Shown one piece after another: positions 1 to 64,000 of a stretch of DNA of 64,000 nt (positions are counted from its first letter, which is position 1; every line of letters starts with the position of its first letter). The notes under the pieces are model-generated. The model had not been told where the DNA came from, ran no database searches, and saw only the letters and a program-made list of their open reading frames with translations. Where the stretch lies: assembly GCA_029907545.1 (NCBI GenBank), contig JARYLR010000001.1:62001-126000 (forward strand), written 5' to 3'. A program made the position numbers and the translations under genes. This stretch comes from Candidatus Bathyarchaeota archaeon (lineage in GTDB: Archaea; Thermoproteota; Bathyarchaeia; Bathyarchaeales; Bathycorpusculaceae).

Positions 1-1
1 A

Positions 2-1306
2 CTGATCCGCGATGGAGCTGTAGCCATAGAAGGCAACACTATAGTGGCTGTTGGAAAGACAGGCGATCTTAAAGGAAAATGCGGTAAAGGCTTCGAGAAA
101 ATAGATGCCGAAGGCTGCATAGTGATGCCTGGACTGATAAACACACATCAACACGCCGCCATGAGCCTGCTCCGAGGATACGCAGATGACCTGCCACTGC
201 AAGAATGGCTGGAAAAACGAATCTGGCCTATTGAAGCGAAAATGACGCCTCACGACATTTATGCTGGGGCGTTGCTTACCGCGGCAGAATCAATCATGAG
301 CGGCACAACAACGGTCAACACGATGTATCACTATTTCCCAGAAGAAAACGAGGCAAAGGCATTTGCCGACGCTGGGCTGCGCGGAGTAATAGGTCACGTG
401 TGTTTTTCGTGGAGAAAAAAAGAAGACATAGAGGCGCTGGAAAGACTGGCTAGAGGATGGCATCGCCAGAAAAACGGTTTAATCCGTGTGAGCGTGGATC
501 CCCACTCTCCATACACGGTGGATCCGGGATACATGAAAGAGCTGGAAGCAACACGAAAGGAGCTAAACCAAAAATACGGCTCAACAGCTGACCCTATTAT
601 CACGCACATCCATATTGCAGAAACACGTGAGGAAAAAAGTAAAGTTCAAAAAACGTTTAAGCTTCAGTTGAAAAACGGTTTGATGGAGTATCTGGACTCG
701 TTAGGGGTTCTCCATGAAAACGTGATTGCTGCCCACTGTGTAGCACTGGAAGACATGGATTTTGCTGTCATGAAAAAAAGAAAGGTCAAGATTTCGCACA
801 ATCCTATTTCTAACCTTAAACTTGCTTCAGGCATAAGCCCCATCAACACGGTGATTGAGAAGGGAATCACCGTTTCGCTTGGCACAGACAGCCCCTGCTC
901 AAACAATTCTGCAGACATGTTTGAAGTTATGAAAACAACGGCGCTGCTACACAAGGGAGTGAACAACAATCCGACACTGGTCCCTGCGAGCAAGGTGCTG
1001 GAGCTGGCGACAATTGATGGGGCTAAAGCGCTTTCGTGGGAAAAAGAGATAGGCTCAATCGACATCGGTAAGAAGGCGGACCTTGTAATCATCGACCTCA
1101 AAAAGCCGCATTTCTGCCCAGTTCACAACGAAATCAGCCACCTCGTCTACGCGGCAAAAGGATCTGACGCTAAAACAGTCATAATAGATGGCAAAATCGT
1201 CATGGAAAACCGAGAATTAGCTACAGTGAAAACAGACCACGTTATGGAGATAGCGGAAAAGGCGAAAAACACTCTTCTAGAGAAACTTGACGCCAACATT
1301 AAATAG
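2..1306 (+). CDS. Amidohydrolase: S-adenosylhomocysteine / 5'-deoxyadenosine / methylthioadenosine deaminase (5' end cut by window edge)
   Basis: Metal-dependent deaminase of the MtaD/DadD group. It would remove the 6-amino group of adenosine-containing by-products of SAM chemistry. The reading frame is open to the first base of the window (LIRDGAVAIEGNTIVAVGK precedes the GTG at 44), so the true start lies upstream and the GTG is internal. Metal and catalytic motifs are visible: NTHQHAAMSLLRG (HxH), THIHIAET (His), IAAHCVALED (His) and LGTDSPCSNNSADMFE (Asp). The C-terminus has the usual GKKADLVIIDL small beta domain. It sits 32 bp upstream of an S-adenosylhomocysteinase homologue on the same strand, which favours SAH or S-inosylhomocysteine metabolism over other amidohydrolase roles. 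The exact substrate cannot be decided from sequence. Confidence 0.85.
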   Translation: MIRDGAVAIEGNTIVAVGKTGDLKGKCGKGFEKIDAEGCIVMPGLINTHQHAAMSLLRGYADDLPLQEWLEKRIWPIEAKMTPHDIYAGALLTAAESIMSGTTTVNTMYHYFPEENEAKAFADAGLRGVIGHVCFSWRKKEDIEALERLARGWHRQKNGLIRVSVDPHSPYTVDPGYMKELEATRKELNQKYGSTADPIITHIHIAETREEKSKVQKTFKLQLKNGLMEYLDSLGVLHENVIAAHCVALEDMDFAVMKKRKVKISHNPISNLKLASGISPINTVIEKGITVSLGTDSPCSNNSADMFEVMKTTALLHKGVNNNPTLVPASKVLELATIDGAKALSWEKEIGSIDIGKKADLVIIDLKKPHFCPVHNEISHLVYAAKGSDAKTVIIDGKIVMENRELATVKTDHVMEIAEKAKNTLLEKLDANIK

Positions 1307-1338
1307 CAAATCCGCAATCTGCATAGCTGAGTGGAAAC

Positions 1339-2598
1339 TTGACTCAAAAATTCAAAGTAAAAAATCCTTCTTTGGCTTCGCAAGGAATGCTGCAGATTGA
1401 GTGGGCATCCAAGCACATGCCTGTCCTAAGCCAGATTAAAAAGCGGTTCTGCAAGGAAAAACCGCTTGCGGGACTGAATCTTGCAGCGTGCCTGCACGTG
1501 ACGAAGGAGACAGGGGTTTTGATGGAAGCTTTGCTTGCTGGTGGGGCGAAGATCGCTTTATGTGGTTCTAATCCGCTTTCCACACAAGACGACGTAGCTG
1601 CGGCGCTTGCAACAGTGGGAGTTCAGGTTTATGCATGGCGAGGACAGAGCACAGAAGAATACTACTGGTGCGTGGAAAAAACGCTGGACTCGAAGCCGGT
1701 AATAACTCTTGACGACGGCGCTGACCTTGTTGGCACATTGCACAGCAAGAGAAAAGAAGAATTGCAAAAAGTTAAAGGCGGAACAGAAGAGACCACAACC
1801 GGTGTCCAGCGGCTAAGGGCTATGGAGAAAAACGGCGCACTGAAATACCCCATTATAGCCGTAAATGATGCTTACACGAAGTATCTGTTTGATAACCGTT
1901 ATGGAACAGGACAGAGCACCATAGACGGAATCATCAGAGCCACGAACATACTGCTAGCAGGCAAAAAATTCGTCGTCTGCGGCTATGGATGGTGCGGACG
2001 AGGAATAGCGATGAGAGCGCAGGGAATGGGCGCCAACGTCATCGTAACTGAAACCAACCCGCTAAGAGCCCTAGAAGCCGTGATGACCGGATTCCACGTA
2101 ACAACACTAGACAAGGCAGCGGCAGAAGGCGACATATTCGTAACCGCCACAGGCAACACAAGAGTCATAAGAAAAAAGCACATGCAAAAAATGAAAGACG
2201 GCGCAGTGCTAGCAAACAGCGGCCACTTCAACGTAGAAATCAGCATAAAAGACTTAGAGGAGCTAGCTGCTTCAAAAAGAAAACTCAGACCAAACCTAGA
2301 AGAATACACACTAAAAGATAAAAGGAAACTTTACCTCTTAGCGGAAGGAAGACTTGTCAACCTAGCAGCCGCAGAAGGACACCCATCAGAAGTCATGGAC
2401 ATGTCATTTGCCAACCAAGCCTTATGCGTCGAACATTTGGCAAAAAAGGAAAAAATGCCTCCAAAAGTCTACGAAGTACCTCCTGCAATAGACGTAGCGG
2501 TTGCTAAACTCAAACTCGATGCAATGCAGATCAAAATAGACGAGCTAACAAGCGAACAGAGAAAGTACCTTGCAGCATGGGAAATGGGAACAACGTGA
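1339..2598 (+). CDS. ahcY: Adenosylhomocysteinase family protein (SAH or S-inosylhomocysteine hydrolase)
   Basis: NAD-dependent hydrolase that splits S-adenosylhomocysteine (or its deaminated form) and so relieves product inhibition of methyltransferases. Visible motifs: IEWASKHMPVL near the start, GTEETTTGVQRL, NDAYTKYLFDNRYGTGQS, and the NAD-binding loop VVCGYGWCGRGIA at about residue 210-222. The C-terminal segment has VNLAAAEGHPSEVMDMSFA. At 419 aa it is the usual archaeal length and lacks the eukaryotic insert. The start is TTG at 1339 (MTQKFKVKNPS). It directly follows a deaminase gene. In Methanocaldococcus the homologous enzyme was reported to act on S-inosylhomocysteine made by a partner deaminase, so the pair may work that way here (inference). 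Confidence 0.92.
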   Translation: MTQKFKVKNPSLASQGMLQIEWASKHMPVLSQIKKRFCKEKPLAGLNLAACLHVTKETGVLMEALLAGGAKIALCGSNPLSTQDDVAAALATVGVQVYAWRGQSTEEYYWCVEKTLDSKPVITLDDGADLVGTLHSKRKEELQKVKGGTEETTTGVQRLRAMEKNGALKYPIIAVNDAYTKYLFDNRYGTGQSTIDGIIRATNILLAGKKFVVCGYGWCGRGIAMRAQGMGANVIVTETNPLRALEAVMTGFHVTTLDKAAAEGDIFVTATGNTRVIRKKHMQKMKDGAVLANSGHFNVEISIKDLEELAASKRKLRPNLEEYTLKDKRKLYLLAEGRLVNLAAAEGHPSEVMDMSFANQALCVEHLAKKEKMPPKVYEVPPAIDVAVAKLKLDAMQIKIDELTSEQRKYLAAWEMGTT

Positions 2599-2670
2599 CA
2601 GCAAATCTAAAGTCATGACAAACTTTAAAAGGTTAAAGATGTAAAAATCGCTAGCACGGAGAATAGGCAA

Positions 2671-3021
2671 ATGGCAAGCAAAGATCAAGCAATAGGTGGA
2701 ATAATCTTAGCATTATGCGTGGCGCTCGCCATCATCTACACTGTAACGCTCTTCTACCCATCATGGCTTACATCAGTGTTCAACGTCGAAACCACATGGG
2801 TCTCAGACGCCCAGTTCTGGGTGGTAGCACTACCGGTATTCATAGCATTCATTGCCATAATGTTCATAGGCGCATGGATAGGCTGGACTATGGCAACGAC
2901 GCCGCCACCAAAGCCCATAGAGGAAATCACAAGCGAAATATCTGAAGAAAAAGAAGAAACCAAACCGGCGGAAGAAAGCGTAGAAGAGAAAAAGCCTGAA
3001 AGAAAGAAGAAAACCGAGTGA
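2671..3021 (+). CDS. Small two-helix membrane protein with charged C-terminal tail
   Basis: I do not recognise a named family. The 116-aa product has two predicted membrane segments (about residues 9-29 and 47-72, the latter rich in W, F, I and A). A strongly charged Glu/Lys tail follows from about residue 80 (PPPKPIEEITSEISEEKEE). The ATG at 2671 begins MASKDQAIGGIILALCVALA. The tail is low complexity and probably cytosolic and unstructured. It stands alone after the SAH hydrolase with a 72-bp gap. A T-rich stretch 40 bp after its stop could end transcription. Confidence 0.65.
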   Translation: MASKDQAIGGIILALCVALAIIYTVTLFYPSWLTSVFNVETTWVSDAQFWVVALPVFIAFIAIMFIGAWIGWTMATTPPPKPIEEITSEISEEKEETKPAEESVEEKKPERKKKTE

Positions 3022-3060
3022 ACGCCCACCTCAATTTCCTCTAATTTCTGAAAGCTCAAT

Positions 3061-3073
3061 ATTTTCTTTTTTA
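3061..3073 (+). terminator. T-rich putative intrinsic terminator
   Basis: ATTTTCTTTTTTAT lies about 40 bp after the stop of the small membrane-protein gene. Archaeal intrinsic termination often uses such T tracts without a hairpin. It lies between two convergent genes. The call rests only on base composition and position. Confidence 0.3.
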
Positions 3074-3136
3074 TCTAAATTGCATTTTTGGATAAAGCTG
3101 AGAATAACTGCGTTGTCCCCTAACAGCAAGTCAGTC

Positions 3137-3511
3137 TCAGAAACCTAACATTTTCAAAGCAAAATACAAAGCAACATGAACTACTGCCGAAATTCCAAAT
3201 GTCACCAACAAAAACTTCGGAGAGATCGATACAAGCGAAGCTTCTTCGCCTTTTGACTGAATCTCATACTCTTTAATCTCATGCGTTTCAGAGTCCACAC
3301 GAACAACGGCAGCTAACCGCTTCATTTCCACCTCAACAATGTAGACGCCCTCTTCGAGAGATACACGCTTAGGTTTCAGACTTCCCTTATTTCCGATGCT
3401 TTTGAGAAACGCGGTAGCAATTATGGTGACGCTTTCAGCAGTAAGTTTCCTCATCTGAGGGGTAGCTGACGTAAAAGCCCCGGGCACTTTTCTCTGAAGC
3501 GTAGTCGCCAT
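3137..3511 (-). CDS. Uncharacterised protein with PepSY-like central region and C-terminal membrane anchor
   Basis: About 124 aa. I chose the ATG at 3511 (MATTLQRKVPGAF) because AAAGGTG lies six bases upstream; an in-frame GTG at 3520 is the alternative. The middle (LTAESVTIIATAFLKSIG, then VYIVEVEMKRLAAVVRVDSE) alternates helix and strands and ends in VDSETHEIKEYEI, which resembles the strand-turn of PepSY-type domains; this is a weak resemblance only. The last ~22 residues are hydrophobic (FLLVTFGISAVVHVALYFAL) and would anchor the protein with the domain in the cytosol. It lies beside a small zinc-finger gene on the same strand. Confidence 0.55.
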   Translation of the reverse strand: MATTLQRKVPGAFTSATPQMRKLTAESVTIIATAFLKSIGNKGSLKPKRVSLEEGVYIVEVEMKRLAAVVRVDSETHEIKEYEIQSKGEEASLVSISPKFLLVTFGISAVVHVALYFALKMLGF

Positions 3512-3588
3512 CCATGTCACCTTTTACTTACATCTAATGCCAAAGCCCAAACATGTCATCCACTTTGCTATTAGTCATGGAAGTCAGC

Positions 3589-3990
3589 CTAGCCCGTTAC
3601 GTTCTTCAGCATACATTTGACTATGTTCTCGCATACCATGCACTGCTCAGGTATCTTTTCCTTATTTGATCGGTCGCTCAAGTATCCAAGGTGATGCGGG
3701 CACGCGGGCTGCTTTGATTGATAAGGCCTTCCTTTTTCATTAGACGCATCTGTAGCGGAATCTATCCTTATTTGATCGTGCTCGTTGACGTAAACAGGTT
3801 CCGCCCTAATAACAACAGGCGCGGTTTCTATTGTAATCTCTGTCAAGCAGTATGGACAAGCCTTGTAGGGTTTTTCGTTTTTTGCATTGAGATTCTCAGT
3901 TTTCAAAGGATTGGTAAACGTTTTTCCACATAGGGGGTTGGAGCAGGTGAAGTTTTGATTTTGTGGTTCTGCTTCTTTCTTTTTCGTGAG
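3589..3990 (-). CDS. Small multi-cysteine zinc-binding protein, start codon non-standard or lost
   Basis: Three cysteine clusters suggest zinc binding: CSNPLC in the N-terminal part, CPYC in the middle, then CPHH and CMVCENIVKC near the end. The only standard start in frame is TTG at 3906, which would remove the first knuckle (CSNPLCGKTF). The frame stays open upstream to a stop at 4011. An excellent Shine-Dalgarno (AAAGGAGG) sits at 4005-3998, followed seven bases later by CTC (3990) and then ACG, neither a normal start. I give the boundary as 3990 on the strength of that site. Function is unknown; such proteins often bind nucleic acid or act as small adaptors. Confidence 0.55.
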   Translation of the reverse strand, partial: LTKKKEAEPQNQNFTCSNPLCGKTFTNPLKTENLNAKNEKPYKACPYCLTEITIETAPVVIRAEPVYVNEHDQIRIDSATDASNEKGRPYQSKQPACPHHLGYLSDRSNKEKIPEQCMVCENIVKCMLKNVTG

Positions 3991-4156
3991 AGTTAACCCT
4001 CCTTTAGGTTAGAATCGGACTTCGAGTTTATAGTGTTATTGAACCGAGAATAAGTATCCAAACTACCTATCAGAAATCAAGTTTTGGCATAAACCGTGAA
4101 TTCAGATTCAGCATTCATAACCGTTTTAATTACTCATCCTCTAAGATTTTCATTCT

Positions 4157-4357
4157 GTGAGGTTAAAAGAATTGTATGTAATATGGCTGTATGTCGATGA
4201 AACTTTGCCGTGGATTGAGCTTAAGGGAACTTATGAAACTAGAAAAGAAGCCTTAGACGCGGCACGAAAGTTTCGGAGCAGGATGCGAACCAAGATTTTT
4301 AAGACAAAACAAGGAAAGAAAACGTTGAAAACCGCTCCGATTCTAAAAGTAAGATAA
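4157..4357 (+). CDS. Small basic hypothetical protein (66 aa)
   Basis: No family recognised. The product is compact, with a beta-rich start (ELYVIWLYVDETLPWIELKGTY), a helix (TRKEALDAARKFRSRMR) and a basic tail (KTKQGKKTLKT). The fold could be a small alpha-beta nucleic-acid-binding domain, but that is a guess. Start choice: a TATA-like TTTTAAT at 4124-4130 places transcription initiation about 26 bases on, close to the GTG at 4157, so the message would be leaderless. Confidence 0.5.
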   Translation: MRLKELYVIWLYVDETLPWIELKGTYETRKEALDAARKFRSRMRTKIFKTKQGKKTLKTAPILKVR

Positions 4358-4468
4358 CGAACTTCTCCCTTTTAGTTCCAGTTCTGAGCCGAGAACACTA
4401 CAGCGGAAGCAACCATCCCCACTGACTAGGCGTTTCGCTTATCCACAAAGTGCTTGTTCCAGATCTTT

Positions 4469-5299
4469 CTAGGATTTGAAAACCTCGCCGCCTTGATCTA
4501 CTGTCAGAGATATTGGGCTCTGGTCTTTAGTTGCAGCTTCTCCTTTTTCTAAAAGCGCTACAACATCATCCACATATCTGAAATATTCTTTGTCCCGCAA
4601 ATAAGACGAACGAGGTCTAGGAAGACCAATGCGTACCTCTCCGATGATTTTGCCTGGGCGCCGAGACATCACTATAACTCTGTCCGCCATGAAAACTGCT
4701 TCTTCTACGTTGTGGCTAACCATTATGAAAGTGTTTGTAGGAAGAACCGGATTCCGCCAAATGTTAAGCACAAGCTCGCGCAAAGTCTTAGCGGTTAATT
4801 CATCTAGAGAGGAAAAAGGCTCATCCATCAGCAGAACATCCGGTTTCAAAGCAAGCGCTCTAGCGATGCCGACACGCTGTTTCATCCCGCCAGATAGATC
4901 GTGTGGGTAGGTTGTCTCAAATCCCTCAAGTCCCACCATCCGCAAGTATTCCTCAGCGATATGAATGCGATTTGGTCTAGGAACACCGAGCACTTCAAGA
5001 GGCACTTCGATGTTTTCTAGGGCGGTTTTCCAAGGCAACAAACCGAAAAGCTGGAAGACCATAGTGATCTTCGGTGTTGGTTTCTCGATAGGCTGCTCGC
5101 GAAACAGCACTCTACCTGAATCCGCTTTCTCCAAACCGGCGATTATCCGAAGCAAGGTCGATTTGCCGCAGCCCGATGGCCCAACTAAACAAACAAACTC
5201 GTCATTTTCAACTGAAAAGCTCACGTTATTAAGAACCAGCATTTTGCTGTGATCTGTAGCGAATGTTTTGGTTACATTTTCCACTTCAACGACCGACAT
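4469..5299 (-). CDS. ABC transporter ATP-binding protein, nitrate/sulfonate/taurine (NitT/TauT) type
   Basis: Cytosolic ATPase of an importer. Motifs in order: Walker A GPSGCGKST (40-48), Q-loop VFQLFGLLPW (Gln about 83), signature LSGGMKQ (135-141), Walker B VLLMDEP (155-161), H-loop VSHN (His 196). The 276-aa length and the GLLPWKTALENIEVPLEV region fit the SsuB/TauB/NrtD group. It is the last gene of a three-gene minus-strand operon, three bases after the stop of the second permease. The substrate (nitrate, sulfonate, taurine, bicarbonate, thiamine precursor or other) cannot be read from the ATPase. Confidence 0.9.
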   Translation of the reverse strand: MSVVEVENVTKTFATDHSKMLVLNNVSFSVENDEFVCLVGPSGCGKSTLLRIIAGLEKADSGRVLFREQPIEKPTPKITMVFQLFGLLPWKTALENIEVPLEVLGVPRPNRIHIAEEYLRMVGLEGFETTYPHDLSGGMKQRVGIARALALKPDVLLMDEPFSSLDELTAKTLRELVLNIWRNPVLPTNTFIMVSHNVEEAVFMADRVIVMSRRPGKIIGEVRIGLPRPRSSYLRDKEYFRYVDDVVALLEKGEAATKDQSPISLTVDQGGEVFKS

Positions 5300-5302
5300 T
5301 GT

Positions 5303-6214
5303 CTACACCTCTACATGATATTTCTCAAATTTCCTTAACAAACGTCGCCAGATAAAGGCCTCCATCAGAAGAACTAACACGGAGATTACTCCAAGCATAA
5401 GAACGAGAACGACGGTGTTTCCATACTCGTAGCCAGCCTTGTCTAGAAGGGATCCTATTCCAGGTATCGAAACAGGGTCTGCAGACCCCGTTGAGGGTAA
5501 GTATTCCGCAAATATGATGGTGTTCCATCCTGTGCCCCATGAAAGGATGCTTCCGGTGACTATGGCAGGCAATATCGACGGAATGACAATGTGAGTGATT
5601 CTCTTTAGTCCCCTGAACCCTAGCAGTTGCCCCACTTCGTTTATCTCTGTTGGAATGTTCTTTACAGCGCTCACTATATTTAGGAACATGTACCATATCA
5701 TGTCAAGAACCAGCATAATTATACACGTAACCTCTAAAGCCAAGCCTTGGTTTCCCAGAAGCCCAGTAAGCCAAAGAGAGATCACCGGAAACAAAGCCAG
5801 AATAGGTACTCCCTGCCCGATGTCATATAGTGGAAAGAAGACAGCTGCAAAGCGCTTGTGCTCCGCAGCTAGAACCCCCATACCTATTGCTACCACAATA
5901 GAGATCCCGTATGCCAGAAAAAGCCGCCCCATAGTGAAAACAACCAGAATGGGCAATTTGACTAAATCTTCGGAGGGAGGAGCACTTAGTCCTTCGCTAA
6001 CCGTTGCAATTGTAGGGAAATGACCCAGAACAATGTATAAGACAAAGACTATGGACAGAAACACAAGAAAAATAGCTGTCGTCCTTTCGACATGCGTGTA
6101 TTTCCGCAACCGCTGAGAAACAATGGAAAAAGACTTGGGCCAGTGAAGCCTTCCAAAGTGCAGCCAGTTTGTGGCTTTTGCGATTCCAAGCTTGCCCACT
6201 CCTGAAAGATCCAT
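5303..6214 (-). CDS. ABC transporter permease, NitT/TauT type (second permease)
   Basis: Integral membrane subunit of 303 aa. A soluble N-terminal stretch of about 40 residues precedes six hydrophobic segments. The coupling-helix (EAA-like) motif reads EINEVGQLLGFRGLKRI followed by VIPSILPAIVTG, typical of BPD_transp_1 permeases that dock on an ATPase. It follows the other permease by 28 bp and is nearly contiguous with the ATPase. Having two different permeases suggests a heterodimeric channel. No substrate-binding protein is encoded nearby. Confidence 0.88.
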   Translation of the reverse strand: MDLSGVGKLGIAKATNWLHFGRLHWPKSFSIVSQRLRKYTHVERTTAIFLVFLSIVFVLYIVLGHFPTIATVSEGLSAPPSEDLVKLPILVVFTMGRLFLAYGISIVVAIGMGVLAAEHKRFAAVFFPLYDIGQGVPILALFPVISLWLTGLLGNQGLALEVTCIIMLVLDMIWYMFLNIVSAVKNIPTEINEVGQLLGFRGLKRITHIVIPSILPAIVTGSILSWGTGWNTIIFAEYLPSTGSADPVSIPGIGSLLDKAGYEYGNTVVLVLMLGVISVLVLLMEAFIWRRLLRKFEKYHVEV

Positions 6215-6242
6215 CCGAAGAACGGGCTTGTATGTTCCAGTG

Positions 6243-6965
6243 CTAGCTCTTTCCCATAAGCCTATGCCACGTCAAAGCATTAAAATAGACAACGATAAAA
6301 GTGATATATACAAGAAGAACCACTGCTAAGCTCATGTCCCTGTATTCGTAAGCTGCCTTAGCCAGCAAGAAGCCTAACCCGCCAGATGGCGGCGTGTAAA
6401 CATTTCCTTGATACTGGATCCACTCTGCAGCAATCATGAAGAACCAGCCGTCACACCACGCTAGATTTGCGCCAGAGACTACGGCGGGTGTGATTGCAGG
6501 TAAAATAACGTGTCGAATGTATCGCCATCCTGTCAGCCCAAAGCTACGTGAAGATTCGGCAACATTGGTGGGAATTCCCCGAATTGCTCCGAGAACCCCG
6601 AAGAAGATGGCCCATGCCACCGATGTGAAAAGCAGCACCATGACGGCAAGTTCAATTCCCAACGGGCCGATGGCAAACAAGAAGCCTATCACTATCGGGA
6701 AATATCCCAAGATTGGGATTGACTGAAGAAGATCGATAAAAGGCGTAAGAATCACCGAAGCAACCTTGTTGGTAGCCGCCAATATTCCAAACGTGACTCC
6801 CCAAACAACAGAGATCACTAGCACGATTAAGATGCGGAAAACAGTGCTTACGGTGTGCAGTGGAAGGCTCTTAATCTCCGGATACGCGGCGAAGGATACG
6901 ATAAGCCAAGCCGCAACGCAAAGGGCAACTAGCCCCACTATTAGCTTGATCAAGTACCCTCGCAA
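6243..6965 (-). CDS. ABC transporter permease, NitT/TauT type (first permease)
   Basis: Permease of 240 aa with an N-terminal membrane segment (LIKLIVGLVALCVAAWLIV) and about five further helices. The EAA-like loop reads NVAESSRSFGLTGWRYIRH followed by VILPAITPAVVSG. It opens a three-gene operon (permease, permease, ATPase). Sequence similarity to the next gene is limited to the family core, so the two probably form a heterodimer. The start is TTG at 6965 (MRGYLIKL); an ATG seven bases upstream is out of frame. No lipoprotein or periplasmic binding protein precedes it; the neighbouring upstream gene is divergent. Confidence 0.86.
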   Translation of the reverse strand: MRGYLIKLIVGLVALCVAAWLIVSFAAYPEIKSLPLHTVSTVFRILIVLVISVVWGVTFGILAATNKVASVILTPFIDLLQSIPILGYFPIVIGFLFAIGPLGIELAVMVLLFTSVAWAIFFGVLGAIRGIPTNVAESSRSFGLTGWRYIRHVILPAITPAVVSGANLAWCDGWFFMIAAEWIQYQGNVYTPPSGGLGFLLAKAAYEYRDMSLAVVLLVYITFIVVYFNALTWHRLMGKS

Positions 6966-7172
6966 GGTTCATTCGCCAGCTTAACCTCAAACGTAATACC
7001 ATGACTAGACAGATGAACGATTTAAAAATATCGCACCAAAAGATAAACAGAAAACACGAGTTTAGCTAGGCTAGAGAACAGAGTTAAAATCTCGGAATTT
7101 CCACAGCACCTGTGTCATGGCGAGACGAAAACCTATAAACGCATTGAACTACATGATTACCAATGAGAGTTC

Positions 7173-7598
7173 ATGGATCCACTGATTCCGCCGCAAATCA
7201 ACGCTGCACTACAGATTGCCATCCTAGTTATTCTGTCTGCTAGTATGGGCTTTAAGCGAAAGAAAAAGTATCGGCAGCATGGTGCTCTAACACTAATAGC
7301 GACTGTGCTGAACCTATTTTCGTTTCTGCTAGTGATGCTTCCTTCGGCACTGGGAAAGGAGATCGTCCAAACTCAGCCTTTCCACGCAGTATCTGTTGCT
7401 ATTCTGTCTCACTCCGTTGTTGGAGCTGTGACAGTCTTATTGAGCGTTTGGCTTGTGGCTGCTTGGCGCCTAAGGTCGGAAACAAAAGACTGCTTCAAAA
7501 GAAAAAACTTGATGCGGGCAACCATAGCGTTGTGGATGCTGTCCCTAGTTCTAGGCTTTCTCGTGTACGCATATCTTTACACAACTCTTATACCTTGA
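7173..7598 (+). CDS. DUF420-like four-helix membrane protein
   Basis: 141 aa with four hydrophobic segments. Conserved-looking histidines are in RQHGALTL, PFHAVSV and LSHSVVGAV. The last helix (ATIALWMLSLVLGFLVYAYLY) and the pattern of one His per helix resemble the DUF420/CtaM-like family, some members of which help cytochrome oxidase assembly. No oxidase genes are in this window, so that role is not implied here. A TATA-like CCTATAAAC at about 7129-7137 precedes the ATG. It is followed 32 bp later by a superoxide-reductase-like membrane protein, probably in the same transcript. Confidence 0.55.
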   Translation: MDPLIPPQINAALQIAILVILSASMGFKRKKKYRQHGALTLIATVLNLFSFLLVMLPSALGKEIVQTQPFHAVSVAILSHSVVGAVTVLLSVWLVAAWRLRSETKDCFKRKNLMRATIALWMLSLVLGFLVYAYLYTTLIP

Positions 7599-7630
7599 AA
7601 TTCGCAAGAAGGGTTAGGGAGTAGAATACG

Positions 7631-8080
7631 GTGTTGAGAAGAAGCAGAGTTGAAGGATTAACCGTTCTGGCATTGTTTCTCGCGTGTGTTACTGTTTTTG
7701 TGCGATCTGTCTCTGCCGGCGTTCCAGCGATTTTAGACGTGATTGTCTGGAATGATGGTGGCAACACTGTTCTGAACGTTACGGTTTCTCATTCTCCACA
7801 AACACCCTCCCATTATCTTGATCGCATTGAGATAGATCTGAGCGGCGACAACAGAATCTTTCAAGTTGCATATCGCCCTGAAAACACGTTTGTCGTTCAA
7901 TGCGACCTAGGAGTAATTGACGCCCCAACAAACGCCACGGTCCGCGCCCACTGTAATATCGATGGCTATTCGCCACTTTACGGGCCAATACTTGTCCCAG
8001 AGTTTTCACATATATTGTTATCATTTCTTTTTATGATGGCCACGCTACTGGTAGCCACAGTCCACAAAAGAAAACAATAA
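7631..8080 (+). CDS. Membrane-anchored superoxide-reductase-like (neelaredoxin-fold) protein with altered iron ligands
   Basis: 149 aa: an N-terminal signal or anchor (about 8-29, ending SVSAG), an extracytoplasmic beta domain (30-120) and a C-terminal helix (125-143) followed by KRKQ. The domain contains SHSPQTPSHYLDRIEI (His54, His61), which lines up with the HPNTPEHHIxWI signature of superoxide reductases. ATVRAHCNIDGYS lines up with the YCNIHGLW iron-binding motif; the ligand His is Asp111 here, while Cys108 is kept. His54-His61 spacing is seven rather than six. Fold assignment is by motif comparison only. With a ligand missing, the protein may bind metal differently or have lost redox activity. 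It sits beside the DUF420-like gene. Confidence 0.5.
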   Translation: MLRRSRVEGLTVLALFLACVTVFVRSVSAGVPAILDVIVWNDGGNTVLNVTVSHSPQTPSHYLDRIEIDLSGDNRIFQVAYRPENTFVVQCDLGVIDAPTNATVRAHCNIDGYSPLYGPILVPEFSHILLSFLFMMATLLVATVHKRKQ

Positions 8081-8103
8081 TCATCGCATTGAACCCCTGT
8101 GTT

Positions 8104-9153
8104 TTAGTCTATTACAGACTCCACGTTTAGATTGAGCACAATTTCTGCGATATCACTCGCGTACTCTCCTGTTCTTCTTACACTTTCAATAAGCAACCTT
8201 AGACTGGCAATTTCCTTGATTTCGATTCTTTGAGAAGAGAGAACGGCTTCTTTTTCTAGTCTAGCAATTTCTTTTGCCTTTTCAATTACATTCTCAGCTA
8301 GATTAAAATCGTGTTTAAACAGGGAATCGATTGCATTTTCAAACGCGGAAATTGCTAGGGCACTCATGTTCTCAATTTTGCTTTGAGTCTCATCATCTAC
8401 ACGTTTTTTCAACAGCAAAACATTCTCTGCAATACTTACAGCATGGTCCGCTGTTCTCTCCACGGATTTAGTTATGAGCCTGTAACCAAGACAGTCTCTC
8501 GCACCAGATAGCCCGATTTCTGTAATGATTCGTGGATTAGCGATGGCTAGCTTGAGTTGACGTATTATGTAAAGGTTGAATCTATCCACCTCAGTGTCTG
8601 TGTCAATTACAGCTTTGGCCAATTGATTATCCATTTCTCTTAGAGCTGTTATGGAGTCTTTATGCATGGAAGAGGCTATGATAGACATCCTTCTCAATGC
8701 GCTTTCAACAGTAAGTTCAGGGTAACTGAGCAGGATCTGCAAGGTCAACTCATTAGGCGTGTCTGTTACAATCTCAGTGCCAACCAAGTATCGCCTAGCA
8801 AAATCTCTTAAGGCATTCCGTTGTTGTGAAGTAAGCTGTTCTTGGCTTTGCGCCCTTACATGTATCAAGTTATATCCAACCAAGTAAGCGGAGACTGCCT
8901 TCCTTATTATTGCGTCCGATGTGTCTTTTTTGTATACTTTTATTATTGCCTCTTCTTTCTTTTCTTGTTTCACCATGCCTAAAGGTGCTAATGATAACGA
9001 GCTGTCTTCTTCTTCGCGGAGAATCAGAGCGTTTCCTTTTCGTAGTTGATTACGAGTCACCCATTTTTTCGGTAGTGAAATTATATAAGTTGATCCGCCG
9101 GTTACCTGCAGTTTTCGGGTTTCTTCATCCCTTGTTTTAGGAGCCGCTACCAT
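8104..9153 (-). CDS. AbrB/SpoVT-PhoU fusion regulator (phosphate-responsive)
   Basis: 349 aa. The N-terminal swapped-hairpin (AbrB/SpoVT) DNA-binding domain reads RKLQVTGGSTYIISLPKKWV (about 13-32). Two PhoU-type three-helix bundles follow (about 120-340) with characteristic ExxxD/ERxADH patterns, for example SVERTADHAVSIAENV and SVRRTGEYASDIAEIV. PhoU domains bind metal-phosphate sites and signal with the Pst transporter. The gene is divergent from pstSCAB-phoU, sharing a 145-bp control region, so it is a good candidate to regulate that operon (inference). A paralogue lies at 60049-61032. Confidence 0.88.
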   Translation of the reverse strand: MVAAPKTRDEETRKLQVTGGSTYIISLPKKWVTRNQLRKGNALILREEEDSSLSLAPLGMVKQEKKEEAIIKVYKKDTSDAIIRKAVSAYLVGYNLIHVRAQSQEQLTSQQRNALRDFARRYLVGTEIVTDTPNELTLQILLSYPELTVESALRRMSIIASSMHKDSITALREMDNQLAKAVIDTDTEVDRFNLYIIRQLKLAIANPRIITEIGLSGARDCLGYRLITKSVERTADHAVSIAENVLLLKKRVDDETQSKIENMSALAISAFENAIDSLFKHDFNLAENVIEKAKEIARLEKEAVLSSQRIEIKEIASLRLLIESVRRTGEYASDIAEIVLNLNVESVID

Positions 9154-9298
9154 TTTATTACCTATGTATCAACATCACAAATCTATTGATAAATATTTCT
9201 ACTATATAGACTCAATATATTATTGGGAGAATATATATAATCGCCAACAGTGTTCTGCAACTTGAAAAACTAAACATAAAAAGGAGACATACAAAAAA
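9154..9298. promoter_or_regulatory. Divergent control region between AbrB-PhoU regulator and pst operon
   Basis: Very AT-rich 145-bp intergenic stretch. The TATA element ATATATATAA at 9231-9240 faces pstS, and a second (AATATTTATCA on the minus strand, about 9190-9200) faces the regulator. Between them are short inverted AT repeats (CTATATAG and AATATATTATT). Such a layout suits shared repression or activation by the AbrB-PhoU protein. AAGGAG at 9281-9286 precedes the pstS GTG by about 12 bases. Confidence 0.55.
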
Positions 9299-10411
9299 GT
9301 GAACTACAAGATAATTGCTGTCACAGAAACAATAATCCTCGCCGCAGCCATAGCAGGTTTCGCAGTCTATAGCATGTATTTCACCAATCAACCAATCATA
9401 TTAAGCGGTGCAGGAGCGACATTCCCAGCTCCACTAATTCAAAAATGGAGCGCAGAATTCAAAGACATGACAGGAGTACAAATCAACTATGAAGGAATAG
9501 GAAGCGGAGGTGGAGTAAAGCAATTCACTGAAAAAACTGTCGATTTTGGCGCAAGCGATCCTCCAATGAAGGACTCGGAATTTTCTGCAGCGCCAGGGAC
9601 CTTGCACATTCCTATCACAATAGGAGGAGTGGTGCCCATCTATAACATCCAAGGAATACCAAAAGGACTTAACTTTTCAGGGCAAGTGCTCGCAGACATA
9701 TTCAGCTTGAATATCACTCGGTGGAACGACCCAAAAATAGCGACCATTAATCCTGGCGCAACTTTGCCGGACGCCGAGATAATTGTTTGCCATAGATCAG
9801 ATTCCAGCGGAACAACCAAAGTCTTCACGAGCTTCCTCTCAGACGAAAGCACAACATGGAAGAACGCGTATGGAGCAGCTAACGTAATCAACTGGCCTCC
9901 TCAAACCATTGGTGGAAAAGGAAATCCGGGCGTAGCAGCAGCAGTGCGACAAAACCCAAATTCAATAGGCTACGTAGAGCTTTCCTACGCTCTAGAAAGT
10001 AATATTTCCTATGGAAAAGTACAGAATGCAGCGGGCCATTTCGTTGAGCCCACGCTAGAGACGCTAGCGGTTGCAGCATCCGCCATGTCGTTGATTCTTC
10101 CATCAGGAGACGCAAGTTGGGCATCTGTAGGAAGCTATTTCAACCTTCACAACGTAGACGACGCTGACAACGCCTACCCCATTGCAAGCTTTTCCTACGC
10201 ATTAGTCTACAAGGAACTCAATGTTAGGGCTGGAATTACTTTGGATAAAGCTAGAGCCTTGACGTGGTTCCTATGGTGGGCAGTTCATGATGGACAACAC
10301 TACGCTTCTGGACTTTCATATGTTCCACTACCTCAAGCAGTTGTAACACATAATGAGGCTACCTTGCGAATGATAACTTTCAACGGTCAACAAGTCAATG
10401 ACTGGGCATAG
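9299..10411 (+). CDS. pstS: Phosphate ABC transporter substrate-binding protein PstS
   Basis: Extracytoplasmic phosphate-binding protein, membrane-tethered by an uncleaved or lipoprotein-less N-terminal segment (ITETIILAAAIAGFAVYSMY region, about 6-27). Family signatures: LSGAGATFPAPLIQKW, YEGIGSGGGVKQF, VDFGASDPPM and HRSDSSGTTKVFTSFLS. These contain the Thr, Ser, Arg and Asp residues that hold phosphate. At 370 aa it is normal length. The start is GTG at 9299, with AAGGAG upstream. It is the first gene of pstS-pstC-pstA-pstB-phoU. Confidence 0.95.
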   Translation: MNYKIIAVTETIILAAAIAGFAVYSMYFTNQPIILSGAGATFPAPLIQKWSAEFKDMTGVQINYEGIGSGGGVKQFTEKTVDFGASDPPMKDSEFSAAPGTLHIPITIGGVVPIYNIQGIPKGLNFSGQVLADIFSLNITRWNDPKIATINPGATLPDAEIIVCHRSDSSGTTKVFTSFLSDESTTWKNAYGAANVINWPPQTIGGKGNPGVAAAVRQNPNSIGYVELSYALESNISYGKVQNAAGHFVEPTLETLAVAASAMSLILPSGDASWASVGSYFNLHNVDDADNAYPIASFSYALVYKELNVRAGITLDKARALTWFLWWAVHDGQHYASGLSYVPLPQAVVTHNEATLRMITFNGQQVNDWA

Positions 10412-10422
10412 AAGAGAAGACG

Positions 10423-11421
10423 ATGAGCCAGCACGAAAAATCCCAAAATTTTCTTTCAAAAATAAAGTCTAACCGTAAAAAAAGGTTTTCAGAGGATTCG
10501 GTTTTCAGAGCAACCGTCTTGTTGATTGCATGCAACATTTTCATAATTCTTGGATTAATAATCTTCAAAATAACTCAAGGGGCATGGCTTTCAATTCAAA
10601 CCTATGGTATAAAATTCCTATGGGGAACAACGTGGCAGCCATTTCCTCCAGACCCGACTGTTCCGCCATCGTTTGGCGCATTACCACTTATCTGGGGTAC
10701 TTTAATTACTTCAGCAATTGCCTTGTTACTAGGCGTCCCAATAAGCCTTGGCATAGCTTTAGCCCTTTCCGAGTTTGCGCCAAAGAGTTTTAACTATATA
10801 ATTTCCTTTTTTGTGGAATTACTTGCGGCAATACCTAGCGTAATATATGGTCTGTGGGGAATATTCATCCTTATTCCATTTCTTCAGAATAATCTATACC
10901 CCCAACTGCAAGCAACGCTGGGTTTCCTCCCGTTCTTCCAAGGCACAATACGCGGCTCCTCAGTGTTAACCGGAGGCATTATTCTTGCAATAATGATTAT
11001 CCCAACAGTATCAGCCATATCAAGAGATGTTTTCGCCGCTGTCCCAAACAGTCAAAGGGAGGCAATAATAGCATTAGGCGCCACTAGATGGGAAAAAGCA
11101 AGAATTGTCATGGGCTATGGACGCTCCGGCGTCATAGGAGCAATAATGCTAGGGCTAGGCAGAGCCGTTGGAGAAACAATGGCCATCACGATGGTTATTG
11201 GAAACTCGTTTAACATGTTCACGTCTCTTTTTGAACCCGGCGCCACATTGGCTTCGATCGTAGCAAACGAGTTCACTGAAGCAAGTTCTCCCCCCGTCTA
11301 CATTTCCGCATTAATGGAAGCTGGGCTAATACTCTTTGCTCTAGCAATCGCGGTGAATGCTTCAGCGAGACTTGTTATTTGGCGCTCAACGAGGAAAATT
11401 AAGGAAGCGGAGATGCTTTGA
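10423..11421 (+). CDS. pstC: Phosphate ABC transporter permease PstC
   Basis: Integral membrane subunit, 332 aa, with six predicted helices. A long loop after helix 1 contains TTWQPFPPDPTVPPSFGALP, typical of PstC. The EAA motif reads QREAIIALGATRWEKARIV. The conserved GRAVGETMAITMVIGN lies in the later helices. It starts 11 bp after pstS (ATG 10423), and its stop is one base before the proposed pstA start, indicating tight co-translation. Confidence 0.95.
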   Translation: MSQHEKSQNFLSKIKSNRKKRFSEDSVFRATVLLIACNIFIILGLIIFKITQGAWLSIQTYGIKFLWGTTWQPFPPDPTVPPSFGALPLIWGTLITSAIALLLGVPISLGIALALSEFAPKSFNYIISFFVELLAAIPSVIYGLWGIFILIPFLQNNLYPQLQATLGFLPFFQGTIRGSSVLTGGIILAIMIIPTVSAISRDVFAAVPNSQREAIIALGATRWEKARIVMGYGRSGVIGAIMLGLGRAVGETMAITMVIGNSFNMFTSLFEPGATLASIVANEFTEASSPPVYISALMEAGLILFALAIAVNASARLVIWRSTRKIKEAEML

Positions 11422-11422
11422 G

Positions 11423-12259
11423 TTGAGAAGCTACAGATTCAGAAAACTGGAAGACCTAATAATGATATCGCTAGCTTATGCAGCTCTTATTATTGCATTA
11501 ATTCCTCTCGCTAGCATTCTTGTTGAGACCGTTAGCAGAGGATTGCCAGCAATGAGTTTCAGCCTCCTCTTTGAGGAGATTCCTCCACTGGGTCAGTCAG
11601 GCGGGGGAATCGGACCAGCAATCCAAGGAACATTAATTGTAGTAACATTAGCATCTATCATGGGAATCCCGATCGGCGTTTTCTCGGGGATATACTTAGC
11701 GGAATTTCGGCAATCCCGGCTTGCTTCAGCAGCTAGGTTTCTAAACGATGTTCTGACAAACGTGCCATCGATAGTGCTGGGCATATTTGGTTGGGCATTC
11801 GTAGTTGTTGCAATAGGCTGGTCTGTCATCGCAGGCGCCATAGCGTTAGCGATTATGATGATTCCGATAGTCACGAGAACCACGGAAGAGGCGATAAAGC
11901 TCGTGCCTCTGACTATACGAGAGGCAGCGATTGCACTCGGTGTGCCACAATGGAAAACAACACTGACAGTAGTTCTAAGTAGCGCCAAAAAAGGCATCGC
12001 CACAGGAATTCTTCTCGCAGTCGCAAGAATCTCTGGCGAGACAGCCCCTTTACTCTTAACAATACTTGGCAGCAGATTCTGGTTCAGCGGCTTTACCCAG
12101 CCCACCGCCGCAATACCCTTGGCGATATTCAATTTTTCTCAATCGCCTTTTAGAACGGTTGATCTGCCTCGAGCATGGGGTGCATCCTTAATCCTCATCT
12201 TTATTGTACTCGTCATCAACATCATTTTAAGATATTCCACTAGAGAAAAATACGGATAG
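11423..12259 (+). CDS. pstA: Phosphate ABC transporter permease PstA
   Basis: Partner permease of PstC, about 278 aa. I place the start at TTG 11423 ([14 protein letters not shown]), immediately after the pstC stop and with a purine-rich AAGGAAGCGGAG upstream. The longer frame beginning at 11357 runs inside pstC and its extra residues (RDLLFGAQRGKLRKRR) look like pstC antiframe. Motifs: [14 protein letters not shown], the EAA loop [16 protein letters not shown], and [15 protein letters not shown]. Six membrane segments. Confidence 0.92.
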
Positions 12260-12267
12260 GCTACTGC

Positions 12268-13026
12268 ATGCGCTACAAAATCGAAATTCAAAGTCTAAGT
12301 GCATGGTTCGGAAGCAAACAGGTCTTACAAGATATCACGATGAGAATTAAGGAAAACGTAGTAACAGCCATAATAGGTCCATCTGGATGCGGCAAAACTA
12401 CGCTTATAAGATGCCTTAACAGAATGCATGAGCTAACACCAAGAGCAAAAGTCACCGGAAGAGTTCTGCTAGATGGAGAAGACATCTACGGCGAAAACGT
12501 TGACCCAGTGACTGTCAGAAGAAGAATAGGCATGGTTTTTCAGAAGCCAAACCCATTTCCGATGATGTCAATCTATGACAACACCGTAGCTGGACTGAAG
12601 TTGAATGGTGTCACTGACAAAAAAAGGCTAGACGAGGTAGTTGAGAAGAGCTTGAGAGCCGCTCACCTGTGGGACGAAGTTAAATCGGAGTTAGGAAAGT
12701 CAGGCGCAAGCCTTTCTGGAGGACAACAGCAAAGGTTGTGCATTGCCAGAGCGTTGGCAATTGAGCCCGAAGTGATTTTAATGGACGAGCCAACATCGGC
12801 TCTCGACCCTACGGCTGCAGCAAAAATAGAGCAGCTTATACGAATCTTAGCTGAGAACTACACGGTGGTCATCGTTACTCACAACATGCAGCAAGCCGCA
12901 AGGGTTTCAGATTTCACCGCCTTCCTCTATCTAGGGAAGCTTGTTGAATATGGATCAACCAAGGATATCTTTGAAAATCCAAAGAGCGAATTAACGGAGA
13001 AATATATAACAGGAGAATTTGGCTAG
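12268..13026 (+). CDS. pstB: Phosphate ABC transporter ATPase PstB
   Basis: ATPase that powers phosphate import. Walker [10 protein letters not shown] (37-45), the PstB-specific [17 protein letters not shown] stretch after it, Q-loop [11 protein letters not shown], signature LSGGQQQ (149-155), Walker B VILMDEP (169-175), D-loop SALDPTA, and H-loop [13 protein letters not shown]. At 252 aa it has standard length. Starts nine bases after pstA and ends 11 bases before phoU. Confidence 0.97.
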
Positions 13027-13037
13027 GTGAGAAAGAG

Positions 13038-13682
13038 ATGAGCCGAATAATAGATACTGGTTTGGAAGAACTTTCTGTAATGCTTTGCAGAATGGGAGAA
13101 CTTACCTACGAAACGGTTTCCTTGTCGATAAAAGGATGCCTAAACGGCACAAGTGTCTACTCCCAAATTCATGAAATGTCGGATGTTCTTGTCTCCATGT
13201 CAGATCAGGCTGAGGACAAAGCCTTTGAACTTATCGCACGGTTTCAGCCAGTAGCATCTGACCTCAGAACCATAAAATCCTACATGAAAATTGCCTACGA
13301 TTTTGCCCGATACAGCAGATACGCCCTCGACATAGCCTACATCAATGAACAGCTTGGCGGGCTGAAAGAATGCGAAAAATGGATAAGCGAATACATTGAA
13401 AAGATGAGCGAAAAAGTCCTGAACATGGTTCGAACAAGCATCGACGCGCTCAGAAGCCACGACACACAACTTGCCAAAACCATCGCCAAAACAGAGGAAA
13501 CCGTAGACAAAATGTACTTCGAATACCTCAACAAGTTAATCGAAGAAGCACCAGCAACAAGCAAGTGCACAATCTCCAGCGTACTCATAGTAAGATATCT
13601 AGAAAGAATAGCTGATCACGCAACATACATCTGCGAATCAGTGATATACCTTGCAACAGGTGAAAAGACCACGCTAAGATAA
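13038..13682 (+). CDS. phoU: Phosphate uptake regulator PhoU
   Basis: 214 aa, all helical, with two three-helix PhoU bundles. Metal-phosphate signature positions appear in DQAEDKAFELIARFQP, then DLRTIKSYMKIAYDFARY and RYLERIADHATYICESV. This is a canonical free-standing PhoU, last in the pst operon, and would restrain transport when phosphate is ample. It differs from the two AbrB-PhoU fusions in this window by lacking the DNA-binding domain. Confidence 0.93.
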   Translation: MSRIIDTGLEELSVMLCRMGELTYETVSLSIKGCLNGTSVYSQIHEMSDVLVSMSDQAEDKAFELIARFQPVASDLRTIKSYMKIAYDFARYSRYALDIAYINEQLGGLKECEKWISEYIEKMSEKVLNMVRTSIDALRSHDTQLAKTIAKTEETVDKMYFEYLNKLIEEAPATSKCTISSVLIVRYLERIADHATYICESVIYLATGEKTTLR

Positions 13683-13745
13683 CCTACACCAACATGGACT
13701 TATTTACCAAAAAAAGTCTATGGTAGGCTTTAACTGGCAAAATGA

Positions 13746-13864
13746 CGCCGGGGAAGGGATTCGAACCCCTGCGAGCCAAAGGCCCACTGGCTTACCTGTC
13801 TCAGCCCTCTTCGTTCTGCCGATGGATCTCGAGGCCAGCGCGATAACCACTCCGCCACCCCGGC
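13746..13864 (-). tRNA. tRNA-Ser(CGA) with 35-nt intron at position 37/38
   Basis: Reverse-strand class II tRNA. Acceptor GCCGGGG pairs with CCCCGGC, discriminator G. The D region contains GGCGGAGTGGTTATCGC. Anticodon stem CTGGC pairs with GCCAG. The loop is C-T-CGA-G-(intron)-A, giving anticodon CGA (reads UCG Ser). A long variable arm (TGGGCCTTTGGCTCGC) and T-arm AGGGGTTCGAATCCCTT follow. Exonic length is 84 nt. CCA is not encoded. Confidence 0.9.
13793..13827 (-). other. tRNA-Ser intron
   Basis: 35-nt insertion between G37 and A38 of the tRNA, the canonical archaeal site. It starts ATCCATCGGCAG and ends GAGACAGGTA. Removal restores a seven-base anticodon loop closed by CTGGC/GCCAG. Expected to be cut at a bulge-helix-bulge by the archaeal splicing endonuclease, which is not encoded in this window. 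Confidence 0.82.
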
Positions 13865-13897
13865 TCACCTTAAAAGTCTGTACAGTGGCTTTTAGCT

Positions 13898-15130
13898 TTA
13901 TCCAGCAAGCTGCTTGTTCAGGATTATCTGGACGTGTTCAACGTTCATAAATGCCCCCAAGTCTTCTACTAGACGCTTGAGCTCGGTTGTGGTTTCTGTA
14001 TCAAGTTTTTCGAAAGGCTCTATGGCTACGGTGAGTTTTCTGCTTGCCTTTTTGTGGGCCCATGTGCCGGCTATGCGCCCGTTGATAAGTAGCGTGGCAG
14101 CTACTTCGCCGACGACTGGGCGGTAGACTTTTTGAAGAAGCTCTTTGTGTATTATTCTTGCGCGGTTTTTGTGGCCTAGAACGTACGAGTCGTATTTGGG
14201 CAACAAGCGGATAGGCGCTTTTTCCTCCATGTTCAGCTTTTTCAGGGTCTCGAAGTCCTTTTTAGTCAGCCAATAGGCTTCTTTAGATCCTTGTACGTGT
14301 ATCTCTTTGATTTCTGCTGAGCATTCTTGAATTGTAGCTTTGGCTTCGCTTGTCAGCAACCCGCTCCAGCATGCAAAGTCCTGTGCGGTTGCAGGTCCAT
14401 AGCCATGCAGGTACTTCAAAAGCAGCCTTCTTCTTGCGGTGCCTTCGTCGGTTTTGTCCAAGTTTATTTTTGGGAGCCACTTGTCAAGTCTTGCGAAGCA
14501 TGTTTCTTTGCCGCACGGTTCAGCGAAAACTGTTAGGCCTAGATATGCGGTTTCCTTTAGAATCCCTCCCCAATCTGAGAATATTTTATTGGAGATTTCG
14601 GTTTTGTCTTTAAGTGCTGAGAAAACTTTTTCGCCGAGTTTCTTTCTTGTGAGAGGGCCTTGGCTTAGGGCTTGCTGGATCTTTGGATAGAGATTATTTT
14701 TTCTTTTCTCAAGTGATGGCCACTCTGGGCGGTGCATGAATCTTCCGTGGTGTTCAAACCACATTCTTTTCAGCGCATTGATGTAGATGGGCAGGTCTCT
14801 TGATGGGAAAATGTGCAGGGTTCCTCTCATGACCCATGTCTTTACCAAGCTTTTTTCTCTGTAAAGTGCGTGGTCAAGCATTTCCGGTTTGAAGTCTTGG
14901 AGTCTGTTCCACAGAGACAGGTAAGGTGTGAAGGGAAGCTGCGAGTGCAAGCCGCAGACGCGGTCGACCACGTCGATAATTCTGCGATGTTCTGCTTTAT
15001 GCAGTAGGAAATGATTGGCAAAATAGAGCCTTGCCAACATTGCTGGCGAAATTGTTTCCAAATCGGTGTCTGCCAAAGGCGGGTTCTCCTTCTTCTCGGC
15101 GCGTGGGAATCCAATGCTCTTGCGTGCCAA
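13898..15130 (-). CDS. Winged-helix DNA-binding (HTH_42 / AlkZ-YcaQ-like) protein, putative DNA glycosylase
   Basis: 410 aa matching the HTH_42 (DUF1006) architecture of tandem winged helices. The region RVCGLHSQLPFTPYLSLWNRL (about 58-78) corresponds to the AlkZ catalytic QxQ site. Here the triplet is His62-Ser63-Gln64, an HxQ-type variant known from AlkZ-like subfamilies. Later motifs TWVMRGTLHIFPSRDL, RRLLLKYLHGYGPATAQDFACWSG, LLPKYDSYVLGHKNR and LLINGRIAGTW are all typical. Known family members unhook interstrand crosslinks or remove bulky alkyl lesions. Activity here is inferred. The gene lies alone downstream of the tRNA on the same strand. Confidence 0.8.
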   Translation of the reverse strand: MARKSIGFPRAEKKENPPLADTDLETISPAMLARLYFANHFLLHKAEHRRIIDVVDRVCGLHSQLPFTPYLSLWNRLQDFKPEMLDHALYREKSLVKTWVMRGTLHIFPSRDLPIYINALKRMWFEHHGRFMHRPEWPSLEKRKNNLYPKIQQALSQGPLTRKKLGEKVFSALKDKTEISNKIFSDWGGILKETAYLGLTVFAEPCGKETCFARLDKWLPKINLDKTDEGTARRRLLLKYLHGYGPATAQDFACWSGLLTSEAKATIQECSAEIKEIHVQGSKEAYWLTKKDFETLKKLNMEEKAPIRLLPKYDSYVLGHKNRARIIHKELLQKVYRPVVGEVAATLLINGRIAGTWAHKKASRKLTVAIEPFEKLDTETTTELKRLVEDLGAFMNVEHVQIILNKQLAG

Positions 15131-15194
15131 GGGGTAACCACAATCAAGATTAGGGGAACCGCATTTAATAATAGCGGACTCTGAGGAACGCCGT

Positions 15195-15470
15195 TTGTCT
15201 GACGATGAGAGAAGAACGAAGTACGATATCTACGCGGATGTTATAGACATTATTGCGAGAAAGAACCTGTGTTCGCTTACGAGAATCTCTTATGGGGCTA
15301 ACATGCCTGTGGATCGCACGAAAAAGATTTTGGCGTTTCTGGTTTCTCACGGATTCGTTAACGAGGTTAATGTTGACGATTCAAAGAAGTATAGGGCTAC
15401 GAAGTGGGGCTTAGAGTTTTTGGATACGTTTAAGCGAATGCGCAAGTTCTTCGCGGCGCTGGAAGAGTAG
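15195..15470 (+). CDS. Winged-helix transcriptional regulator, HTH_45-like
   Basis: 91 aa. A single winged helix-turn-helix: helix 1 YDIYADVIDIIARKNLCSL, helices 2-3 TRISYGANMPVDRTKKILAFLVSHGFV, wing NEVNVDDSKKYRATKWGLEFL, then a C-terminal dimerisation helix. This build is common in small archaeal regulators. TTG start at 15195 (MSDDERRTK). Convergent with the TFS gene, separated by 12 bp. Target unknown. Confidence 0.75.
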   Translation: MSDDERRTKYDIYADVIDIIARKNLCSLTRISYGANMPVDRTKKILAFLVSHGFVNEVNVDDSKKYRATKWGLEFLDTFKRMRKFFAALEE

Positions 15471-15482
15471 GAAAAGAGCGTT

Positions 15483-15833
15483 TTAGCTGTATTCTCTGAA
15501 GGTGTAGCTGCATTTGGTGCAACGCAGAAACTGGGTAGAGGATTCGTCAGCACCTCTCGTCTGAACCTGCCAGACGTATGCCGTGTTGTTTCCGCATTTG
15601 GGGCATTCAACCCGAACAGTTGGCAGGGTTCGCAATTTCTGCTCTTCTTTGCTGATCACGGCTACAAGTTCCTGTGGCTTGTGCTGGATTACTTTAGCTA
15701 CTTTGGGCTCGATTTTCTTGTCTGCTAAGGGCTTTTTGTAGCCGCATTTGGGGCAGGAAAAAGTCAGAGGTGAAGTTTCGGTTTTTCCTTTTTTCGGTAT
15801 AAGCCGCGTTCCACATTTGGGGCAAAATTCCAT
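15483..15833 (-). CDS. tfs: Transcription factor S (TFIIS-like cleavage factor)
   Basis: 116 aa with two zinc ribbons: N-terminal C4-x2-C7 and C27-x2-C30, C-terminal C77-x2-C80 and C105-x2-C108. The acidic pair Asp96-Glu97 in TRGADESSTQF is the catalytic hairpin that enters the RNA polymerase pore and stimulates RNA cleavage in backtracked complexes. Both ribbons and the DE pair are intact, so it should be active rather than an inhibitory TFS paralogue. Confidence 0.95.
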   Translation of the reverse strand: MEFCPKCGTRLIPKKGKTETSPLTFSCPKCGYKKPLADKKIEPKVAKVIQHKPQELVAVISKEEQKLRTLPTVRVECPKCGNNTAYVWQVQTRGADESSTQFLRCTKCSYTFREYS

Positions 15834-15912
15834 GACTTTTACACCGCTAACCGTTTGTTTTCCCTTATCACTGTTCCATTTAAACCTTTTCTTGTTACAA
15901 TAATAACTAACA

Positions 15913-16500
15913 CTAAGTAGTAGTTATGCCTGAGGCGATAAGATGTGCTACGCGAAGCGGCTCAGGAATATTGCTTCGAGTTGATGTTAACTTCAAGATT
16001 TTTATAGCATCTTCCTTCCCGATTCCGGAGATCTGCATGTAGATTTTCTCTTTCTTATTGTTGGCAAGCACTTCGAAAGGTTCGCCGGTTGATTTTATGA
16101 TTTGCCAGCGTTTTTCACTGTCAGGCAGATTCTTTAGCGCGTCATAAATGTCGTTGAGGTCAGGTTTTTCTCGGGTAACCGTGACCACTGGCAGGCGGGT
16201 TTCCATGTTAAGTCTTTTTATGTTTACTATGTTGAAGCCGGCGAATGTCATGCCGTTGAGGAAGATAGCGCGAAGCTGCTTGTGATGTGGGGAGCTGAGG
16301 ATCATTGACGCTATCTTGTCTGTAGCGTCTAACCCGTCTACCTCGACCCTCGTGTGGAGCACTCCGTCAAGCCATTGCCCGCCACGGAAGACGACGCCGA
16401 CAACAAGTGCGTAGCCTTTTTGGTGAGGAACAAATACGCCGTCGTCAACTCCTAGAATCCGGATTTCAGGCTTGATTACTCGAAATTTCTTGTCTGCCAA
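15913..16500 (-). CDS. DUF99 family protein (endonuclease V-like fold)
   Basis: 195 aa. Recognised by IRILGVDDGVFVP near the start, RGGQWLDGVLHTRVEVDGLDATDKI, LRAIFLNGMTFAGFNIVNI and LPVVTVTREKPDL. This archaeal family is distantly related to endonuclease V (RNase H-like fold). The Asp pair in GVDDG could contribute to a metal site. Biochemical role is unestablished. The C-terminus (LRVAHLIASGITTT) is also typical. Confidence 0.85.
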   Translation of the reverse strand: MADKKFRVIKPEIRILGVDDGVFVPHQKGYALVVGVVFRGGQWLDGVLHTRVEVDGLDATDKIASMILSSPHHKQLRAIFLNGMTFAGFNIVNIKRLNMETRLPVVTVTREKPDLNDIYDALKNLPDSEKRWQIIKSTGEPFEVLANNKKEKIYMQISGIGKEDAIKILKLTSTRSNIPEPLRVAHLIASGITTT

Positions 16501-16589
16501 ACTGTTTCCCCGTTATGCCGGAAAGATGTGAAGCTAGGAGAACGTTATAAGTTTAGTCTATGCATAAACCGCAGGGAGGAGGTTTCTTC

Positions 16590-16979
16590 GTGACGAAGTC
16601 GCGGTATTCCTTTGCACCTACTCACCATAGCCTAACAGAAGTGCTTGCAGACAGGGAGTTAGCATCTCTCGGTGACTCGTTTGTGAATTTTGTCTGCTCC
16701 ATCGCCTTGTCAAATAAAATGGGAAAGCCTGTAGGTACAAAAGTGAAGGGAACGGCGCTGGCGGAAGCGCTAAAGAAGGCGGGGCTACGTGGGCATGCGC
16801 CGTCAAGAATGAGTAGGCACATGTTTGCAGACGCGGCTGAGGCTTTGATGGCTTATGCTTGGCTTCACGGCTACGTAGAATTCGGCAAGTGTGTTTCAAC
16901 ATTGGAAAACGCTGAGACCTTGGTTGATGGTCTAGGCAAACTGTTGGCAAAGGCAGCAGACAGAATCAGGTTTTCTTGA
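16590..16979 (+). CDS. RNase III-like domain protein (no dsRNA-binding domain)
   Basis: 129 aa. I start it at GTG 16590 because GGGAGGAGG lies seven bases upstream; the ATG at 16560 has no such site. ELASLGDSFVNFV (23-35) resembles the RNase III signature ERLEFLGDAVL. FADAAEALMAYAWL (79-92) resembles the second acidic motif (DxxEAL). Several acidic residues of the metal site are therefore in place. It has a single catalytic domain with no dsRBD, like Mini-III. RNase III is unusual in archaea. The 3' end overlaps the rpoL 3' end (convergent). Confidence 0.7.
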   Translation: MTKSRYSFAPTHHSLTEVLADRELASLGDSFVNFVCSIALSNKMGKPVGTKVKGTALAEALKKAGLRGHAPSRMSRHMFADAAEALMAYAWLHGYVEFGKCVSTLENAETLVDGLGKLLAKAADRIRFS

Positions 16980-17250
16980 GAGCCTTCTCAAGCTCTTTCA
17001 TGAAAACTTCGTTGATTTTTCGTGCTTTCTCGGCGGCTCGCCGCAGAGCAGGTTCAGGTCTAGCGTTGCCTTTCATGCGGACATAGATAATTGGGTTTGA
17101 TGCTAAGGGGTGTGGAATGCTGTAGCCTGCTAGCTCTACGGTTTCGTCTTCCAGAAGCCTCTTCTGTAGCAGGTTGCAGAGTGTATGTCCAGCGCCTTCA
17201 ACCTCTATCTCCAGTTCAGTTGGAGTCTTCTTTAATACTTTAACTTCCAA
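16966..17250 (-). CDS. rpoL: DNA-directed RNA polymerase subunit L (Rpo11)
   Basis: 94 aa, the archaeal Rpb11/AC19 homologue that pairs with Rpo3 (subunit D) in the assembly platform of RNA polymerase. Signature region: EIEVEGAGHTLCNLLQKRLLEDETVELAGYSIPHPL followed by ALRRAAEKARKINEVFMKEL. Follows csl4 by 18 bp at the distal end of the minus-strand operon that begins with L10e. Confidence 0.95.
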   Translation of the reverse strand: MEVKVLKKTPTELEIEVEGAGHTLCNLLQKRLLEDETVELAGYSIPHPLASNPIIYVRMKGNARPEPALRRAAEKARKINEVFMKELEKALKKT

Positions 17251-17268
17251 TACAGTCCTCTCCTCGTG

Positions 17269-17850
17269 CTATGTTGGTCTCTTTCCATAGTCAAATGCGG
17301 TTTTACGTTTTTCTGTTCTTCCGCATCTAGCGCAATGCATCATGTACCGTCTAGGCTCCAGCATGTAGCCGCAGTTGGAGCAGAAAGCGTAGATCACGCC
17401 TAAGTCCTTATCCTTAGTTGTTAAATGGTAGGTGCGATTCTTCTCGCTGATAACGCGGGCGCGTAAAATGTCACCGGGTTTACAGACGTCAAACATCGAA
17501 TCGACAAATCTCATCTGAACGTCAGAAACATGCAAAACCGCTGTGAATATTCCTGAAAGATCTTTTTTATCTACGTTAAAGATGCGAACATTCGCGTTCT
17601 GTGTCTGCACGCTTGAAACCTGCCCTATGACGGTGCTTCCTATTTTTGGAACCTTAATGCCGCGCAGCTTGGGGTGAACCGATACCCGTTTTTGGGCTAA
17701 ATCGAAAAGGCTTTTTCCAATAATCTCTGAGTAGATAACCCCGTTCTTCACGTAGGTTCCAACATCTGGCGTGAATTCTTCGATGACGCCTAGGCGGTCG
17801 CCTGGCGAGACGAGATGACCTTTTTTGTGTCCCGAGCTTTTTGATGCCAT
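17269..17850 (-). CDS. csl4: Exosome complex RNA-binding protein Csl4
   Basis: 193 aa from ATG 17850 (MASKSSGHKKG). An N-terminal L14e-like domain (LVSPGDRLGVIEEFTPDVGTYV), a central S1 domain (VIGQVSSVQTQNANVRIF to ILRARVISEKNRTYHLTTK) and a C-terminal zinc ribbon (CSNCGYMLEP and CARCGRTEKRK). Csl4 caps the archaeal exosome and binds RNA substrates or the DnaG adaptor. An in-frame GTG at 17859 overlaps the stop of a small upstream frame as GTGA. Confidence 0.94.
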   Translation of the reverse strand: MASKSSGHKKGHLVSPGDRLGVIEEFTPDVGTYVKNGVIYSEIIGKSLFDLAQKRVSVHPKLRGIKVPKIGSTVIGQVSSVQTQNANVRIFNVDKKDLSGIFTAVLHVSDVQMRFVDSMFDVCKPGDILRARVISEKNRTYHLTTKDKDLGVIYAFCSNCGYMLEPRRYMMHCARCGRTEKRKTAFDYGKRPT

Positions 17851-17855
17851 ATAAT

Positions 17856-18044
17856 TCACTTTCTTTTCATACCTATGCGAGTTACCGGTTTTCTGTTGCG
17901 AAACATGGTGCTCGTGAAGCAGTATATCTCTAGTCCCCGTAGCCTCTCAATAAACCTTTTGATTTCTGAAGCCCCTAAGCCGTGCTTGAAAAAGGTCTTA
18001 CTGCTTCGCTTTGTATATGATGTAGAGGTCGGCGAGGAATTCAT
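17856..18044 (-). CDS. Possible small basic ORF between methyltransferase and csl4
   Basis: 62-codon frame that starts inside the 3' end of the methyltransferase gene, fills the otherwise empty 140-bp gap, and ends in a GTGA overlap with the csl4 GTG. Product is basic: KHGLGASEIKRFIERLRGLEI then MFRNRKPVTRIGMKRK. The overlap resembles translational coupling and the composition looks protein-like, but I recognise no family and there is no clear ribosome site. Confidence 0.25.
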   Translation of the reverse strand: MNSSPTSTSYTKRSSKTFFKHGLGASEIKRFIERLRGLEIYCFTSTMFRNRKPVTRIGMKRK

Positions 18045-18687
18045 GCTTTTTCTTGGAATGGAAAGTAAACATGTGTGGAACAGTCATAGCCATCGCGTAG
18101 ACAGCTCCTATTCTTCCTCCATGAGCTTCAATGAAGGCTTCTAGGAAAGGGGAAGGCTGAACAGGAATCGTTTCATCTTTACGCTTTTTCAAGGCTTCAA
18201 AGACTTTGGGGTCGCAGCAGGTGCTCTTGTGGAGAGAGTAAACCATCGTGCCGAGCTGCAGAGCCCTTTCCAGAAATCTTTGGTCTGCACCGCGTTTCTG
18301 CACGCCGAAAGGAGGGTTCTGCAGAACCGTGTCAAACCGCCCAGTAATTGCATCTATGTCAGCTGCTACCCACTGCACGTTTTCAGCACCTAGCTTCGCA
18401 GCATTAACCGCAGCCATCTTCACCGCTTCCTTATCGATATCCACGCCGACAACTTCTTTAGCGCCTAACAGTGCAGCACCTAATGCCAGCCTGCCTGTTC
18501 CACAGCCAAGATCCAAAACCCTTTTGCCCACAATGTTCTGGTAGGAGTATGCGGCGATATAAAGCATTGTAGCCGCGGTTTCGGCTGGAATAGTGTACTG
18601 CTCAAGACTTGGACTGGGAGTTAAATGCGGCTTTGTCTGGGAAAGCGCCATCTCCAAGTCTAGCTTTCTAACAAGCTTCTTTTGCAT
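17998..18687 (-). CDS. METTL5-like RNA N6-adenine methyltransferase
   Basis: 229 aa SAM-dependent methyltransferase. Motif I is VLDLGCGTGRLALGA, and the catalytic motif NPPFGVQKRGADQRFLE is of the type used for N6-adenine methylation. The N-terminal LEQYTIPAETAATMLYIA and the later MTVPHMFTFHSKKKHEFLADLYII match the archaeal METTL5 group (small-subunit rRNA m6A). Start chosen at ATG 18687 (MQKKLVRKLD), preceded by GGGAGG; it overlaps the end of dph2 by 28 bp. A longer frame upstream lies wholly inside dph2. Confidence 0.88.
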   Translation of the reverse strand: MQKKLVRKLDLEMALSQTKPHLTPSPSLEQYTIPAETAATMLYIAAYSYQNIVGKRVLDLGCGTGRLALGAALLGAKEVVGVDIDKEAVKMAAVNAAKLGAENVQWVAADIDAITGRFDTVLQNPPFGVQKRGADQRFLERALQLGTMVYSLHKSTCCDPKVFEALKKRKDETIPVQPSPFLEAFIEAHGGRIGAVYAMAMTVPHMFTFHSKKKHEFLADLYIIYKAKQ

Positions 18688-19658
18688 AGGTCCTCCCAAG
18701 ACATAGTTCCAGCAACCACAAAAGCCTCTGCTGGGGTTAGTACCGGCTTGTGGAATCGTGAATAATCGTCGATGGAAACCCGCGGGCAAGACGTATTGAT
18801 GAAGGCGTCGACTGATGGAAAGCTTCTAAGAATGTCTGGCGTCACTTCTGTTACGGCGAAAAGAAACGCTTTCTTGCCATGTTCCTCAAGCGTTTTCTTG
18901 ACTTCTAAGGCTTTTTCCATCCTTTTCTGTCCAGGTTTCAGTCCCACTAGGATGGCGAAGGTTTGGGCTTTTTTGGCTTCGTTTATGCATGCCCAGCGCT
19001 GTTTGAATATTTCTTCGGTTTGGTCAATTGCAAATGCGCGATGTTCATAGGGGTCGGCGACTATTACCGGCTTGGATGTTGAGAGAGCTACGCCCAGAGC
19101 GTGAAAGCGCCCGCCACCTACAAAAAGGAAAGCGTCAACTTCTCTGGCTGCTGCCTTTGCGTTGCTGTAGTCGCATCCGATCACTTGCCCAGCGTAGGCA
19201 AGGTGTCCAGCGTCGCCTACGATCACGGTTTTTCCGTGCTGGTTGAGGATTTCTTTAACCCTATCGAGCTTGTGGACATGCTGCACCGTCGTGGCGAGAC
19301 CTATTTTTTGCCACTTCTCCAGCAGCAGAACAGCCTCCTCGACAGCTTTGTCCACGCTTATGGTCGCCTTTGCCTCCACATACACTGTGGCTACACGTTC
19401 ACGCTTCAACATTCTCGAATGCCCAAAATGGATTACAAGATCAGCATCCAAGCTTTCAGCGACATCAGTAACAAGATCGCACGCCCCGTAGCAAGGGTCA
19501 GCAGAGACTATGGCAAGCGCCCCTTCTTTCTCAATAATCTCGGCTAAACGGGCTGCTTCGCGTCTCAATCCATCTGGAAGCTGGATGACCACGCGTTTAG
19601 CTTCATGGCTGCGGATTTCCTGCTTTATTCTTTCTTCTTCCAGATCGAAACCAACCAA
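18660..19658 (-). CDS. dph2: 2-(3-amino-3-carboxypropyl)histidine synthase Dph2 (diphthamide biosynthesis)
   Basis: 332 aa radical enzyme that performs the first step of diphthamide formation on aEF2, using a 4Fe-4S cluster and SAM. The three cluster cysteines appear in SADPCYGACD, IGCDYSNA and NTSCPRVSIDD, one per subdomain. Other conserved pieces: QLPDGLRREA, VIHFGHSRM, FVGGGRFHALG and KPVIVADPYE. Follows pps by 59 bp in the translation-related minus-strand operon. Confidence 0.95.
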   Translation of the reverse strand: MVGFDLEEERIKQEIRSHEAKRVVIQLPDGLRREAARLAEIIEKEGALAIVSADPCYGACDLVTDVAESLDADLVIHFGHSRMLKRERVATVYVEAKATISVDKAVEEAVLLLEKWQKIGLATTVQHVHKLDRVKEILNQHGKTVIVGDAGHLAYAGQVIGCDYSNAKAAAREVDAFLFVGGGRFHALGVALSTSKPVIVADPYEHRAFAIDQTEEIFKQRWACINEAKKAQTFAILVGLKPGQKRMEKALEVKKTLEEHGKKAFLFAVTEVTPDILRSFPSVDAFINTSCPRVSIDDYSRFHKPVLTPAEAFVVAGTMSWEDLCKRSLLES

Positions 19659-19717
19659 GCTGAAGCCTCACAGACCCCTAAAAGCCCGCGAGTCTAACCG
19701 CGGAGAAGCTGGCTCTA

Positions 19718-22180
19718 CTACTCTACCATCCATTCCCAGTCTTGCCGAGGCTTCGGAGCAGGGCGGCCAAGCGCCCTTGCCCTCTGCTCAGCAAGCTGTT
19801 CAAGGATTATCTTGCGCTCTATGCTTGCAACAAGCTTCTTCGTGGCGACGACCGCGTCAGCGTTGACCGAGATGCTGTCTATGCCTGCCCTGACGAGGAA
19901 CTCCGCGAAGTCAGGCAGATTTGACGGGCCCTCACCGCATATTGAAACTGCGCAGCCGTTTTCATGGGCTACTTTGATCAGGTGGGCAATGATTCTCTTG
20001 ACTGCAGGGTCTCGTTCGTCGAAATATCCCATCTGTCCGAGGCGTTCAGAGTCCCTGTCAATCATCAGTATACCCTGTGTCATGTCATTAGACCCTATCG
20101 AGAAGCCGTCGCAGAGTTTTGAGAACTCGTCCGCGAGAATGGCGATTGAGGGCGTTTCAGCCATGAACCATATCTGGAAGTCTCTTGAACGCTCCAGTCC
20201 TTCTTCACGCATTATTTGCAGACATTGTTTGGCTTCCCACAGAGTGCGCACAACTGGAAGCATGACCCAGACGTTTTTCAAGCCCCATTCTCTGCGGCAT
20301 TTCTGGATGGCTTGGCACTCAAGCCTGAACGCTTTTTCATACCATTGGCTTATGTAGCGGCTGCATCCTCTCCAGCCAAGCATAGGGTTGGCTTCAACTA
20401 TCTCGTATTTGTCTCCGCCTTTCAGCTCGCGGTATTCGTTGGTTTTGAAGTCGCTGAAGCGGACAACCACGGGTCTGGGCTGTATGGCTCTTGCCACCGT
20501 AGCTATCCCCTCAGCAAGCTTATCTACGAATCTAGAGCCTTGCCCAGTTTCCACGAAGAGAAGCGGGTGCTCACCGATGTAGCTTGCTAGGATAAACTCT
20601 GTGCGCATGAGACCTATGCCCTCGAACGGCAGGTCTTTATAATCCTCGATTTTCTCTGGAACACCGAGGTTCATGTAGATTTTTGTGGCGGTTACCGGTA
20701 TCGACTGGACGATGCCGTTTGAAACATGCATAGACGATGATTGCATGCCTGCCACGGGTGACTGCGCTTGCTCGGCTGCGGTATGCAGTATTCCCTCGTA
20801 GACAACGCCGCTTTGCGCGTCGACCGTATAATCCTTACCCGTAACCATCAAGCTAGTGGCTTTCTCTGTGCCCACTATGCAGGGTATTCCGAGCTCACGG
20901 CTTACGATTGCCGCGTGACATGTGACTCCCCCTTTGTCAGTGACTATTGCGCCTGCAAGCTTCATGAAAGGCACATAATCGGGATTAGTCATGTCGGTCA
21001 CAAGGATGTCGCCTTTCTGCATGAACCTCGAGGCTTCCTCAGGGTTTGAAACGACACGTGCCTTGCCAGCGCCATAGCCTCTTTTGCCCGCGGCAATACC
21101 TTTGACAACAACCTTCAACGTCTCGACTGACTTGGCTTTTTCAGCTTCGGCTTTTGCAGGCTGCTCAGGCTTCTGAGCCCAGACGGTTTCGGGTCTTGAC
21201 TGAACTATGAAGACGTTGTTCGGTGGCTGCAAGTCGCGGTCTATAGCCCACTCGATGTCTTGGGGTTTCCCGTAGTGTTTTTCTATGCGCATGGCAAGTT
21301 CGGCAAGCTTTAGCGCTTCTTCGTCGGTGATGCATGGCTGTTCCTGCATGTTGGCGGGCACTTCTGCGTGGACGGTTTTGCCTGTGTTGGGGTCTCGTAC
21401 GTACTGCACCGTCTTCTTGGCTAAGCGTCTGTCAATTATTTTCATGCTGGCTTTGTCAACGACAAAGTCGTCTGGCGTGACTGCGCCGGAAACCACGGCT
21501 TCTCCTAGGCCGTAGTTGCCTTCTATGACTATCTGTGTAGGGTCTCCGGAGACGGGGTTTATTGTAAACATGACGCCTGCGGCGCGGGAGTTCACCATTT
21601 TCTGGACGCCGACGCTTATGAGAACTCTCTCGTGCGCAAAGCCTTTCTCGGTTCGGTAAAAGATTGCGCGCGGCGTAAAAAGGCTTGACCAGCACTTCAC
21701 CGTTGTCTCAAGGAGCTCTTCGGTTCCGCGGACGTTCAAGTATGTTTCTTGCTGCCCAGCGAAGGACGCATCTGCCAAGTCTTCTGCGGTTGCACTGGAG
21801 CGTACGGCCACAAAGACTTCTTTTACGCCTAGTCTTCTGTTCAGCTCGTCATAGGCGGATTTGATTGCACTTTCGATGTCTTTAGGCATGGGTGTTGCTT
21901 CTACGAGTTCGCGGATCTTTTTGGAGGCAATCTCGAACTGCTTAGGGTCATTCGGATTAGTTATGTTCTGCTTGATGATCTCGTAGATTTTTGAGGCGAT
22001 TCCTGTTTCTTCTATGAATTTTCTGTAGGAGTAAGCGGTTATGGCGAAGCCTGGTGGAACAGGGATCCCTGCGCTTGTCATTTCTCCCAAGTTCGCGTTC
22101 TTGCCTCCTACGTGCGGGATGTCGGTTTTTCTCAGGGTTTCAAACCATAGGATTAGGTCGGTTTTGGTTTCAAGCAACAT
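19718..22180 (-). CDS. ppsA: Phosphoenolpyruvate synthase
   Basis: 820 aa. Converts pyruvate and ATP to PEP, AMP and phosphate for gluconeogenesis. The N-terminal ATP-binding domain has HVGGKNANLGEM and VFVAVRSSATAEDLADASFAGQQ. The swivelling phosphohistidine is in GGVTCHAAIVSRELG (about residue 430). The C-terminal PEP/pyruvate barrel contains GIGLMRTEFI, VRFSDFKTNEY, GSNDMTQ and the catalytic Cys in ISICGEGPSN. Starts inside the last codons of L10e (11-bp overlap), so the two are translationally linked. Confidence 0.96.
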   Translation of the reverse strand: MLLETKTDLILWFETLRKTDIPHVGGKNANLGEMTSAGIPVPPGFAITAYSYRKFIEETGIASKIYEIIKQNITNPNDPKQFEIASKKIRELVEATPMPKDIESAIKSAYDELNRRLGVKEVFVAVRSSATAEDLADASFAGQQETYLNVRGTEELLETTVKCWSSLFTPRAIFYRTEKGFAHERVLISVGVQKMVNSRAAGVMFTINPVSGDPTQIVIEGNYGLGEAVVSGAVTPDDFVVDKASMKIIDRRLAKKTVQYVRDPNTGKTVHAEVPANMQEQPCITDEEALKLAELAMRIEKHYGKPQDIEWAIDRDLQPPNNVFIVQSRPETVWAQKPEQPAKAEAEKAKSVETLKVVVKGIAAGKRGYGAGKARVVSNPEEASRFMQKGDILVTDMTNPDYVPFMKLAGAIVTDKGGVTCHAAIVSRELGIPCIVGTEKATSLMVTGKDYTVDAQSGVVYEGILHTAAEQAQSPVAGMQSSSMHVSNGIVQSIPVTATKIYMNLGVPEKIEDYKDLPFEGIGLMRTEFILASYIGEHPLLFVETGQGSRFVDKLAEGIATVARAIQPRPVVVRFSDFKTNEYRELKGGDKYEIVEANPMLGWRGCSRYISQWYEKAFRLECQAIQKCRREWGLKNVWVMLPVVRTLWEAKQCLQIMREEGLERSRDFQIWFMAETPSIAILADEFSKLCDGFSIGSNDMTQGILMIDRDSERLGQMGYFDERDPAVKRIIAHLIKVAHENGCAVSICGEGPSNLPDFAEFLVRAGIDSISVNADAVVATKKLVASIERKIILEQLAEQRARALGRPAPKPRQDWEWMVE

Positions 22181-22688
22181 GGTTCACCTGTTTTGTGGAT
22201 ATTGGTTCGATGATTATGCGGCAGGGGATGGGTAGTTTGGCGCCTCCGCGTTTCAGGGATTCTTTGGCGATTTCAGCAGCATTTGCATTGACTCTTACTG
22301 TGATGATTGTCTGGTTAGGTTCTACGCGGGCTGCTGTCCCGATGGGTTTTCCGAATGAGCGGCGCATGCCGTCTTGCAGACGGTCTGCATGTGCGCCGAA
22401 AATCATCTTGTTTTCCCTAAGAATTGTGTGCGGGTATGGGTGGACGTGCATGAAGTAGCTGTTAACAAGTTTCTCCATCAAAACACGGTTTGTCGCGACA
22501 CGCGCTGCCTCAAGCGAGTTGTGACGAATTTGCGCTCTTTCTAGGGCTATGAGTCTTCCTTCGATTTCGAATTTGGCTTTGGTGTCGCCCATTGTGAACT
22601 TGTTAATTTTAGGAGCGGGGAAGCCTTTTACGAACTCTTTTCGGGTGTAAGACTGCCCCTTGACTGCTCTATAATTTTTCGATCGCAT
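22170..22688 (-). CDS. rpl10e: Large-subunit ribosomal protein L10e (uL16)
   Basis: 172 aa. Clear from MRSKNYRAVKGQSYTRKEFVKG, HNSLEAARVATNRVLMEKL, YPHTILRENKMIFGAHADRLQDGMRRSFGKP and VRVNANAAEIAKESLKRGG. uL16 sits near the peptidyl-transferase centre. TATA-like CTGTTTAAATACC on the minus strand (about 22720-22732) gives a short leader. It opens the L10e-pps-dph2-METTL5-csl4-rpoL series. Confidence 0.96.
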   Translation of the reverse strand: MRSKNYRAVKGQSYTRKEFVKGFPAPKINKFTMGDTKAKFEIEGRLIALERAQIRHNSLEAARVATNRVLMEKLVNSYFMHVHPYPHTILRENKMIFGAHADRLQDGMRRSFGKPIGTAARVEPNQTIITVRVNANAAEIAKESLKRGGAKLPIPCRIIIEPISTKQVNHVA

Positions 22689-22812
22689 TTTGGATTCCCT
22701 TTTTGCATACCATGATCGTGGTATTTAAACAGTTTGTTGAGGGATGGTTTGTGATTAAAGTTATGAATTGCATGTCCTTCTTTGTAATAAGAATCTGGGA
22801 TTCAGGTGGCTT

Positions 22813-23331
22813 TTACTGGAGCCGCTTGTTTTTGAACCATGTTTTTGCTAGTTCATCGTAATTTGGGAATATTTTCTTTAGGATGGGAATGTAGATTTGC
22901 ATTTCTTCGTCGGTTAGGTATTGGAACTGGTATTCGCCGTTGTAGGGTGACGGCTCGCCTTCCCGTGTGACGAATTCCACGTGCATGAACGGATCTCCGC
23001 GTTTGATTGTTATTGGGCAGCGGTCGTTGCTAAGGTTTACGAGTTCGAGGGCGAGTCTGCCGACGAATCCGCTGTGGACTTTGGCCGCGTTTAGGAAAGA
23101 CAGACCCATGCGCCCGTATTTGCTTTTAGCGGTGAGGTGGGCAACATAGTTTGGGGGTGTGAAGATTATTTCGTAGGTTATGAGGTTTTTGTGTTCAAGG
23201 TAGTTGAGGGTTGTTTCCTCTTTGACGGTTAGGATGTAGCCGTCGCCGTCTAGCAGGTTGTGGTCAAACGGGTATATGCACTTATAGTCGTCGATCAACT
23301 CTTTCAGCCTGTTTTTGCCTACTATGCACAT
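22813..23331 (-). CDS. dCTP deaminase / dUTPase superfamily protein
   Basis: 172 aa with the trimeric dUTPase/DCD beta-fold. LLDGDGYILTVKEE corresponds to the N-terminal DGxS strand, AKSKYGRMGLSFLNAAKVHSGFVGRLALELVNLS to the active-site region (SxxGRxGL and the GFxGxLxLEL strand with its Glu), and PYNGEYQFQ to the C-terminal substrate loop. Likely role is making dUMP/dUTP precursors for thymidylate. Whether it deaminates, hydrolyses or does both cannot be decided. Start ATG 23331. Confidence 0.75.
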   Translation of the reverse strand: MCIVGKNRLKELIDDYKCIYPFDHNLLDGDGYILTVKEETTLNYLEHKNLITYEIIFTPPNYVAHLTAKSKYGRMGLSFLNAAKVHSGFVGRLALELVNLSNDRCPITIKRGDPFMHVEFVTREGEPSPYNGEYQFQYLTDEEMQIYIPILKKIFPNYDELAKTWFKNKRLQ

Positions 23332-23425
23332 TTTAAGGACGCCACCTATCAGCAGTTTCTTTCAATACTTCCCCTTTTACGTTATATACTTTTTCGACAG
23401 AACAGATGGAAACGGTGGAAGCTGC

Positions 23426-24058
23426 GTGAAATGTTATTGCTGTGAGGAAGAGGCTGTTTACAGGTGCTCTGTATGCGGGAAAACGGTGTGCAGGAAACAT
23501 GCAAGACTCGGAGTGATCTGTCAGCCGTGCACAGAAGCTCCAAAGGTTAAGCGTGTTGCCGTCAGGAAGGTGTCTGACAACGATAGACGCGAGATCCGAA
23601 TGCTTGCTAAGAGGTTTTGGGGAGAGGAAAAACAGCTAACTTTTGACAAAGAATTTGTGGTTGCAGAGCTGCCTGCGTTCGTAGCCAAGGTCAATGGCGA
23701 TGTTATTGGTTTTGTTTCATACGCCGAGATGGCTGATGCCTTGGTCATTGCTGCTTTAGGCGTGCTGCCTGCGTGTCAAGCTGCTGGGGTTGGGAGACGC
23801 CTTGTTAAGAGAGTTGAAGCTGAAGCGGCGAAGCATGGAAAGAAGAGGCTGCTGGTTTCGACTTCGAATGATGATTTGCCTGCTTTGGCGTTTTATCAGT
23901 CGCTGGGCTTTCAGATCTTTGATGTGAAGCCAGATGTCATAGCTGAGAAGCATGGTAAGATTTTGAAGGGCATAGGAGGCACACCCGTAAGGGATGAACT
24001 GCGGTTGAGGAAAAGCCGTCCACGTAAAAACATATATCAGAAGATGCCGAACAAGTAG
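23426..24058 (+). CDS. Zinc finger (B-box-like)-GNAT acetyltransferase fusion
   Basis: 210 aa from GTG 23426 (MKCYCCEEEAVYRC), preceded by GGTGGAAG; the longer upstream frame is hydrophobic non-coding sequence antisense to the dUTPase-like start. Residues 3-40 form a treble-clef or B-box-like finger: CYCC, CSVCGKTVCRKHARLG, CQPC. A complete GNAT domain follows from about residue 48, with the acetyl-CoA loop ACQAAGVGRRLVKRVEAEA and the C-terminal LAFYQSLGFQIF. The finger may bring the acetyltransferase to a protein or nucleic-acid target. Substrate unknown. Confidence 0.8.
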   Translation: MKCYCCEEEAVYRCSVCGKTVCRKHARLGVICQPCTEAPKVKRVAVRKVSDNDRREIRMLAKRFWGEEKQLTFDKEFVVAELPAFVAKVNGDVIGFVSYAEMADALVIAALGVLPACQAAGVGRRLVKRVEAEAAKHGKKRLLVSTSNDDLPALAFYQSLGFQIFDVKPDVIAEKHGKILKGIGGTPVRDELRLRKSRPRKNIYQKMPNK

Positions 24059-24091
24059 ATTAGAGTAATCAGCGTTTGTAAGGTGCTACGG

Positions 24092-24565
24092 ATGGTCGAT
24101 GTGAAGTCGCTTCTGGAGTATAATGATGAAGTAAGGCATAGATACTTTGAGACTCTTGCCAAGCTTTCTTGGGCAGAGTTCACTGAGAACAGAGAGGCAA
24201 GCTTTCACTCGCTACGGAACATATTTATCCACACGTTGGGCGCGACAGACCACTGGCTGGATTTTTTGCAGAAGACGGATTTGCATTCTCGCAAAAAGTT
24301 TGACGAGTACAGAAGCTTTGAGGACGTTAAAGCTTACATGGAGCATGTTGAGAAGCGGATGCGGAGCTACCTTGACTCGCTGTCTGATAAAGATCTTGGA
24401 AAAAGGTATACGACTACAAACGATGCTGACGAGACTGTGGAGATTACGGCGGAAGATGTGTTGATTCACGTGTTTGAGGAGGAGGTTCATCACCGAGGCG
24501 AGTTGATTGCGCTGCTTTGGCAAATAGGTGTGGAGCCGCCGCTTATGGGATGGAAAAAACTCTAG
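24092..24565 (+). CDS. DinB-like four-helix metalloprotein
   Basis: 157 aa from ATG 24092 (MVDVKSLLEYND), with AAGGTG about nine bases upstream. DinB/YfiT fold: the three metal histidines fit NIFIHTLGATDHW (about 45-57) and EEEVHHRGELIALLW (near the C-terminus). DinB proteins include thiol-dependent transferases and many of unknown role. Sits 24 bp after the GNAT fusion gene and is probably cotranscribed. Confidence 0.8.
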   Translation: MVDVKSLLEYNDEVRHRYFETLAKLSWAEFTENREASFHSLRNIFIHTLGATDHWLDFLQKTDLHSRKKFDEYRSFEDVKAYMEHVEKRMRSYLDSLSDKDLGKRYTTTNDADETVEITAEDVLIHVFEEEVHHRGELIALLWQIGVEPPLMGWKKL

Positions 24566-24642
24566 CACTGTATTAACCGTTTTCGCCCCTAAATAAACAT
24601 CGAAAATGCACATCGGCCACCAGCAAAGATTCCAAATTCAGT

Positions 24643-24657
24643 CTATATATAGGGGGG
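24643..24657. promoter_or_regulatory. Orphan TATA-like palindrome between convergent genes
   Basis: CTATATATAGGGGGG lies between the 3' ends of dinB and the HemK2 gene, where neither needs a promoter. Its complement shares 14 bases (CCCCCTATATATAG) with 30326-30339. It may mark a small RNA promoter, but I see no convincing RNA gene beside it. Confidence 0.3.
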
Positions 24658-24689
24658 TCAAATTTTTTCCAAGCACAAAAGAGAAACGG

Positions 24690-25310
24690 TCAAACGCACA
24701 AGTCCGTGCGCTCTGCTTTCAAAAGCATGACCGCCTCAAAAAACGGCAAAGCCCGCTCCGCAACAACCCTCGCCTCCAAACCACGCTCCTTAAACCTTAG
24801 CAACGTCTCATCAACACCGCACAAAGTGGACTGCATCAGAAAAACCCGACCAGAAACAGCCAGATACTCTGGCACTTCACAAATAAACCGGTCAATCACT
24901 TCTCTTCCGCCACAGCCTCCAGCCCAAGCGCGCTCAACCCACGAAACACCCGAACACTTCACAGGCAAATAAGGAGCATTAAAAACAACTACGTCAAACC
25001 GCTCCCCAACCCTCAAAGTATCAAACAAGTCACCCTGAACAAACAGCATCCTATCCGCAACCCCATTAGCCTTAGCGTTCCTAGCCGCGCAGCGCACAGC
25101 AAAAGGATTCACGTCAACCGCAACAACCTCCTCAGCCTTCCCTGCAGCAATGATACCCAGTATCCCGCAACCTGTACCCATGTCAAGAACACGAGAACCC
25201 TCACCGACAGCCAGATTCTCGGCGAAAAGAAACGAGTCCTCCGCAGGCTCGTATACATTTTCATCAACAAAAAACACAAAATTCCCAAACAAAACCTGCT
25301 TACCCAACAA
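24690..25310 (-). CDS. HemK2/Mtq2-like protein glutamine methyltransferase
   Basis: 206 aa. VYEPAEDSFLFAENL at the start and VLDMGTGCGILGIIAA (SAM motif I) match the HemK2 group that methylates the GGQ glutamine of aRF1. The substrate motif is NAPYLPV where most relatives have NPPY. Downstream WVERAWAGGCGGREVIDRF is highly diagnostic. Its start overlaps the ksgA stop by 11 bp. Last gene of a seven-gene minus-strand operon starting with srp54. Confidence 0.88.
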   Translation of the reverse strand: MLGKQVLFGNFVFFVDENVYEPAEDSFLFAENLAVGEGSRVLDMGTGCGILGIIAAGKAEEVVAVDVNPFAVRCAARNAKANGVADRMLFVQGDLFDTLRVGERFDVVVFNAPYLPVKCSGVSWVERAWAGGCGGREVIDRFICEVPEYLAVSGRVFLMQSTLCGVDETLLRFKERGLEARVVAERALPFFEAVMLLKAERTDLCV

Positions 25311-26118
25311 TCGCGTTCACCAAAACTCCAAAATCCTCAGGAGCCAACTCCCGCACACGCCTATCACGAAAAGGAAGCCCACCAGCAACCCTACAAGCAT
25401 CCTCAGCCTCCAAACGCAACACACCCTTCAAAAACGGCAAAACCGCATTCCGAACCTTCCTATTACGCTCCACAAAAACCGAACGAACAAAACCTGCAAA
25501 CAACTTTTCATCCCTCACAGTAAACAGCGGCTTCCTTGACTTCAACCTAACAATCACCGAATCCACCTCAGGCTGCGGGAAAAAAGCCGAACGAGAAACA
25601 CGATCCAGAACCTCCACATCCGCATAGTAGTAGGCAACAACCGTCAGCCACCCATAGCTCTCAGCGCCAACAGACGCAACAAGCCTCTCAGCGAACTCTT
25701 CCTGAAAAACCATCACAGCACACTCAAAGCCTCTTCCAAACAGCCAAGAAACCAAACGCGACGAAACCTGATACGGAGGAACCGAAACCACCTTATTAAA
25801 CCCCGAAACCTGAACCCTAAAAACGTCACCCTCAACCACCACAACATTAGACACGCCCGCAAGCTGCCCACGCAAAACCTCAACAAGCCTCCGATCACAT
25901 TCAACAGCCAAAACCCGCTTACACTTCTCCCCAAGCAAACGCGTGAGAAAACCCAGCCCAGCACCAACCTCAAGAACCACGTCACAGCCGCTCAGCAAAG
26001 CATAATCAACAACCCGACCGAAAACCGAAGCATCCACCGTAAAATTCTGCCCCAAATGCCTGTTCGGAACAATTCGAAAGCTTCGAAGCAGCCGCTTCGT
26101 TTGCTCAAAAAGCGACAT
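25300..26118 (-). CDS. rsmA: 16S rRNA dimethyladenosine transferase KsgA/RsmA
   Basis: 272 aa. Dimethylates two adjacent adenines in helix 45 of 16S rRNA. RHLGQNFTVDASVF, VLEVGAGLGFLTRLL (SAM motif I), ECDRRLVEVL and the C-terminal helical domain are typical. The catalytic motif is VPPYQVSSRLV where most family members have NLPY or NIPY, so the first residue is changed. Comes 23 bp after DUF655 and overlaps the HemK2 gene. Confidence 0.9.
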   Translation of the reverse strand: MSLFEQTKRLLRSFRIVPNRHLGQNFTVDASVFGRVVDYALLSGCDVVLEVGAGLGFLTRLLGEKCKRVLAVECDRRLVEVLRGQLAGVSNVVVVEGDVFRVQVSGFNKVVSVPPYQVSSRLVSWLFGRGFECAVMVFQEEFAERLVASVGAESYGWLTVVAYYYADVEVLDRVSRSAFFPQPEVDSVIVRLKSRKPLFTVRDEKLFAGFVRSVFVERNRKVRNAVLPFLKGVLRLEAEDACRVAGGLPFRDRRVRELAPEDFGVLVNAIVG

Positions 26119-26141
26119 AATCTCCCGCTGAAAACACGATC

Positions 26142-26711
26142 TTACTGCGCCCTCGTGAACAACCGATACTTACTTTCACCCTCCAGCTCCTCCAAAATCC
26201 GCTTAGTAATAAGCTTCACAGGATTAGGCAACTCCGTACGCTTCTGCAAATCCTCAAAATTCTCAAACGGCTTCCGCTCCCGCATATTAATAACCTGCCA
26301 CATATACTTCTTCCCAATACCAGGAATAAGCTCAATCGCATGCATCCTCGGAGTAATAGCCTGCGCAGTATTAAAGAAATCAATAAACCACTGCTCCCGA
26401 TTAAGAACAATACGGCTAATCACCGTCGGAAGCTCATTCTTCGCAGCCACAGTCAACTCATTAAACCCAATTCGCCCAACAATATACGTAACCTCCTCAC
26501 GCGCCTCCTTCCCAACATAAAGACGATCATGAGGCCTCAAAGACGCACCCTCCTTAATCAACGCCTCAAGAAGCGTAAAAAACTCCTCACCCACAAGCTG
26601 AACAAGCGCTCCCGCTCGATAACCAGCCCTCCCCGAAACCCGCACACCAGGACGCCCATGCGGCAAAACATCCAGCACATAGGCGTACTCTTCGTAGCGC
26701 TTCTCCGACAT
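26142..26711 (-). CDS. DUF655 RNA/DNA-binding protein with helix-hairpin-helix
   Basis: 189 aa. The N-terminal half (YAYVLDVLPHGRPGVRV to LYVGKEAREEV) is an OB-like beta domain. The C-terminal part has a helix-hairpin-helix LIPGIGKKYMWQVI and ends ESKYRLFTRAQ. This family is conserved in archaea in the L21e-RpoF-DUF655-KsgA neighbourhood, as here, which suggests a link to ribosome or RNA metabolism. Molecular function unestablished. Confidence 0.88.
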   Translation of the reverse strand: MSEKRYEEYAYVLDVLPHGRPGVRVSGRAGYRAGALVQLVGEEFFTLLEALIKEGASLRPHDRLYVGKEAREEVTYIVGRIGFNELTVAAKNELPTVISRIVLNREQWFIDFFNTAQAITPRMHAIELIPGIGKKYMWQVINMRERKPFENFEDLQKRTELPNPVKLITKRILEELEGESKYRLFTRAQ

Positions 26712-26763
26712 AGCCTTCTCGCCCCTATATTACCCGTCTCGGCTTAAAAACAGTGACGAAATC

Positions 26764-27102
26764 CTACTTTGACTTCCGATGCTCATTAAGGAAAGCAACA
26801 ATAACCTCTAGCTTCGAAGTCTCAATTATTTTGCGCCCACCGGCCAGAAAAACCCTCAGTTCCTCGACGACCCTAGGCATGCAGTTGACTATTTGAACCG
26901 CTTCCTCTTCTTCCAGCCCATCTTCTTTAACAAGCTTTTCCACAAGTTTTTCTGCTGTCTTGGCATCCACCTTAGAAAACTTGGACACGTAATCTAAGGT
27001 TCGCCTCTGAAATTGATCCAAGTTTTCTTCGCCTAAAGACTGCAACAACTCTTTAACCTGTGGAAGCGTCAGGCTTCTCTCGGCACCGTTTTTCTGCGAC
27101 AT
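26764..27102 (-). CDS. rpoF: RNA polymerase subunit F (Rpo4, Rpb4-like)
   Basis: 112 aa from ATG 27102 (MSQKNGAERSLT), directly after the L21e stop (TAAGATG). All-helical: SLTLPQVKELLQSL, QRRTLDYVSKFSKVDAKTAEKLVEKLV, EEEAVQIVNCMPRVVEELRVFL. Rpo4 pairs with Rpo7 in the polymerase stalk. The longer frame upstream (from 27147) lies inside rpl21e and is rejected. Confidence 0.9.
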   Translation of the reverse strand: MSQKNGAERSLTLPQVKELLQSLGEENLDQFQRRTLDYVSKFSKVDAKTAEKLVEKLVKEDGLEEEEAVQIVNCMPRVVEELRVFLAGGRKIIETSKLEVIVAFLNEHRKSK

Positions 27103-27103
27103 C

Positions 27104-27400
27104 TTAATCACTCTTAAACGGCTCCAAATGCTCAGGCCGCACAACAATCTCCCTAACAGCGTCTCCCTGCGTGATGCTGATCACGTAGCTTCGTCCGCGC
27201 TTATCAACGATGGTGCCTACTCTTCCATGATAGCGCTTGTGAGGCATCCCCTTCTGCACGCTGGAATCTATCTTAATAATAACGCTGTTTCCAGGCTGAT
27301 ACTCATAGAGCAGCTTGCTTAGCCGAATCTTGCCGTGTTCTCTAGGTTCCTTCCGTAGAAGTCGCCTTGTTCCGACGCGAAATCCCTTCGATTTCTTCAT
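27104..27400 (-). CDS. rpl21e: Large-subunit ribosomal protein L21e
   Basis: 98 aa from ATG 27400 (MKKSKGFRVGTRRLLRK), preceded by GGGGATGGA; in-frame ATG 27406 and GTG 27412 are alternatives. Contains the SH3-like core: PGNSVIIKIDSSVQKGMPHKRYHGRVGTIVDKRGRSYVI. Follows pus10 and precedes rpoF by one base. Confidence 0.94.
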   Translation of the reverse strand: MKKSKGFRVGTRRLLRKEPREHGKIRLSKLLYEYQPGNSVIIKIDSSVQKGMPHKRYHGRVGTIVDKRGRSYVISITQGDAVREIVVRPEHLEPFKSD

Positions 27401-27414
27401 TTCCATCCCCACTT

Positions 27415-28749
27415 TTATTCTTTCATTATAATGTTCAAGACATCCAGCTTCAGAGGCTTCGCTTGGTTTCCAAGAATCTCCGAAACACTTGGTGCGGTTC
27501 TTCCGTCATCTCCAGTCACCAATTCTTTTACATAAAGCCCTCCTTGGCAACGTACCCTCATTTCCGCCTTTCTAGAGGACATTTTCTTTACTTTAACGTC
27601 GTATATGTACTTTTCCCGAGTCAGATCAGCGCGCCTATGTAGAACCCGTTTCGGCGTCCTCTGCTCAATCACACAGCGCGTAAGCCTATCCTCTAGAAGG
27701 CGCATGTCCTTGTCTGCTATAGCGTTCTCGAACTCTATTGTTAAACGGTACTCTTTCTGAGTTGATTCTGCCTTCTTCAGCTTCCTAACCGTGCTTTTAT
27801 CAGCAAATTTAAGCCCTGAAATCTTAACCTTGTTCTTGCCATAAACGTTCACTGCTTCTTCTATGCTCTTAAGATCAAAAAAGCGCTTCACAGGCCGTGT
27901 GATCTCAACCACAAAAGGCCTTCCTCTGCCCAACATACGTGCATCAATATCTTCTCTTCCGGATGCGTGAAACGAGGCTTTGATGCCTCTTGTTACCTCC
28001 AGAAAGGGTTTTTCAACGATTTCCTCTACGGATTCTGGATACATCTTTCCCGTCCAGTTGCATTTTTTACAGCCTCTTCCTCGGCAATCTGAGCAAAACC
28101 ATCTTGATTGAGGGATGTCTCTGACAAGCTTCCGGTAGCGACCAGCGACAAAAAGAGGGTTGACTTGAAGCGTCACTTTACCTGTAAACGGGTTAGCCAG
28201 CACCACTACTTCGGGCTTGCTGAACTCCACTTCTTTTCCAGTGTGCTTGGCGATTTGCTTGCCTATCAGTCTTCCGAATTCGTTTCGCAAGCTTTCGCCG
28301 CGGTCTATTTCAAACTCTGCTTTGAACTCGTCTTCCCGCTCTTCAACCTCGGTTGGCAGCTCGATGCCTACAAGAAAGCTGCGATATTCATAGTCTTCAA
28401 GAAGCTTCACGGCCTTTTTGGCTAGGTTTTCGACTTCTTTAAGCCTGTTCCTGCAGAGAAAGCATTCCTTCGCTGGCTCGCTTGTTGCGACATGTTTTTT
28501 CATTTTCTGCAGCATCTGTTTTGTCATTTCGTGGAGGCCGTTTTCCGCGAGGATTTTGAGGATGCGTACGCCATCTTTGTTTTTGGACAGTTCAAGCTCG
28601 TGTGCCTTGAATGCTAGAACAAGTTTAACCGTTTTTCCGCGTTCAGCGTTTTCCACGCCATAGCCAAGGAGCGCGAACTGTCTTCCTAGGCAGTTGTCAC
28701 ATAAAGGGTGTTTTTCAAGCATCGCCAGCGCTTCTTCAAGAATCTCCAT
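27415..28749 (-). CDS. pus10: tRNA pseudouridine synthase Pus10
   Basis: 444 aa. Makes pseudouridine at tRNA positions 54/55. The N-terminal THUMP-containing part carries zinc pairs C17/C20 and C96/C99. CSDCRGRGCKKC at 219-230 adds more Cys. The catalytic region ASGREDIDARMLGRGRPFVVE (262-282) holds the nucleophilic Asp (267 or 269). CQGGLYVKELVTGDDGRTAPSVSE near the end is also diagnostic. Second gene of the srp54 operon, 37 bp after srp54. Confidence 0.95.
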   Translation of the reverse strand: MEILEEALAMLEKHPLCDNCLGRQFALLGYGVENAERGKTVKLVLAFKAHELELSKNKDGVRILKILAENGLHEMTKQMLQKMKKHVATSEPAKECFLCRNRLKEVENLAKKAVKLLEDYEYRSFLVGIELPTEVEEREDEFKAEFEIDRGESLRNEFGRLIGKQIAKHTGKEVEFSKPEVVVLANPFTGKVTLQVNPLFVAGRYRKLVRDIPQSRWFCSDCRGRGCKKCNWTGKMYPESVEEIVEKPFLEVTRGIKASFHASGREDIDARMLGRGRPFVVEITRPVKRFFDLKSIEEAVNVYGKNKVKISGLKFADKSTVRKLKKAESTQKEYRLTIEFENAIADKDMRLLEDRLTRCVIEQRTPKRVLHRRADLTREKYIYDVKVKKMSSRKAEMRVRCQGGLYVKELVTGDDGRTAPSVSEILGNQAKPLKLDVLNIIMKE

Positions 28750-28786
28750 GTTTCATGTCCTTTCCATATCTATAGAACAGAAGCGG

Positions 28787-30121
28787 CTATTTCATGTCCA
28801 GCGGTAAACCTTTCCCAAAAAACGGAAGTTTCTTCTTTCTTCGCAAGGTTTTCAGCATTCTACGCATCACAACATACTGCTTGAGAAGCTCCTTAACCTC
28901 CTTATCGCTTGTTCCAGATCCTCTTGCCACTCGTCGCATTCTTGACGAATTAAAAATCTTCGGATTGTCCCTTTCCTCAGGAGTCATAGACTGAATCATG
29001 ACACGCCACTTTTCCAGCCGACCTTCAGCCATGTCCAACATGTCTTTTGGAATATCATAGGACATTCCTGGAAGCATCTTCAAAAGTTTTCCGAAAGTGC
29101 CCATTCCCTTCATGGCTTCAAACTGCTCATACATGTTGGTCAGCGTGAACTTGCCGCTTAAGATGGCTTTGGCCTTCTTTTCTGGAACTTTCACTTCTGC
29201 CTCTCGAACTTTGTCAAGCAAAGTCTCCAAGTCGCCCATGCCCAAGAGTCTTCCGACAAAGCGGGATGGCACGAAGGGTTCGATGTCTTCTGTTTTCTCG
29301 CCTGTGCCGATGAACGTTATGGGTGCGCCGGTTGCGGCTACTGCTGAGAGTGCGCCACCACCTCTGGCTGAGCCGTCTAGCTTGGTGACGAGGATTGAGC
29401 CGATTGGGGTTGCTTCGTGGAAGGCTTTTGCTTGGGCTGCTGCTTGTTGGCCGATGGTTCCGTCGATGACGAGCATTACTTCGTCGGGTTTGATGTTTTT
29501 TTCGAGCATTTTCATTTCTTTGATTAGTTCTTGTTCTTCTTTGTGGCGGCCTGCGGTGTCGATTATTACGATGTCTTTGTCGGTGAAGAGTTTTAGGCCT
29601 TCTAGGGCTGTTTTGACTGGGTCTTTTGCTTTTGCGTCGCCGTAGATGGGTAGGTTCATTGTGTTGGCGAGTTGTTGGAGTTGGGCGTATGCGCCTGGTC
29701 GGTATGTGTCTACGCATACTAGGGCTGGTTTGAGTCCTCTTTTTTGGAAGTATCTTGCAAGTTTTGCGGCGGTTGTTGTTTTTCCGGAGCCTTGGATGCC
29801 GACGAGCATTATGGTTTTTCGTTTTCCGGGTTCGGTTTTGGTTTGTGCCGATTTTTCTCCGAGGAATCGTGTTAGTTCTTCGTAGACTACTTTTATTAGG
29901 TGTTCGCGTCTTGAGATGCCTTGGGGGACTTTTTCTTTTATGGCTCTTTCTTCTATGCGTTTGGAGACGTCGAGCACGAGCTGGACGTTTACGTCTGCTT
30001 GGAGTAGAGCTCGTTGTATGTCGCGGACGAGTTCTTTTACGGTGGCTTCGTCTATGAGTGGGGCTTTGAAGACTTTTTTTAGGGCTTCGTATAGTGATGA
30101 GCCTAAGCGTTCTAGTGCCAT
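28787..30121 (-). CDS. srp54: Signal recognition particle GTPase SRP54
   Basis: 444 aa from ATG 30121 (MALERLGSSLYEAL). NG domain with GIQGSGKTTTAAKLA (G1), DTAGRHKEE (G3) and TKLDGSARGGGALS (G4-G5). The methionine-rich M domain (LLKMLPGMSYDIPKDMLDMAEG, MIQSMTPEE) binds 7S RNA and signal peptides. The earlier in-frame start at 30151 is unlikely because the TATA box (CTATTTAAG, 30152-30160) overlaps it; GAGGA precedes 30121. First gene of the seven-gene operon. Confidence 0.95.
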   Translation of the reverse strand: MALERLGSSLYEALKKVFKAPLIDEATVKELVRDIQRALLQADVNVQLVLDVSKRIEERAIKEKVPQGISRREHLIKVVYEELTRFLGEKSAQTKTEPGKRKTIMLVGIQGSGKTTTAAKLARYFQKRGLKPALVCVDTYRPGAYAQLQQLANTMNLPIYGDAKAKDPVKTALEGLKLFTDKDIVIIDTAGRHKEEQELIKEMKMLEKNIKPDEVMLVIDGTIGQQAAAQAKAFHEATPIGSILVTKLDGSARGGGALSAVAATGAPITFIGTGEKTEDIEPFVPSRFVGRLLGMGDLETLLDKVREAEVKVPEKKAKAILSGKFTLTNMYEQFEAMKGMGTFGKLLKMLPGMSYDIPKDMLDMAEGRLEKWRVMIQSMTPEERDNPKIFNSSRMRRVARGSGTSDKEVKELLKQYVVMRRMLKTLRRKKKLPFFGKGLPLDMK

Positions 30122-30151
30122 GGTTTTCCTCAGATTTAGACTGTTAACCAT

Positions 30152-30160
30152 CTTAAATAG
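30152..30160 (-). promoter_or_regulatory. TATA box of srp54 operon
   Basis: Minus-strand CTATTTAAG centred about 35 bases before ATG 30121. Initiation about 26 bases on gives a very short leader with GAGGA. This decides the shorter srp54 start. Confidence 0.55.
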
Positions 30161-30325
30161 GTATTGAGTGCGCGGTCATGTTTGGGGGTTCTGAGGGTTG
30201 ATGGAGTGTGAGGTTTCTTGGAGATGTTTAGGATGTGGCGTGCAAAGATGCGAGACATATGTCTAGATGGGAGTTGAAGGATAAGATAACTGGTTTGATT
30301 ACTGATAGGCTGGGCAAATTTATAG

Positions 30326-30340
30326 CCCCCTATATATAGG
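30326..30340. promoter_or_regulatory. TATA-like palindrome CCCCCTATATATAGG upstream of the srp54 promoter
   Basis: Shares 14 bases with the complement of 24643-24656, and a similar element occurs at 62728-62742. It lies 165 bp before the srp54 TATA box and just after the stop of the secreted PPC gene, so its target is unclear. The stretch between holds a near-palindrome GAGACATATGTCTAG at about 30251-30265 and no credible gene. Confidence 0.3.
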
Positions 30341-30393
30341 TCATCTGCATTGATCAGAAGCAATCGAGAGCATGATAGGGAGCATGATACGTT

Positions 30394-31427
30394 TCATCCT
30401 TCAACACCTACCTCAAGCATGTAGAAACCATAATCATCGGTGTATGAGCGGATTTCTATGAACCAGTAGCCGTCCATGTCGATTGAGAACGTGATGTTTC
30501 CTTCGCTCAAAAACATGTTTGAGGTTACTCTGGAAGCCCTTGAGGGGTCATATAAGAAAGAGTAAAATTCTAATGGACCAGCATATACTGTGCTATCGAA
30601 ATGAACGCTAATTTCTTGTCCTTGCTTCACTTGGATCTTGTAGAAATCTGTGACATCGTATCCTCCGATGAACAGCCTAGGGTAGGTCCCGTTGCCGGCG
30701 ACTTCTTGCGCCGTGTCAAACGTGTTGTTGTCATCTGGGCTGACCTTAAACTCGAACGGCTGAATCAACCGCTTGAAGACGCTACCATTTAAATAGGTTA
30801 CTTCAATCCTAAGGCTGACCTGGTGAGTCTGATTATACGGCCGCTGAAGACAGAGATGGAAACCATCTGCGAAGGAAACGTTCTTAGGCTGGGATACTCC
30901 CTTCATGAACACAAACGCGCGAGTCTCATTCTCAAGAAGCCACGGATTATTTATGCAGCTAGCATAGGACTCAACCTTTAGATTCACGTATTTCAAACCA
31001 TAATCAGACCCTCGTTCAGATGAATACGTGACTTTCACGGGTCCGCTGTTCTCGAAAAAGGATACATTCATGCTGGTTACGAAGCCGCTTTTCATGCTGA
31101 CCCTCGCCGTAACCCATACAAGTATCTCGTCGACAGCAGCGTACAGCTCACTGCCGTCCAAATGGCAACGTGGAATCGCGCTTAGATTGGCTGAAAGCTC
31201 GTTGCTCGCTACAATGTTTTCCGCCCGATGACTTATGTCAATGTCAACGTCTCCTTCAGGTCTTTCCAGCTCCCAGTAGGCTGGCTCAAGAGTGACAGTT
31301 TTGGCAATGACTACTTGGCCAAAAAAAACCGGAGCTTCAGCCTTGCCAAAACCCCTGAAACCACAATTACCGCCAAAAAGACAAACAGGACACCGCGCTT
31401 TTGCCACGTATTCAATCTTGCACACAC
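30394..31427 (-). CDS. Secreted beta-sandwich protein with C-terminal PPC domain, frameshifted after the signal peptide
   Basis: The long frame (to 30394) is extracytoplasmic in style: Asn-rich NxS/T motifs, an Ig-like region, then from about residue 230 a pre-peptidase C-terminal (PPC) domain (DDNNTFDTAQEVAGNGTYP, VTDFYKIQVKQGQEISVHF, YWFIEIRSY, GFYMLEV). Read from GTG 31425 its N-terminus is Cys-rich and unconvincing. In the next frame, GTG 31427 (or TTG 31415) gives MNTWQKRGVLFVFLAVIVV then SGVLA, a textbook signal peptide. It stops at 31311 unless one base is added to the A8 run at 31321-31328. A nine-base run would join both parts. No named function. Confidence 0.7.
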
Positions 31428-31602
31428 TTTAGATTATATCAAAAATTTATAAATCTAATGGTACACGGCTCCCGCAGACAAAACAATGGTTCACCCTCAC
31501 GCGGTAAACCTAAACACACGTCACCGACGCTAACAATAAACCCGCCGCAATCCACCACTAATATTCTCAAGTTTCCAAGCACACTGCAAACCTTCCAGAT
31601 AA

Positions 31603-31631
31603 GAGGCGTTTCCATAAGCTTTTTACGCCTC
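31603..31631 (+). other. Inverted repeat upstream of the PAC2 gene
   Basis: GAGGCGT (31603-31609) and ACGCCTC (31625-31631) form a perfect 7-bp stem around a 15-base loop. It lies in the 235-bp divergent gap, just upstream of a TATA-like ACAAATACT (about 31641-31649). It could be an operator or a chance repeat. Confidence 0.3.
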
Positions 31632-31662
31632 GCAAAGTTTCTACAAATACTTAGGGCTAAAC

Positions 31663-32406
31663 TTGAGCGAAATCACCATCATAGAAAAAAAGAACATCGC
31701 CCCAGACGCTACCATGCTTTTCGGCTTCCCAGACGTCGGACTCGTCGGCGTAATAGCCGCTTCACACCTAATTGAAGAACTAAACCTCGAAGAAGTAGCC
31801 TACATAGACTCAAAACTTCTACCACCACTCATCGTCCTCCACGAAGGACTACCGCACTCTTCCCTAAGAGTTTTCGCCAACAACAACATACTCCTAGCAG
31901 TTTCAGAAATACCAATAGCCGCAGACATAATCTACCCCGTAATACAGGCACTGATCGACTGGGGAAAAAGCAAGAAAACCAAAATGATGATCTCCCTAAG
32001 CGGCATACCCATACAGGAAAGACAAGACGCAAAAGAACTGAAAGTCTTCGCCGCCGGATCAACACCGGAAATGCTGAAACTGGCACAAGAGAAAGGCATA
32101 GACATACTTGGCGAAGGCTACATGGTAGGCCCACAAGCAGTCATGCTCCAGAAATGCGCCAACATGAAAATCCCCGCCCTCACACTACTTGCCCAATGCT
32201 TCTACAACTACCCAGACCCCGAAGCCGCAGCAGAAGTACTAAAAAGCCTAGCAAACATCGCGGGAATCCAAGTAGACGTCAAATCACTGCTTGAAAAAGG
32301 CGAAGAAATCCGCCTAAAGGCAAGAGACGTAATGAAGCGCACACAGCAAGAACTGTCAGGCATAAAGAAGACACGTGAATACGACATTCCGCTTTACGTC
32401 TCGTAA
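31663..32406 (+). CDS. Proteasome assembly chaperone family protein (PAC2/PbaA-like)
   Basis: 247 aa. PAC2-fold signatures: ATMLFGFPDVGLVGVIAASHL, LPPLIVLHEGLPHSSLRVF, LSGIPIQERQD and GYMVGPQAVMLQKC. Archaeal relatives (PbaA) help assemble the 20S proteasome alpha ring, and the C-terminal DIPLYVS carries a hydrophobic-Tyr motif of the type that docks on proteasome pockets, though one residue from the end. TTG start at 31663, probably leaderless. Followed 14 bp later by Hsp20, which suggests a protein quality-control unit. Confidence 0.85.
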   Translation: MSEITIIEKKNIAPDATMLFGFPDVGLVGVIAASHLIEELNLEEVAYIDSKLLPPLIVLHEGLPHSSLRVFANNNILLAVSEIPIAADIIYPVIQALIDWGKSKKTKMMISLSGIPIQERQDAKELKVFAAGSTPEMLKLAQEKGIDILGEGYMVGPQAVMLQKCANMKIPALTLLAQCFYNYPDPEAAAEVLKSLANIAGIQVDVKSLLEKGEEIRLKARDVMKRTQQELSGIKKTREYDIPLYVS

Positions 32407-32420
32407 GGAGGGAGAAAAAC

Positions 32421-32864
32421 ATGGCAATTAGAAAGAAAAAATCCTTCTTCGACATAATCAACGAATACTTCAGCGACGTAGAAGAACTGACAAGCCAGTT
32501 TGAAGACATGTTTATGGAGAAACCAAGTTGGAGCCAAAAAAACTGCACCATGGAGCCGCTTAAAGAAGTCACAGTCACCCCCAAGGAAGTGATAGTTACC
32601 GTTGACCTGCCTCTGGCAAAAGAAGGCACAATAGAGGTCAAGCCACTTGACAACAGAACCATCGAAATCTCAGCAGAAATGAAACGCAAAGTCCGCTTTG
32701 ACGACTTCGGCATAACCCACCACAAAGGCGAATTCCAGAGATTCTACTGCCAAACACGCATTCCCGTTCCCGTGAAAATAGACAAGGTTCAGTTCACACT
32801 CAAGAAAGGAATCCTCGAAGTTCACATGCCGCGGAAACATGGCGAACGAATACCTATAGAGTAG
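32421..32864 (+). CDS. Small heat-shock protein Hsp20 / alpha-crystallin family
   Basis: 147 aa. An N-terminal helical arm (FFDIINEYFSDVEELTSQFEDMF) precedes the alpha-crystallin domain (EVTVTPKEVIVTVDLPLAKE to KVQFTLKKGILEVHMPRK). The C-terminal IPI motif (ERIPIE) is the anchoring peptide for oligomer assembly. AAGGAGGGAG precedes ATG 32421. Cotranscribed with the PAC2 protein. Confidence 0.92.
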   Translation: MAIRKKKSFFDIINEYFSDVEELTSQFEDMFMEKPSWSQKNCTMEPLKEVTVTPKEVIVTVDLPLAKEGTIEVKPLDNRTIEISAEMKRKVRFDDFGITHHKGEFQRFYCQTRIPVPVKIDKVQFTLKKGILEVHMPRKHGERIPIE

Positions 32865-32984
32865 AAACAAAACACAAGCATTGACACTATCGATGCCTAA
32901 CGGAAACCGACAGATACCCTGCAGAGAAAAGTCTTTTAACAGCAAAACAACGTAAAACATACCCAAAAACTCAGGTGACAGCCA

Positions 32985-33185
32985 TTGCCCGTTGAGCGCG
33001 CCATACACTTTGCCACATTTGTCCTTCTACTCATAGGCTTATGCAGCGTAAGCGCATGGGCAAGCTACACGTATCTGAAAGACATCTTGATTCTGCAGAT
33101 CGCAGGCATAGCCCTAAGCTGGGGAATAACTCTCCTAATTCTCTATCTAGGCTTCAAGCAACTTGATTGGGATTGGTGGAGCTAA
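32985..33185 (+). CDS. Small two-helix membrane protein (66 aa)
   Basis: No family recognised. Two hydrophobic segments (ATFVLLLIGLCSVSAWASY and ILILQIAGIALSWGITLLILYL) and a tryptophan-rich end (LDWDWWS). TTG start at 32985. Its stop overlaps the 3' end of the convergent GNAT gene by four bases. Confidence 0.5.
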   Translation: MPVERAIHFATFVLLLIGLCSVSAWASYTYLKDILILQIAGIALSWGITLLILYLGFKQLDWDWWS

Positions 33186-33736
33186 GGCAACAGCAACCCC
33201 ATCACTACCTCATCACGGTATTTCCCATCCTCGCCAAGATAGGAAGCCTGCATTATCCCCTCTTTCTGGAAACCTAGCTTCTCATAAAGATGAACAGCAC
33301 GCTCGCTATCCGCTATAACATGCAACCCTAGTCTATGCATCCCTTCAGCCGCGGCAACTTCAACAAGCTTTCTAAGCATCGCAGTACCCAAACCGACATT
33401 GTGAAAGTCTTGATGAAGATAAATGATAAGATCCCCTGTACCTTTTCGCCGAGCGTGAGCATACTTCAAAATCTGTGCGTGCCCAACGATTTTCCCGTCA
33501 TAAACAGCCACGAGAACTATCAGGTTCTGGATGTTGCTAAGCCATCTTTCAATAATTTCCCTCGTGTACGGCGGCATCGCCCAACGCAAAGCTTCATCTG
33601 AAAGCGAAGCGTACATGTCAACGAGGCTTTCCTTATCTCCCATCTCAAATCTTCTTACGAGAACGGCTCTACCATCTTTCAACTTAACTTTAGGCAAACG
33701 GCAGTAACCTCTCAGACTTAAAGTGGAAAGCGTCAC
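33182..33736 (-). CDS. GNAT family N-acetyltransferase
   Basis: 184 aa. GNAT core: VRRFEMGDKESLVDMYASLS (beta1-alpha1), VAVYDGKIVGHAQI (beta4), LHQDFHNVGLGTAMLRKLVEVA (acetyl-CoA loop Q/RxxGxG/A type) and RAVHLYEKLGFQKEGIM (C-terminal). Substrate unknown. Starts 23 bp after the aIF5A stop on the same strand and is probably cotranscribed with it. Confidence 0.85.
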   Translation of the reverse strand: MTLSTLSLRGYCRLPKVKLKDGRAVLVRRFEMGDKESLVDMYASLSDEALRWAMPPYTREIIERWLSNIQNLIVLVAVYDGKIVGHAQILKYAHARRKGTGDLIIYLHQDFHNVGLGTAMLRKLVEVAAAEGMHRLGLHVIADSERAVHLYEKLGFQKEGIMQASYLGEDGKYRDEVVMGLLLP

Positions 33737-33759
33737 CGCCCTTCAAGGGGATTTGAAGC

Positions 33760-34152
33760 CTATTTCGTTCTCATAATCTTCATTTTGCCAAGAATTTTCC
33801 AATACTCGATCTCGGCACCGGGCGTAAGCTTTGCCTTCAGCTCTACATCCTCTGGAAACGGCGCGTCTAGATACTCGTACGTCTCCAAATCCATGATCAG
33901 CACGCCCATAGGGTTAACAGCAAAAATCTGCCCCATCCGCTTGTCGATAATCGGCACTTCAGCATTAAGGTCAACAGGCTTCACAATGCTTCTTTTCACG
34001 CCGTCAAAGACGCCGATGGCGACAATTCGCGCCTTAGCTGAACCATGCTTCCCTGGTTTGGATTTGGTTATGTCGACAATGTGGCAGGGTTCACCGTCAA
34101 CAATCATGTAGCCGCCGACGCGGAGACTTCCTACATCCACAGGTTTGCTCAT
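33760..34152 (-). CDS. eif5a: Translation initiation factor aIF5A
   Basis: 130 aa. The hypusination loop is TKSKPGKHGSAKARIV, with the modified lysine at about residue 35. The N-terminal SH3-like domain (GSLRVGGYMIVDGEPCHIVD) and C-terminal OB domain (IDKRMGQIFAVNPMGVLIMDLETYE) are complete. Binds the ribosomal E site and aids peptide-bond formation on difficult sequences. Deoxyhypusine synthase is not in this window. Confidence 0.96.
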   Translation of the reverse strand: MSKPVDVGSLRVGGYMIVDGEPCHIVDITKSKPGKHGSAKARIVAIGVFDGVKRSIVKPVDLNAEVPIIDKRMGQIFAVNPMGVLIMDLETYEYLDAPFPEDVELKAKLTPGAEIEYWKILGKMKIMRTK

Positions 34153-34202
34153 TGCGCATCATCTTTTTCTACGTTTGCTCTGTTCTTCTTCTGAACAACA
34201 TC

Positions 34203-34211
34203 CATATATAG
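34203..34211 (+). promoter_or_regulatory. TATA box of NAD kinase gene
   Basis: CATATATAG centred 26 bases before ATG 34233, so transcription would begin at or next to the start codon (leaderless). This favours ATG 34233 over the GTG at 34218. Confidence 0.6.
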
Positions 34212-34232
34212 ATTAAGGTGCCGCTAAATAGC

Positions 34233-35087
34233 ATGAGCCGTGAAAAAGTGTTCAAGAGCGCCGGTGTCGTCGCGCGTTTCGACAAAAAAGAGTCTCTAAA
34301 GCTTGCTAAAGAGCTCGTAGACCACCTCTATAAAAAAGGAGTAGAAGTCTATGTGGAGGACACTCTTCCCAGCGAACTGCACAAGCACGCAAAGGCTGTC
34401 CCACTTAGCCGAATGAAAACAGACTTCATAATCACCATAGGCGGAGACGGCACAATCCTTAGAACCTGCCTAGCGCTTCCGAAGCCGGAGCCCCCTATAC
34501 TGGCAATAAACATGAGCGTAAGAGGCTTCCTAACCGAGGCTGAACCAAAACAAGCTCTAGAAGTTGTAGAAAAATGTCTGCAGGGCGAGTACATAATTGA
34601 AAGATGCATGAAACTCGCAGCAGCTACAGAAGAAAACGAGTTCCCAGACGCACTAAACGAAGTTGTCGCAATAGCGGAGGAACCTACCAAGCTTCTTTAC
34701 ATGCGAATATTGAAGGACAAGGAACACATCGTAAACTGCCAAGCAGACGGCTTAATGGTCTCCACTCAAACAGGCTCCACAGGCTACTCGCTTTCCGCAG
34801 GAGGTCCTGTTCTAGATCCTGAAGTAAACTCCTTTGTTCTCACGCCGCTTTGCCCCCTGACGCCGTTTCACCCGATAGTTTTCCCAGCCAAAACAAGACT
34901 CACCATAGAGGTCGAGAAGCCGAAAAGAACACTGGTAATTATCGATGGACATCACCGTCAGCTTGTTAGCTCTGAGCCTTTAGAAATCGCTGTGACAAAG
35001 TCGAAGAACGTAACTTCGTTCATAAGGATGAAAGAGAATTTTTACCATCGTTTGAGGAGTCGGCTCCTTTTCAAAGGAAGCAGATGA
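34233..35087 (+). CDS. nadK: NAD kinase
   Basis: 284 aa from ATG 34233 (MSREKVFKSAGVV). Phosphorylates NAD to NADP. Motifs: TIGGDGTILRTCLALP (GGDG), PILAINMSVRGFLTE, DALNEVVAIAEEPTKLLY (NE/D motif) and DGLMVSTQTGSTGYSLSAGGP (Gly-rich). The promoter supports a leaderless message. Followed six bases later by nob1. Confidence 0.93.
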   Translation: MSREKVFKSAGVVARFDKKESLKLAKELVDHLYKKGVEVYVEDTLPSELHKHAKAVPLSRMKTDFIITIGGDGTILRTCLALPKPEPPILAINMSVRGFLTEAEPKQALEVVEKCLQGEYIIERCMKLAAATEENEFPDALNEVVAIAEEPTKLLYMRILKDKEHIVNCQADGLMVSTQTGSTGYSLSAGGPVLDPEVNSFVLTPLCPLTPFHPIVFPAKTRLTIEVEKPKRTLVIIDGHHRQLVSSEPLEIAVTKSKNVTSFIRMKENFYHRLRSRLLFKGSR

Positions 35088-35093
35088 GCACAC

Positions 35094-35624
35094 ATGGGTG
35101 AAAGCGGTAAGAAAGTCGTGGTTTTAGATGCTTCCGCATTCATTTCTGGTCTTGACCCCTTTTCCATAAGCCATGAACAGTACACGCCGCCAGCGGTACA
35201 GGAAGAATTAAAAGAGAAATCGATGGCGACCGTTAGACTTACAATGGCTTCGGAAAGCGGCAAGCTCAAAATAAGAGAGGCAGATCGAGGCTTCCTAGAG
35301 AAAGTCAAAGAATCCGCTGCGCTTGTCGGCGACGCCTTTTTTCTTTCAGAAGCAGACGTGCAGGTACTCGCGCTGGCGCTGGAACTCAAGTCTCAAGGCA
35401 TGTCCCCGCTAATCGCCACAGACGATTACTCGATACAAAACGTTGCCAATCAGCTTGGCATAAAATTCGCTTCCCTAGCTACTTTCGGAATCCGCCGCCG
35501 CCTCAACTGGATAAGATACTGCCCAGCTTGTGGAAAAAAGTATCAGGCAACATTCGCATCAAAAAACTGCACTATCTGCGGCACCATGCTGAAAAGGAAA
35601 GCGTTAAGAAAGCGCGCGGCATGA
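35094..35624 (+). CDS. nob1: Endoribonuclease Nob1 (PIN domain plus zinc ribbon)
   Basis: 176 aa. The PIN domain has acidic residues in VVVLDASAFISG, VGDAFFLSEADVQVLALALEL and PLIATDDYSIQNVA. A zinc ribbon follows (YCPACGKKY and CTICGTML). Nob1 matures the 3' end of 16S rRNA. Intact catalytic Asp residues are visible. It lies between nadK and a pyruvate-kinase-C-like gene on the same strand. Confidence 0.94.
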   Translation: MGESGKKVVVLDASAFISGLDPFSISHEQYTPPAVQEELKEKSMATVRLTMASESGKLKIREADRGFLEKVKESAALVGDAFFLSEADVQVLALALELKSQGMSPLIATDDYSIQNVANQLGIKFASLATFGIRRRLNWIRYCPACGKKYQATFASKNCTICGTMLKRKALRKRAA

Positions 35625-35647
35625 ACTAGGTTGCAGGCGAGACACAA

Positions 35648-36223
35648 ATGAGCCTAGTCAAAAGAAGAACGAGCTACTTCAAGCACGCAGGTAAAGAAAA
35701 CACAGATGCACTTCTATCCCTTGTCAAGGAATATGCAGAGAAAGAGGAGATACATGACATTGTGGTCGCGTCAACAACAGGCAGCACAGGAGCTAAAGCG
35801 TCAAAAACATTCAAAGGACTTAACACCGTCGTTGTTACCCACTGTTTCGGCTTCCAAGAATCTGGGAAAACAGAACTCCAAGATCAGTACAAGAAAGAAA
35901 TCTTGAAAAATGGAGCCAAAATCTTCACTGGAACACACAGCCTAAGCAGCGCGGAACGCGCCATCCGCAAGAGCCTAGGCACAGTTCAAAGCCTCGAGCT
36001 TATTGCCCACACATTGAGACTTATGGGGGAAGGAACCAAGGTCTGTGTCGAGATCACGCTTATGGCTGCCGATGCCGGCTTGATCCCCGCTGACAAGGAC
36101 ATCGTGGCAATCGGGGGAACAGGGAGAGGCGCAGACACGGCGTTAAGAATAAAGCCGGCAAACTCGGCGAGATTCTTTGACTTGAAGATAAGAGAAGTCA
36201 TAGCAAAACCACTTGAATTCTAG
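35648..36223 (+). CDS. Stand-alone pyruvate-kinase C-terminal-like domain protein
   Basis: 191 aa resembling the C-terminal alpha/beta domain of pyruvate kinase without the catalytic barrel. Signature: DIVVASTTGSTGAKASKTFKGLNTVVVTHCFGF, GTHSLSSAERAIRKSLGT and IAIGGTGRGADTALRIKPANS. The family is widespread in archaea and uncharacterised. It may bind a phosphorylated effector. It cannot be a pyruvate kinase on its own. Confidence 0.85.
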   Translation: MSLVKRRTSYFKHAGKENTDALLSLVKEYAEKEEIHDIVVASTTGSTGAKASKTFKGLNTVVVTHCFGFQESGKTELQDQYKKEILKNGAKIFTGTHSLSSAERAIRKSLGTVQSLELIAHTLRLMGEGTKVCVEITLMAADAGLIPADKDIVAIGGTGRGADTALRIKPANSARFFDLKIREVIAKPLEF

Positions 36224-36238
36224 ACGCAGCAGTGAACA

Positions 36239-36258
36239 GCAAAAGACCTGTCTTTTGC
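36239..36258. terminator. Perfect inverted repeat between convergent genes
   Basis: GCAAAAGAC (36239-36247), CT, GTCTTTTGC (36250-36258): nine-base arms with a two-base centre, located between the convergent PK-C-like and GNAT genes. It could be a bidirectional transcription end or a protein-binding site. The loop is too short for a good RNA hairpin. Confidence 0.35.
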
Positions 36259-36277
36259 AGAGAAGGCGTTTATTCTA

Positions 36278-36706
36278 TTAGACTTCGTTGCTTTCGCGCT
36301 TGCTAAAGTAGGTAATGTCGCGATGCTCAACGTAACCGCATTTTCTGAAAAGTTCTTTAGAGATCATGTTCCAATTCTCTATGTGAACCGCGAAAACCTT
36401 TATGCCTGACTCCTTTAGCACCTGCTCAGCCTCGGCGATCAAAGCTTTCGCAATGCCACGGCGCCTAAACTCGGGGTCAACAGCCAGACGGTTAATCCAG
36501 CCTCTCCGCATATCACTACTCAAAACAACAGCGCCCACCAAACGGTCACCCTCAAAAACTCCCAAGAAGAACTGAGGGTTCGCAGCCATTTGTGCTGCAA
36601 TTTCCTCTTTGCTATCTCGTCCTCTCGCCTTGTAAGGCAGTTTCGCCTTTTCCCACAGCCCTACCAAAGCTTCATAGTCAGCAATAGATAACCTGCGAAT
36701 CTTCAT
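36278..36706 (-). CDS. GNAT family N-acetyltransferase
   Basis: 142 aa. MKIRRLSIADYEALVGLWEKA (beta1-alpha1), RLVGAVVLSSDMRRGWINRLAVDPEFRRRGIAKALIAEAEQVL (beta4 and acetyl-CoA loop RRRGIA) and LFRKCGYVEHRDI (C-terminal). Precedes no obvious substrate gene; it starts 14 bp after the class III aminotransferase stop and may be cotranscribed with it. Confidence 0.87.
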   Translation of the reverse strand: MKIRRLSIADYEALVGLWEKAKLPYKARGRDSKEEIAAQMAANPQFFLGVFEGDRLVGAVVLSSDMRRGWINRLAVDPEFRRRGIAKALIAEAEQVLKESGIKVFAVHIENWNMISKELFRKCGYVEHRDITYFSKRESNEV

Positions 36707-36720
36707 CTCAGAACACTTGG

Positions 36721-38064
36721 TTAGGTTTCCTTTGAAACCTCTTTAGCCACATCTTCAATTATGTCGAGAGCAGAGTCCACAAGCTCTCTGGAGATTACCA
36801 GCGGCGGCGCAATGCGGATTGTCGAGACCCCACATGTGATTACGTTGATCCCTCGTTTCCACGACCGCATCATGATCTCGCTTGCCTTTTGAGGCGCAGG
36901 CTTCTTGCTCTCTTTGCTTTCCACAATCTCCATCCCAATCATCAGCCCCTTGCCTCTTACGTCGCCAACTATCCCACAGCCTTCTTTAAACTCTCCAAGC
37001 CTCTTAAGGATATACGCGCCTTGCTTGGATGCATTTTCCAAAAGTTTTTCTTCCTTTATAGTCTCTATCACAGCAAGCGCAGCCACACAAGAAAGTGGGT
37101 TGCCACCGAAAGTGCTTGCGTGCGAGCCCGCTGTCCAGTCCATGATGCTTGCTTTAGCAACAGTTGCACCCAACGGCAACCCGGAAGCTAAAGCCTTGGA
37201 TGTACAAAGAATATCAGGCTCAACCCCCCAGTGCTCGATCGCAAACCATTTGCCTGATCTGCCCATGCCCGCCTGCACTTCATCATCAATAAGTAACAAT
37301 CCATACTTGTCAGCCAGCTTTTTCAGCCGCTGGAAATACTCCGGTGGAGGCACAACGTAGCCGCCTTCACCTTGAATCGGTTCCAAAACAATTGCCGCAG
37401 TATCTTCAGGGGGCACATACTTCTGCAAAACATACTCGTCAATAAAGTCCACGCACCAGTAATGGCATTCAGGATAGCTGAGCTTGAAAGGACACCGATA
37501 GCAGTAAGGATAAGGAACATGGTGAACGCCGGGCATTAGCGGGAAGAAATAGCGTCTCTGAGCTAGCTTGCTCGCAGTAATGGACAGGGCACCTATGGTG
37601 CGCCCGTGAAAGGCACCGACAAAGCCTATGAACAGCTGCTTGCGAGTGTGCCATTTCGCAATTTTGATAGCAGCCTCAATTGCCTCGGCGCCACTGTTTC
37701 CAAAATAGGCTTTCTTTGCAAAAGTGCCGGGAGTGATTTCAGATAACTTGGCTGCTGTATTGATTACTTCGTTGTAGAAGAAGTCTGTGTTTGAATAGTG
37801 CAGAAAACGTTCGCATTGATTCTTTATGGCGGCAATCACTTTCGGATGGTTGTGACCAACATTCAGACACACTAAGCCCGAGTTGAAGTCAATATACTCG
37901 TTTCCATCAATGTCTTTGACTATGCATCCTTTTCCGGACTCCACGACAAGAGGATAAAAGCGCCCATACGAAGGCGAAATCAATCGCTCATCTTCTTTAA
38001 CCACTTCCCTTGCCTTTGGACCCGGAGGAGTAACAACTATCTTTGGATACTTATCCATACACAT
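36721..38064 (-). CDS. Class III PLP-dependent aminotransferase (ornithine/acetylornithine/GABA or amino-acid racemase-like)
   Basis: 447 aa. Cofactor motifs: NSGAEAIEAAIKIAKWHT, GAFHGRTIGALSIT, LIDDEVQAGMGRSGKWFAIEHWG and the PLP lysine in CTSKALASGLPLGATVAKA. An insertion with PYPYCYRCPFKLSYPECHYWC resembles the group of archaeal omega-aminotransferases and broad-substrate racemases. Specificity cannot be assigned. A minus-strand TATA (ATATATAAA, about 38100-38108) lies before the start. Confidence 0.88.
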   Translation of the reverse strand: MCMDKYPKIVVTPPGPKAREVVKEDERLISPSYGRFYPLVVESGKGCIVKDIDGNEYIDFNSGLVCLNVGHNHPKVIAAIKNQCERFLHYSNTDFFYNEVINTAAKLSEITPGTFAKKAYFGNSGAEAIEAAIKIAKWHTRKQLFIGFVGAFHGRTIGALSITASKLAQRRYFFPLMPGVHHVPYPYCYRCPFKLSYPECHYWCVDFIDEYVLQKYVPPEDTAAIVLEPIQGEGGYVVPPPEYFQRLKKLADKYGLLLIDDEVQAGMGRSGKWFAIEHWGVEPDILCTSKALASGLPLGATVAKASIMDWTAGSHASTFGGNPLSCVAALAVIETIKEEKLLENASKQGAYILKRLGEFKEGCGIVGDVRGKGLMIGMEIVESKESKKPAPQKASEIMMRSWKRGINVITCGVSTIRIAPPLVISRELVDSALDIIEDVAKEVSKET

Positions 38065-38193
38065 CGCCTCAAAGAGAATTCAACGATTAGAAAAGACGGT
38101 TTTATATATCTAACTATGCTGATTGCTTGAAAGCATCAAGAAAAGCAGAGATTAAGCGAATCTGCGGCTGGTGACCTAGAGAAATTGCTCTTT

Positions 38194-38529
38194 TTAAGGT
38201 TTGGCAAGCGTGATTTCAACGGCTGAAACGTTTGACTTTCTGCCTTGCTCCCTTGCCACTTCCTCAGTGCTGATCGCTATTCCTTCAATTTGAAGGTTTT
38301 TGGCAAACGAACGTTTCAACACTTCAACCGTATCAACCGCTCTGCAGATCGCGCGCCCTCTAGCCTTCAAAACCAGTTTTTGTGCACCAGAGTTCAGATG
38401 CGTCATACATGCGAGAACATAGTTCATCACAGGTTTCTTCCCTATGTACAGCGCGTTCTCGGAGACTTCTAGGTTTTGAGAAGCTTTCTCTTTTTGCATG
38501 TTTGGCTTTTTTCGTTTTTCATTCGGCAT
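38194..38529 (-). CDS. albA: Alba chromatin protein
   Basis: 111 aa with a basic N-terminal extension (KRKKPNMQKEKASQN). The Alba core is NALYIGKKPVMNYVLACMTHL (DNA-binding lysine pair, residues 30-31 region), LKARGRAICRAVDTVEVLKRSF and the C-terminal VSAVEITLAKP. Binds DNA and RNA as dimers and compacts the chromosome. Lies alone downstream of the kor operon. Confidence 0.94.
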   Translation of the reverse strand: MPNEKRKKPNMQKEKASQNLEVSENALYIGKKPVMNYVLACMTHLNSGAQKLVLKARGRAICRAVDTVEVLKRSFAKNLQIEGIAISTEEVAREQGRKSNVSAVEITLAKP

Positions 38530-38634
38530 GTTTCAAGTTCTCCTTGTTCAATGCTTTTTCTATTCTATGTACCGCGAGGCAGAGTATCACGGAATAGAGC
38601 TTATATGTTTCTGTATAGTGAGCGAAAAGACGCA

Positions 38635-39213
38635 TCACTTTGTTTTGAGGCATTTTTCTTGAACAAATTTCATTCCTTCTTCGAAGGCAAGCATGTTTGC
38701 CTCTAAGAACTCTCTCTTTGCTCCAAAAAGCTCTTCCAAGCCTTTGTTAATGCTCTCCTTGGACACGATGTTTGTGCATGCAACATACGCGCCCAACATC
38801 ACCATGTTTGCTGCTTTTTCATTGCCAACTCTGGAAGCAATTTCGTTTGCTGGAATAAAAGTTGCTTGAACGTCCTTTCGTGTTGCTGAACGTGTAACAA
38901 ATGAGCTGTTGGCTAAAAGCAAGCCGTCGCTCTGCAGCTTCGGCTCGAAGGCTTCAATGGATGGGTTATTCATGACAATAACGGCGCGTGGGCGAGGAAT
39001 AAGGGGCGAGCCTATTTCTTCGTCTGAAACAACCACAGTACAGTTAGCGGTTCCACCACGCATTTCGGGACCATACGAAGGAATCCATGTCACGTGTTTG
39101 CCTTCTTTCATCGCGCTGTAGGCAAGCAGTTTACCGATAAACATGAGCCCTTGTCCGCCGAACCCAGCCATTATCACGTCTTCATAGATCCCTTTCACTT
39201 TTCCCTTTTCCAC
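38635..39213 (-). CDS. korC: 2-oxoacid:ferredoxin oxidoreductase gamma subunit (KorC)
   Basis: 192 aa. VIMAGFGGQGLMFIGKLLAYSAMKEGKHVTWIPSYGPEMRGGTANC is diagnostic of the gamma subunit, which binds CoA. Follows korB by two bases at the end of korDABC. Gene order D-A-B-C is that of methanogen 2-oxoglutarate oxidoreductase, which makes succinyl-CoA; a branched-chain 2-oxoacid specificity cannot be excluded. Confidence 0.92.
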   Translation of the reverse strand: MEKGKVKGIYEDVIMAGFGGQGLMFIGKLLAYSAMKEGKHVTWIPSYGPEMRGGTANCTVVVSDEEIGSPLIPRPRAVIVMNNPSIEAFEPKLQSDGLLLANSSFVTRSATRKDVQATFIPANEIASRVGNEKAANMVMLGAYVACTNIVSKESINKGLEELFGAKREFLEANMLAFEEGMKFVQEKCLKTK

Positions 39214-39215
39214 AT

Positions 39216-39959
39216 TTACTCCTCCTTTGGAACCTTAAACTCGCCTAACGGATAATAAAGCGCCATCTTCTCATCAACCCACTTCACAGACTCGAAAGGA
39301 GTCATATGCCAATTCGTGGGACACTGCGATAGAACTTCCACAAGAGAGTAGCCCAGACCCCTCATCTGTGTTTCAAAGGCTTTCCTTATAGCTTTCTTGG
39401 CTTGAACAACATTCTTGGGACTGCTTACGCTGACGCGGGCAACATAGGCTGCGCCTGGAAGAGTAGCCACGATCTCGCACATTCTAATTGGAAACCCCGC
39501 AGTTTCCGGCTTTCTGCCAGCAGGAGTGGTTGTGCTCTTCTGTCCTATAAGCGTTGTAGGCGCCATCTGCCCCGCAGTCATTCCATAAATCGCGTTGTTA
39601 ACGAAAACTGTTGTGATTTTTTCTCCACGCGCAGCAACATGTATCGCTTCAGCAGTACCGATTGCTGCAAAGTCGCCGTCTCCTTGATAGGTAAACACGA
39701 CAAGATCAGGGTGCACCCGTTTGCATCCCGTAGCGATAGCGGGCGCGCGTCCATGCGCCGCCTCATAGCAATCAACATCAAGATAGTTATAAAGCAACAC
39801 CGCGCAGCCGACAGGAGCCACTGCCACAGTCTTTTCGCGAATCTCAAGTTCATCAATAACTTCCGCCACAAGCCTATGAATAATACCGTGACCGCATCCC
39901 GGACAGTAATGTGTGGCAACTGGAAACAGCGATTTAGGTCTTTCATAAACAACTTCCAT
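39216..39959 (-). CDS. korB: 2-oxoacid:ferredoxin oxidoreductase beta subunit (KorB)
   Basis: 247 aa from ATG 39959, one base after the korA stop (TAGCATG); the longer frame upstream runs inside korA. Carries thiamine diphosphate: [56 protein letters not shown] (GDG..N motif) and [22 protein letters not shown] supplies the cofactor pocket. Expected to work in a complex with KorA, C and D. Confidence 0.93.
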
Positions 39960-39960
39960 G

Positions 39961-41022
39961 CTACCCACTCTCCTTAGCGGTCTTTTCCACCTCACGCACT
40001 ATCTCATCATAGCCAGGTACAACGCCGCCTACTCTGCTGTAGAAGTTTACCTTGGTTTTGCCGCAGACAGCCAGCTGAACATCCTGAAACATCTGCCCGA
40101 GACTCATTTCAACGACCAGTATCTTTTTCCCGCTTTCTGCTACCTTGGCAAACTGCTGATAGGGGAACGGGTAGAGAGAGATCGGCCTCAGAAGCCCAGC
40201 TTTAACGCCATTTTCGCGTAGAAGTTTAATAGCGGTCTTTGCGATACGGGCAACAGTGCCGTAGGCTCCAATTACCACGTCAGCATCATCAACCATAAAA
40301 GACTCAAACCTCACCTCATTCTTAACCGCTTCACCTAGTTTATGTGCAATAGCCAAGTTACGCTTTTCAAGAACAGGCGGATCCAAGTAAAGCGTCTTAA
40401 TCAGGTGACGAGGCCGGTTTCTAGCTCCATCAAGGTTCCATTCCTTCTTTGAAAACTCGGTCTTCGCAGGCGGCGGAAACTCCACGGGCTCCATCATCTG
40501 CCCCATGTTGCCGTCTCCCAAAACCATCACGGGATTGCGATACTTGTCTGCAAGATCAAAGGCAAGCATGGTAAGGTTCACTGCTTCCTGAGCCGTGTGA
40601 GGGGCAAGAACTAGCAGATGATAATCACCATGTCCTCCGCCTTTTGTCGCTTGGAAGTAGTCTGCCTGCGATGGATGGATGCCGCCCAGTCCAGGTCCAC
40701 CTCGCATCATGTTGACAATGACGCATGGAAGCTCTGCCGCTGCAATGTAGGAGATTCCTTCCTGCATAAGGCTGATGCCTGGACTTGATGAAGAGGTCAT
40801 TACTCTTGCGCCTGTTCCGGCAGCGCCAAAGGTCATGTATATGGCGGCCACTTCGCTTTCTGCCTGAAGGAATGTGCCGCCGACCTCTGGAAGCCTCATT
40901 GACATGTATTCGCAGATCTCGTTTTGCGGGGTTATGGGGTAGCCGAAATAGAAGCGGCAGCCTGCTTGAATTGCAGCTTCGGCGATTGCTTCGTTTCCAG
41001 CCATAAACCTCTTTTCGGTCAC
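39961..41022 (-). CDS. korA: 2-oxoacid:ferredoxin oxidoreductase alpha subunit (KorA)
   Basis: 353 aa. [66 protein letters not shown] and [29 protein letters not shown] are classic alpha-subunit signatures. Start overlaps the korD stop by four bases (ATGA). Forms the active site with KorB; physiological partner is ferredoxin. Confidence 0.94.
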
Positions 41023-41264
41023 TTTTTTTCGCCTCCAGCTTTCCGATCTCTAAAAACCTGAATCGCAACGTCCGGGCAAATCAGCGCGCATAGACCACAT
41101 CCAGTGCACTTGCCCTCGGCGTCAACAAACTCGGCTGGATGATAGCTGGTTTTGCTTACATGCTTCGCTGTTTTCAAAAGTTTCTGAGGGCACGCATTGA
41201 CACAGAGGGCGCACCCTTTGCAGAAATCTTCGTTAATGACTATTTTACCCGTCATCTCACCCAC
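41019..41264 (-). CDS. korD: 2-oxoacid:ferredoxin oxidoreductase delta subunit (2x 4Fe-4S ferredoxin, KorD)
   Basis: 81 aa with two cluster motifs: CKGCALCVNACPQ and CTGCGLCALICPD, both CxxCxxCxxxCP. It shuttles electrons from the TPP site to external ferredoxin. First gene of korDABC, overlapping korA by four bases. Confidence 0.93.
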   Translation of the reverse strand: MGEMTGKIVINEDFCKGCALCVNACPQKLLKTAKHVSKTSYHPAEFVDAEGKCTGCGLCALICPDVAIQVFRDRKAGGEKK

Positions 41265-41350
41265 CAGATCAACATGATTGCTTACCGCAGAGGCGCTGGC
41301 TAAGATGTGCAGATGTTAGTATCAGAAACCTCTGCAATATTAATGTTGGC

Positions 41351-43174
41351 TTAAACATAAAGCAAAAGCAACATCAAAAACAAGCCAGTTACACCAAAAA
41401 TGGGGGCAAATATTCTCTTTGCTTTTTTCAAACCTTTATCTATAAGGAGACAGAGCATCTCTAGCTGCTTCTCTCCTATAACCTTGACCCCGCGGATCAG
41501 CACGCTGCGGCAACACACGTTTTCAACAGGTTCTAGACAAGAAATAGCATTAATCGTTGCCTCCTTAACGTAGCCCACCAGTTTTTCGTTATCCGTAACC
41601 TCTCCCACTGGGTGATAGCCGCGTTCCCCGAGTATGACGGCGTTCACTACATGAGTGTCTGTCGTGAAGATTTCGCCTTCGTCCACGCCTATAGAGCGAA
41701 GAGCCGAAAGCATTCGCTCGCGTAGTCCTGCAATCATGTTGTTTCCATCGATGATTATGTAGGCAGCCTTCTGCTCAACCGCCTTAACCACGATGGCGGT
41801 AATGCCTCCCATTCCCATACCGTCTTTCAGCCCGAACTCCTTTGGGAACACCGTGGCTCCACCAACACTAAAGGGCTCTCGGTTAAGCGAAACTGCTTTC
41901 TTGATAACTTGGGCAGCGACCTTTTGGATTGCATCCAAAGTTTCCCGCAGTTCTAGCGGACCGTCAATGCTGTTGTGAGCATTAACAACTGCGGAGCAGG
42001 CTAAGCCGTATTTTTCAGCTTCTTGTCGAGCAAAAATGCCTAGCTCTTTCGGAAAGTCTTCTGTGGTTCTTGGCGAAAGCGTGAAAGATAGGAATGCGGA
42101 GTTGCCGAAAATCTGGCAGGATGCTGTCGCAAGACCATTGCTTAGCGATACCAACGGAGAAGCCTTTGCCTCAAACGTCTCGCAATCTGCTGAGCTTATA
42201 AGAGTCTTGATTAATTTTTTGTTCTGCGCTTGAGAGGCTAAATCCAATTCATGCCCGAAAAGCCCGTGAGGAACAGCGACCACACAGCCGATTTCCGCTT
42301 CAAGCTCGGTCTTAATCATGTATGGAAGAGCGCTACTGCCGATATTTTTAAACGGTCCAGGATGAACAAAGGGAACAACCATCGCGGCTTTGGATCTGGG
42401 ATATCCAAACCTGATTAATGAAACCTCGACATCCGTTTCTTCGCCAAGTTTTTCTAGAAGCTCTTCAAAGGGAGCGTTCAGCCCGAGAATCCAGTTAAGC
42501 AGAAACGCCTTCAAGAGCGATAATGCTGGAACGCCAACCGTTTCTTTTCCAACACGATCAAGAAGGGAAAGAAACACGAGACTGGCTACAAGTCCCAGCA
42601 CTGTGGAAAAGCCTATGAACGTGAGCATCTGCAGGTTAATCTCAAAACCTATTTTTGCCCAGAAAGTTAGAAAAAGGATCAAGTGGAGAACAGGCTGAAG
42701 AAAGGAGGCACTATACGATCGAAAAGAATGAAGACTGGACACTGCCCTAAAAACTACTAAGCGCAGGATAAGCACTGCTGAAAAACCAAAAAGGCAAAGT
42801 CGAATCCACCACCACTGTGAATCCACCGCTACTGCTAAAACGGTGCCGACAAGCAAAAAGATAGCCCAGAAGCCCAAGCAGATAAGCGAAACCGCAGCTG
42901 TTCTTCTAAAATCAAAAATCGGATCGCCCTTCATAATCACTCTGCTTATGACTAGATCCGAGAAGACATTCACAAGCAAAATAACAAGACTCAATGATAA
43001 CCCAAGAGTTAGCCAGTAGTCGTGAACAGAAAGAATGCTTGCTGCAAGAAAGCCGCAACCCAGACATACTGCAGTTTGGAACAAAAAAACCCGGCCGTAT
43101 GATGGAAGCTTAAACAGTGACTCGTAATGTTTCACTGCGCTGTTCATGGATCTGTTCAGAGCGTTATCTGACAC
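41351..43174 (-). CDS. DUF2070 family membrane protein
   Basis: 607 aa. The N-terminal third has about six or seven membrane helices (from FLFQTAVCLGCGFLAASIL to LGLVASLVFLSLL). A large soluble domain follows with VVPFVHPGPFKNIGSSALPYMI, VPHGLFGHELDLASQ, NAHNSIDG, GMGMGGITAIVVKA, IIIDGNNM and a His-containing TDTHVVNAV. A final helix is at the C-terminus. Archaeal family of unknown function; the HPGPF and DTH motifs look metal- or phosphate-binding. GTG start at 43174 with a purine-rich leader. Confidence 0.85.
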   Translation of the reverse strand: MSDNALNRSMNSAVKHYESLFKLPSYGRVFLFQTAVCLGCGFLAASILSVHDYWLTLGLSLSLVILLVNVFSDLVISRVIMKGDPIFDFRRTAAVSLICLGFWAIFLLVGTVLAVAVDSQWWWIRLCLFGFSAVLILRLVVFRAVSSLHSFRSYSASFLQPVLHLILFLTFWAKIGFEINLQMLTFIGFSTVLGLVASLVFLSLLDRVGKETVGVPALSLLKAFLLNWILGLNAPFEELLEKLGEETDVEVSLIRFGYPRSKAAMVVPFVHPGPFKNIGSSALPYMIKTELEAEIGCVVAVPHGLFGHELDLASQAQNKKLIKTLISSADCETFEAKASPLVSLSNGLATASCQIFGNSAFLSFTLSPRTTEDFPKELGIFARQEAEKYGLACSAVVNAHNSIDGPLELRETLDAIQKVAAQVIKKAVSLNREPFSVGGATVFPKEFGLKDGMGMGGITAIVVKAVEQKAAYIIIDGNNMIAGLRERMLSALRSIGVDEGEIFTTDTHVVNAVILGERGYHPVGEVTDNEKLVGYVKEATINAISCLEPVENVCCRSVLIRGVKVIGEKQLEMLCLLIDKGLKKAKRIFAPIFGVTGLFLMLLLLYV

Positions 43175-43391
43175 TTGGTTTTCCTCTAGGAGAAAAAGCT
43201 ATGAAAGAGGGTCTGAAATATTAAAGTGTCGCAACAACAAGTTTAACATGGATCGCCAGTTCAAGTGGTGGTGGAAAATATTTACCGCAAACGGTTGCAC
43301 CTTCTATGGAATTTGAATGCGTCCATGCCGTCTTGAGCGAGGGGCAACTGTTTTATCCTTGAAAATCCAATCATAAGATTTTGCGAGCCCT

Positions 43392-43679
43392 ATGCCAGAG
43401 CAAAATGTGCCCATCACAATATTTCACATGTTGGAGAAAAACTTGGGCAAAGAGATACGAGTCATTCTTGAACCTTCCTACGGCTTCGAAGGCACGTTAG
43501 TCGCCGTAACAGACAAGCCAGCAGGCATTTGGCTTTCAGACGCCGAAGCAATTACACTACGGGCAACCATTGCCCAGCCAATACCCTCGGTTGTAAGCCG
43601 AGAAGAAAGAAGCGAAATATTCCTTCACCTTGACTCAATTCAGAGAATAGAAGTGCTACACTTGCCTGCGCGGCGATAG
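43392..43679 (+). CDS. LSm-like (Sm-fold) RNA-binding protein
   Basis: 95 aa. Sm1-like MLEKNLGKEIRVILEPSYGFEGTLVAVTDKPAGIWLSDAEA and Sm2-like EIFLHLDSIQRIEVLHLPAR. The spacer is longer than in canonical archaeal Sm proteins. Likely binds RNA as a ring, but this is inference from the fold pattern. ATG at 43392. Convergent with sec61-beta. Confidence 0.7.
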   Translation: MPEQNVPITIFHMLEKNLGKEIRVILEPSYGFEGTLVAVTDKPAGIWLSDAEAITLRATIAQPIPSVVSREERSEIFLHLDSIQRIEVLHLPARR

Positions 43680-43687
43680 AGCCTTAT

Positions 43688-43855
43688 TTAGAAGAAGATT
43701 TGAGCAAGAATGCATACAACGATTAGTGCAACTGCCGCGCCCACGAGGATCTCCGGTCTAACCTTAACTCCTTCAGTCTCCTCTTCAAAGAATCTGAGAA
43801 GCCCTGCACTTGCAGCAGGCATTGGCCCTGCCTTTTCCTTCTTTTTCTTGCTCAC
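43688..43855 (-). CDS. Preprotein translocase subunit Sec61-beta (SecG)
   Basis: 55 aa read directly from sequence: GTG 43855, basic start MSKKKKEKAGPMPAASAGLL, the conserved RFFEEETEGVKVRPEILVG, then a single membrane helix AAVALIVVCILAQIFF to the stop at 43688. This matches archaeal Sec61-beta in size, order and signature. It is the tail-anchored, non-essential beta subunit of the SecY channel. Confidence 0.9.
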   Translation of the reverse strand: MSKKKKEKAGPMPAASAGLLRFFEEETEGVKVRPEILVGAAVALIVVCILAQIFF

Positions 43856-43975
43856 GGTTTAAGCCCCATGCACTCTACTGTAGCATTTCGTACTTCTTTC
43901 TCCATTATTAACGTTGCGCCACAGAAAGAGTTTTTATTATTCGACCGTTCATAATGAAATACAACGGTGCTACAG

Positions 43976-45292
43976 ATGCCAACAAGCCGAGAAGAGTACG
44001 ATTACGTTTTCAGCTTACTAGAACAGCATCACAAATGGTTCCAAGAAAGCATACCCCTAATAGCAAGCGAAAACATTCCAAGCCCAGCCGTACGCGAAAC
44101 AATGGCAACAGACTTCGGAAACCGTTACGCAGAGGGATGGCCTGGCGAACGTGTCTACGCGGGCTGCCGCTTCATCGACAAAGTAGAGTTTAAATGCATT
44201 GAACTTATGAAGAAACTTTACAATGCCGAGTTTGTTGACGTTAGACCCATATCAGGAGTTGTAGCTAACCTAGCAGTCTACACCGCGTTCACGGAGCCAA
44301 ATGATATTCTCATGGCGCTTTCAATCCCATGTGGCGGACACATAACATCGGGTAAAAAAGAACTCGGCGGCACAGCAGGCGCGGTGAAAGGGTTAGTTGT
44401 CGAATACCTACCTTTAGACTATAAAGAACTGAACATCGACGTTGACAAGACTAAAAAGAAAATACAGGAACTCGCAGCCAAAGGGAAGCCGCCGAAGTTC
44501 GCTATGTTCGGCGCAAGCGTCTTCCCCTTTCCTCACCCAGTAAAAGAGTTAGCTGAAGCCTTTCACTCCGTTGGCGCAACAGTTGGCTATGACGCTGCAC
44601 ATGTGGCAGGTCTGATCGCCGGCAAGCAGTTTCAAGATCCCCTCGAAGAAGGCGCCGATGTCGTCAGTCTAAGCACGCATAAAACCTTCTTCGGCCCCCA
44701 ACATGGCAGCATCCTTTCGTGGGAGAAGCATGCAGAAAAACTGAAGAAGGCAACGTTTCCTGGAATGGTAAGCAATCATCACTTGCATGCGGTTGCAGGT
44801 TTGACCGTTGCTTGTGCGGAGATGCTTGAGTTTGGCAAAGAATACGCGAACCAGATTGTGAAGAATGCAAAGGCGCTTGCGCAAGCGCTTCATGAAAGAG
44901 GGTTCGAGGTGCTTGCAGCACATAAAGGTTTCACAGAATCCCACGTGATTTTGATAGATATCACAAAACATGGTGACGGCGGCACAATCGAAGAAACTTT
45001 AGAAAAGGCGAATATCATCATCAACAGGAACCTTCTTCCTTGGGACATCAAAGAGGGAAGACATTTCATGCACCCCGGCGGCATCAGGATGGGCGTTTCT
45101 GAGGTAACAAGGCTTGGGATGAAAGAGTCTGAGATGGAAGAGATTGCAGAATTCGTAAAACGTGTAATAATTGATAGAGCGCCGATGGACAAGGTTGCCG
45201 TTGATGTAGCGGAGTTCAGAAAAGGCTACCAGAAAGTGCATTACTGTTTCGAGAACGCGACAGAAGCCTACAAATACATTAGAATACGCTAA
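43976..45292 (+). CDS. glyA: Serine hydroxymethyltransferase
   Basis: 438 aa from ATG 43976 (MPTSREEYDYV); GTG 43967 is an alternative. Interconverts serine and glycine using a folate or methanopterin C1 carrier. PLP signatures: LIASENIPSPAVRE, YAEGWPGERVYAGCRFIDKVE, the PLP lysine in SLSTHKTFFGPQHG, and GGIRMGVSEVTRLGM. It looks archaeal in its long spacing. A TTTTTATTA box at 43931-43939 places a short leader. Confidence 0.95.
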   Translation: MPTSREEYDYVFSLLEQHHKWFQESIPLIASENIPSPAVRETMATDFGNRYAEGWPGERVYAGCRFIDKVEFKCIELMKKLYNAEFVDVRPISGVVANLAVYTAFTEPNDILMALSIPCGGHITSGKKELGGTAGAVKGLVVEYLPLDYKELNIDVDKTKKKIQELAAKGKPPKFAMFGASVFPFPHPVKELAEAFHSVGATVGYDAAHVAGLIAGKQFQDPLEEGADVVSLSTHKTFFGPQHGSILSWEKHAEKLKKATFPGMVSNHHLHAVAGLTVACAEMLEFGKEYANQIVKNAKALAQALHERGFEVLAAHKGFTESHVILIDITKHGDGGTIEETLEKANIIINRNLLPWDIKEGRHFMHPGGIRMGVSEVTRLGMKESEMEEIAEFVKRVIIDRAPMDKVAVDVAEFRKGYQKVHYCFENATEAYKYIRIR

Positions 45293-45373
45293 AACAATAT
45301 CTAGGTAGCCCTTTAATGGAGACCTCCAACACCGCAGATTAGCGTGAAGAATCATGGTTTAGGGCGCGAGAAA

Positions 45374-45661
45374 ATGCATATACACGAATATCAGAAACTG
45401 ATGCACCAGCTATATTTCCACAAAGATTCAAAACGCGGCACCAAAGGAACTTATGACAGACTTGTTGACGAAGTAACAGAGCTAGGCGAAGCTCTTTCAG
45501 GCAAAGATAAGGAGGCGCTTGAGAAAGAATTTGCTGACGCCCTCGCATGGTTAGCTTCTCTTGCAAATGTTGCAGATGTGGATTTAGAGAAGGCTGCGAC
45601 AGGCAAGTATAACGGAAGATGCCCGAAATGTGGAAGCTCGCCTTGCAAGTGCCCTTTCTAG
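45374..45661 (+). CDS. MazG-type nucleotide pyrophosphohydrolase with C-terminal Cys knuckle
   Basis: 95 aa from ATG 45374 (MHIHEYQKLMHQLY). Metal motif: RLVDEVTELGEAL (ExxE) followed by EFADALAWLASLANV (ExxD). Hydrolyses non-canonical NTPs in known family members. The C-terminus adds CPKCGSSPCKCPF, a possible zinc knuckle, which is not standard for MazG. The stop overlaps the convergent wHTH gene by four bases. Confidence 0.82.
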   Translation: MHIHEYQKLMHQLYFHKDSKRGTKGTYDRLVDEVTELGEALSGKDKEALEKEFADALAWLASLANVADVDLEKAATGKYNGRCPKCGSSPCKCPF

Positions 45662-45930
45662 TTTGATGCAACCAAGCGTTTCTGCCCTATGCCCGTAGTC
45701 TTCCAAGTGTAGGGTTTGCTGCCTCTGCGTTCCACTATTCCTTCTGCTCCGAGAAGCCTCAAATGGTGCATTACTACATTGTAGTGCGCGCTAGCTTCCT
45801 TCGCGAGAGATTTCACATCCATTGGGTGCTTGTCCAAAATATTCAGTATCTTCGTTCTGGTGTCTAGTCCTCGTTTTATGTTTCTAATGCTGGATAAGTA
45901 GGCGTTGGGATGGTATGCTTGTTTGGTCAT
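45658..45930 (-). CDS. ArsR-like winged-helix regulator
   Basis: 90 aa from ATG 45930 (MTKQAYHPNAYLS). Winged HTH: TRTKILNILDKHPMDVKSLAKEASAHYNVVMHHLRLLGAEGIVERRGSKPYTWKTT. No extra ligand-binding cysteines are visible, so it is more likely a simple constitutive or partner-dependent regulator. Target unknown; the neighbouring gene is convergent. Confidence 0.78.
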   Translation of the reverse strand: MTKQAYHPNAYLSSIRNIKRGLDTRTKILNILDKHPMDVKSLAKEASAHYNVVMHHLRLLGAEGIVERRGSKPYTWKTTGIGQKRLVASN

Positions 45931-45976
45931 GCTTACCAAAAAGACTTAAGCTGTTCCAGATAGAAAAGTCTTGTTT

Positions 45977-48900
45977 TCAGGCAAAATCAGTTAAGCATAT
46001 TTGCCTTGATTTATTGCCATCAAACAGGCTGTTAATCTCCTCTTTCAGTAGTTTGATTCTCTGAGCATAATAGGGTGGAAGACCATATTTCTCAACCAAG
46101 TGTTGCGCGGCTTCAATGTATTTCTCGATACCGCCACGATATACGGTCAAAGACAGTTGACCTCCGCATGTGGGGCATTTGCCTCGAAGAGGCGCGCGTC
46201 TAAAGTGTTTGTTGCAAGACTTGCAGCGGAACCCTTGAGTTGAAAACGCCCGCAGATTTCCAGCAATGTCACGCATAAAATGTGTTGTCAAAACCTTCAA
46301 CGCCACGGTTCGAGCATCCACCGCATCGATTTTTTCAGCAAGCTCAAGCTGGCTGTTCAGCTTCTCAATCATCGCTTTAAATTTTTTGTAAGCGCTTTCA
46401 GCGTTACCAACGTTCACATTTGACACGGGAATCGTGAAGTTGAAGCCCTCAAATTGCGCCTCGGTGCCAAGGCGGCAGCCAACAAGATCGATAAGCCTGT
46501 TCACTTGCCTAGCATCTGTTTGCTCCCATGTTTTTTCATAGAACTCGATTGGATAAGTAGAAGCAACATCGAAATCATGCGCTTGCCTCTGCACCTCTTT
46601 CGGATTAACGGTGGGAATCAGCAGCAACGGCGCATCCATAATCCCCCCAATCTGCGCAGGCAGATACGCCTTAGAGAAATTGAGCAAGACATCTAGCGCA
46701 AGCATGACAGTGTCCTCGTCCCCGTCACAGTCCCTCCGTTTTGCGGAATGCCAGATGGGGTGTGCATAGCAAACGTTCAGGTTTGTAAAGCCTATAATAC
46801 GCCCTAAGATGCCGGCACACGTGTGCGGAGCCAAGCCAATTATCAAATGTCCAATCATGTTTTTTACATTGTTAACTTTGAAGTAAGGTGAGAGACCATA
46901 GATCTTAACGAGGCATTCATCAACGAAACAGGCTACGCGCATCAAATAGTCTGCACATTTAAGGGGCACGACGACGTCTTGAAGCTTTAGTTCGCACATT
47001 TGATTCGCGTCCTCTAGAGGAGCACCGAAACAGTCATACGTGTAGCCAAGTTCGCGAAGCTTCTCAACAGGGACACCGATTTCGGATGGCTTAAAATGAG
47101 TTAAAGGAGCATTTGTGACATCAAAGCGGATTGTTCCATCCTTGTATACTGATAGGTCGTGCCGTGCGCGCAAGAGACCTTTTTCGATGATTTCAGGCGT
47201 TCTCGTCTCGTTCGTCAGACCTTTGACACCCTTAAGGACTTTGGGTATAGAAATGCCTAAAGCATTACATGCTGGCTCAAGGTACTCTCGAACGTTTACA
47301 GATTGCTTTTGATAGTGGCACGCGCGCGTTTTGCAGATGGAGCACTCGTCTCCCTTCAAAGCTTTACCGCAACGCGGGCATGTCTTCTCTACAACTGTCT
47401 CTGAGCCGCACGAACTGCATTTACTTCTTGTAGTCAAAGCATTGCAGACGGGGCATCTTCTTCTGATAAGATCCACAAATATCGCGCCTTTCCTTGCGGC
47501 TTCGACAAGATCCCGCTGCGACCCGCCAGCTAGGCCAACGGGAAAAAGAACGTGAACGAGCGGTTTCATTTCACGTCTTTTAGCTTTCTCAGGTCTGCCC
47601 ATCCGCGCACCGACAAGTGTCGGTGCCTTATCCTTAATTGTAACGCCAGAAAGCATGCTGACAGCGGACAGCACGGATTCAGGAAGAGAAAGGTCAGAAG
47701 GGCTTGGTGCACCCATGCCTATAGAGAACGCAAAGGCAGAAGCGTCTTTTCCTTCAATAATAATTCTGTCCTCTGTTATCTTGTGAGGCAGGCAAATTGT
47801 GTCTAAAGCATTCTTAACCTCCTGGGCGAATATTCCACTAATTGTAGTGACAAGCCCATCTTGGCACACCGTCTCTGAGGTAAGAAGCCATTTTCTCAGC
47901 TTTTCAATGGTGGCAACTGAAGAAAGATTCACCCAAAAATATAAGAAGCTAGGATGCAAGGGCAGATTTAGAGCAGAAGACAAGGCAACAGCTTCTTTGA
48001 TCGTGGGCTTATTTGCAAAAGGGTCGACTAAAAAGTCTTCCAACCGCTTCAAAGGAACTCCTGTGGCTTCAGCAGCCTTGGCGGCGTCTCCGCCAAAACT
48101 CCGTGCGATAGCAATACGCAGGTCTTCAGTCCACCATTCCTCAACATAGCCGGAGGGCACAAGACGCTTACTATTGTACAAGAAATCTCCAAAACTGACC
48201 AGCATGTCACCTAAAAACAGTATCTTCTCAATCTTTTCCTGAATCTGAGCGAAGTTTCCAGCATCAACGCGAACAACCGAGCCGTCTTTAAGGCGAACCA
48301 CAGGAGACTCAATAGTATCCACAGGCGCCACTATGCCGCCTTTCCCAGGAAGCTCCAATCGAAGTTGCGTTCCTGCTGCAAGAAACCCTTGCAAGATAAG
48401 CATGGTTGCGGGATGAAGACCTACGGCTGAGAGCCCTGTGTTCCTTGCTCTACCATAACGCAGACGGAAGCCGCCTCGTCTTGAGGGAAAGGAGAAAATC
48501 GGCCGCCCCGCGATTACGTCGTCCATGAAGCCGGCTGACTTCTTTTCTGACTTCTTGCTGAAGTCTCCAAGCCAATCCCACCTGTTTATCCGAATCTTCT
48601 CGATAACGGCTAAAACCTTTGATGCTCTTCCCACTACGCCGTCGTTGACGACTCTGAGGGCCCCGCCTCTCACCCTGTTAGTTTCTACGCGTGGCAGATT
48701 GCGGAAGGAAGACACCTCATAAGGATCCGATTCCGTGCCCGTTACCTCAACTGGGAGCCAGCTGAGAGCCTTCCGTAACTCATCGTCGGTTACATGATAC
48801 TGAAAACGTCCAACGGCACGCTCATACAGTCTAATCTCTTCAATAAAACGTGAAATCTCTTCCTCAGTAGGCTTGTAACGGTCGAGACCTAGAAGCCGTC

Positions 48901-49381
48901 TAACAAAATCTCCGACAACAAGTGTCAATGCTTGATCAGTTCCACCAGCAGCGCGCATAGGCCCAGCAAAATACACGGCAAGATGCCGTGTACGATCATT
49001 ATTTGTCTTAATCTTAACTTGCGCCACTCCCTGTAAAGGTGCAGCCGTCAAACCTTCGGTAAGAATTGCAAGCGCTGTGCGTATGGCTTGGTCTGCTGCT
49101 TTCTCGGGTTCCATATGGCCAAACTTGCCATACACTATCTCCTCAGCAACCTTGAACGCCAGCTCCTCCCTAGAAATCCTTGCACTAAGCTCCCTAATGC
49201 TTGCTGCAACTCCCGGCGGACCAACAAGTCCTTCGACAAGGTCTGCTAAATCTTTTGCAAGCTTACATTCGGTCACAAGCAAGGGATCTACCCCTCTAGT
49301 CCGAGCCCGCATGCTTATCTCGTACAGCTGGTTTAGACCGTGCTCTAGGCTTTCCACGTATTGCCTATATGTGTCGCTCAT
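45977..49381 (-). CDS. polC: DNA polymerase D large subunit DP2
   Basis: 1134 aa from ATG 49381 (MSDTYRQYVESLE); TTG 49393 is an alternative. PolD is the replicative polymerase of many archaea. Catalytic double-psi barrel motif: CYAHPIWHSAKRRDCDGDEDTVMLALDVLLNF, with the DGDED acidic cluster. Zinc ribbons occur at CPVCNALTTRSKC/CSSC, CPRCGK and CKSCNKHF. No intein interrupts it, unlike several euryarchaeal copies. The partner DP1 is encoded at 57817-59394. Confidence 0.97.
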   Translation of the reverse strand: MSDTYRQYVESLEHGLNQLYEISMRARTRGVDPLLVTECKLAKDLADLVEGLVGPPGVAASIRELSARISREELAFKVAEEIVYGKFGHMEPEKAADQAIRTALAILTEGLTAAPLQGVAQVKIKTNNDRTRHLAVYFAGPMRAAGGTDQALTLVVGDFVRRLLGLDRYKPTEEEISRFIEEIRLYERAVGRFQYHVTDDELRKALSWLPVEVTGTESDPYEVSSFRNLPRVETNRVRGGALRVVNDGVVGRASKVLAVIEKIRINRWDWLGDFSKKSEKKSAGFMDDVIAGRPIFSFPSRRGGFRLRYGRARNTGLSAVGLHPATMLILQGFLAAGTQLRLELPGKGGIVAPVDTIESPVVRLKDGSVVRVDAGNFAQIQEKIEKILFLGDMLVSFGDFLYNSKRLVPSGYVEEWWTEDLRIAIARSFGGDAAKAAEATGVPLKRLEDFLVDPFANKPTIKEAVALSSALNLPLHPSFLYFWVNLSSVATIEKLRKWLLTSETVCQDGLVTTISGIFAQEVKNALDTICLPHKITEDRIIIEGKDASAFAFSIGMGAPSPSDLSLPESVLSAVSMLSGVTIKDKAPTLVGARMGRPEKAKRREMKPLVHVLFPVGLAGGSQRDLVEAARKGAIFVDLIRRRCPVCNALTTRSKCSSCGSETVVEKTCPRCGKALKGDECSICKTRACHYQKQSVNVREYLEPACNALGISIPKVLKGVKGLTNETRTPEIIEKGLLRARHDLSVYKDGTIRFDVTNAPLTHFKPSEIGVPVEKLRELGYTYDCFGAPLEDANQMCELKLQDVVVPLKCADYLMRVACFVDECLVKIYGLSPYFKVNNVKNMIGHLIIGLAPHTCAGILGRIIGFTNLNVCYAHPIWHSAKRRDCDGDEDTVMLALDVLLNFSKAYLPAQIGGIMDAPLLLIPTVNPKEVQRQAHDFDVASTYPIEFYEKTWEQTDARQVNRLIDLVGCRLGTEAQFEGFNFTIPVSNVNVGNAESAYKKFKAMIEKLNSQLELAEKIDAVDARTVALKVLTTHFMRDIAGNLRAFSTQGFRCKSCNKHFRRAPLRGKCPTCGGQLSLTVYRGGIEKYIEAAQHLVEKYGLPPYYAQRIKLLKEEINSLFDGNKSRQICLTDFA

Positions 49382-49457
49382 GGGACCGTTCAAGCAGAGC
49401 CTTTCTCCCCGTCTTTCTGTGCACGAGACTGCTTATTTCTGTTCTTTGAACCAAACG

Positions 49458-49466
49458 AATAAAAGT
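49458..49466 (-). promoter_or_regulatory. Putative TATA box of polC
   Basis: Minus-strand ACTTTTATT in the 183-bp gap between GGGPS and polC. Initiation about 26 bases on leaves a leader of about 50 bases before ATG 49381. Confidence 0.4.
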
Positions 49467-49517
49467 TGATTCTGCAACAAAAAATGTTCCATACCGATTT
49501 CACATAGAAAAGGATAC

Positions 49518-49537
49518 GCATTTCTACGTAGAAACGC
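49518..49537. promoter_or_regulatory. Palindrome upstream of polC (TTTCTACGTAGAAA)
   Basis: 14-bp perfect palindrome at 49521-49534, extended by a second matching pair to GCA..CGC with one mismatch. It lies about 55 bases upstream of the polC TATA box. The half-sites resemble the TTTCCA..TGGAAA dyad of the ORB-like sites at the origin. Possible operator. Confidence 0.4.
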
Positions 49538-49564
49538 AAAGGAAAAATTGTGCAGAGAGCCCTG

Positions 49565-50329
49565 CTAGCTTCTGAAACGTCGAATTCCCTGAATTATTTC
49601 AGAAACCTTCTGCCTAACGCCAGAGCTCTCAACAATGTTGCCCGTAACAATGATGTCTGCTCCCGCAGAGGCCGCAGCCAGTGCTTGCTCTCTGGTTCTT
49701 ATGCCGCCTCCAACAATAAGTGGAACGTCAACATAGTGCTTGACTGCCTGAATCATCTCTGGAGTGACAGGTTTCCTAGCACCAGACCCTGCTTCAAGAT
49801 ATATGAAGCGCATCCCCAGATACTGCCCCGCCAGAGCATGCGCAGCCGCTAATTCAGGTTTGTCATGAGGTATGGGAACAGCCTTGCCAATGACCCCAAC
49901 CGTTCCCCCTTCGCCAACTATTATATATCCCAGCGGAAGCGGTTCTAGCCGGCATTTCTTGACAAGAGGAGCCCCTAAAACTTGCGCGCCCATTAAGAAG
50001 TAGGGGTCAGCGGAGTTCAGAAGAGACATAAACCATATGGCGTCAGCGTACCGGCTTATTCCGGTAACGTTGTTAGGAAAGAGGATCACTGGGATCTTGA
50101 CGGTGTGCTTAACTGCTTTTATGACGCTGTCTAGATGTTTCGGCGAGACAAACGTTGATCCGCCGATCATTATGGCCGATGTCTCGCTGCTTTTCGCTTT
50201 GCTGGCAATTCTGGAAGCTTGTGGAGGTGTCACTTCCTCGGGATCTATGAGCGTCATGTGGATGGTCTTCTCAGCCGCAATCTTCTCAAGCAAATATTTC
50301 TCAACACGTCCCATAATAACGTCTCTCAT
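49565..50329 (-). CDS. Geranylgeranylglyceryl phosphate synthase
   Basis: 254 aa (ATG 50329; ATG 50314 also possible). Makes the first ether bond of archaeal membrane lipids from sn-glycerol-1-phosphate and GGPP. TIM-barrel motifs: TLIDPEEVTP, IMIGGSTFV, PVILFPNNVTGIS, FIYLEAGSGARKPV and IVGGGIRTREQA with ADIIVTGNIVE. Lies between Elf1 and PolD DP2 on the minus strand, four bases from the Elf1 stop. Confidence 0.94.
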   Translation of the reverse strand: MRDVIMGRVEKYLLEKIAAEKTIHMTLIDPEEVTPPQASRIASKAKSSETSAIMIGGSTFVSPKHLDSVIKAVKHTVKIPVILFPNNVTGISRYADAIWFMSLLNSADPYFLMGAQVLGAPLVKKCRLEPLPLGYIIVGEGGTVGVIGKAVPIPHDKPELAAAHALAGQYLGMRFIYLEAGSGARKPVTPEMIQAVKHYVDVPLIVGGGIRTREQALAAASAGADIIVTGNIVESSGVRQKVSEIIQGIRRFRS

Positions 50330-50332
50330 TTC

Positions 50333-50596
50333 TCATTCGCTCCGCGTGACAGGCGCTGAAGACTTGGGGCTTCCATAAATTTTGTCAGTGAACATGCAGT
50401 AAACATCAATCTCGCCTTGAGCAGGTTTAACAGGAAACTCTGCCTTGACCCCACAGCTGCCACAGGCCACCGTTGCGTTGCCTTGGGTGCGGAAGATTTC
50501 AACTCTGACTGTTTCCTTTCCGCACTTAGGGCAAGAGAAGAATTTAGGTAGATGCTTTTTGGGAATACGAACAACTTTTCTCCTTCTTCTCCCCAT
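50333..50596 (-). CDS. Transcription elongation factor Elf1 homologue
   Basis: 87 aa. [20 protein letters not shown], a basic start, is followed by a zinc ribbon [16 protein letters not shown] and [35 protein letters not shown], typical of archaeal Elf1. In eukaryotes Elf1 binds the elongating polymerase on chromatin. Complete by length. Directly upstream of GGGPS. Confidence 0.88.
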
Positions 50597-50717
50597 GGTC
50601 TAATTCCATCCATAATGGACTAGTCTTCACTATCGGCATTTATCCTTAAAAAGGTTCATATTGAAAGCCCCCATACCATGAAAGATATTATTGTACGCTG
50701 TCCTTATAGGACTGGTG

Positions 50718-50726
50718 CTTAAATAC
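50718..50726 (+). promoter_or_regulatory. TATA box of nadE
   Basis: CTTAAATAC about 40 bases upstream of ATG 50760. It lies inside the longer potential frame from 50691 and so supports the later start. Confidence 0.45.
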
Positions 50727-50759
50727 TTGGAAAGAGCCCTAAACCGTGAGGCAACATCC

Positions 50760-51599
50760 ATGGAGTTAACTGACGCCGTTTTAGACATGAATTGGGCTGA
50801 AGTTGCCGAAAAAATAAAGGTTTTCATCAAAGACTACGCCGAGAAGGCAGGCGCAAAGGGGTTGGTAGTCTCGTTATCGGGAGGAGTTGACAGCTGCACT
50901 GTAGCAGCACTTTCTTCGTTAGCCATCGGCGGAAAAAACGTCCTAGGGCTCATGCTTCCCGAGAAAGAAACATGGAGCGAAACAGACATCGAACACTCCA
51001 AACTTGTTGCCAAAAAATTCTCCCTCGAAACTCAGCAGTGTGACATCACGTCGACGCTAAAAGCACTTTACCGTTCGATACCCGTGTTTGATCCCTCAGA
51101 AAAAGTCTGCAAAGGAAACCTAAAAGCGCGGACACGGATGATATACGTTTACTATTACGCGAACAAACTCGGCAGAATCGTCTGCGGCAGCTCAGACAAG
51201 TCTGAGACCATGCTGGGCTATTTCACGAAATGGGGAGACATCGCCGCAGACATATCGCCAATAATGGATCTATACAAAACCCAAGTAAGAAAACTCGCCC
51301 GATACATCGGCATACCTGAACCAATAGTCACAAAACCCTCTTCGCCCGCCCTATGGCCGGGACAGACCGCTGAGAACGAGCTTGGCTTAAAATATGAGCA
51401 CCTTGATCTGGTGCTTTACGGGCTGGAGCATTTCATGAACACCGACGACATAGCAGAACAGGTCAGCGTGCATAAGACTGTTGTTGAAAAAATAAGGAAA
51501 CGGTGGCTTTCAGCAGAACATAAAAGGCGAGTATTGCTGACCACAAAACTTGAGTACCGCACAGTTGGAATGGATTTCAGACTCCCACGTAGCCGATAG
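50760..51599 (+). CDS. nadE: NAD+ synthase
   Basis: 279 aa from ATG 50760 (MELTDAVLDM). Adenylates and amidates nicotinic acid adenine dinucleotide. PP-loop SGGVDS (40-45), LMLPEKET, KARTRMIYVYYYANKLGRIVCGSSDKSETMLGYFTKWGD and TKPSSPALWPGQTAENELGLKYE are diagnostic. There is no fused glutaminase domain, but a nitrilase gene follows 22 bp later. A TATA box at 50718-50726 supports this start. Confidence 0.95.
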   Translation: MELTDAVLDMNWAEVAEKIKVFIKDYAEKAGAKGLVVSLSGGVDSCTVAALSSLAIGGKNVLGLMLPEKETWSETDIEHSKLVAKKFSLETQQCDITSTLKALYRSIPVFDPSEKVCKGNLKARTRMIYVYYYANKLGRIVCGSSDKSETMLGYFTKWGDIAADISPIMDLYKTQVRKLARYIGIPEPIVTKPSSPALWPGQTAENELGLKYEHLDLVLYGLEHFMNTDDIAEQVSVHKTVVEKIRKRWLSAEHKRRVLLTTKLEYRTVGMDFRLPRSR

Positions 51600-51621
51600 A
51601 AAGAGACAAGGAGAAAACGTG

Positions 51622-52452
51622 ATGCAAAAATTCAAGATCGCTCTTGCACAAATCGAATGTAAACAGACAGATAAAGAAAGCAATCTGGAAAAAATCAGCA
51701 AAGCCACGGCAAACGCAAAAAAGCAAGGAGCAAAACTTGTAATCTTTCCCGAACTTGCACTAACTGGCTACGTCGTAAAAGATGAAATCTACGAGCTGGC
51801 AGAGCGTATACCAGGACCAACAACTGATTCAATAGCAAAACTGGCAAAAAAAACAGGAACAAACATCGTTTTCGGCATGCCTGAGCTTGGCGAGAAGGCA
51901 CAAGGGACGCTATACAATGCAGCGGTTTTAGTTGGCCCCAAAGGATACATCGGCAAATATCGCAAAATGTACCTCCCAACTCACAGCGTCTTTGAAGAAA
52001 AAAGATATTTCCGCCCAGGCTACCAGCCAGCCACGCTGAAAACAGAACTTGGACATCTCGGCTTAATTATCTGCTATGACCTTTTCTTTCCAGAAGTAAG
52101 CCGGCTAACACGCCTAGGCGGCGCCCAGTTAATAGTCTGCATTTCTGCCTCACCCGCAATACGCAGAACATTCTTTGAAACTCTCATCGCGGCAAGAGCA
52201 ATAGAAAACTCGGCATTTATCGCATACGTAAACCTAGCAGGCATCGAAGACGGCTTACAGTTTTGGGGAGGCAGCCGACTTGTAGGCCCTCAAGGCAAGA
52301 TCCTTGCAAAGGCAGACTACGACAAGGAAGACCTTGTTATCGGCGAAGTCGATTACGCAGACTTGAGGCCTATTGAGGCTTTTATACCCACACTGAGAGA
52401 CCTGCGCCCAGAACTTTTCGACAAATTGAAAGAAGCTGCAGAAACCTTCTAG
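51622..52452 (+). CDS. Carbon-nitrogen hydrolase (nitrilase superfamily)
   Basis: 276 aa from ATG 51622 (MQKFKIALAQIECK), with AAGGAGA upstream; GTG 51619 is adjacent. Catalytic triad: Glu in VIFPELALTGYVV, Lys in GKYRKMYLPTHS, Cys in GLIICYDLFFPEVS. Glutaminase-like, omega-amidase or other amidase activity is possible. Cotranscription with nadE suggests it could act as the ammonia-supplying glutaminase that is fused to NadE in bacteria and eukaryotes (inference). Alternative is a stand-alone metabolite-repair amidase. Confidence 0.88.
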   Translation: MQKFKIALAQIECKQTDKESNLEKISKATANAKKQGAKLVIFPELALTGYVVKDEIYELAERIPGPTTDSIAKLAKKTGTNIVFGMPELGEKAQGTLYNAAVLVGPKGYIGKYRKMYLPTHSVFEEKRYFRPGYQPATLKTELGHLGLIICYDLFFPEVSRLTRLGGAQLIVCISASPAIRRTFFETLIAARAIENSAFIAYVNLAGIEDGLQFWGGSRLVGPQGKILAKADYDKEDLVIGEVDYADLRPIEAFIPTLRDLRPELFDKLKEAAETF

Positions 52453-52455
52453 AGG

Positions 52456-53628
52456 CTACCCTAGTTTTTTAACCGCCTTCTCGATGCGATCTAGAGCCTC
52501 TACAAGTTGCTCGTATGCTGCTGCATACGAAATCCTAAGGTAACCTTCCCCACGACTGCCAAAGGCAGAGCCTGGAACTGCGACGACGTTAGCTTCTTTT
52601 GCAAGAAACTCCACAAAGGCTTCTGAGGTCTTTCCCAACGCTTTTATGTTTGGAAAAGCGTAGAACGCGCCTTTCGGGACTCCGCATTCGACCCCCTCGA
52701 TTTCGTTGATTCTCTTGCAAACCAATCGGCGTCTTCTGTCAAACTCCCGAACCATCTGGCTAATAGAGCCCTGCGGTCCCTGCAACGCCGCTAACGCACC
52801 GTACTGCGCCACCGTGTCAACACAGGCAACAACATACTGGTGCACAAGCCAAAGGGCCGCAATAAGTTCCTTAGGGCCATATACATAGCCCAGCCGCATA
52901 CCGGTCATTGCATAGGTTTTTGAAAAAGAATTAACTACAAGAGTCCGCTCGCGCATGCCGGGAAAGGCGGCGAGGCAATAGTGCTTTGCGCCATCGTAGA
53001 GAATCTTCTCGTAAACCTCATCAGAGATTACAATAAGGTCATGCTCCACAGCGATTTTAGCTAATGCTGCAATCTCATCGTACGAAAGAACGGCGCCGGT
53101 AGGGTTGTTAGGAAAGTTCAGGATCATCACACGTGATTTTTTTGTGATAAGTGATGTCACATCACCAAGTGAGGGCTTGAAATTATTCTCTTCCAACAGA
53201 GGAACGAAAACAGGCACACCGCCGACAAGCCGAACGCCAGGCGCATACAAAACGAACCCCGGGTCGGTGGTGATCACTTCATCGCCAGGATTGACGAGGC
53301 TCATGAGGGCTAGAAAGATTGCTTCCGTTGCTCCCGTGGTCACAAGTATCTCTGAGGCAGGGTCATAGGTTAAGCCGTAGTCTGAGAACGCTTTTTTCGC
53401 GAGTTCTTCTCGAAGTTCAGGGATTCCGTTTGTGGGCGCGTAATGCGTTTTGCCTTCCAACGCTGCTTTTGTGTAAGCATCCAAAACGTGGCGAGGCGGA
53501 GTAAAATCTGGCTCTCCAACGCTTAAATAGATTGTCTGACTCTTTTTGTCTGTCAAAGCGAAAAATCGGCGAATTCCAGACGGCTTAATGTTTTTAAGAC
53601 GCTCAGCAGGCTTTAAATTTGAAATCAA
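52456..53628 (-). CDS. PLP-dependent class I aminotransferase (aspartate/aromatic-type)
   Basis: 390 aa. PLP motifs: TTGATEAIFLALMSLVNPGDEV, LNFPNNPTGAVLSYDEI, VISDEVYEKILYDGAKHY, the Schiff-base lysine in VVNSFSKTYAMTGMRLGYVYG, and FGSRGEGYLRISYAA (substrate Arg). Substrate cannot be fixed. Convergent with the nitrilase gene (three-base gap). Confidence 0.92.
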   Translation of the reverse strand: MISNLKPAERLKNIKPSGIRRFFALTDKKSQTIYLSVGEPDFTPPRHVLDAYTKAALEGKTHYAPTNGIPELREELAKKAFSDYGLTYDPASEILVTTGATEAIFLALMSLVNPGDEVITTDPGFVLYAPGVRLVGGVPVFVPLLEENNFKPSLGDVTSLITKKSRVMILNFPNNPTGAVLSYDEIAALAKIAVEHDLIVISDEVYEKILYDGAKHYCLAAFPGMRERTLVVNSFSKTYAMTGMRLGYVYGPKELIAALWLVHQYVVACVDTVAQYGALAALQGPQGSISQMVREFDRRRRLVCKRINEIEGVECGVPKGAFYAFPNIKALGKTSEAFVEFLAKEANVVAVPGSAFGSRGEGYLRISYAAAYEQLVEALDRIEKAVKKLG

Positions 53629-53774
53629 CGTTTATCCTCGATATGCATTGCTGTCTGAGCATAAATTCTTTGCTATAGATTTTCCTAGAAACTGTTAGCG
53701 TTTTCATTGCAAAAAGCTAATAGAGCCCGTATACAAACTTGTATCCATTTCGTATGCCACAGGAGGGAAAGGTC

Positions 53775-54239
53775 TTGAAGCTTAAAGACAGCGTTCAGAT
53801 ATGGCTAGCAAGCTCTTTAAACGACCCTGTTTCAAAAATACTTGCAAAAAATAGTCACTTAACGTTAATACAGCTCGAAACATTTCTAATTGACGCTTTA
53901 GCAGAAAATTTAGCTGGCAAATCGCTTACATACGATGAAAAAGCCAATTTACGGCTAATTAAGGCAAAAATAAGCCGAGGCGCCTTCAATAGGACATTAA
54001 AACAAGCCAAAGATAACGTCATCAAATCCATCTATACAGTACTGCTATTAGGGTATCTTGGAGTGTTGGAAAGCACAGCACTCGACCCCTATCTCGAAAT
54101 TGCAAACAAATTGCAAGATTATGTGGCAGCACACAAAAATCTGTCAAACAACGAAGGCAATTCAGAAAACCATAAAAAACTCATAGAAATGATCCGGGAA
54201 GAGCTAGAAACAGGCCTAAAAACCCTCTCAAGTCCATAA
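53775..54239 (+). CDS. All-helical protein of unknown function
   Basis: 154 aa. I start it at TTG 53775 (MKLKDSVQIWLASSL) because AGGAGGG lies about seven bases upstream; a longer frame begins at 53739. Predicted helices: SVQIWLASSLNDPVSKIL, LTLIQLETFLIDALAENLAG, EKANLRLIKAKISRGAFNRTLKQAKDNVIKSIYTVLLLGYLGVL and a C-terminal HKKLIEMIREELETGLKTL. The LTYDEKANLRLIKAKISRGAF part looks like a helix-turn-helix. No membrane segment. The next gene is another HTH protein and both lie near the origin. Confidence 0.6.
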   Translation: MKLKDSVQIWLASSLNDPVSKILAKNSHLTLIQLETFLIDALAENLAGKSLTYDEKANLRLIKAKISRGAFNRTLKQAKDNVIKSIYTVLLLGYLGVLESTALDPYLEIANKLQDYVAAHKNLSNNEGNSENHKKLIEMIREELETGLKTLSSP

Positions 54240-54545
54240 AAAGAGCGCGCGTGACATCACAAATCACAAGAACAAGTTGCTGTGTAGAGCAGTTCTACCT
54301 ATTTGAAAAGAGCGCTAAAACAAAGCTAAAAAATGAAAATAAAGGCAAATTGTTGAAATTTTCAGCAGAAAAAAGAAACACTGTCTGGAGGAGTCAAACT
54401 TGCTTAGCTGTGACTTGTGACGTCATATAGCACTAAAACGTGCGCAAACCATAAACCTTAAATGCTGTACGCCATGCCTGTGATGTGTGATGCAACATGG
54501 CAGGCAGCATATTATCACGGCGGCATCACAGGAGGGAGATGCTTG
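54240..54545. promoter_or_regulatory. Control region with repeated GTGA/TCAC motifs upstream of membrane-anchored wHTH gene
   Basis: 306 bp without a gene. Sites: GTGACATCAC at 54251-54260 plus TCACAAG, TGTGACTTGTGACGTCA at 54409-54425, TGTGATGTGTGATGCA at 54479-54494, and CATCACA at 54524-54530. A weak TATA (CCTTAAATG, 54457-54465) would start transcription near 54487, right on the third site. GGAGGGAG at 54531-54538 is the ribosome site of the next gene. The arrangement suits autoregulation. Confidence 0.5.
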
Positions 54546-55280
54546 ATGGTTGATCTTTTGTTAATTACGATTGGAGTCTTATTTGGAATGGCTGCCATCA
54601 TCACAGCGGGAATTTTGAGGAAACTCAAACAAGCTGGAGAGGAATATCGGAAAGCAAAGAGCGCTTTCAGTGACATTATTCTAAGTTTTGATAAGCAGCT
54701 TGAACGTGAATCCAAGCGACTAGAACTTGTTGCATATAAGCTGGAGGCTTCATCTTCAAGAAACAGCATGATTTCTGCAAAGATCTCACAAATTGAAAAC
54801 GATCTCACAAATCTTAAGTCCAAAATTGACGAGTTCCTTGCCAATAAGGAGCAATCTGTGATGTCACTACGCGATCTCGACAAGCAAGTGCGTGATATTA
54901 TTGCGTCACAAGAATCTTTGAGTACAAAAGTCGCTGATATTGAGTCAAAGGCATCACAACTTGCGCAGATCCCAGAGCCCAAAATTGACGCTGTGATACC
55001 CATTAGACGCGATAGAGCGTTATCGCCCTTGACTGGCACTGAGCTCGCCGCGTTAGAATACCTTGCATCTGAAGGCCCGAAAACGGCACCGGAAATCAGA
55101 TGGAAAATAAGGCTTAGCAGAGAGCATACGGCGAGACTTATGAAGAAACTTTACGAAGCAGGCTATTTAGAAAGGGACCAAAGCAAAATACCCTTCAAAT
55201 ATAGCGCTAAAAAGGAACTAGAGAAGGTATTAAAGAAAACTGGCGACAACGCGCCCGTTACGTCAAATGGACAAAGCTGA
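54546..55280 (+). CDS. Membrane-anchored coiled-coil protein with C-terminal winged helix
   Basis: 244 aa from ATG 54546, seven bases after GGAGGGAG; the longer frame from 54462 is not supported. N-terminal membrane helix (LLLITIGVLFGMAAIITAGIL, 4-24). A long coiled coil follows (about 25-165; SKRLELVAYKLEASSSRNSMISAKISQIENDLTNLKSKIDEFL). A MarR-like winged HTH is C-terminal (LSPLTGTELAALEYLASEGPKTAPEIRWKIRLSREHTARLMKKLYEAGYLERD). It would link DNA to the membrane. Repeated TGTGATG/CATCACA motifs lie upstream and within the gene. Function unknown. Confidence 0.7.
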   Translation: MVDLLLITIGVLFGMAAIITAGILRKLKQAGEEYRKAKSAFSDIILSFDKQLERESKRLELVAYKLEASSSRNSMISAKISQIENDLTNLKSKIDEFLANKEQSVMSLRDLDKQVRDIIASQESLSTKVADIESKASQLAQIPEPKIDAVIPIRRDRALSPLTGTELAALEYLASEGPKTAPEIRWKIRLSREHTARLMKKLYEAGYLERDQSKIPFKYSAKKELEKVLKKTGDNAPVTSNGQS

Positions 55281-55341
55281 AACGAAATTGTCTGTTTTGC
55301 AGAATGTCTTTGCAGTTTTAAGGCAATGCCATACAAAAAAA

Positions 55342-55773
55342 CTATGGTGTTTGCCGGTTTGAGCTAATTTGGGGAATGCTGGAAACGAGTTTGTATCTTA
55401 GATTGTTTCCTGCGCCGTTTTTCAGCAGTACGCCTTGTGCAGTCATTCTGGACAGGTATGTAGAGACCGTGCTTAGTGAGACAGGTTCCTTGATTTCTTG
55501 CTCGTAAAGGGTCTGCACTTCATGAGAAGAAAACCAAACCAAAGGAAAATTCTTCTTTAGTAAAAGTTTCATTTTCTCGTATTTGCTTTGTATGCCTTCG
55601 ATCAAGTTTCGGTTAGATTCGAGGTGCCCGTCTGAAATATCTGAAACCCCGCCCAGCAGTTCAACCATGTCCAGAAGCCGCTGTGCTTTCTCGCGGTTTA
55701 TTCTTCCTTCTAGGGCTATAGTATACTTGTTGCCCTCATCGTCAGATACCTCGACGCGAATCTTTGCAGGCAT
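55342..55773 (-). CDS. Helical winged-HTH-like regulator
   Basis: 143 aa from ATG 55773 (MPAKIRVEVSDDEGNKYT); a longer frame begins at 55806. The N-terminal beta hairpin (IRVEVSDDEGNKYTIALEG) is followed by a helix (REKAQRLLDMVELLGG). The C-terminal winged-helix region reads FSSHEVQTLYEQEIKEPVSLSTVSTYLSRMTAQGVLLKNGAGNNLRYKLV. It is divergent from orc1/cdc6 across the putative origin and could bind there. Specific function unknown. Confidence 0.65.
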   Translation of the reverse strand: MPAKIRVEVSDDEGNKYTIALEGRINREKAQRLLDMVELLGGVSDISDGHLESNRNLIEGIQSKYEKMKLLLKKNFPLVWFSSHEVQTLYEQEIKEPVSLSTVSTYLSRMTAQGVLLKNGAGNNLRYKLVSSIPQISSNRQTP

Positions 55774-55974
55774 AGAAAATCTTGCGCCCCGTACTAGCGT
55801 GTTCACAAGTTTGCGTGTGTAGGTTATAGATATTGTGGTGAAGGAGTTTTAGTGAAAAAGGATATTTATGGGTCAAAAAGAAGAAAAAAGGAAAATTTGC
55901 AGTCTTGCTGCGCTAACAACCTTCACACAGATTGTTTTTCCAGTTTCGCAGATAGTTGAGCTTTGAAGCCGTTT

Positions 55975-55994
55975 CTCCAGTGGAAAGCAAGGGG
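55975..55994 (+). repeat. ORB-like element 1
   Basis: CTCCAGTGGAAAGCAAGGGG: the dyad core plus the G-run of archaeal origin recognition boxes (consensus of the type TTCCAGTGGAAACnAAnGGGG). 17 of the 20 positions agree with element 2. Confidence 0.7.
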
Positions 55995-56225
55995 TGGTAG
56001 TTTCACAAGAAGGAAAGCAAAAACATGTCAAAAAAGTTGAAAACAAAAAGAAACACAGACATCTTTGAGTATATTTCACATGGATTTCACATCTGTGAAG
56101 GAAGCTTACTTTCTACAGAGGAGTTTCATCTCTTTTTTCTGGCAAGGGATAAAACAATAGGCCCGCCATTTTGTTTTCTCCTCTAGAAAGGAAAAGGCAA
56201 TATAAGCCTTTGGCGTTTTCCTTCA

Positions 56226-56245
56226 CCCCTAGATTTCTAGTGGAG
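56226..56245 (-). repeat. ORB-like element 3 (inverted)
   Basis: On the minus strand CTCCACTAGAAATCTAGGGG, matching element 1 at 16 of 20 positions and keeping the CTCCA, GAAA and GGGG parts. Opposite orientation to elements 1 and 2, as in many archaeal origins. Confidence 0.55.
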
Positions 56246-56397
56246 CTATTCACTGATAGTTTTTGCTCTCTGTACTTTGTTCAAGTTTACTTCATTTTTC
56301 TGTGGTAGTGATTTTATATATAGTTGATTTATCTTACCATCTGGAGAATATTTCTTTTAAGAAATGGAAAATAAGATTTCTAAAGAACTTTAAATAT

Positions 56398-56417
56398 TTC
56401 CAGTGGAAAGCACGGGG
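56398..56417 (+). repeat. ORB-like element 2
   Basis: TTCCAGTGGAAAGCACGGGG, directly after the AT-rich stretch. Nearly the same as element 1, including the following G and T residues (GCGTG versus TGGTA). Confidence 0.7.
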
Positions 56418-56504
56418 CGTGTAGGTTCTATACGATAAGGTAAGCCAGAAAGAAGTGTAGCTTTGTTGTGTTTTCTTTATTTTTCTATACTAGAGGGCTT
56501 ATCT

Positions 56505-56524
56505 CTCCACTAGAAACAGTAGTT
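56505..56524 (+). repeat. ORB-like element 4 (partial, no G-run)
   Basis: CTCCACTAGAAACAGTAGTT keeps the dyad core of element 3 but lacks the GGGG block. It overlaps the likely transcription start of orc1/cdc6, suggesting autoregulation. Confidence 0.4.
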
Positions 56525-56551
56525 CATCCTTTGAAAGAGGAGAGTGCTGAA

Positions 56552-57805
56552 GTGAACGACAAAGATGTGCTAGATGCCGTGTTCGACCACTTCGCAGGGT
56601 GTGCACTGGTTTTCAGGGATAGAGAAGTTTTACGGCATGATTATGTGCCCGGGAAGTTGCCTCATCGCGAGGAACAGATACGCCGGCTTGGCGAAACAGT
56701 GGCACCTATACTAAGAGGCGAACGGTGTTCAAACATATTTATTTATGGAAAGACTGGCACTGGTAAGACTGCGGTAACGCGGCATGTGCTTTCTCGACTT
56801 GAGGTAAAGGCAAAGGAGCTTGGCGCGCCCGTTAGGCTTTGTTACGTGAACTGCCGTATGGTGGCGTCTGAATATCGGGTGCTGGCATCGATGTGCCAAA
56901 GTGTAGGGCTGTCTGTTCCTTTTACTGGCTTGTCAGCGGGAGAGGTCTTTGACCGCTTCCGGGCAGAGCTTGACACGTCTAGAGTAGTTTTTGTTGTTGT
57001 TTTAGATGAGACCGATGCGCTAATCAAAGCTCGCGGTGATGATTTGCTTTACGAGTTGACACGGATAAATGAGACAATGAAACGAAGCAAGGTGACTGTG
57101 ATCGGGATTTCTAATGACCTACGGCTGAAAGAGTTTCTTGATCCTCGTGTTCTTAGCTCACTTAGCGAGGAGGAGATGGTTTTTAGACCTTATAACGCGG
57201 ATGAGCTGAAAAACATCTTGCTTGACCGGGCAAGGCTGGCTTTTAATGATAGCGTGTTGTCGGATGCAGCTCTTAGCTTGTGTGCTGCTTTAGCTGCTGC
57301 GGAGCATGGCGATGCAAGGCGCGCCTTGGATTTGCTGCGGGTAGCTGGCGAAGTGGCTGAGCGGCGAGGCGCTGTTACAGTGACCGAGGAACATGTTCGG
57401 GAGGCGGAAAAGCATATTGAACATAACCGTGTTGTTGAGGCTTTACGTAATCTTACGCTTCACTCAAAACTTGTAACTCTTAGTGTTTATCATTTGAACG
57501 GGAAGGCTCCACAAGGAGCTATAACAGGGGAAATATACGAGGTCTACAACGAGCTAAGCGGAGAATTAGGCGTTACTCCCTTGACACAGCGGCGTCTGGG
57601 CATGCTTATAAACGAGCTTGACGCCATGGGAATTTTGAACGCCAAAATCGTCAGCATGGGGCGTTATGGTAGAACAAAGAAGATTCGATTGGAAGTTGCC
57701 CGTGCCCAGATACGCGATGTTTTTTCAGATGACAGCCGCCTAGGGCTTCTCATTGATTACGCGCCTAAGTGCTTGACCAAGCAAACACAACAAAAGAGCT
57801 TGTAA
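56552..57805 (+). CDS. cdc6: Orc1/Cdc6 replication initiator
   Basis: 417 aa from GTG 56552 (MNDKDVLDAVFDHF), chosen because GAGGAG lies eight bases upstream; a longer frame from 56468 would place ORB-like element 4 inside the coding region. AAA+ domain: Walker A GKTGTGKT (66-73), Walker B VVVLDETD (148-155), sensor 1 VIGISNDLRLKEFL, sensor 2 HGDARRALDLLRVAGE. The C-terminal winged helix (LTQRRLGMLINELDAMGILNAKIVSMGRYGRTKKIRL) reads ORBs. Lies next to the putative origin. Confidence 0.94.
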   Translation: MNDKDVLDAVFDHFAGCALVFRDREVLRHDYVPGKLPHREEQIRRLGETVAPILRGERCSNIFIYGKTGTGKTAVTRHVLSRLEVKAKELGAPVRLCYVNCRMVASEYRVLASMCQSVGLSVPFTGLSAGEVFDRFRAELDTSRVVFVVVLDETDALIKARGDDLLYELTRINETMKRSKVTVIGISNDLRLKEFLDPRVLSSLSEEEMVFRPYNADELKNILLDRARLAFNDSVLSDAALSLCAALAAAEHGDARRALDLLRVAGEVAERRGAVTVTEEHVREAEKHIEHNRVVEALRNLTLHSKLVTLSVYHLNGKAPQGAITGEIYEVYNELSGELGVTPLTQRRLGMLINELDAMGILNAKIVSMGRYGRTKKIRLEVARAQIRDVFSDDSRLGLLIDYAPKCLTKQTQQKSL

Positions 57806-57816
57806 ACAAGCAAGTT

Positions 57817-59394
57817 TTAGCTGAATACTAGTTGCGTAGTTTCCAGTGTTTGCAAGTTGACAATAGGAACTTTGTTCGGCGTTGGTGTGAATCCGTTGCG
57901 CGCCATATAGCTGGTTTGTCCCTGCCAGCAGCCGGAATTTACAATTAAGACTCCGCGGTAAGTGCCATACTCAAGAGCATGTATATGTCCACCATGAAAG
58001 ATATCGGGCACGCGCTCTATGACTAGAAAGTCGCCGGTCTCAGGTGACAGTGGAGTTTTTCCTCCGTATATCGGCGCAAGGTGGCGGCTCTGAAGTAGCA
58101 AGCGCATTGCTTTTTCAGGGTTGTTGTGAGACATGCCTGGAACGGTGGAAATCACGTCGTCTAGGCTTCTCCCGTGGAACATGAGAACCTCCACACCGTG
58201 GATGCTGAGGTAACAGGGGCTTCCAAGTGAGCGCACGTTTCGGGTTTCTTGCAGAGTTTCCAGAAACTCGTTTGCTATTGCCGGCTGTGGCAGGGCCTTT
58301 CTTGGAGAATCATGGTTGCCTGGGATTATGATTATTTCTATGTAGTCTGGGATTTGTTCTATGTACCTTGCTGCCAGCCGGTATTGCTTGTAGATGTCTT
58401 TGATTACGAGCTCTTTTACTTGGTTTGGGTAGACTCCTACGCCGTCAACGATGTCGCCTGCTATCAGAACGTATTTTACGTGGCTGGCGATTTCACGCCA
58501 GTTTTCGTTGCCGTATTTACCGTTAAGCCAGAGGAGGAACCTGCTGAGGGCTTCTTTCTGAAATTTTGTGCTGCCTACATGTAGGTCTGACGTGAGTACT
58601 GCGTATACTGGCTCGTCTGCCTTGTGCGGCGTTTTTTGTGCGACGTCTGGAAGGATGATGTCGTCAGCGATTAAGAGTGCGCCTCTTGTTTTTGTGACAC
58701 TTACGCATATAACTTGATCAAGAAGCAAGGCGCGAGCCTTTTTCTTGATTTCTTCCGGTGTACTTTGGGGGACAAGAATAGTGACGTTTGATTTTAGGTC
58801 TTCAAGAGTTATTATTGTACGTTGCTGTGATTCACGTTTATCCGTGACCATTCCTATTATTTTCAGCTTTACACCTGGAGACGCTTTAAACGCGTCTATT
58901 ATTGACGCTGCCCCTTTCACGTCTATTCTTTGTCTGAGAAGTTTTTCGAGACGTTTGAATCTGTCTCTGAAGTATTCTACGTAATCTTCAACGGCGCCGT
59001 CTGAGCCAAGCTTGCTGCATGGGTCGTCTATGATCTTTGTCTGCGCGGCAACTTCCTTTGCGTAGGGGTGGTAAGCACTTTTGCTCTCTGTTATGTGAGG
59101 CTTTGAGAGTGTCGTTGCCTCTTGCGCTGGCGGGGGGCTTAGCTCTTTGGACAGTGCGGGCTCCTTTAGCAGGTCTATCAGTAGCTCTTTGCGGATGAAG
59201 AATGGTTTTTCTTTAAGATCGTTAAGGGCGGCTAATGCCTTGTTTATTGTTTCCGACGGGTCTTCGGTAGAGGCGAGTTCACTTAGAAATTCGAATGCTT
59301 CTCGATCAAGTTGGTATCCTGCTGCAATAGCTTGCGCCACGGCTTGTTGAAGCTTTTCTGCCTTGTTTATAGTTGCAGAGTTTTCCAGTTGCAT
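57817..59394 (-). CDS. polB: DNA polymerase D small subunit DP1 (proofreading exonuclease)
   Basis: 525 aa. N-terminal helical region, an OB fold (LKIIGMVTDKRESQQRTIITLEDL), then a calcineurin-like phosphoesterase domain: SDLHVGS (269-275), GDIVDG (313-318), GNHD (359-362), MFHGRSLDD and GGHIHALEYG. All metal-ligand motifs are intact, so 3'-5' proofreading is expected. It partners with DP2 at 45977-49381. Convergent with cdc6 (11-bp gap). Confidence 0.96.
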   Translation of the reverse strand: MQLENSATINKAEKLQQAVAQAIAAGYQLDREAFEFLSELASTEDPSETINKALAALNDLKEKPFFIRKELLIDLLKEPALSKELSPPPAQEATTLSKPHITESKSAYHPYAKEVAAQTKIIDDPCSKLGSDGAVEDYVEYFRDRFKRLEKLLRQRIDVKGAASIIDAFKASPGVKLKIIGMVTDKRESQQRTIITLEDLKSNVTILVPQSTPEEIKKKARALLLDQVICVSVTKTRGALLIADDIILPDVAQKTPHKADEPVYAVLTSDLHVGSTKFQKEALSRFLLWLNGKYGNENWREIASHVKYVLIAGDIVDGVGVYPNQVKELVIKDIYKQYRLAARYIEQIPDYIEIIIIPGNHDSPRKALPQPAIANEFLETLQETRNVRSLGSPCYLSIHGVEVLMFHGRSLDDVISTVPGMSHNNPEKAMRLLLQSRHLAPIYGGKTPLSPETGDFLVIERVPDIFHGGHIHALEYGTYRGVLIVNSGCWQGQTSYMARNGFTPTPNKVPIVNLQTLETTQLVFS

Positions 59395-60050
59395 TCTTTC
59401 GGAATCACCACATACCCTTCTTGTTCATTCCCTACGGCTTCTGTTTTGTTTTGTGTATGGAGGTGCGCTGTTAGAGCGGCTGTGATTGCGTCAATTTCGT
59501 GACAACTGAAAGGGCTCTTTGCACGGAGCCCCTTTAGTCGGAGGTTTTTGAAGGCAGCTTGAATTTGAGACCAGTCTTTCAGTGGCATGCCTAGCGCTTT
59601 GCGCGTTGAGGTTGGGTGCACTTCTATTGTTTTATAGCCTTTCTCAGCTATTAACTTGTTGAGTTTTTTGGCGCGCTTGGTCAGCATTTTCATCGAAGAC
59701 AGAGCAGGCGGGAAAACTCTGTAGCCTCGTCTTGTCCTCTCTTTCTCAGCCGCGCGCAGTATGCCTTCCTTTGGGAAACTTAGAGGGGCATCAATTGCTA
59801 TGAGCGCTGGCTTGTTCTTGAAAACACAGTCAAGTATTTCTTCATCTGAATATATCACTAGGGACTTCACACGCGCGCTTTTCCATAGTGCAATACCTGT
59901 GGGGTTTTCTGCTCTGCCAGCTAAGTCTATACCTATTACAACTTTATCGGCGGGCTTAAGACATGGAAGTCTAGATTTATATATCTGGCGCGTGTTTGAA
60001 TTTATCGTATTCCAGTTTCGAATCCTAGAGATTTGCGTGGTGATGGTCAT
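59367..60050 (-). CDS. DUF429 family RNase H-fold predicted nuclease (start uncertain)
   Basis: The conserved part begins at KVVIGIDLAGRAENPTGIALW (Asp of an RNase H-like fold), continues ALIAIDAPLSFPKEG and TIEVHPTSTRKAL, and ends SCHEIDAITAALTAHLH. Between the last in-frame ATG (60050) and this core there is no ATG, GTG or TTG. The coordinate given is that ATG, which would add about 38 residues and overlap the start of the divergent AbrB-PhoU gene. A minus-strand TATA (GATATATAAATC, about 59974-59985) instead suggests a start near the core. The 3' end overlaps polB by 28 bp. Confidence 0.65.
   Translation of the reverse strand: MTITTQISRIRNWNTINSNTRQIYKSRLPCLKPADKVVIGIDLAGRAENPTGIALWKSARVKSLVIYSDEEILDCVFKNKPALIAIDAPLSFPKEGILRAAEKERTRRGYRVFPPALSSMKMLTKRAKKLNKLIAEKGYKTIEVHPTSTRKALGMPLKDWSQIQAAFKNLRLKGLRAKSPFSCHEIDAITAALTAHLHTQNKTEAVGNEQEGYVVIPKECNWKTLQL
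59972..59985. promoter_or_regulatory. Shared TATA element between DUF429 and AbrB-PhoU genes
   Basis: AGATTTATATATCT can be read as a TATA box on either strand. On the plus strand it would give a leader of about 40 bases for ATG 60049. On the minus strand it would start transcription at the beginning of the conserved DUF429 core. Confidence 0.4.
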
Positions 60051-61032
60051 GAGTATCCTCCGTAAGGTGCAGCGTACTCCAAGTGGAACCTTCTTTGTTT
60101 GTCTTCCTAAAGCGTGGGCTGAAAAATACAATCTGGAACGGGGCGCGGTGCTGGCTTTGAATGAGACAAGCGATGGAAAACTTCTTTTGGATGCTAGGCA
60201 TGAGGCTGAGTCTTCTCCTAAAGTGGCTGTTCTGAAGCCTGGGGCGCATCTTAGCCGCGAAATCATCGGCAAATACCTGCTTGGCTTTGACATTATTCAG
60301 GTGGAAGCTAAAGACCGTATTAGCTTTGAGGTTCGTGATACGGTTAAGAAGACCGTTAGCCGGTTAATAGGCTTGGAAATTGTTGAAGAAAACTATTCTC
60401 GCATAGTTATTCAATGTTTGCTTGAGGTTTCGGGGTTCCCTCCAGAGAAGAACCTTCGCAGGGGCTATGCCATTGTAACTGGAATGCATAGAGACGGAAT
60501 CGGCGCGGTGATAAATAATGACGTACACTTGGCGAAGAGCGTGGTTGCCCGCGACGACGAAGTCAATAGGCTATACTTCCTGCTGGTCCGGATTTTGCGC
60601 ACGATAATTCAGAATCCAAGCTTAAGCGAAAAACTAAACGTGCGGCCAATTGATTGTCTAGACTACCGGCTAGCAGCAAGCTTGGTTGAGGCAATAGGCG
60701 ATGAATGCGTGAACATTGCTAACACGGTTATCGAGATAGGCAACTTGAAGCTGACCAAAGATTTGAAGAAGCTGCTTATGGAGTTCCACGCGATTTGTTT
60801 TCAAGCGCATGAAAACGCCTTGAAAGCTTTCCTTTCCAACGACATAGAACTCGCTGAAAAAGTTCGAGATACAAGAGAAAAAATTGAAAAAACATTCACA
60901 GAAATAGGCAAAGCGGCCAAGGAGCAGTCGTTTGACTTTGTTCCTCAAATATTGGCGTTGGCTTCCTCGCTGAAACAGATTTACGAGCACAGCGTGGATG
61001 TTGCGGACCTAGTGATGCCCAAGGAAGTTTAG
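60049..61032 (+). CDS. AbrB/SpoVT-PhoU fusion protein (second paralogue)
   Basis: 327 aa from ATG 60049 (MSILRKVQRTPSGTFFVCL). The N-terminal swapped hairpin (RTPSGTFFVCLPKAWAEKYNLERGAVLALNETSDGKLLLD) is followed by helical PhoU repeats (SLVEAIGDECVNIANTVIEIG, LKQIYEHSVDVADLVM). Same architecture as 8104-9153 but far from the pst genes and next to replication genes. Role unknown; phosphate sensing is only implied by the domains. The upstream longer frame lies antisense to DUF429 and is rejected. Confidence 0.82.
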   Translation: MSILRKVQRTPSGTFFVCLPKAWAEKYNLERGAVLALNETSDGKLLLDARHEAESSPKVAVLKPGAHLSREIIGKYLLGFDIIQVEAKDRISFEVRDTVKKTVSRLIGLEIVEENYSRIVIQCLLEVSGFPPEKNLRRGYAIVTGMHRDGIGAVINNDVHLAKSVVARDDEVNRLYFLLVRILRTIIQNPSLSEKLNVRPIDCLDYRLAASLVEAIGDECVNIANTVIEIGNLKLTKDLKKLLMEFHAICFQAHENALKAFLSNDIELAEKVRDTREKIEKTFTEIGKAAKEQSFDFVPQILALASSLKQIYEHSVDVADLVMPKEV

Positions 61033-61042
61033 GGCGCTCTTC

Positions 61043-62263
61043 TCAGAAAGGAAGGGTGTTTACTTTTTGCGGCTGCTTTGCAAAGGCTACTTGGCTGCTT
61101 GCTCTTAGCTCGTTGACGTAGAGTATCTCGCCCTCTATTCTGCATTCGGATTCCACAGTTATTTCTTCGCCGTAAACGTTTCTTGCGTGGGCACCGTTTC
61201 GCAGCAGAATTCTTTTGCCATATACGTCTTCTACGTGGGCGTCTTTGCCAACGATGATTTCGTCTGCCCGGAGTGTTCCTTTCGCTTCTCCTCTTTTGCC
61301 TATTTCAATGAACCGTGCAGTAGCACCTTCATCTGTGGCTATCCGTCCGCCTACTTCGATGTGGTTTTGGGTTTGCACCTTTTTTGAGCGAAGAACTCCT
61401 CCGACTTCGATGTTTTCGGCTTCTATTTCGCCGGAAACCTCTGCTTTTCCTCCGACTTCTAGGTCTCCAGAAAGCTTCAAGGCGCCATTCACGCTTATTT
61501 TTCCTCCGACCTCAAGCTCTTCGCCGGCTGCTGAGCCTGAGATATCTATTTTCCCTCCTACATCGATCTCTCTGAACTCAAGATCTCCTTGAACTCTCAG
61601 CGTGCCCCCTACCTCTATTCTATCCCCTTTGCTTTTGCCAGCGAGGCTGACAGCGCCTCCCACCTCTATATCCTCAAATTCTAAGGGAGCGCTTGACTCA
61701 AAACAGCCTCCGGCATCGATCTCGCGGATTTTGCCTCCTCCCACGCGCGCTGTCCCTCCCACTGACAGCGAGCCAAGCTGGACGCGTGCCTCTGCTTCAA
61801 GGCTTCCGCCGACATCCACGTCCTCCGCATGTATTTCACCTTTAGCTCTGAAACTTCCGCCGACATCTATGGATTCAGCTTTTACATCACCGTCAACTCT
61901 AAGGCTTCCGCCGACGTCTATGCCCTCTGATTCCAGTTTTCCATGGACAACCAGTGCTTCATCGGCTTCAATGCTTGCCGCGGAAACGTTCCCGTCAACC
62001 TCTAGGTAGCCGTCACTGACTTCAATGTTGTTTTTAACCTCCAAGTCACCGCGAATCTTTATGTTGCCCTCTGCTTCAAGTCCTGCTGCGGAAAGACTGC
62101 AGTCAAAGATATTGTTGCCTTCGCAGTAAATAGTCCCAGAAACCTTCACAGGCGAAGAAGACTCTTCACCTTTTACGGTTGCATGGCTACCTACCATTAG
62201 ATCTCCTTCAACGAAGCTTAATGTTACGGTTGCTCCTTTCGGGATCGATGTTTCATTGCTCAT
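61043..62263 (-). CDS. Bactofilin-like polymer-forming beta-helix protein
   Basis: 406 aa from ATG 62263 (MSNETSIPKGATVTLSF). About 20 short rungs, each roughly 16-18 residues, with a repeated EVGG/DVGG turn (ESEGIDVGGSLRVDGDVKAES, IDVGGSFRAKGEIHAED, FREIDVGGKIDISGSAAGE, EAENIEVGGVLRSKKV). This is a right-handed beta-helix of the bactofilin (polymer-forming cytoskeletal) type. It lacks a signal peptide or membrane helix, so it is probably cytosolic and self-assembling. The repeated DNA also makes the locus prone to recombination. Preceded by a small gene. Confidence 0.75.
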   Translation of the reverse strand: MSNETSIPKGATVTLSFVEGDLMVGSHATVKGEESSSPVKVSGTIYCEGNNIFDCSLSAAGLEAEGNIKIRGDLEVKNNIEVSDGYLEVDGNVSAASIEADEALVVHGKLESEGIDVGGSLRVDGDVKAESIDVGGSFRAKGEIHAEDVDVGGSLEAEARVQLGSLSVGGTARVGGGKIREIDAGGCFESSAPLEFEDIEVGGAVSLAGKSKGDRIEVGGTLRVQGDLEFREIDVGGKIDISGSAAGEELEVGGKISVNGALKLSGDLEVGGKAEVSGEIEAENIEVGGVLRSKKVQTQNHIEVGGRIATDEGATARFIEIGKRGEAKGTLRADEIIVGKDAHVEDVYGKRILLRNGAHARNVYGEEITVESECRIEGEILYVNELRASSQVAFAKQPQKVNTLPF

Positions 62264-62330
62264 TTTTAAACCTCCATTCAACACTTTTCTGGTTCTTTAA
62301 AAGAGGGACTCACCACTTGTGACTATCTCC

Positions 62331-62555
62331 TTAGCGGATTGACTGCACTTTGTTAGCAGCAAACATTATTGCGTTTGCCCTTTTCTGCCCAGTCCTAACT
62401 GCGTGGTCTCTGAAAGAGTCCAAACTCTCTGAAAACGCACCCGCGATCTCTACTCTTTGTTCCGCCCATCGAGCCATCGTCTCAACTGAATCATGTTTCT
62501 GAAGCTTAGGCACATCTATTCGCCGTCCCAGCTCAACCCGCGCTTTCCTCGTCAT
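62331..62555 (-). CDS. Small charged hypothetical protein (74 aa)
   Basis: No family recognised. From ATG 62555: MTRKARVELGRRIDVPKLQ then HDSVETMARWAEQRVEIAGAF, mostly helical and charged, ending KRANAIMFAANKVQSIR. Lies 67 bp before the bactofilin-like gene on the same strand and may be cotranscribed. Alternative GTG-type start at 62576 adds seven residues. Confidence 0.45.
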   Translation of the reverse strand: MTRKARVELGRRIDVPKLQKHDSVETMARWAEQRVEIAGAFSESLDSFRDHAVRTGQKRANAIMFAANKVQSIR

Positions 62556-62882
62556 TCCAGCCACCTCTTCACACAAGCATAGATCAGCAAGCTTGCCTTA
62601 AAAGGCGACGCACATGTATAGGGCACGCAACGTAATCACAACTTGTAACTGGAGGAGTTCGCCAGCAAGAAAAGCAAAATAATTCTCGCGTTAAACCAAA
62701 CCGAAAAGCGCAACCATCGACTGCACCCCTCCTATATATAAGGGCTCTAAAGCAGCAGACCTAACTAAACACGGCAACACGCAACAACACCATGAACCAA
62801 GGTCATGCACGAAGCTGAAAGTTAATATGCAAATCTTTTAATAACAACTAGGCACAACCAATACCAACGGAGCACCCTCAAC
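62556..62882. other. Intergenic region upstream of PCNA with two TATA-like elements
   Basis: 327 bp with no credible protein gene. TATA-like CTATATATAAG at 62732-62742 is preceded by CCCCTC, and a second TCTTTTAATAA at about 62834-62844 suits PCNA (initiation about 15 bases before ATG 62883). The stretch between the two (about 62760-62830) could be a short independent transcript, but I see no confident RNA fold or C/D box. Confidence 0.4.
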
Positions 62883-63638
62883 ATGTTCAAACTCAAAGTC
62901 AGTGACGCCAAACTCCTCAGAGACATGATAACCTCAATCTCCATCCTCGTGGACGAAGCCACCTTCAAACTAGACCCTGAAGGCATGAAACTCCGGGCAA
63001 TGGATCCATCGCGCGTTGCGATGGTCGACTTTGAATGGCCAAAAACCGTTTTCGAGGAATACCAGTGCACAGAACCGGCAAAAATGTGCATAAACATAAC
63101 CGAGCTGCTTAAACTTCTAAAAAGAGCTGGAAAGGACGAAATCGTAGAACTCTCGCTTGATTATAAAACGGGCAAACTACAGGTAAAGATCACGGGAAAA
63201 TACACGCGCAACTTTACCATGCCCACGCTCGAAGCGTCAGAAGAAGAGGTTCCAACGCCGAAACTTGCCTTTAACGTTAAAGCCAAAGTCACCACAACCG
63301 GCCTAAGCCAAGCCATAGAAGACGCTCAACTAGTCAGCGACCATGTCAGAATAGAAGCGGACAACGAAAAACTAGCGTTTAATGCTTCAGGCGACCTTAT
63401 GGGCGCCGAAATCTCCATCCAAAAGGGAAGCGACACAATCTTGGATCTCGAAGTCAAGGAACCTGCGAAAGCAACTTTCAGCCTAAGCTATCTCACGGAA
63501 ATCATTAAAGCCGCGACAGCTACCTCTGACATAGCGACATTGGAATTCTCGTCCGACATGCCTGTAAAACTGGATTTCCAGCAGGCAAAAGAGGGCAAAC
63601 TGACATTCTATCTGGCTCCAAGAATCGAAACCGAATAG
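62883..63638 (+). CDS. pcn: Sliding clamp PCNA
   Basis: 251 aa. MFKLKVSDAKLLRDMITSIS, VDEATFKLDPEGMKLRAMDPSRVAMVDFEWPK, ELLKLLKRAGKDEIVEL and the C-terminal PVKLDFQQAKEGKLTFYLAPRIE are classic. Forms a ring on DNA and tethers PolD, FEN1 and ligase. Lies within 7 kb of the putative origin, followed by PriL. Confidence 0.97.
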   Translation: MFKLKVSDAKLLRDMITSISILVDEATFKLDPEGMKLRAMDPSRVAMVDFEWPKTVFEEYQCTEPAKMCINITELLKLLKRAGKDEIVELSLDYKTGKLQVKITGKYTRNFTMPTLEASEEEVPTPKLAFNVKAKVTTTGLSQAIEDAQLVSDHVRIEADNEKLAFNASGDLMGAEISIQKGSDTILDLEVKEPAKATFSLSYLTEIIKAATATSDIATLEFSSDMPVKLDFQQAKEGKLTFYLAPRIETE

Positions 63639-63652
63639 CGTGAAAAACCAAG

Positions 63653-64000
63653 ATGCAGCGCACTTTTTCAGCGTTTGCCAAGAACGATTATGCCAAATAC
63701 CCTTTCCTAAAAGCGGCAATCAAGCACATACAAACGTTGGATCTGAAAATTCAAGATCTAATAGACCCTGACAACGCGAGCATCCTTGAACGCGCCCAAC
63801 AAAGACTTGAAGAAGCAATACTTGACAGCATCGTAAGCCTAGACCTCAAACACGTAGACATAGAGATCGTCTCTTTCCCGGTCGCTGTTATGCTAGCCAT
63901 AGCAACAAAAGACTCTTTTATCAAGAAAAGATATGCCCTCGCAGAAGCAAACCGTGCATACGAAGAACTCCTTTTAGAACCCCGAGAAAAAATCATACAG
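63653..64000 (+). CDS. priL: DNA primase large subunit PriL (3' end cut by window edge)
   Basis: First 116 residues only. ATG 63653 begins MQRTFSAFAKNDYAKYPFLK, then AAIKHIQTLDLKIQDLIDPDNASILERAQQRLEEAILDSIV, an N-terminal domain typical of archaeal PriL. The 4Fe-4S domain would be outside the window. Starts 14 bp after pcn and is probably cotranscribed with it. Confidence 0.9.
   Translation, partial: MQRTFSAFAKNDYAKYPFLKAAIKHIQTLDLKIQDLIDPDNASILERAQQRLEEAILDSIVSLDLKHVDIEIVSFPVAVMLAIATKDSFIKKRYALAEANRAYEELLLEPREKIIQ

Follow-up and report, generated by a model that had tools for sequence, protein, structure and literature searches.

In a review of 2024, the only machinery described for chromosome segregation in archaea is of the SegAB type and ParA-like, and how it drives segregation is said not to be understood (PMC7617429). 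A review of 2016 posed the questions of the appearance of archaeal centromeres and of their possible clustering (PMC5120986). SegB and AspA, the latter from the AspA-ParB-ParA partition system of the Sulfolobus plasmid pNOB8, recognise palindromes that lie upstream of the genes encoding them, and both count as possible centromere-binding proteins (PMC5120986). RocS from Streptococcus pneumoniae has a winged helix and a coiled coil, attaches to the membrane and takes part in segregating the chromosome; RacA from Bacillus subtilis shares the winged helix and the coiled coil and binds centromere-like repeats (PMC11500499). The parS sites of the bacterial ParABS systems are several palindromes near the origin, some of them inside coding sequences, with few elsewhere (PMC7333895).

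The locus considered here contains a gene for a protein with a predicted membrane helix, a coiled coil and a winged helix (the wHTH protein), preceded by an array of TGTGAY half-sites. It would work like a mix of AspA and RocS, sharing pieces of each. AspA is plasmid-borne, works with ParB and ParA and has one 23-bp palindrome, whereas the present system is chromosomal and has multiple sites. AspA is presumably soluble; in contrast, the present protein has a membrane helix and, in its family, no ParA partner nearby. SegB of the Sulfolobus SegAB system resembles it in having palindromes upstream of its own operon that are possibly both operator and centromere (PMC5120986), but SegB is reported to be specific to archaea, its gene always lying downstream of segA, whereas here the winged helix is of MarR type, a membrane helix is present and no ParA-type gene is adjacent. 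Compared with RocS and RacA, the domain order is reversed (membrane helix first, winged helix last), the winged helix is of MarR instead of MerR type, a predicted transmembrane helix is found instead of the amphipathic helix of RocS, and there is a clear palindromic array at the own promoter. The protein shares the winged-helix fold of archaeal regulators of the MarR/TrmB/Lrs14 type, the best PDB fold matches being MarR proteins (ZitR and Rv0880), but where MarR proteins usually have dimerisation helices it has a membrane helix and a coiled coil longer than 100 residues, and the Pfam MarR cut-off is missed. As with parS, several palindromes are concentrated near a predicted origin; in contrast to parS, the sites lie within about 1–1.5 kb and overlap the promoter, with no ParB and no ParA nearby in the family.

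Materials and methods

The window is a 64,000-bp stretch, positions 62001–126000 of one contig of a 1.46-Mb Bathyarchaeia genome in 55 contigs. Genome-wide counts were obtained by pattern searches. Array blocks were defined from an alignment of the sequences upstream of the gene in 61 loci of the family. Order- and class-level loci (L146–L185 and L266–L285) served as a natural experiment on the presence and absence of the wHTH gene. One of them, G165 (L276), is uninformative, having a palindrome and masked bases at the expected position of the wHTH gene, and some loci, e.g. L279, were left unscored because their contigs end.

Results

Density of the motif

The earlier note described GTGA/TCAC motifs clustered around the wHTH gene at a density far above that of its neighbours. 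All the sites it named are present (GTGACATCAC at 54251, TGTGACTTGTGACGTCAT at 54409, TGTGATGTGTGATG at 54479, CATCACAG at 54524 and, within the gene, those at 54599, 54857 and 54952), and there is one more in-gene site at 54904. The density holds as well. The genome contains 267 copies of TGTGAYG/CRTCACA, both orientations counted, and nine fall into the 704 bp between 54255 and 54958, where 0.13 are expected (Poisson P = 2.4e-14 for one such window, or about 1e-10 once multiplied by the number of windows, a correction that does not cover the choice of motif). In a motif-blind count over the 320 bp 5' of the wHTH gene in the 61 family loci, ATCACA/TGTGAT ranked first among all 6-mers, with 51-fold enrichment (369 occurrences vs 181 in much larger flanks). 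When loci are pooled, the background has about 0.5 half-sites per kb, and the figure rises to 21–37 around the promoter and to 18 at position −1300. The cluster is real and larger than was first reported: the 300 bp upstream of the gene are conserved and a remote array at 53125–53165 had gone unlisted, while the in-gene part is mostly not conserved.

The full palindrome GTGAYRTCAC occurs four times in the genome, each time within 51040–54858. In six complete or nearly complete genomes of the family, 15 of 22 such sites lie within 6 kb of the wHTH gene. Order- and class-level genomes having the gene carry 2–3 copies at the locus and 1–6 elsewhere, the outliers being commoner in some of them. 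This distribution looks like that of a dedicated protein–site pair, not of a genome-wide regulon.

A global regulon was considered separately and rejected. An exact double box occurs once in the genome, and six further copies differ by one mismatch, one of these within the same array; there is thus no sign of a large regulon.

Boxes of the promoter array

The features of the locus are listed in Table 1.

Table 1. Coordinates of the features in the window.
Feature	Position	Strand	Description
nadE site	51040–51049		GTGACATCAC; shared with a genus relative and one other locus
Array E	53125–53165		CATCACACGTGATTTTTTTGTGATAAGTGATGTCACATCAC; about 1.1 kb upstream of Box D, within aminotransferase coding sequence
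ORF154	53775–54239	+	Conserved all-alpha protein, upstream partner in the module
Box D	54251–54268	−	GTGACATCACAAATCACA, family form TGTGACGTCACAAATCACA; directly behind the ORF154 stop
Box A	54409–54427	+	TGTGACTTGTGACGTCATA, family consensus TGTGATGTGTGAYRTCATA; 5' of BRE/TATA
BRE/TATA-like promoter element	54448–54463	+	ACCATAAACCTTAAAT, family form ACCATAAaCCTTAAAT; conserved in the alignment
Box B	54479–54496	+	TGTGATGTGTGATGCAAC, family form CTGTGATGTGTGATGCAAC; over the predicted transcription start; near-invariant in 61 loci
C repeats	54514–54531	−	ATCACG and CATCACAG; the second shares bases with the ribosome-binding site GGAGG
wHTH gene	54546–55280	+	244-aa protein
In-gene sites (54599, 54857, 54904, 54952)	54599–54964		Positions mostly unconserved across the family
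HTH155	55342–55806	−	Small protein that matches a winged helix weakly; its gene and the wHTH gene are convergent
ORB-like element 1	55977–55997	+	CCAGTGGAAAGCAAGGGGT; similar cores before Cdc6 in many relatives
ORB-like element 2	56400–56417	+	CCAGTGGAAAGCACGGGG; in the gap before Cdc6
Orc1/Cdc6 initiator gene	56468–57805	+	Pfam Cdc6_lid, Cdc6_C
DNA polymerase D small subunit gene (PolD1)	57817–59394	−	Pfam DNA_pol_E_B; syntenic; context

Box D, the reverse complement of Box A, is kept in nearly all of the 61 family loci and also in order and class loci, and in many of the relatives the ORF154 stop codon and the box overlap. The only exact match of TGTGATGTGTGA in the genome is Box B. The family consensus of the C repeats is AATCAC...(AATCAC)...AATCACAGRGG, which runs into the ribosome-binding site. 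Of 54 loci scored, 52 have a spacing of 66–75 bp from A to B, and in 47 of 61 the BRE/TATA element lies 21–22 bp before Box B. With spacings so nearly fixed, Box B should cover the start of transcription, both promoter and start being predicted. Boxes A and B thus flank or overlap the TATA element and the predicted start, and the arrangement has the geometry of an operator on its own predicted core promoter.

Six loci (L092, L100, L103, L110, L114 and L116) have no ATG, GTG or TTG near the conserved start of the wHTH gene. The aligned start codon is ACG, inside the operator-like repeat AATCACGGTTGAC; a non-canonical start (ACG or ATC) possibly keeps expression low in these genomes.

Remote and in-gene sites

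Array E coincides with the window of strongest synonymous constraint in the whole aminotransferase gene (25 sequences, z 2.7). In genomes lacking this gene, it is non-coding, longer and located between a nitrilase-like gene and ORF154. In contrast, synonymous constraint is not elevated in the codons of the nadE palindrome or of the in-gene sites, and hence neither was counted as selected. The nadE site is probably outside the system, and the in-gene sites are probably due to coding or chance.

The wHTH protein

The earlier note ascribed a membrane helix, a long coiled coil and a DNA-binding domain to the product, and both the sequence and the AlphaFold2 model bear this out. An N-terminal membrane helix (residues ~4–25) is followed by a continuous coiled-coil helix to residue 139, a flexible linker with an invariant PI at 152–153 and a MarR-type winged helix (164–233). 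In the model, built from 45 sequences, one helix spans residues 2–139 and a disordered linker leads to the winged helix, where pLDDT is mostly 75–83. The pTM is only 0.30, so the relative placement of the domains is not defined. Pfam gave HTH_27 above the cut-off and MarR/TrmB just below it, NCBIfam gave weak coiled-coil (SMC) and Lrs14 matches, and Foldseek matched the winged helix to ZitR and Rv0880 with probability 1.00, which agrees with a MarR-like fold. Sequence, model and fold match together point to the combination of DNA-binding domain, coiled coil and membrane attachment seen in RocS-like tethers. Dimerisation helices flanking the winged helix as in MarR are absent from the model; the protein presumably dimerises by its coiled coil.

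A membrane-helix-like segment was detected by hydropathy in 100 of 101 orthologues examined. The most conserved part of the protein is the near-invariant recognition helix LSREHTARLMKKLY, and the half-site meanwhile is invariant. The gene is single-copy and present in 80 of 91 genomes of the family (52 of the 53 good ones) and in 137 of 163 genomes of the class. In the literature we found no paper on this gene or array.

Neighbouring genes and the predicted origin

ORF154 is conserved more widely than the wHTH gene (149 of 163 class genomes). Its model is all-alpha (pLDDT 83), and it has no match in Pfam, NCBIfam or PDB, by sequence or by fold. Downstream, ORB-like sequences of the form CCAGTGGAAAG...GGGG at 55977 and 56400 lie beside the Cdc6 gene, 0.7–1.1 kb 3' of the wHTH gene. 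Minima of cumulative skew, taken at the level of the window only, were at 52.9 kb (GC) and 55.3 kb (keto). These data support, but do not prove, a predicted origin within about 2 kb of the locus. The proposed position beside a putative origin is thus supported in this genome by the two ORB-like elements, the Cdc6 gene and the skew minima. In family f23, the remaining Cdc6 gene is 344 kb away in a complete one-contig genome, and the module stays beside PolD1; adjacency of the module to Cdc6 is common, not obligatory.

A motif scan for KGGxGK[ST] around the locus detected no ParA-type ATPase of the kind that accompanies SegB and AspA, in the loci of the family, of the class or in the named related loci. 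The sole exception to the lack of ParA and ParB nearby is a ParA-type gene beside ORF154 in family f14. Because no ParA-type gene is nearby in the family, the system was not classed with ParABS, SegAB or AspA.

In the family f14 locus (L272:5049–5879, minus strand), the ParA/Soj-type ATPase gene is divergent next to ORF154 and the wHTH protein has no membrane helix; it is possible that the anchor was swapped for ParA. In another locus (L060:3751–6286), genes for a HerA helicase and a NurA nuclease lie between the wHTH gene and HTH155, and a gap equal in size is seen there in many other lineages. Elsewhere in the window, an Rfam tRNA match at 13746–13864 (minus strand) is 119 nt long and was missed by ARAGORN, so this tRNA probably contains an intron.

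Presence and absence of the gene and the array

In 48 order and class loci with the wHTH gene, 388 half-sites lie within 600 bp of the ORF154 stop, compared with 58 expected. In contrast, nine loci without a detectable wHTH gene have six near this stop vs 4.8 expected, and no palindrome was found within their fetched flanks, although ORF154 is kept and HTH155 and Cdc6 are present in most. The weakly similar orthologue of family f14 keeps both the recognition helix and the palindrome. Since the array co-varies with its gene, the wHTH protein is the best candidate binder. The suggestion that the protein binds its own gene therefore gains support from comparison of genomes, where the array accompanies the gene and is absent without it in spite of ORF154, HTH155 and Cdc6. 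The lineages that lost the gene may represent few independent events. ORF154, whose stop codon is often overlapped by Box D, may be a partner.

Where a HypF gene separates ORF154 from the wHTH gene, Box D stays behind ORF154 and another palindrome is found about 580 bp further on, inside HypF; the 400 bp directly 5' of the wHTH gene contain few or no half-sites. Hence the sites in these lineages are not simply the wHTH promoter, and this is among the grounds for favouring an architectural role above autoregulation alone.

Insertions between ORF154 and the wHTH gene comprise a HypF-like gene in L171, L176, L183 and L272 and an XRE plus CBS-like gene in L173, L175 and L276, the names being read from sequence. 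Orthologues in L184, L278, L281 and L283 (family f10) and in L272 (family f14) have no membrane helix; palindromes are kept in L184 and L272, the two that were checked. In L283 (G092) the wHTH copy is frame-broken.

Wider distribution

With an alignment profile, coiled-coil winged-helix relatives were found in 152 of 299 sampled genomes of the phylum, Bathyarchaeia included. Most of 20 fetched loci keep the membrane helix and the order ORF154 – wHTH – HTH155(−) – Cdc6 – PolD1(−), and typically 4–9 TGTGAY half-sites surround the wHTH start, compared with 0.2–0.6 expected (P from 1e-3 to 3e-11). Families f25 and f55 appear to be ammonia-oxidising archaea, an assignment made partly from gene content. 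In L295 and L302–L304, the coiled-coil winged-helix gene lacks the membrane helix and the array is weaker or absent; in three of these four loci the gene adjoins HTH155.

In loci resembling ammonia-oxidising archaea (L287–L289, L296, L298 and L305), TGTGAT half-sites are written into the coding sequence at the 3' end of ORF154. They are read as codons xxT GTG ATx (Val-Ile pairs), an apparent DNA site in a coding region.

Discussion

We prefer the reading, with a probability of about 0.6, that the protein binds its own locus, regulates its own gene and also tethers this origin-proximal locus to the membrane. The N-terminal helix would seat the protein in the membrane, and the coiled-coil rod, probably dimeric, would reach out, so that the C-terminal MarR-type winged helix could read TGTGAY half-sites that pair up into palindromes TGTGAYRTCACA and are joined by one further half-site at a distance of 7 bp. 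The array, its conservation and its co-variation with the gene are results of comparison, as are the promoter geometry and the domain layout, and they suggest that the membrane-attached protein very probably binds the words of the array. From them we infer direct binding, dimerisation, repression, membrane localisation and tethering. Binding at A, B and the C repeats would turn the own gene down, since A and B flank TATA and cover the start and the C repeats enter the ribosome-binding site. With Box D and the remote Array E brought in as well, the complex would grow and might be looped. Through such binding, the segment near the origin would be fixed at the membrane, in the manner of a centromere-type anchor that needs no ParA; as the protein is predicted to be anchored in the membrane and has its sites gathered at a single locus beside the initiator gene, it may hold the origin-side region of the chromosome at the cell membrane. 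The most economical account is self-binding with autoregulation, tethering being the physical consequence of an anchored binder. Tethering is the weakest link of this reading, because two families, f10 and f14, keep the palindromes without a membrane helix, and hence anchoring would not always be needed.

That the cluster reflects chance or composition is practically negligible as an explanation. The motif was chosen post hoc, which inflates the significance, but the motif-blind ranking of 6-mers, the density within the genome itself (P about 2e-14) and the conservation over many genera contradict it, and we regard the comparative data as having already refuted it. Just as remote is an RNA element, a leader or riboswitch, in place of DNA sites. 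Box B and the C repeats do sit in the predicted leader, the last C repeat overlaps the ribosome-binding site, and CCTGTGATG and CATCACAGG could pair; yet the word is also found upstream of TATA in Box A, on either strand (compare D with A) and, in Array E, at a distance of 1.1 kb, Rfam has no match at the locus, and the leader folds no better than shuffled sequences (z −0.42). Binding of the array by HTH155, ORF154, Cdc6 or a general factor is improbable. HTH155 adjoins and has its weak winged-helix match, and Box D hugs the ORF154 stop codon throughout the class, even where HypF splits ORF154 from the wHTH gene; but the nine loci that have ORF154 (mostly with HTH155 and Cdc6) and lack the wHTH gene carry no array, and the palindromes are not ORB-like.

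The promoter array alone suffices for plain autoregulation, and the alternative in which there is nothing else deserves closer attention. The protein would then be a membrane-bound one-component sensor or regulator with its own promoter as the only important target, Array E an auxiliary looping operator and the Cdc6 neighbourhood inherited synteny, with no architectural or segregation role; we consider this combination unlikely. The near-fixed spacing of A and B around TATA and the start, the small number of other good sites in the genome, the sites kept by f10 and f14 orthologues that have no membrane helix, and the non-obligatory adjacency to Cdc6 all agree with it. Against it, the half-sites are many and extend over more than 1 kb, with a remote array maintained inside coding sequence; the membrane helix is near-universal, with no recognisable sensor domain; and linkage to replication genes across the class and beyond exceeds the needs of simple autorepression. 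The preferred reading, in which the anchored binder also tethers the locus, has a more far-reaching form that we put forward tentatively: an ancestral ParA-independent centromere or anchor, in which a membrane-anchored winged-helix protein on an array by the initiator gene holds the origin at the membrane and regulates itself, retained across Bathyarchaeia and lineages resembling ammonia-oxidising archaea.

For chromosome positioning and segregation in most archaea, this locus is a concrete candidate, in which a conserved DNA array and a probable binder with a built-in membrane anchor are found beside the initiator gene. Since the module and the TGTGAY array are found in genomes resembling ammonia-oxidising archaea, the proposal should be open to test in cultured strains, among them Nitrosopumilus maritimus with its single mapped origin (cited in PMC4010727). 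Should autoregulation prove to be the only function, this would still be an unusually deeply conserved archaeal operator, with one array maintained inside an unrelated coding sequence.
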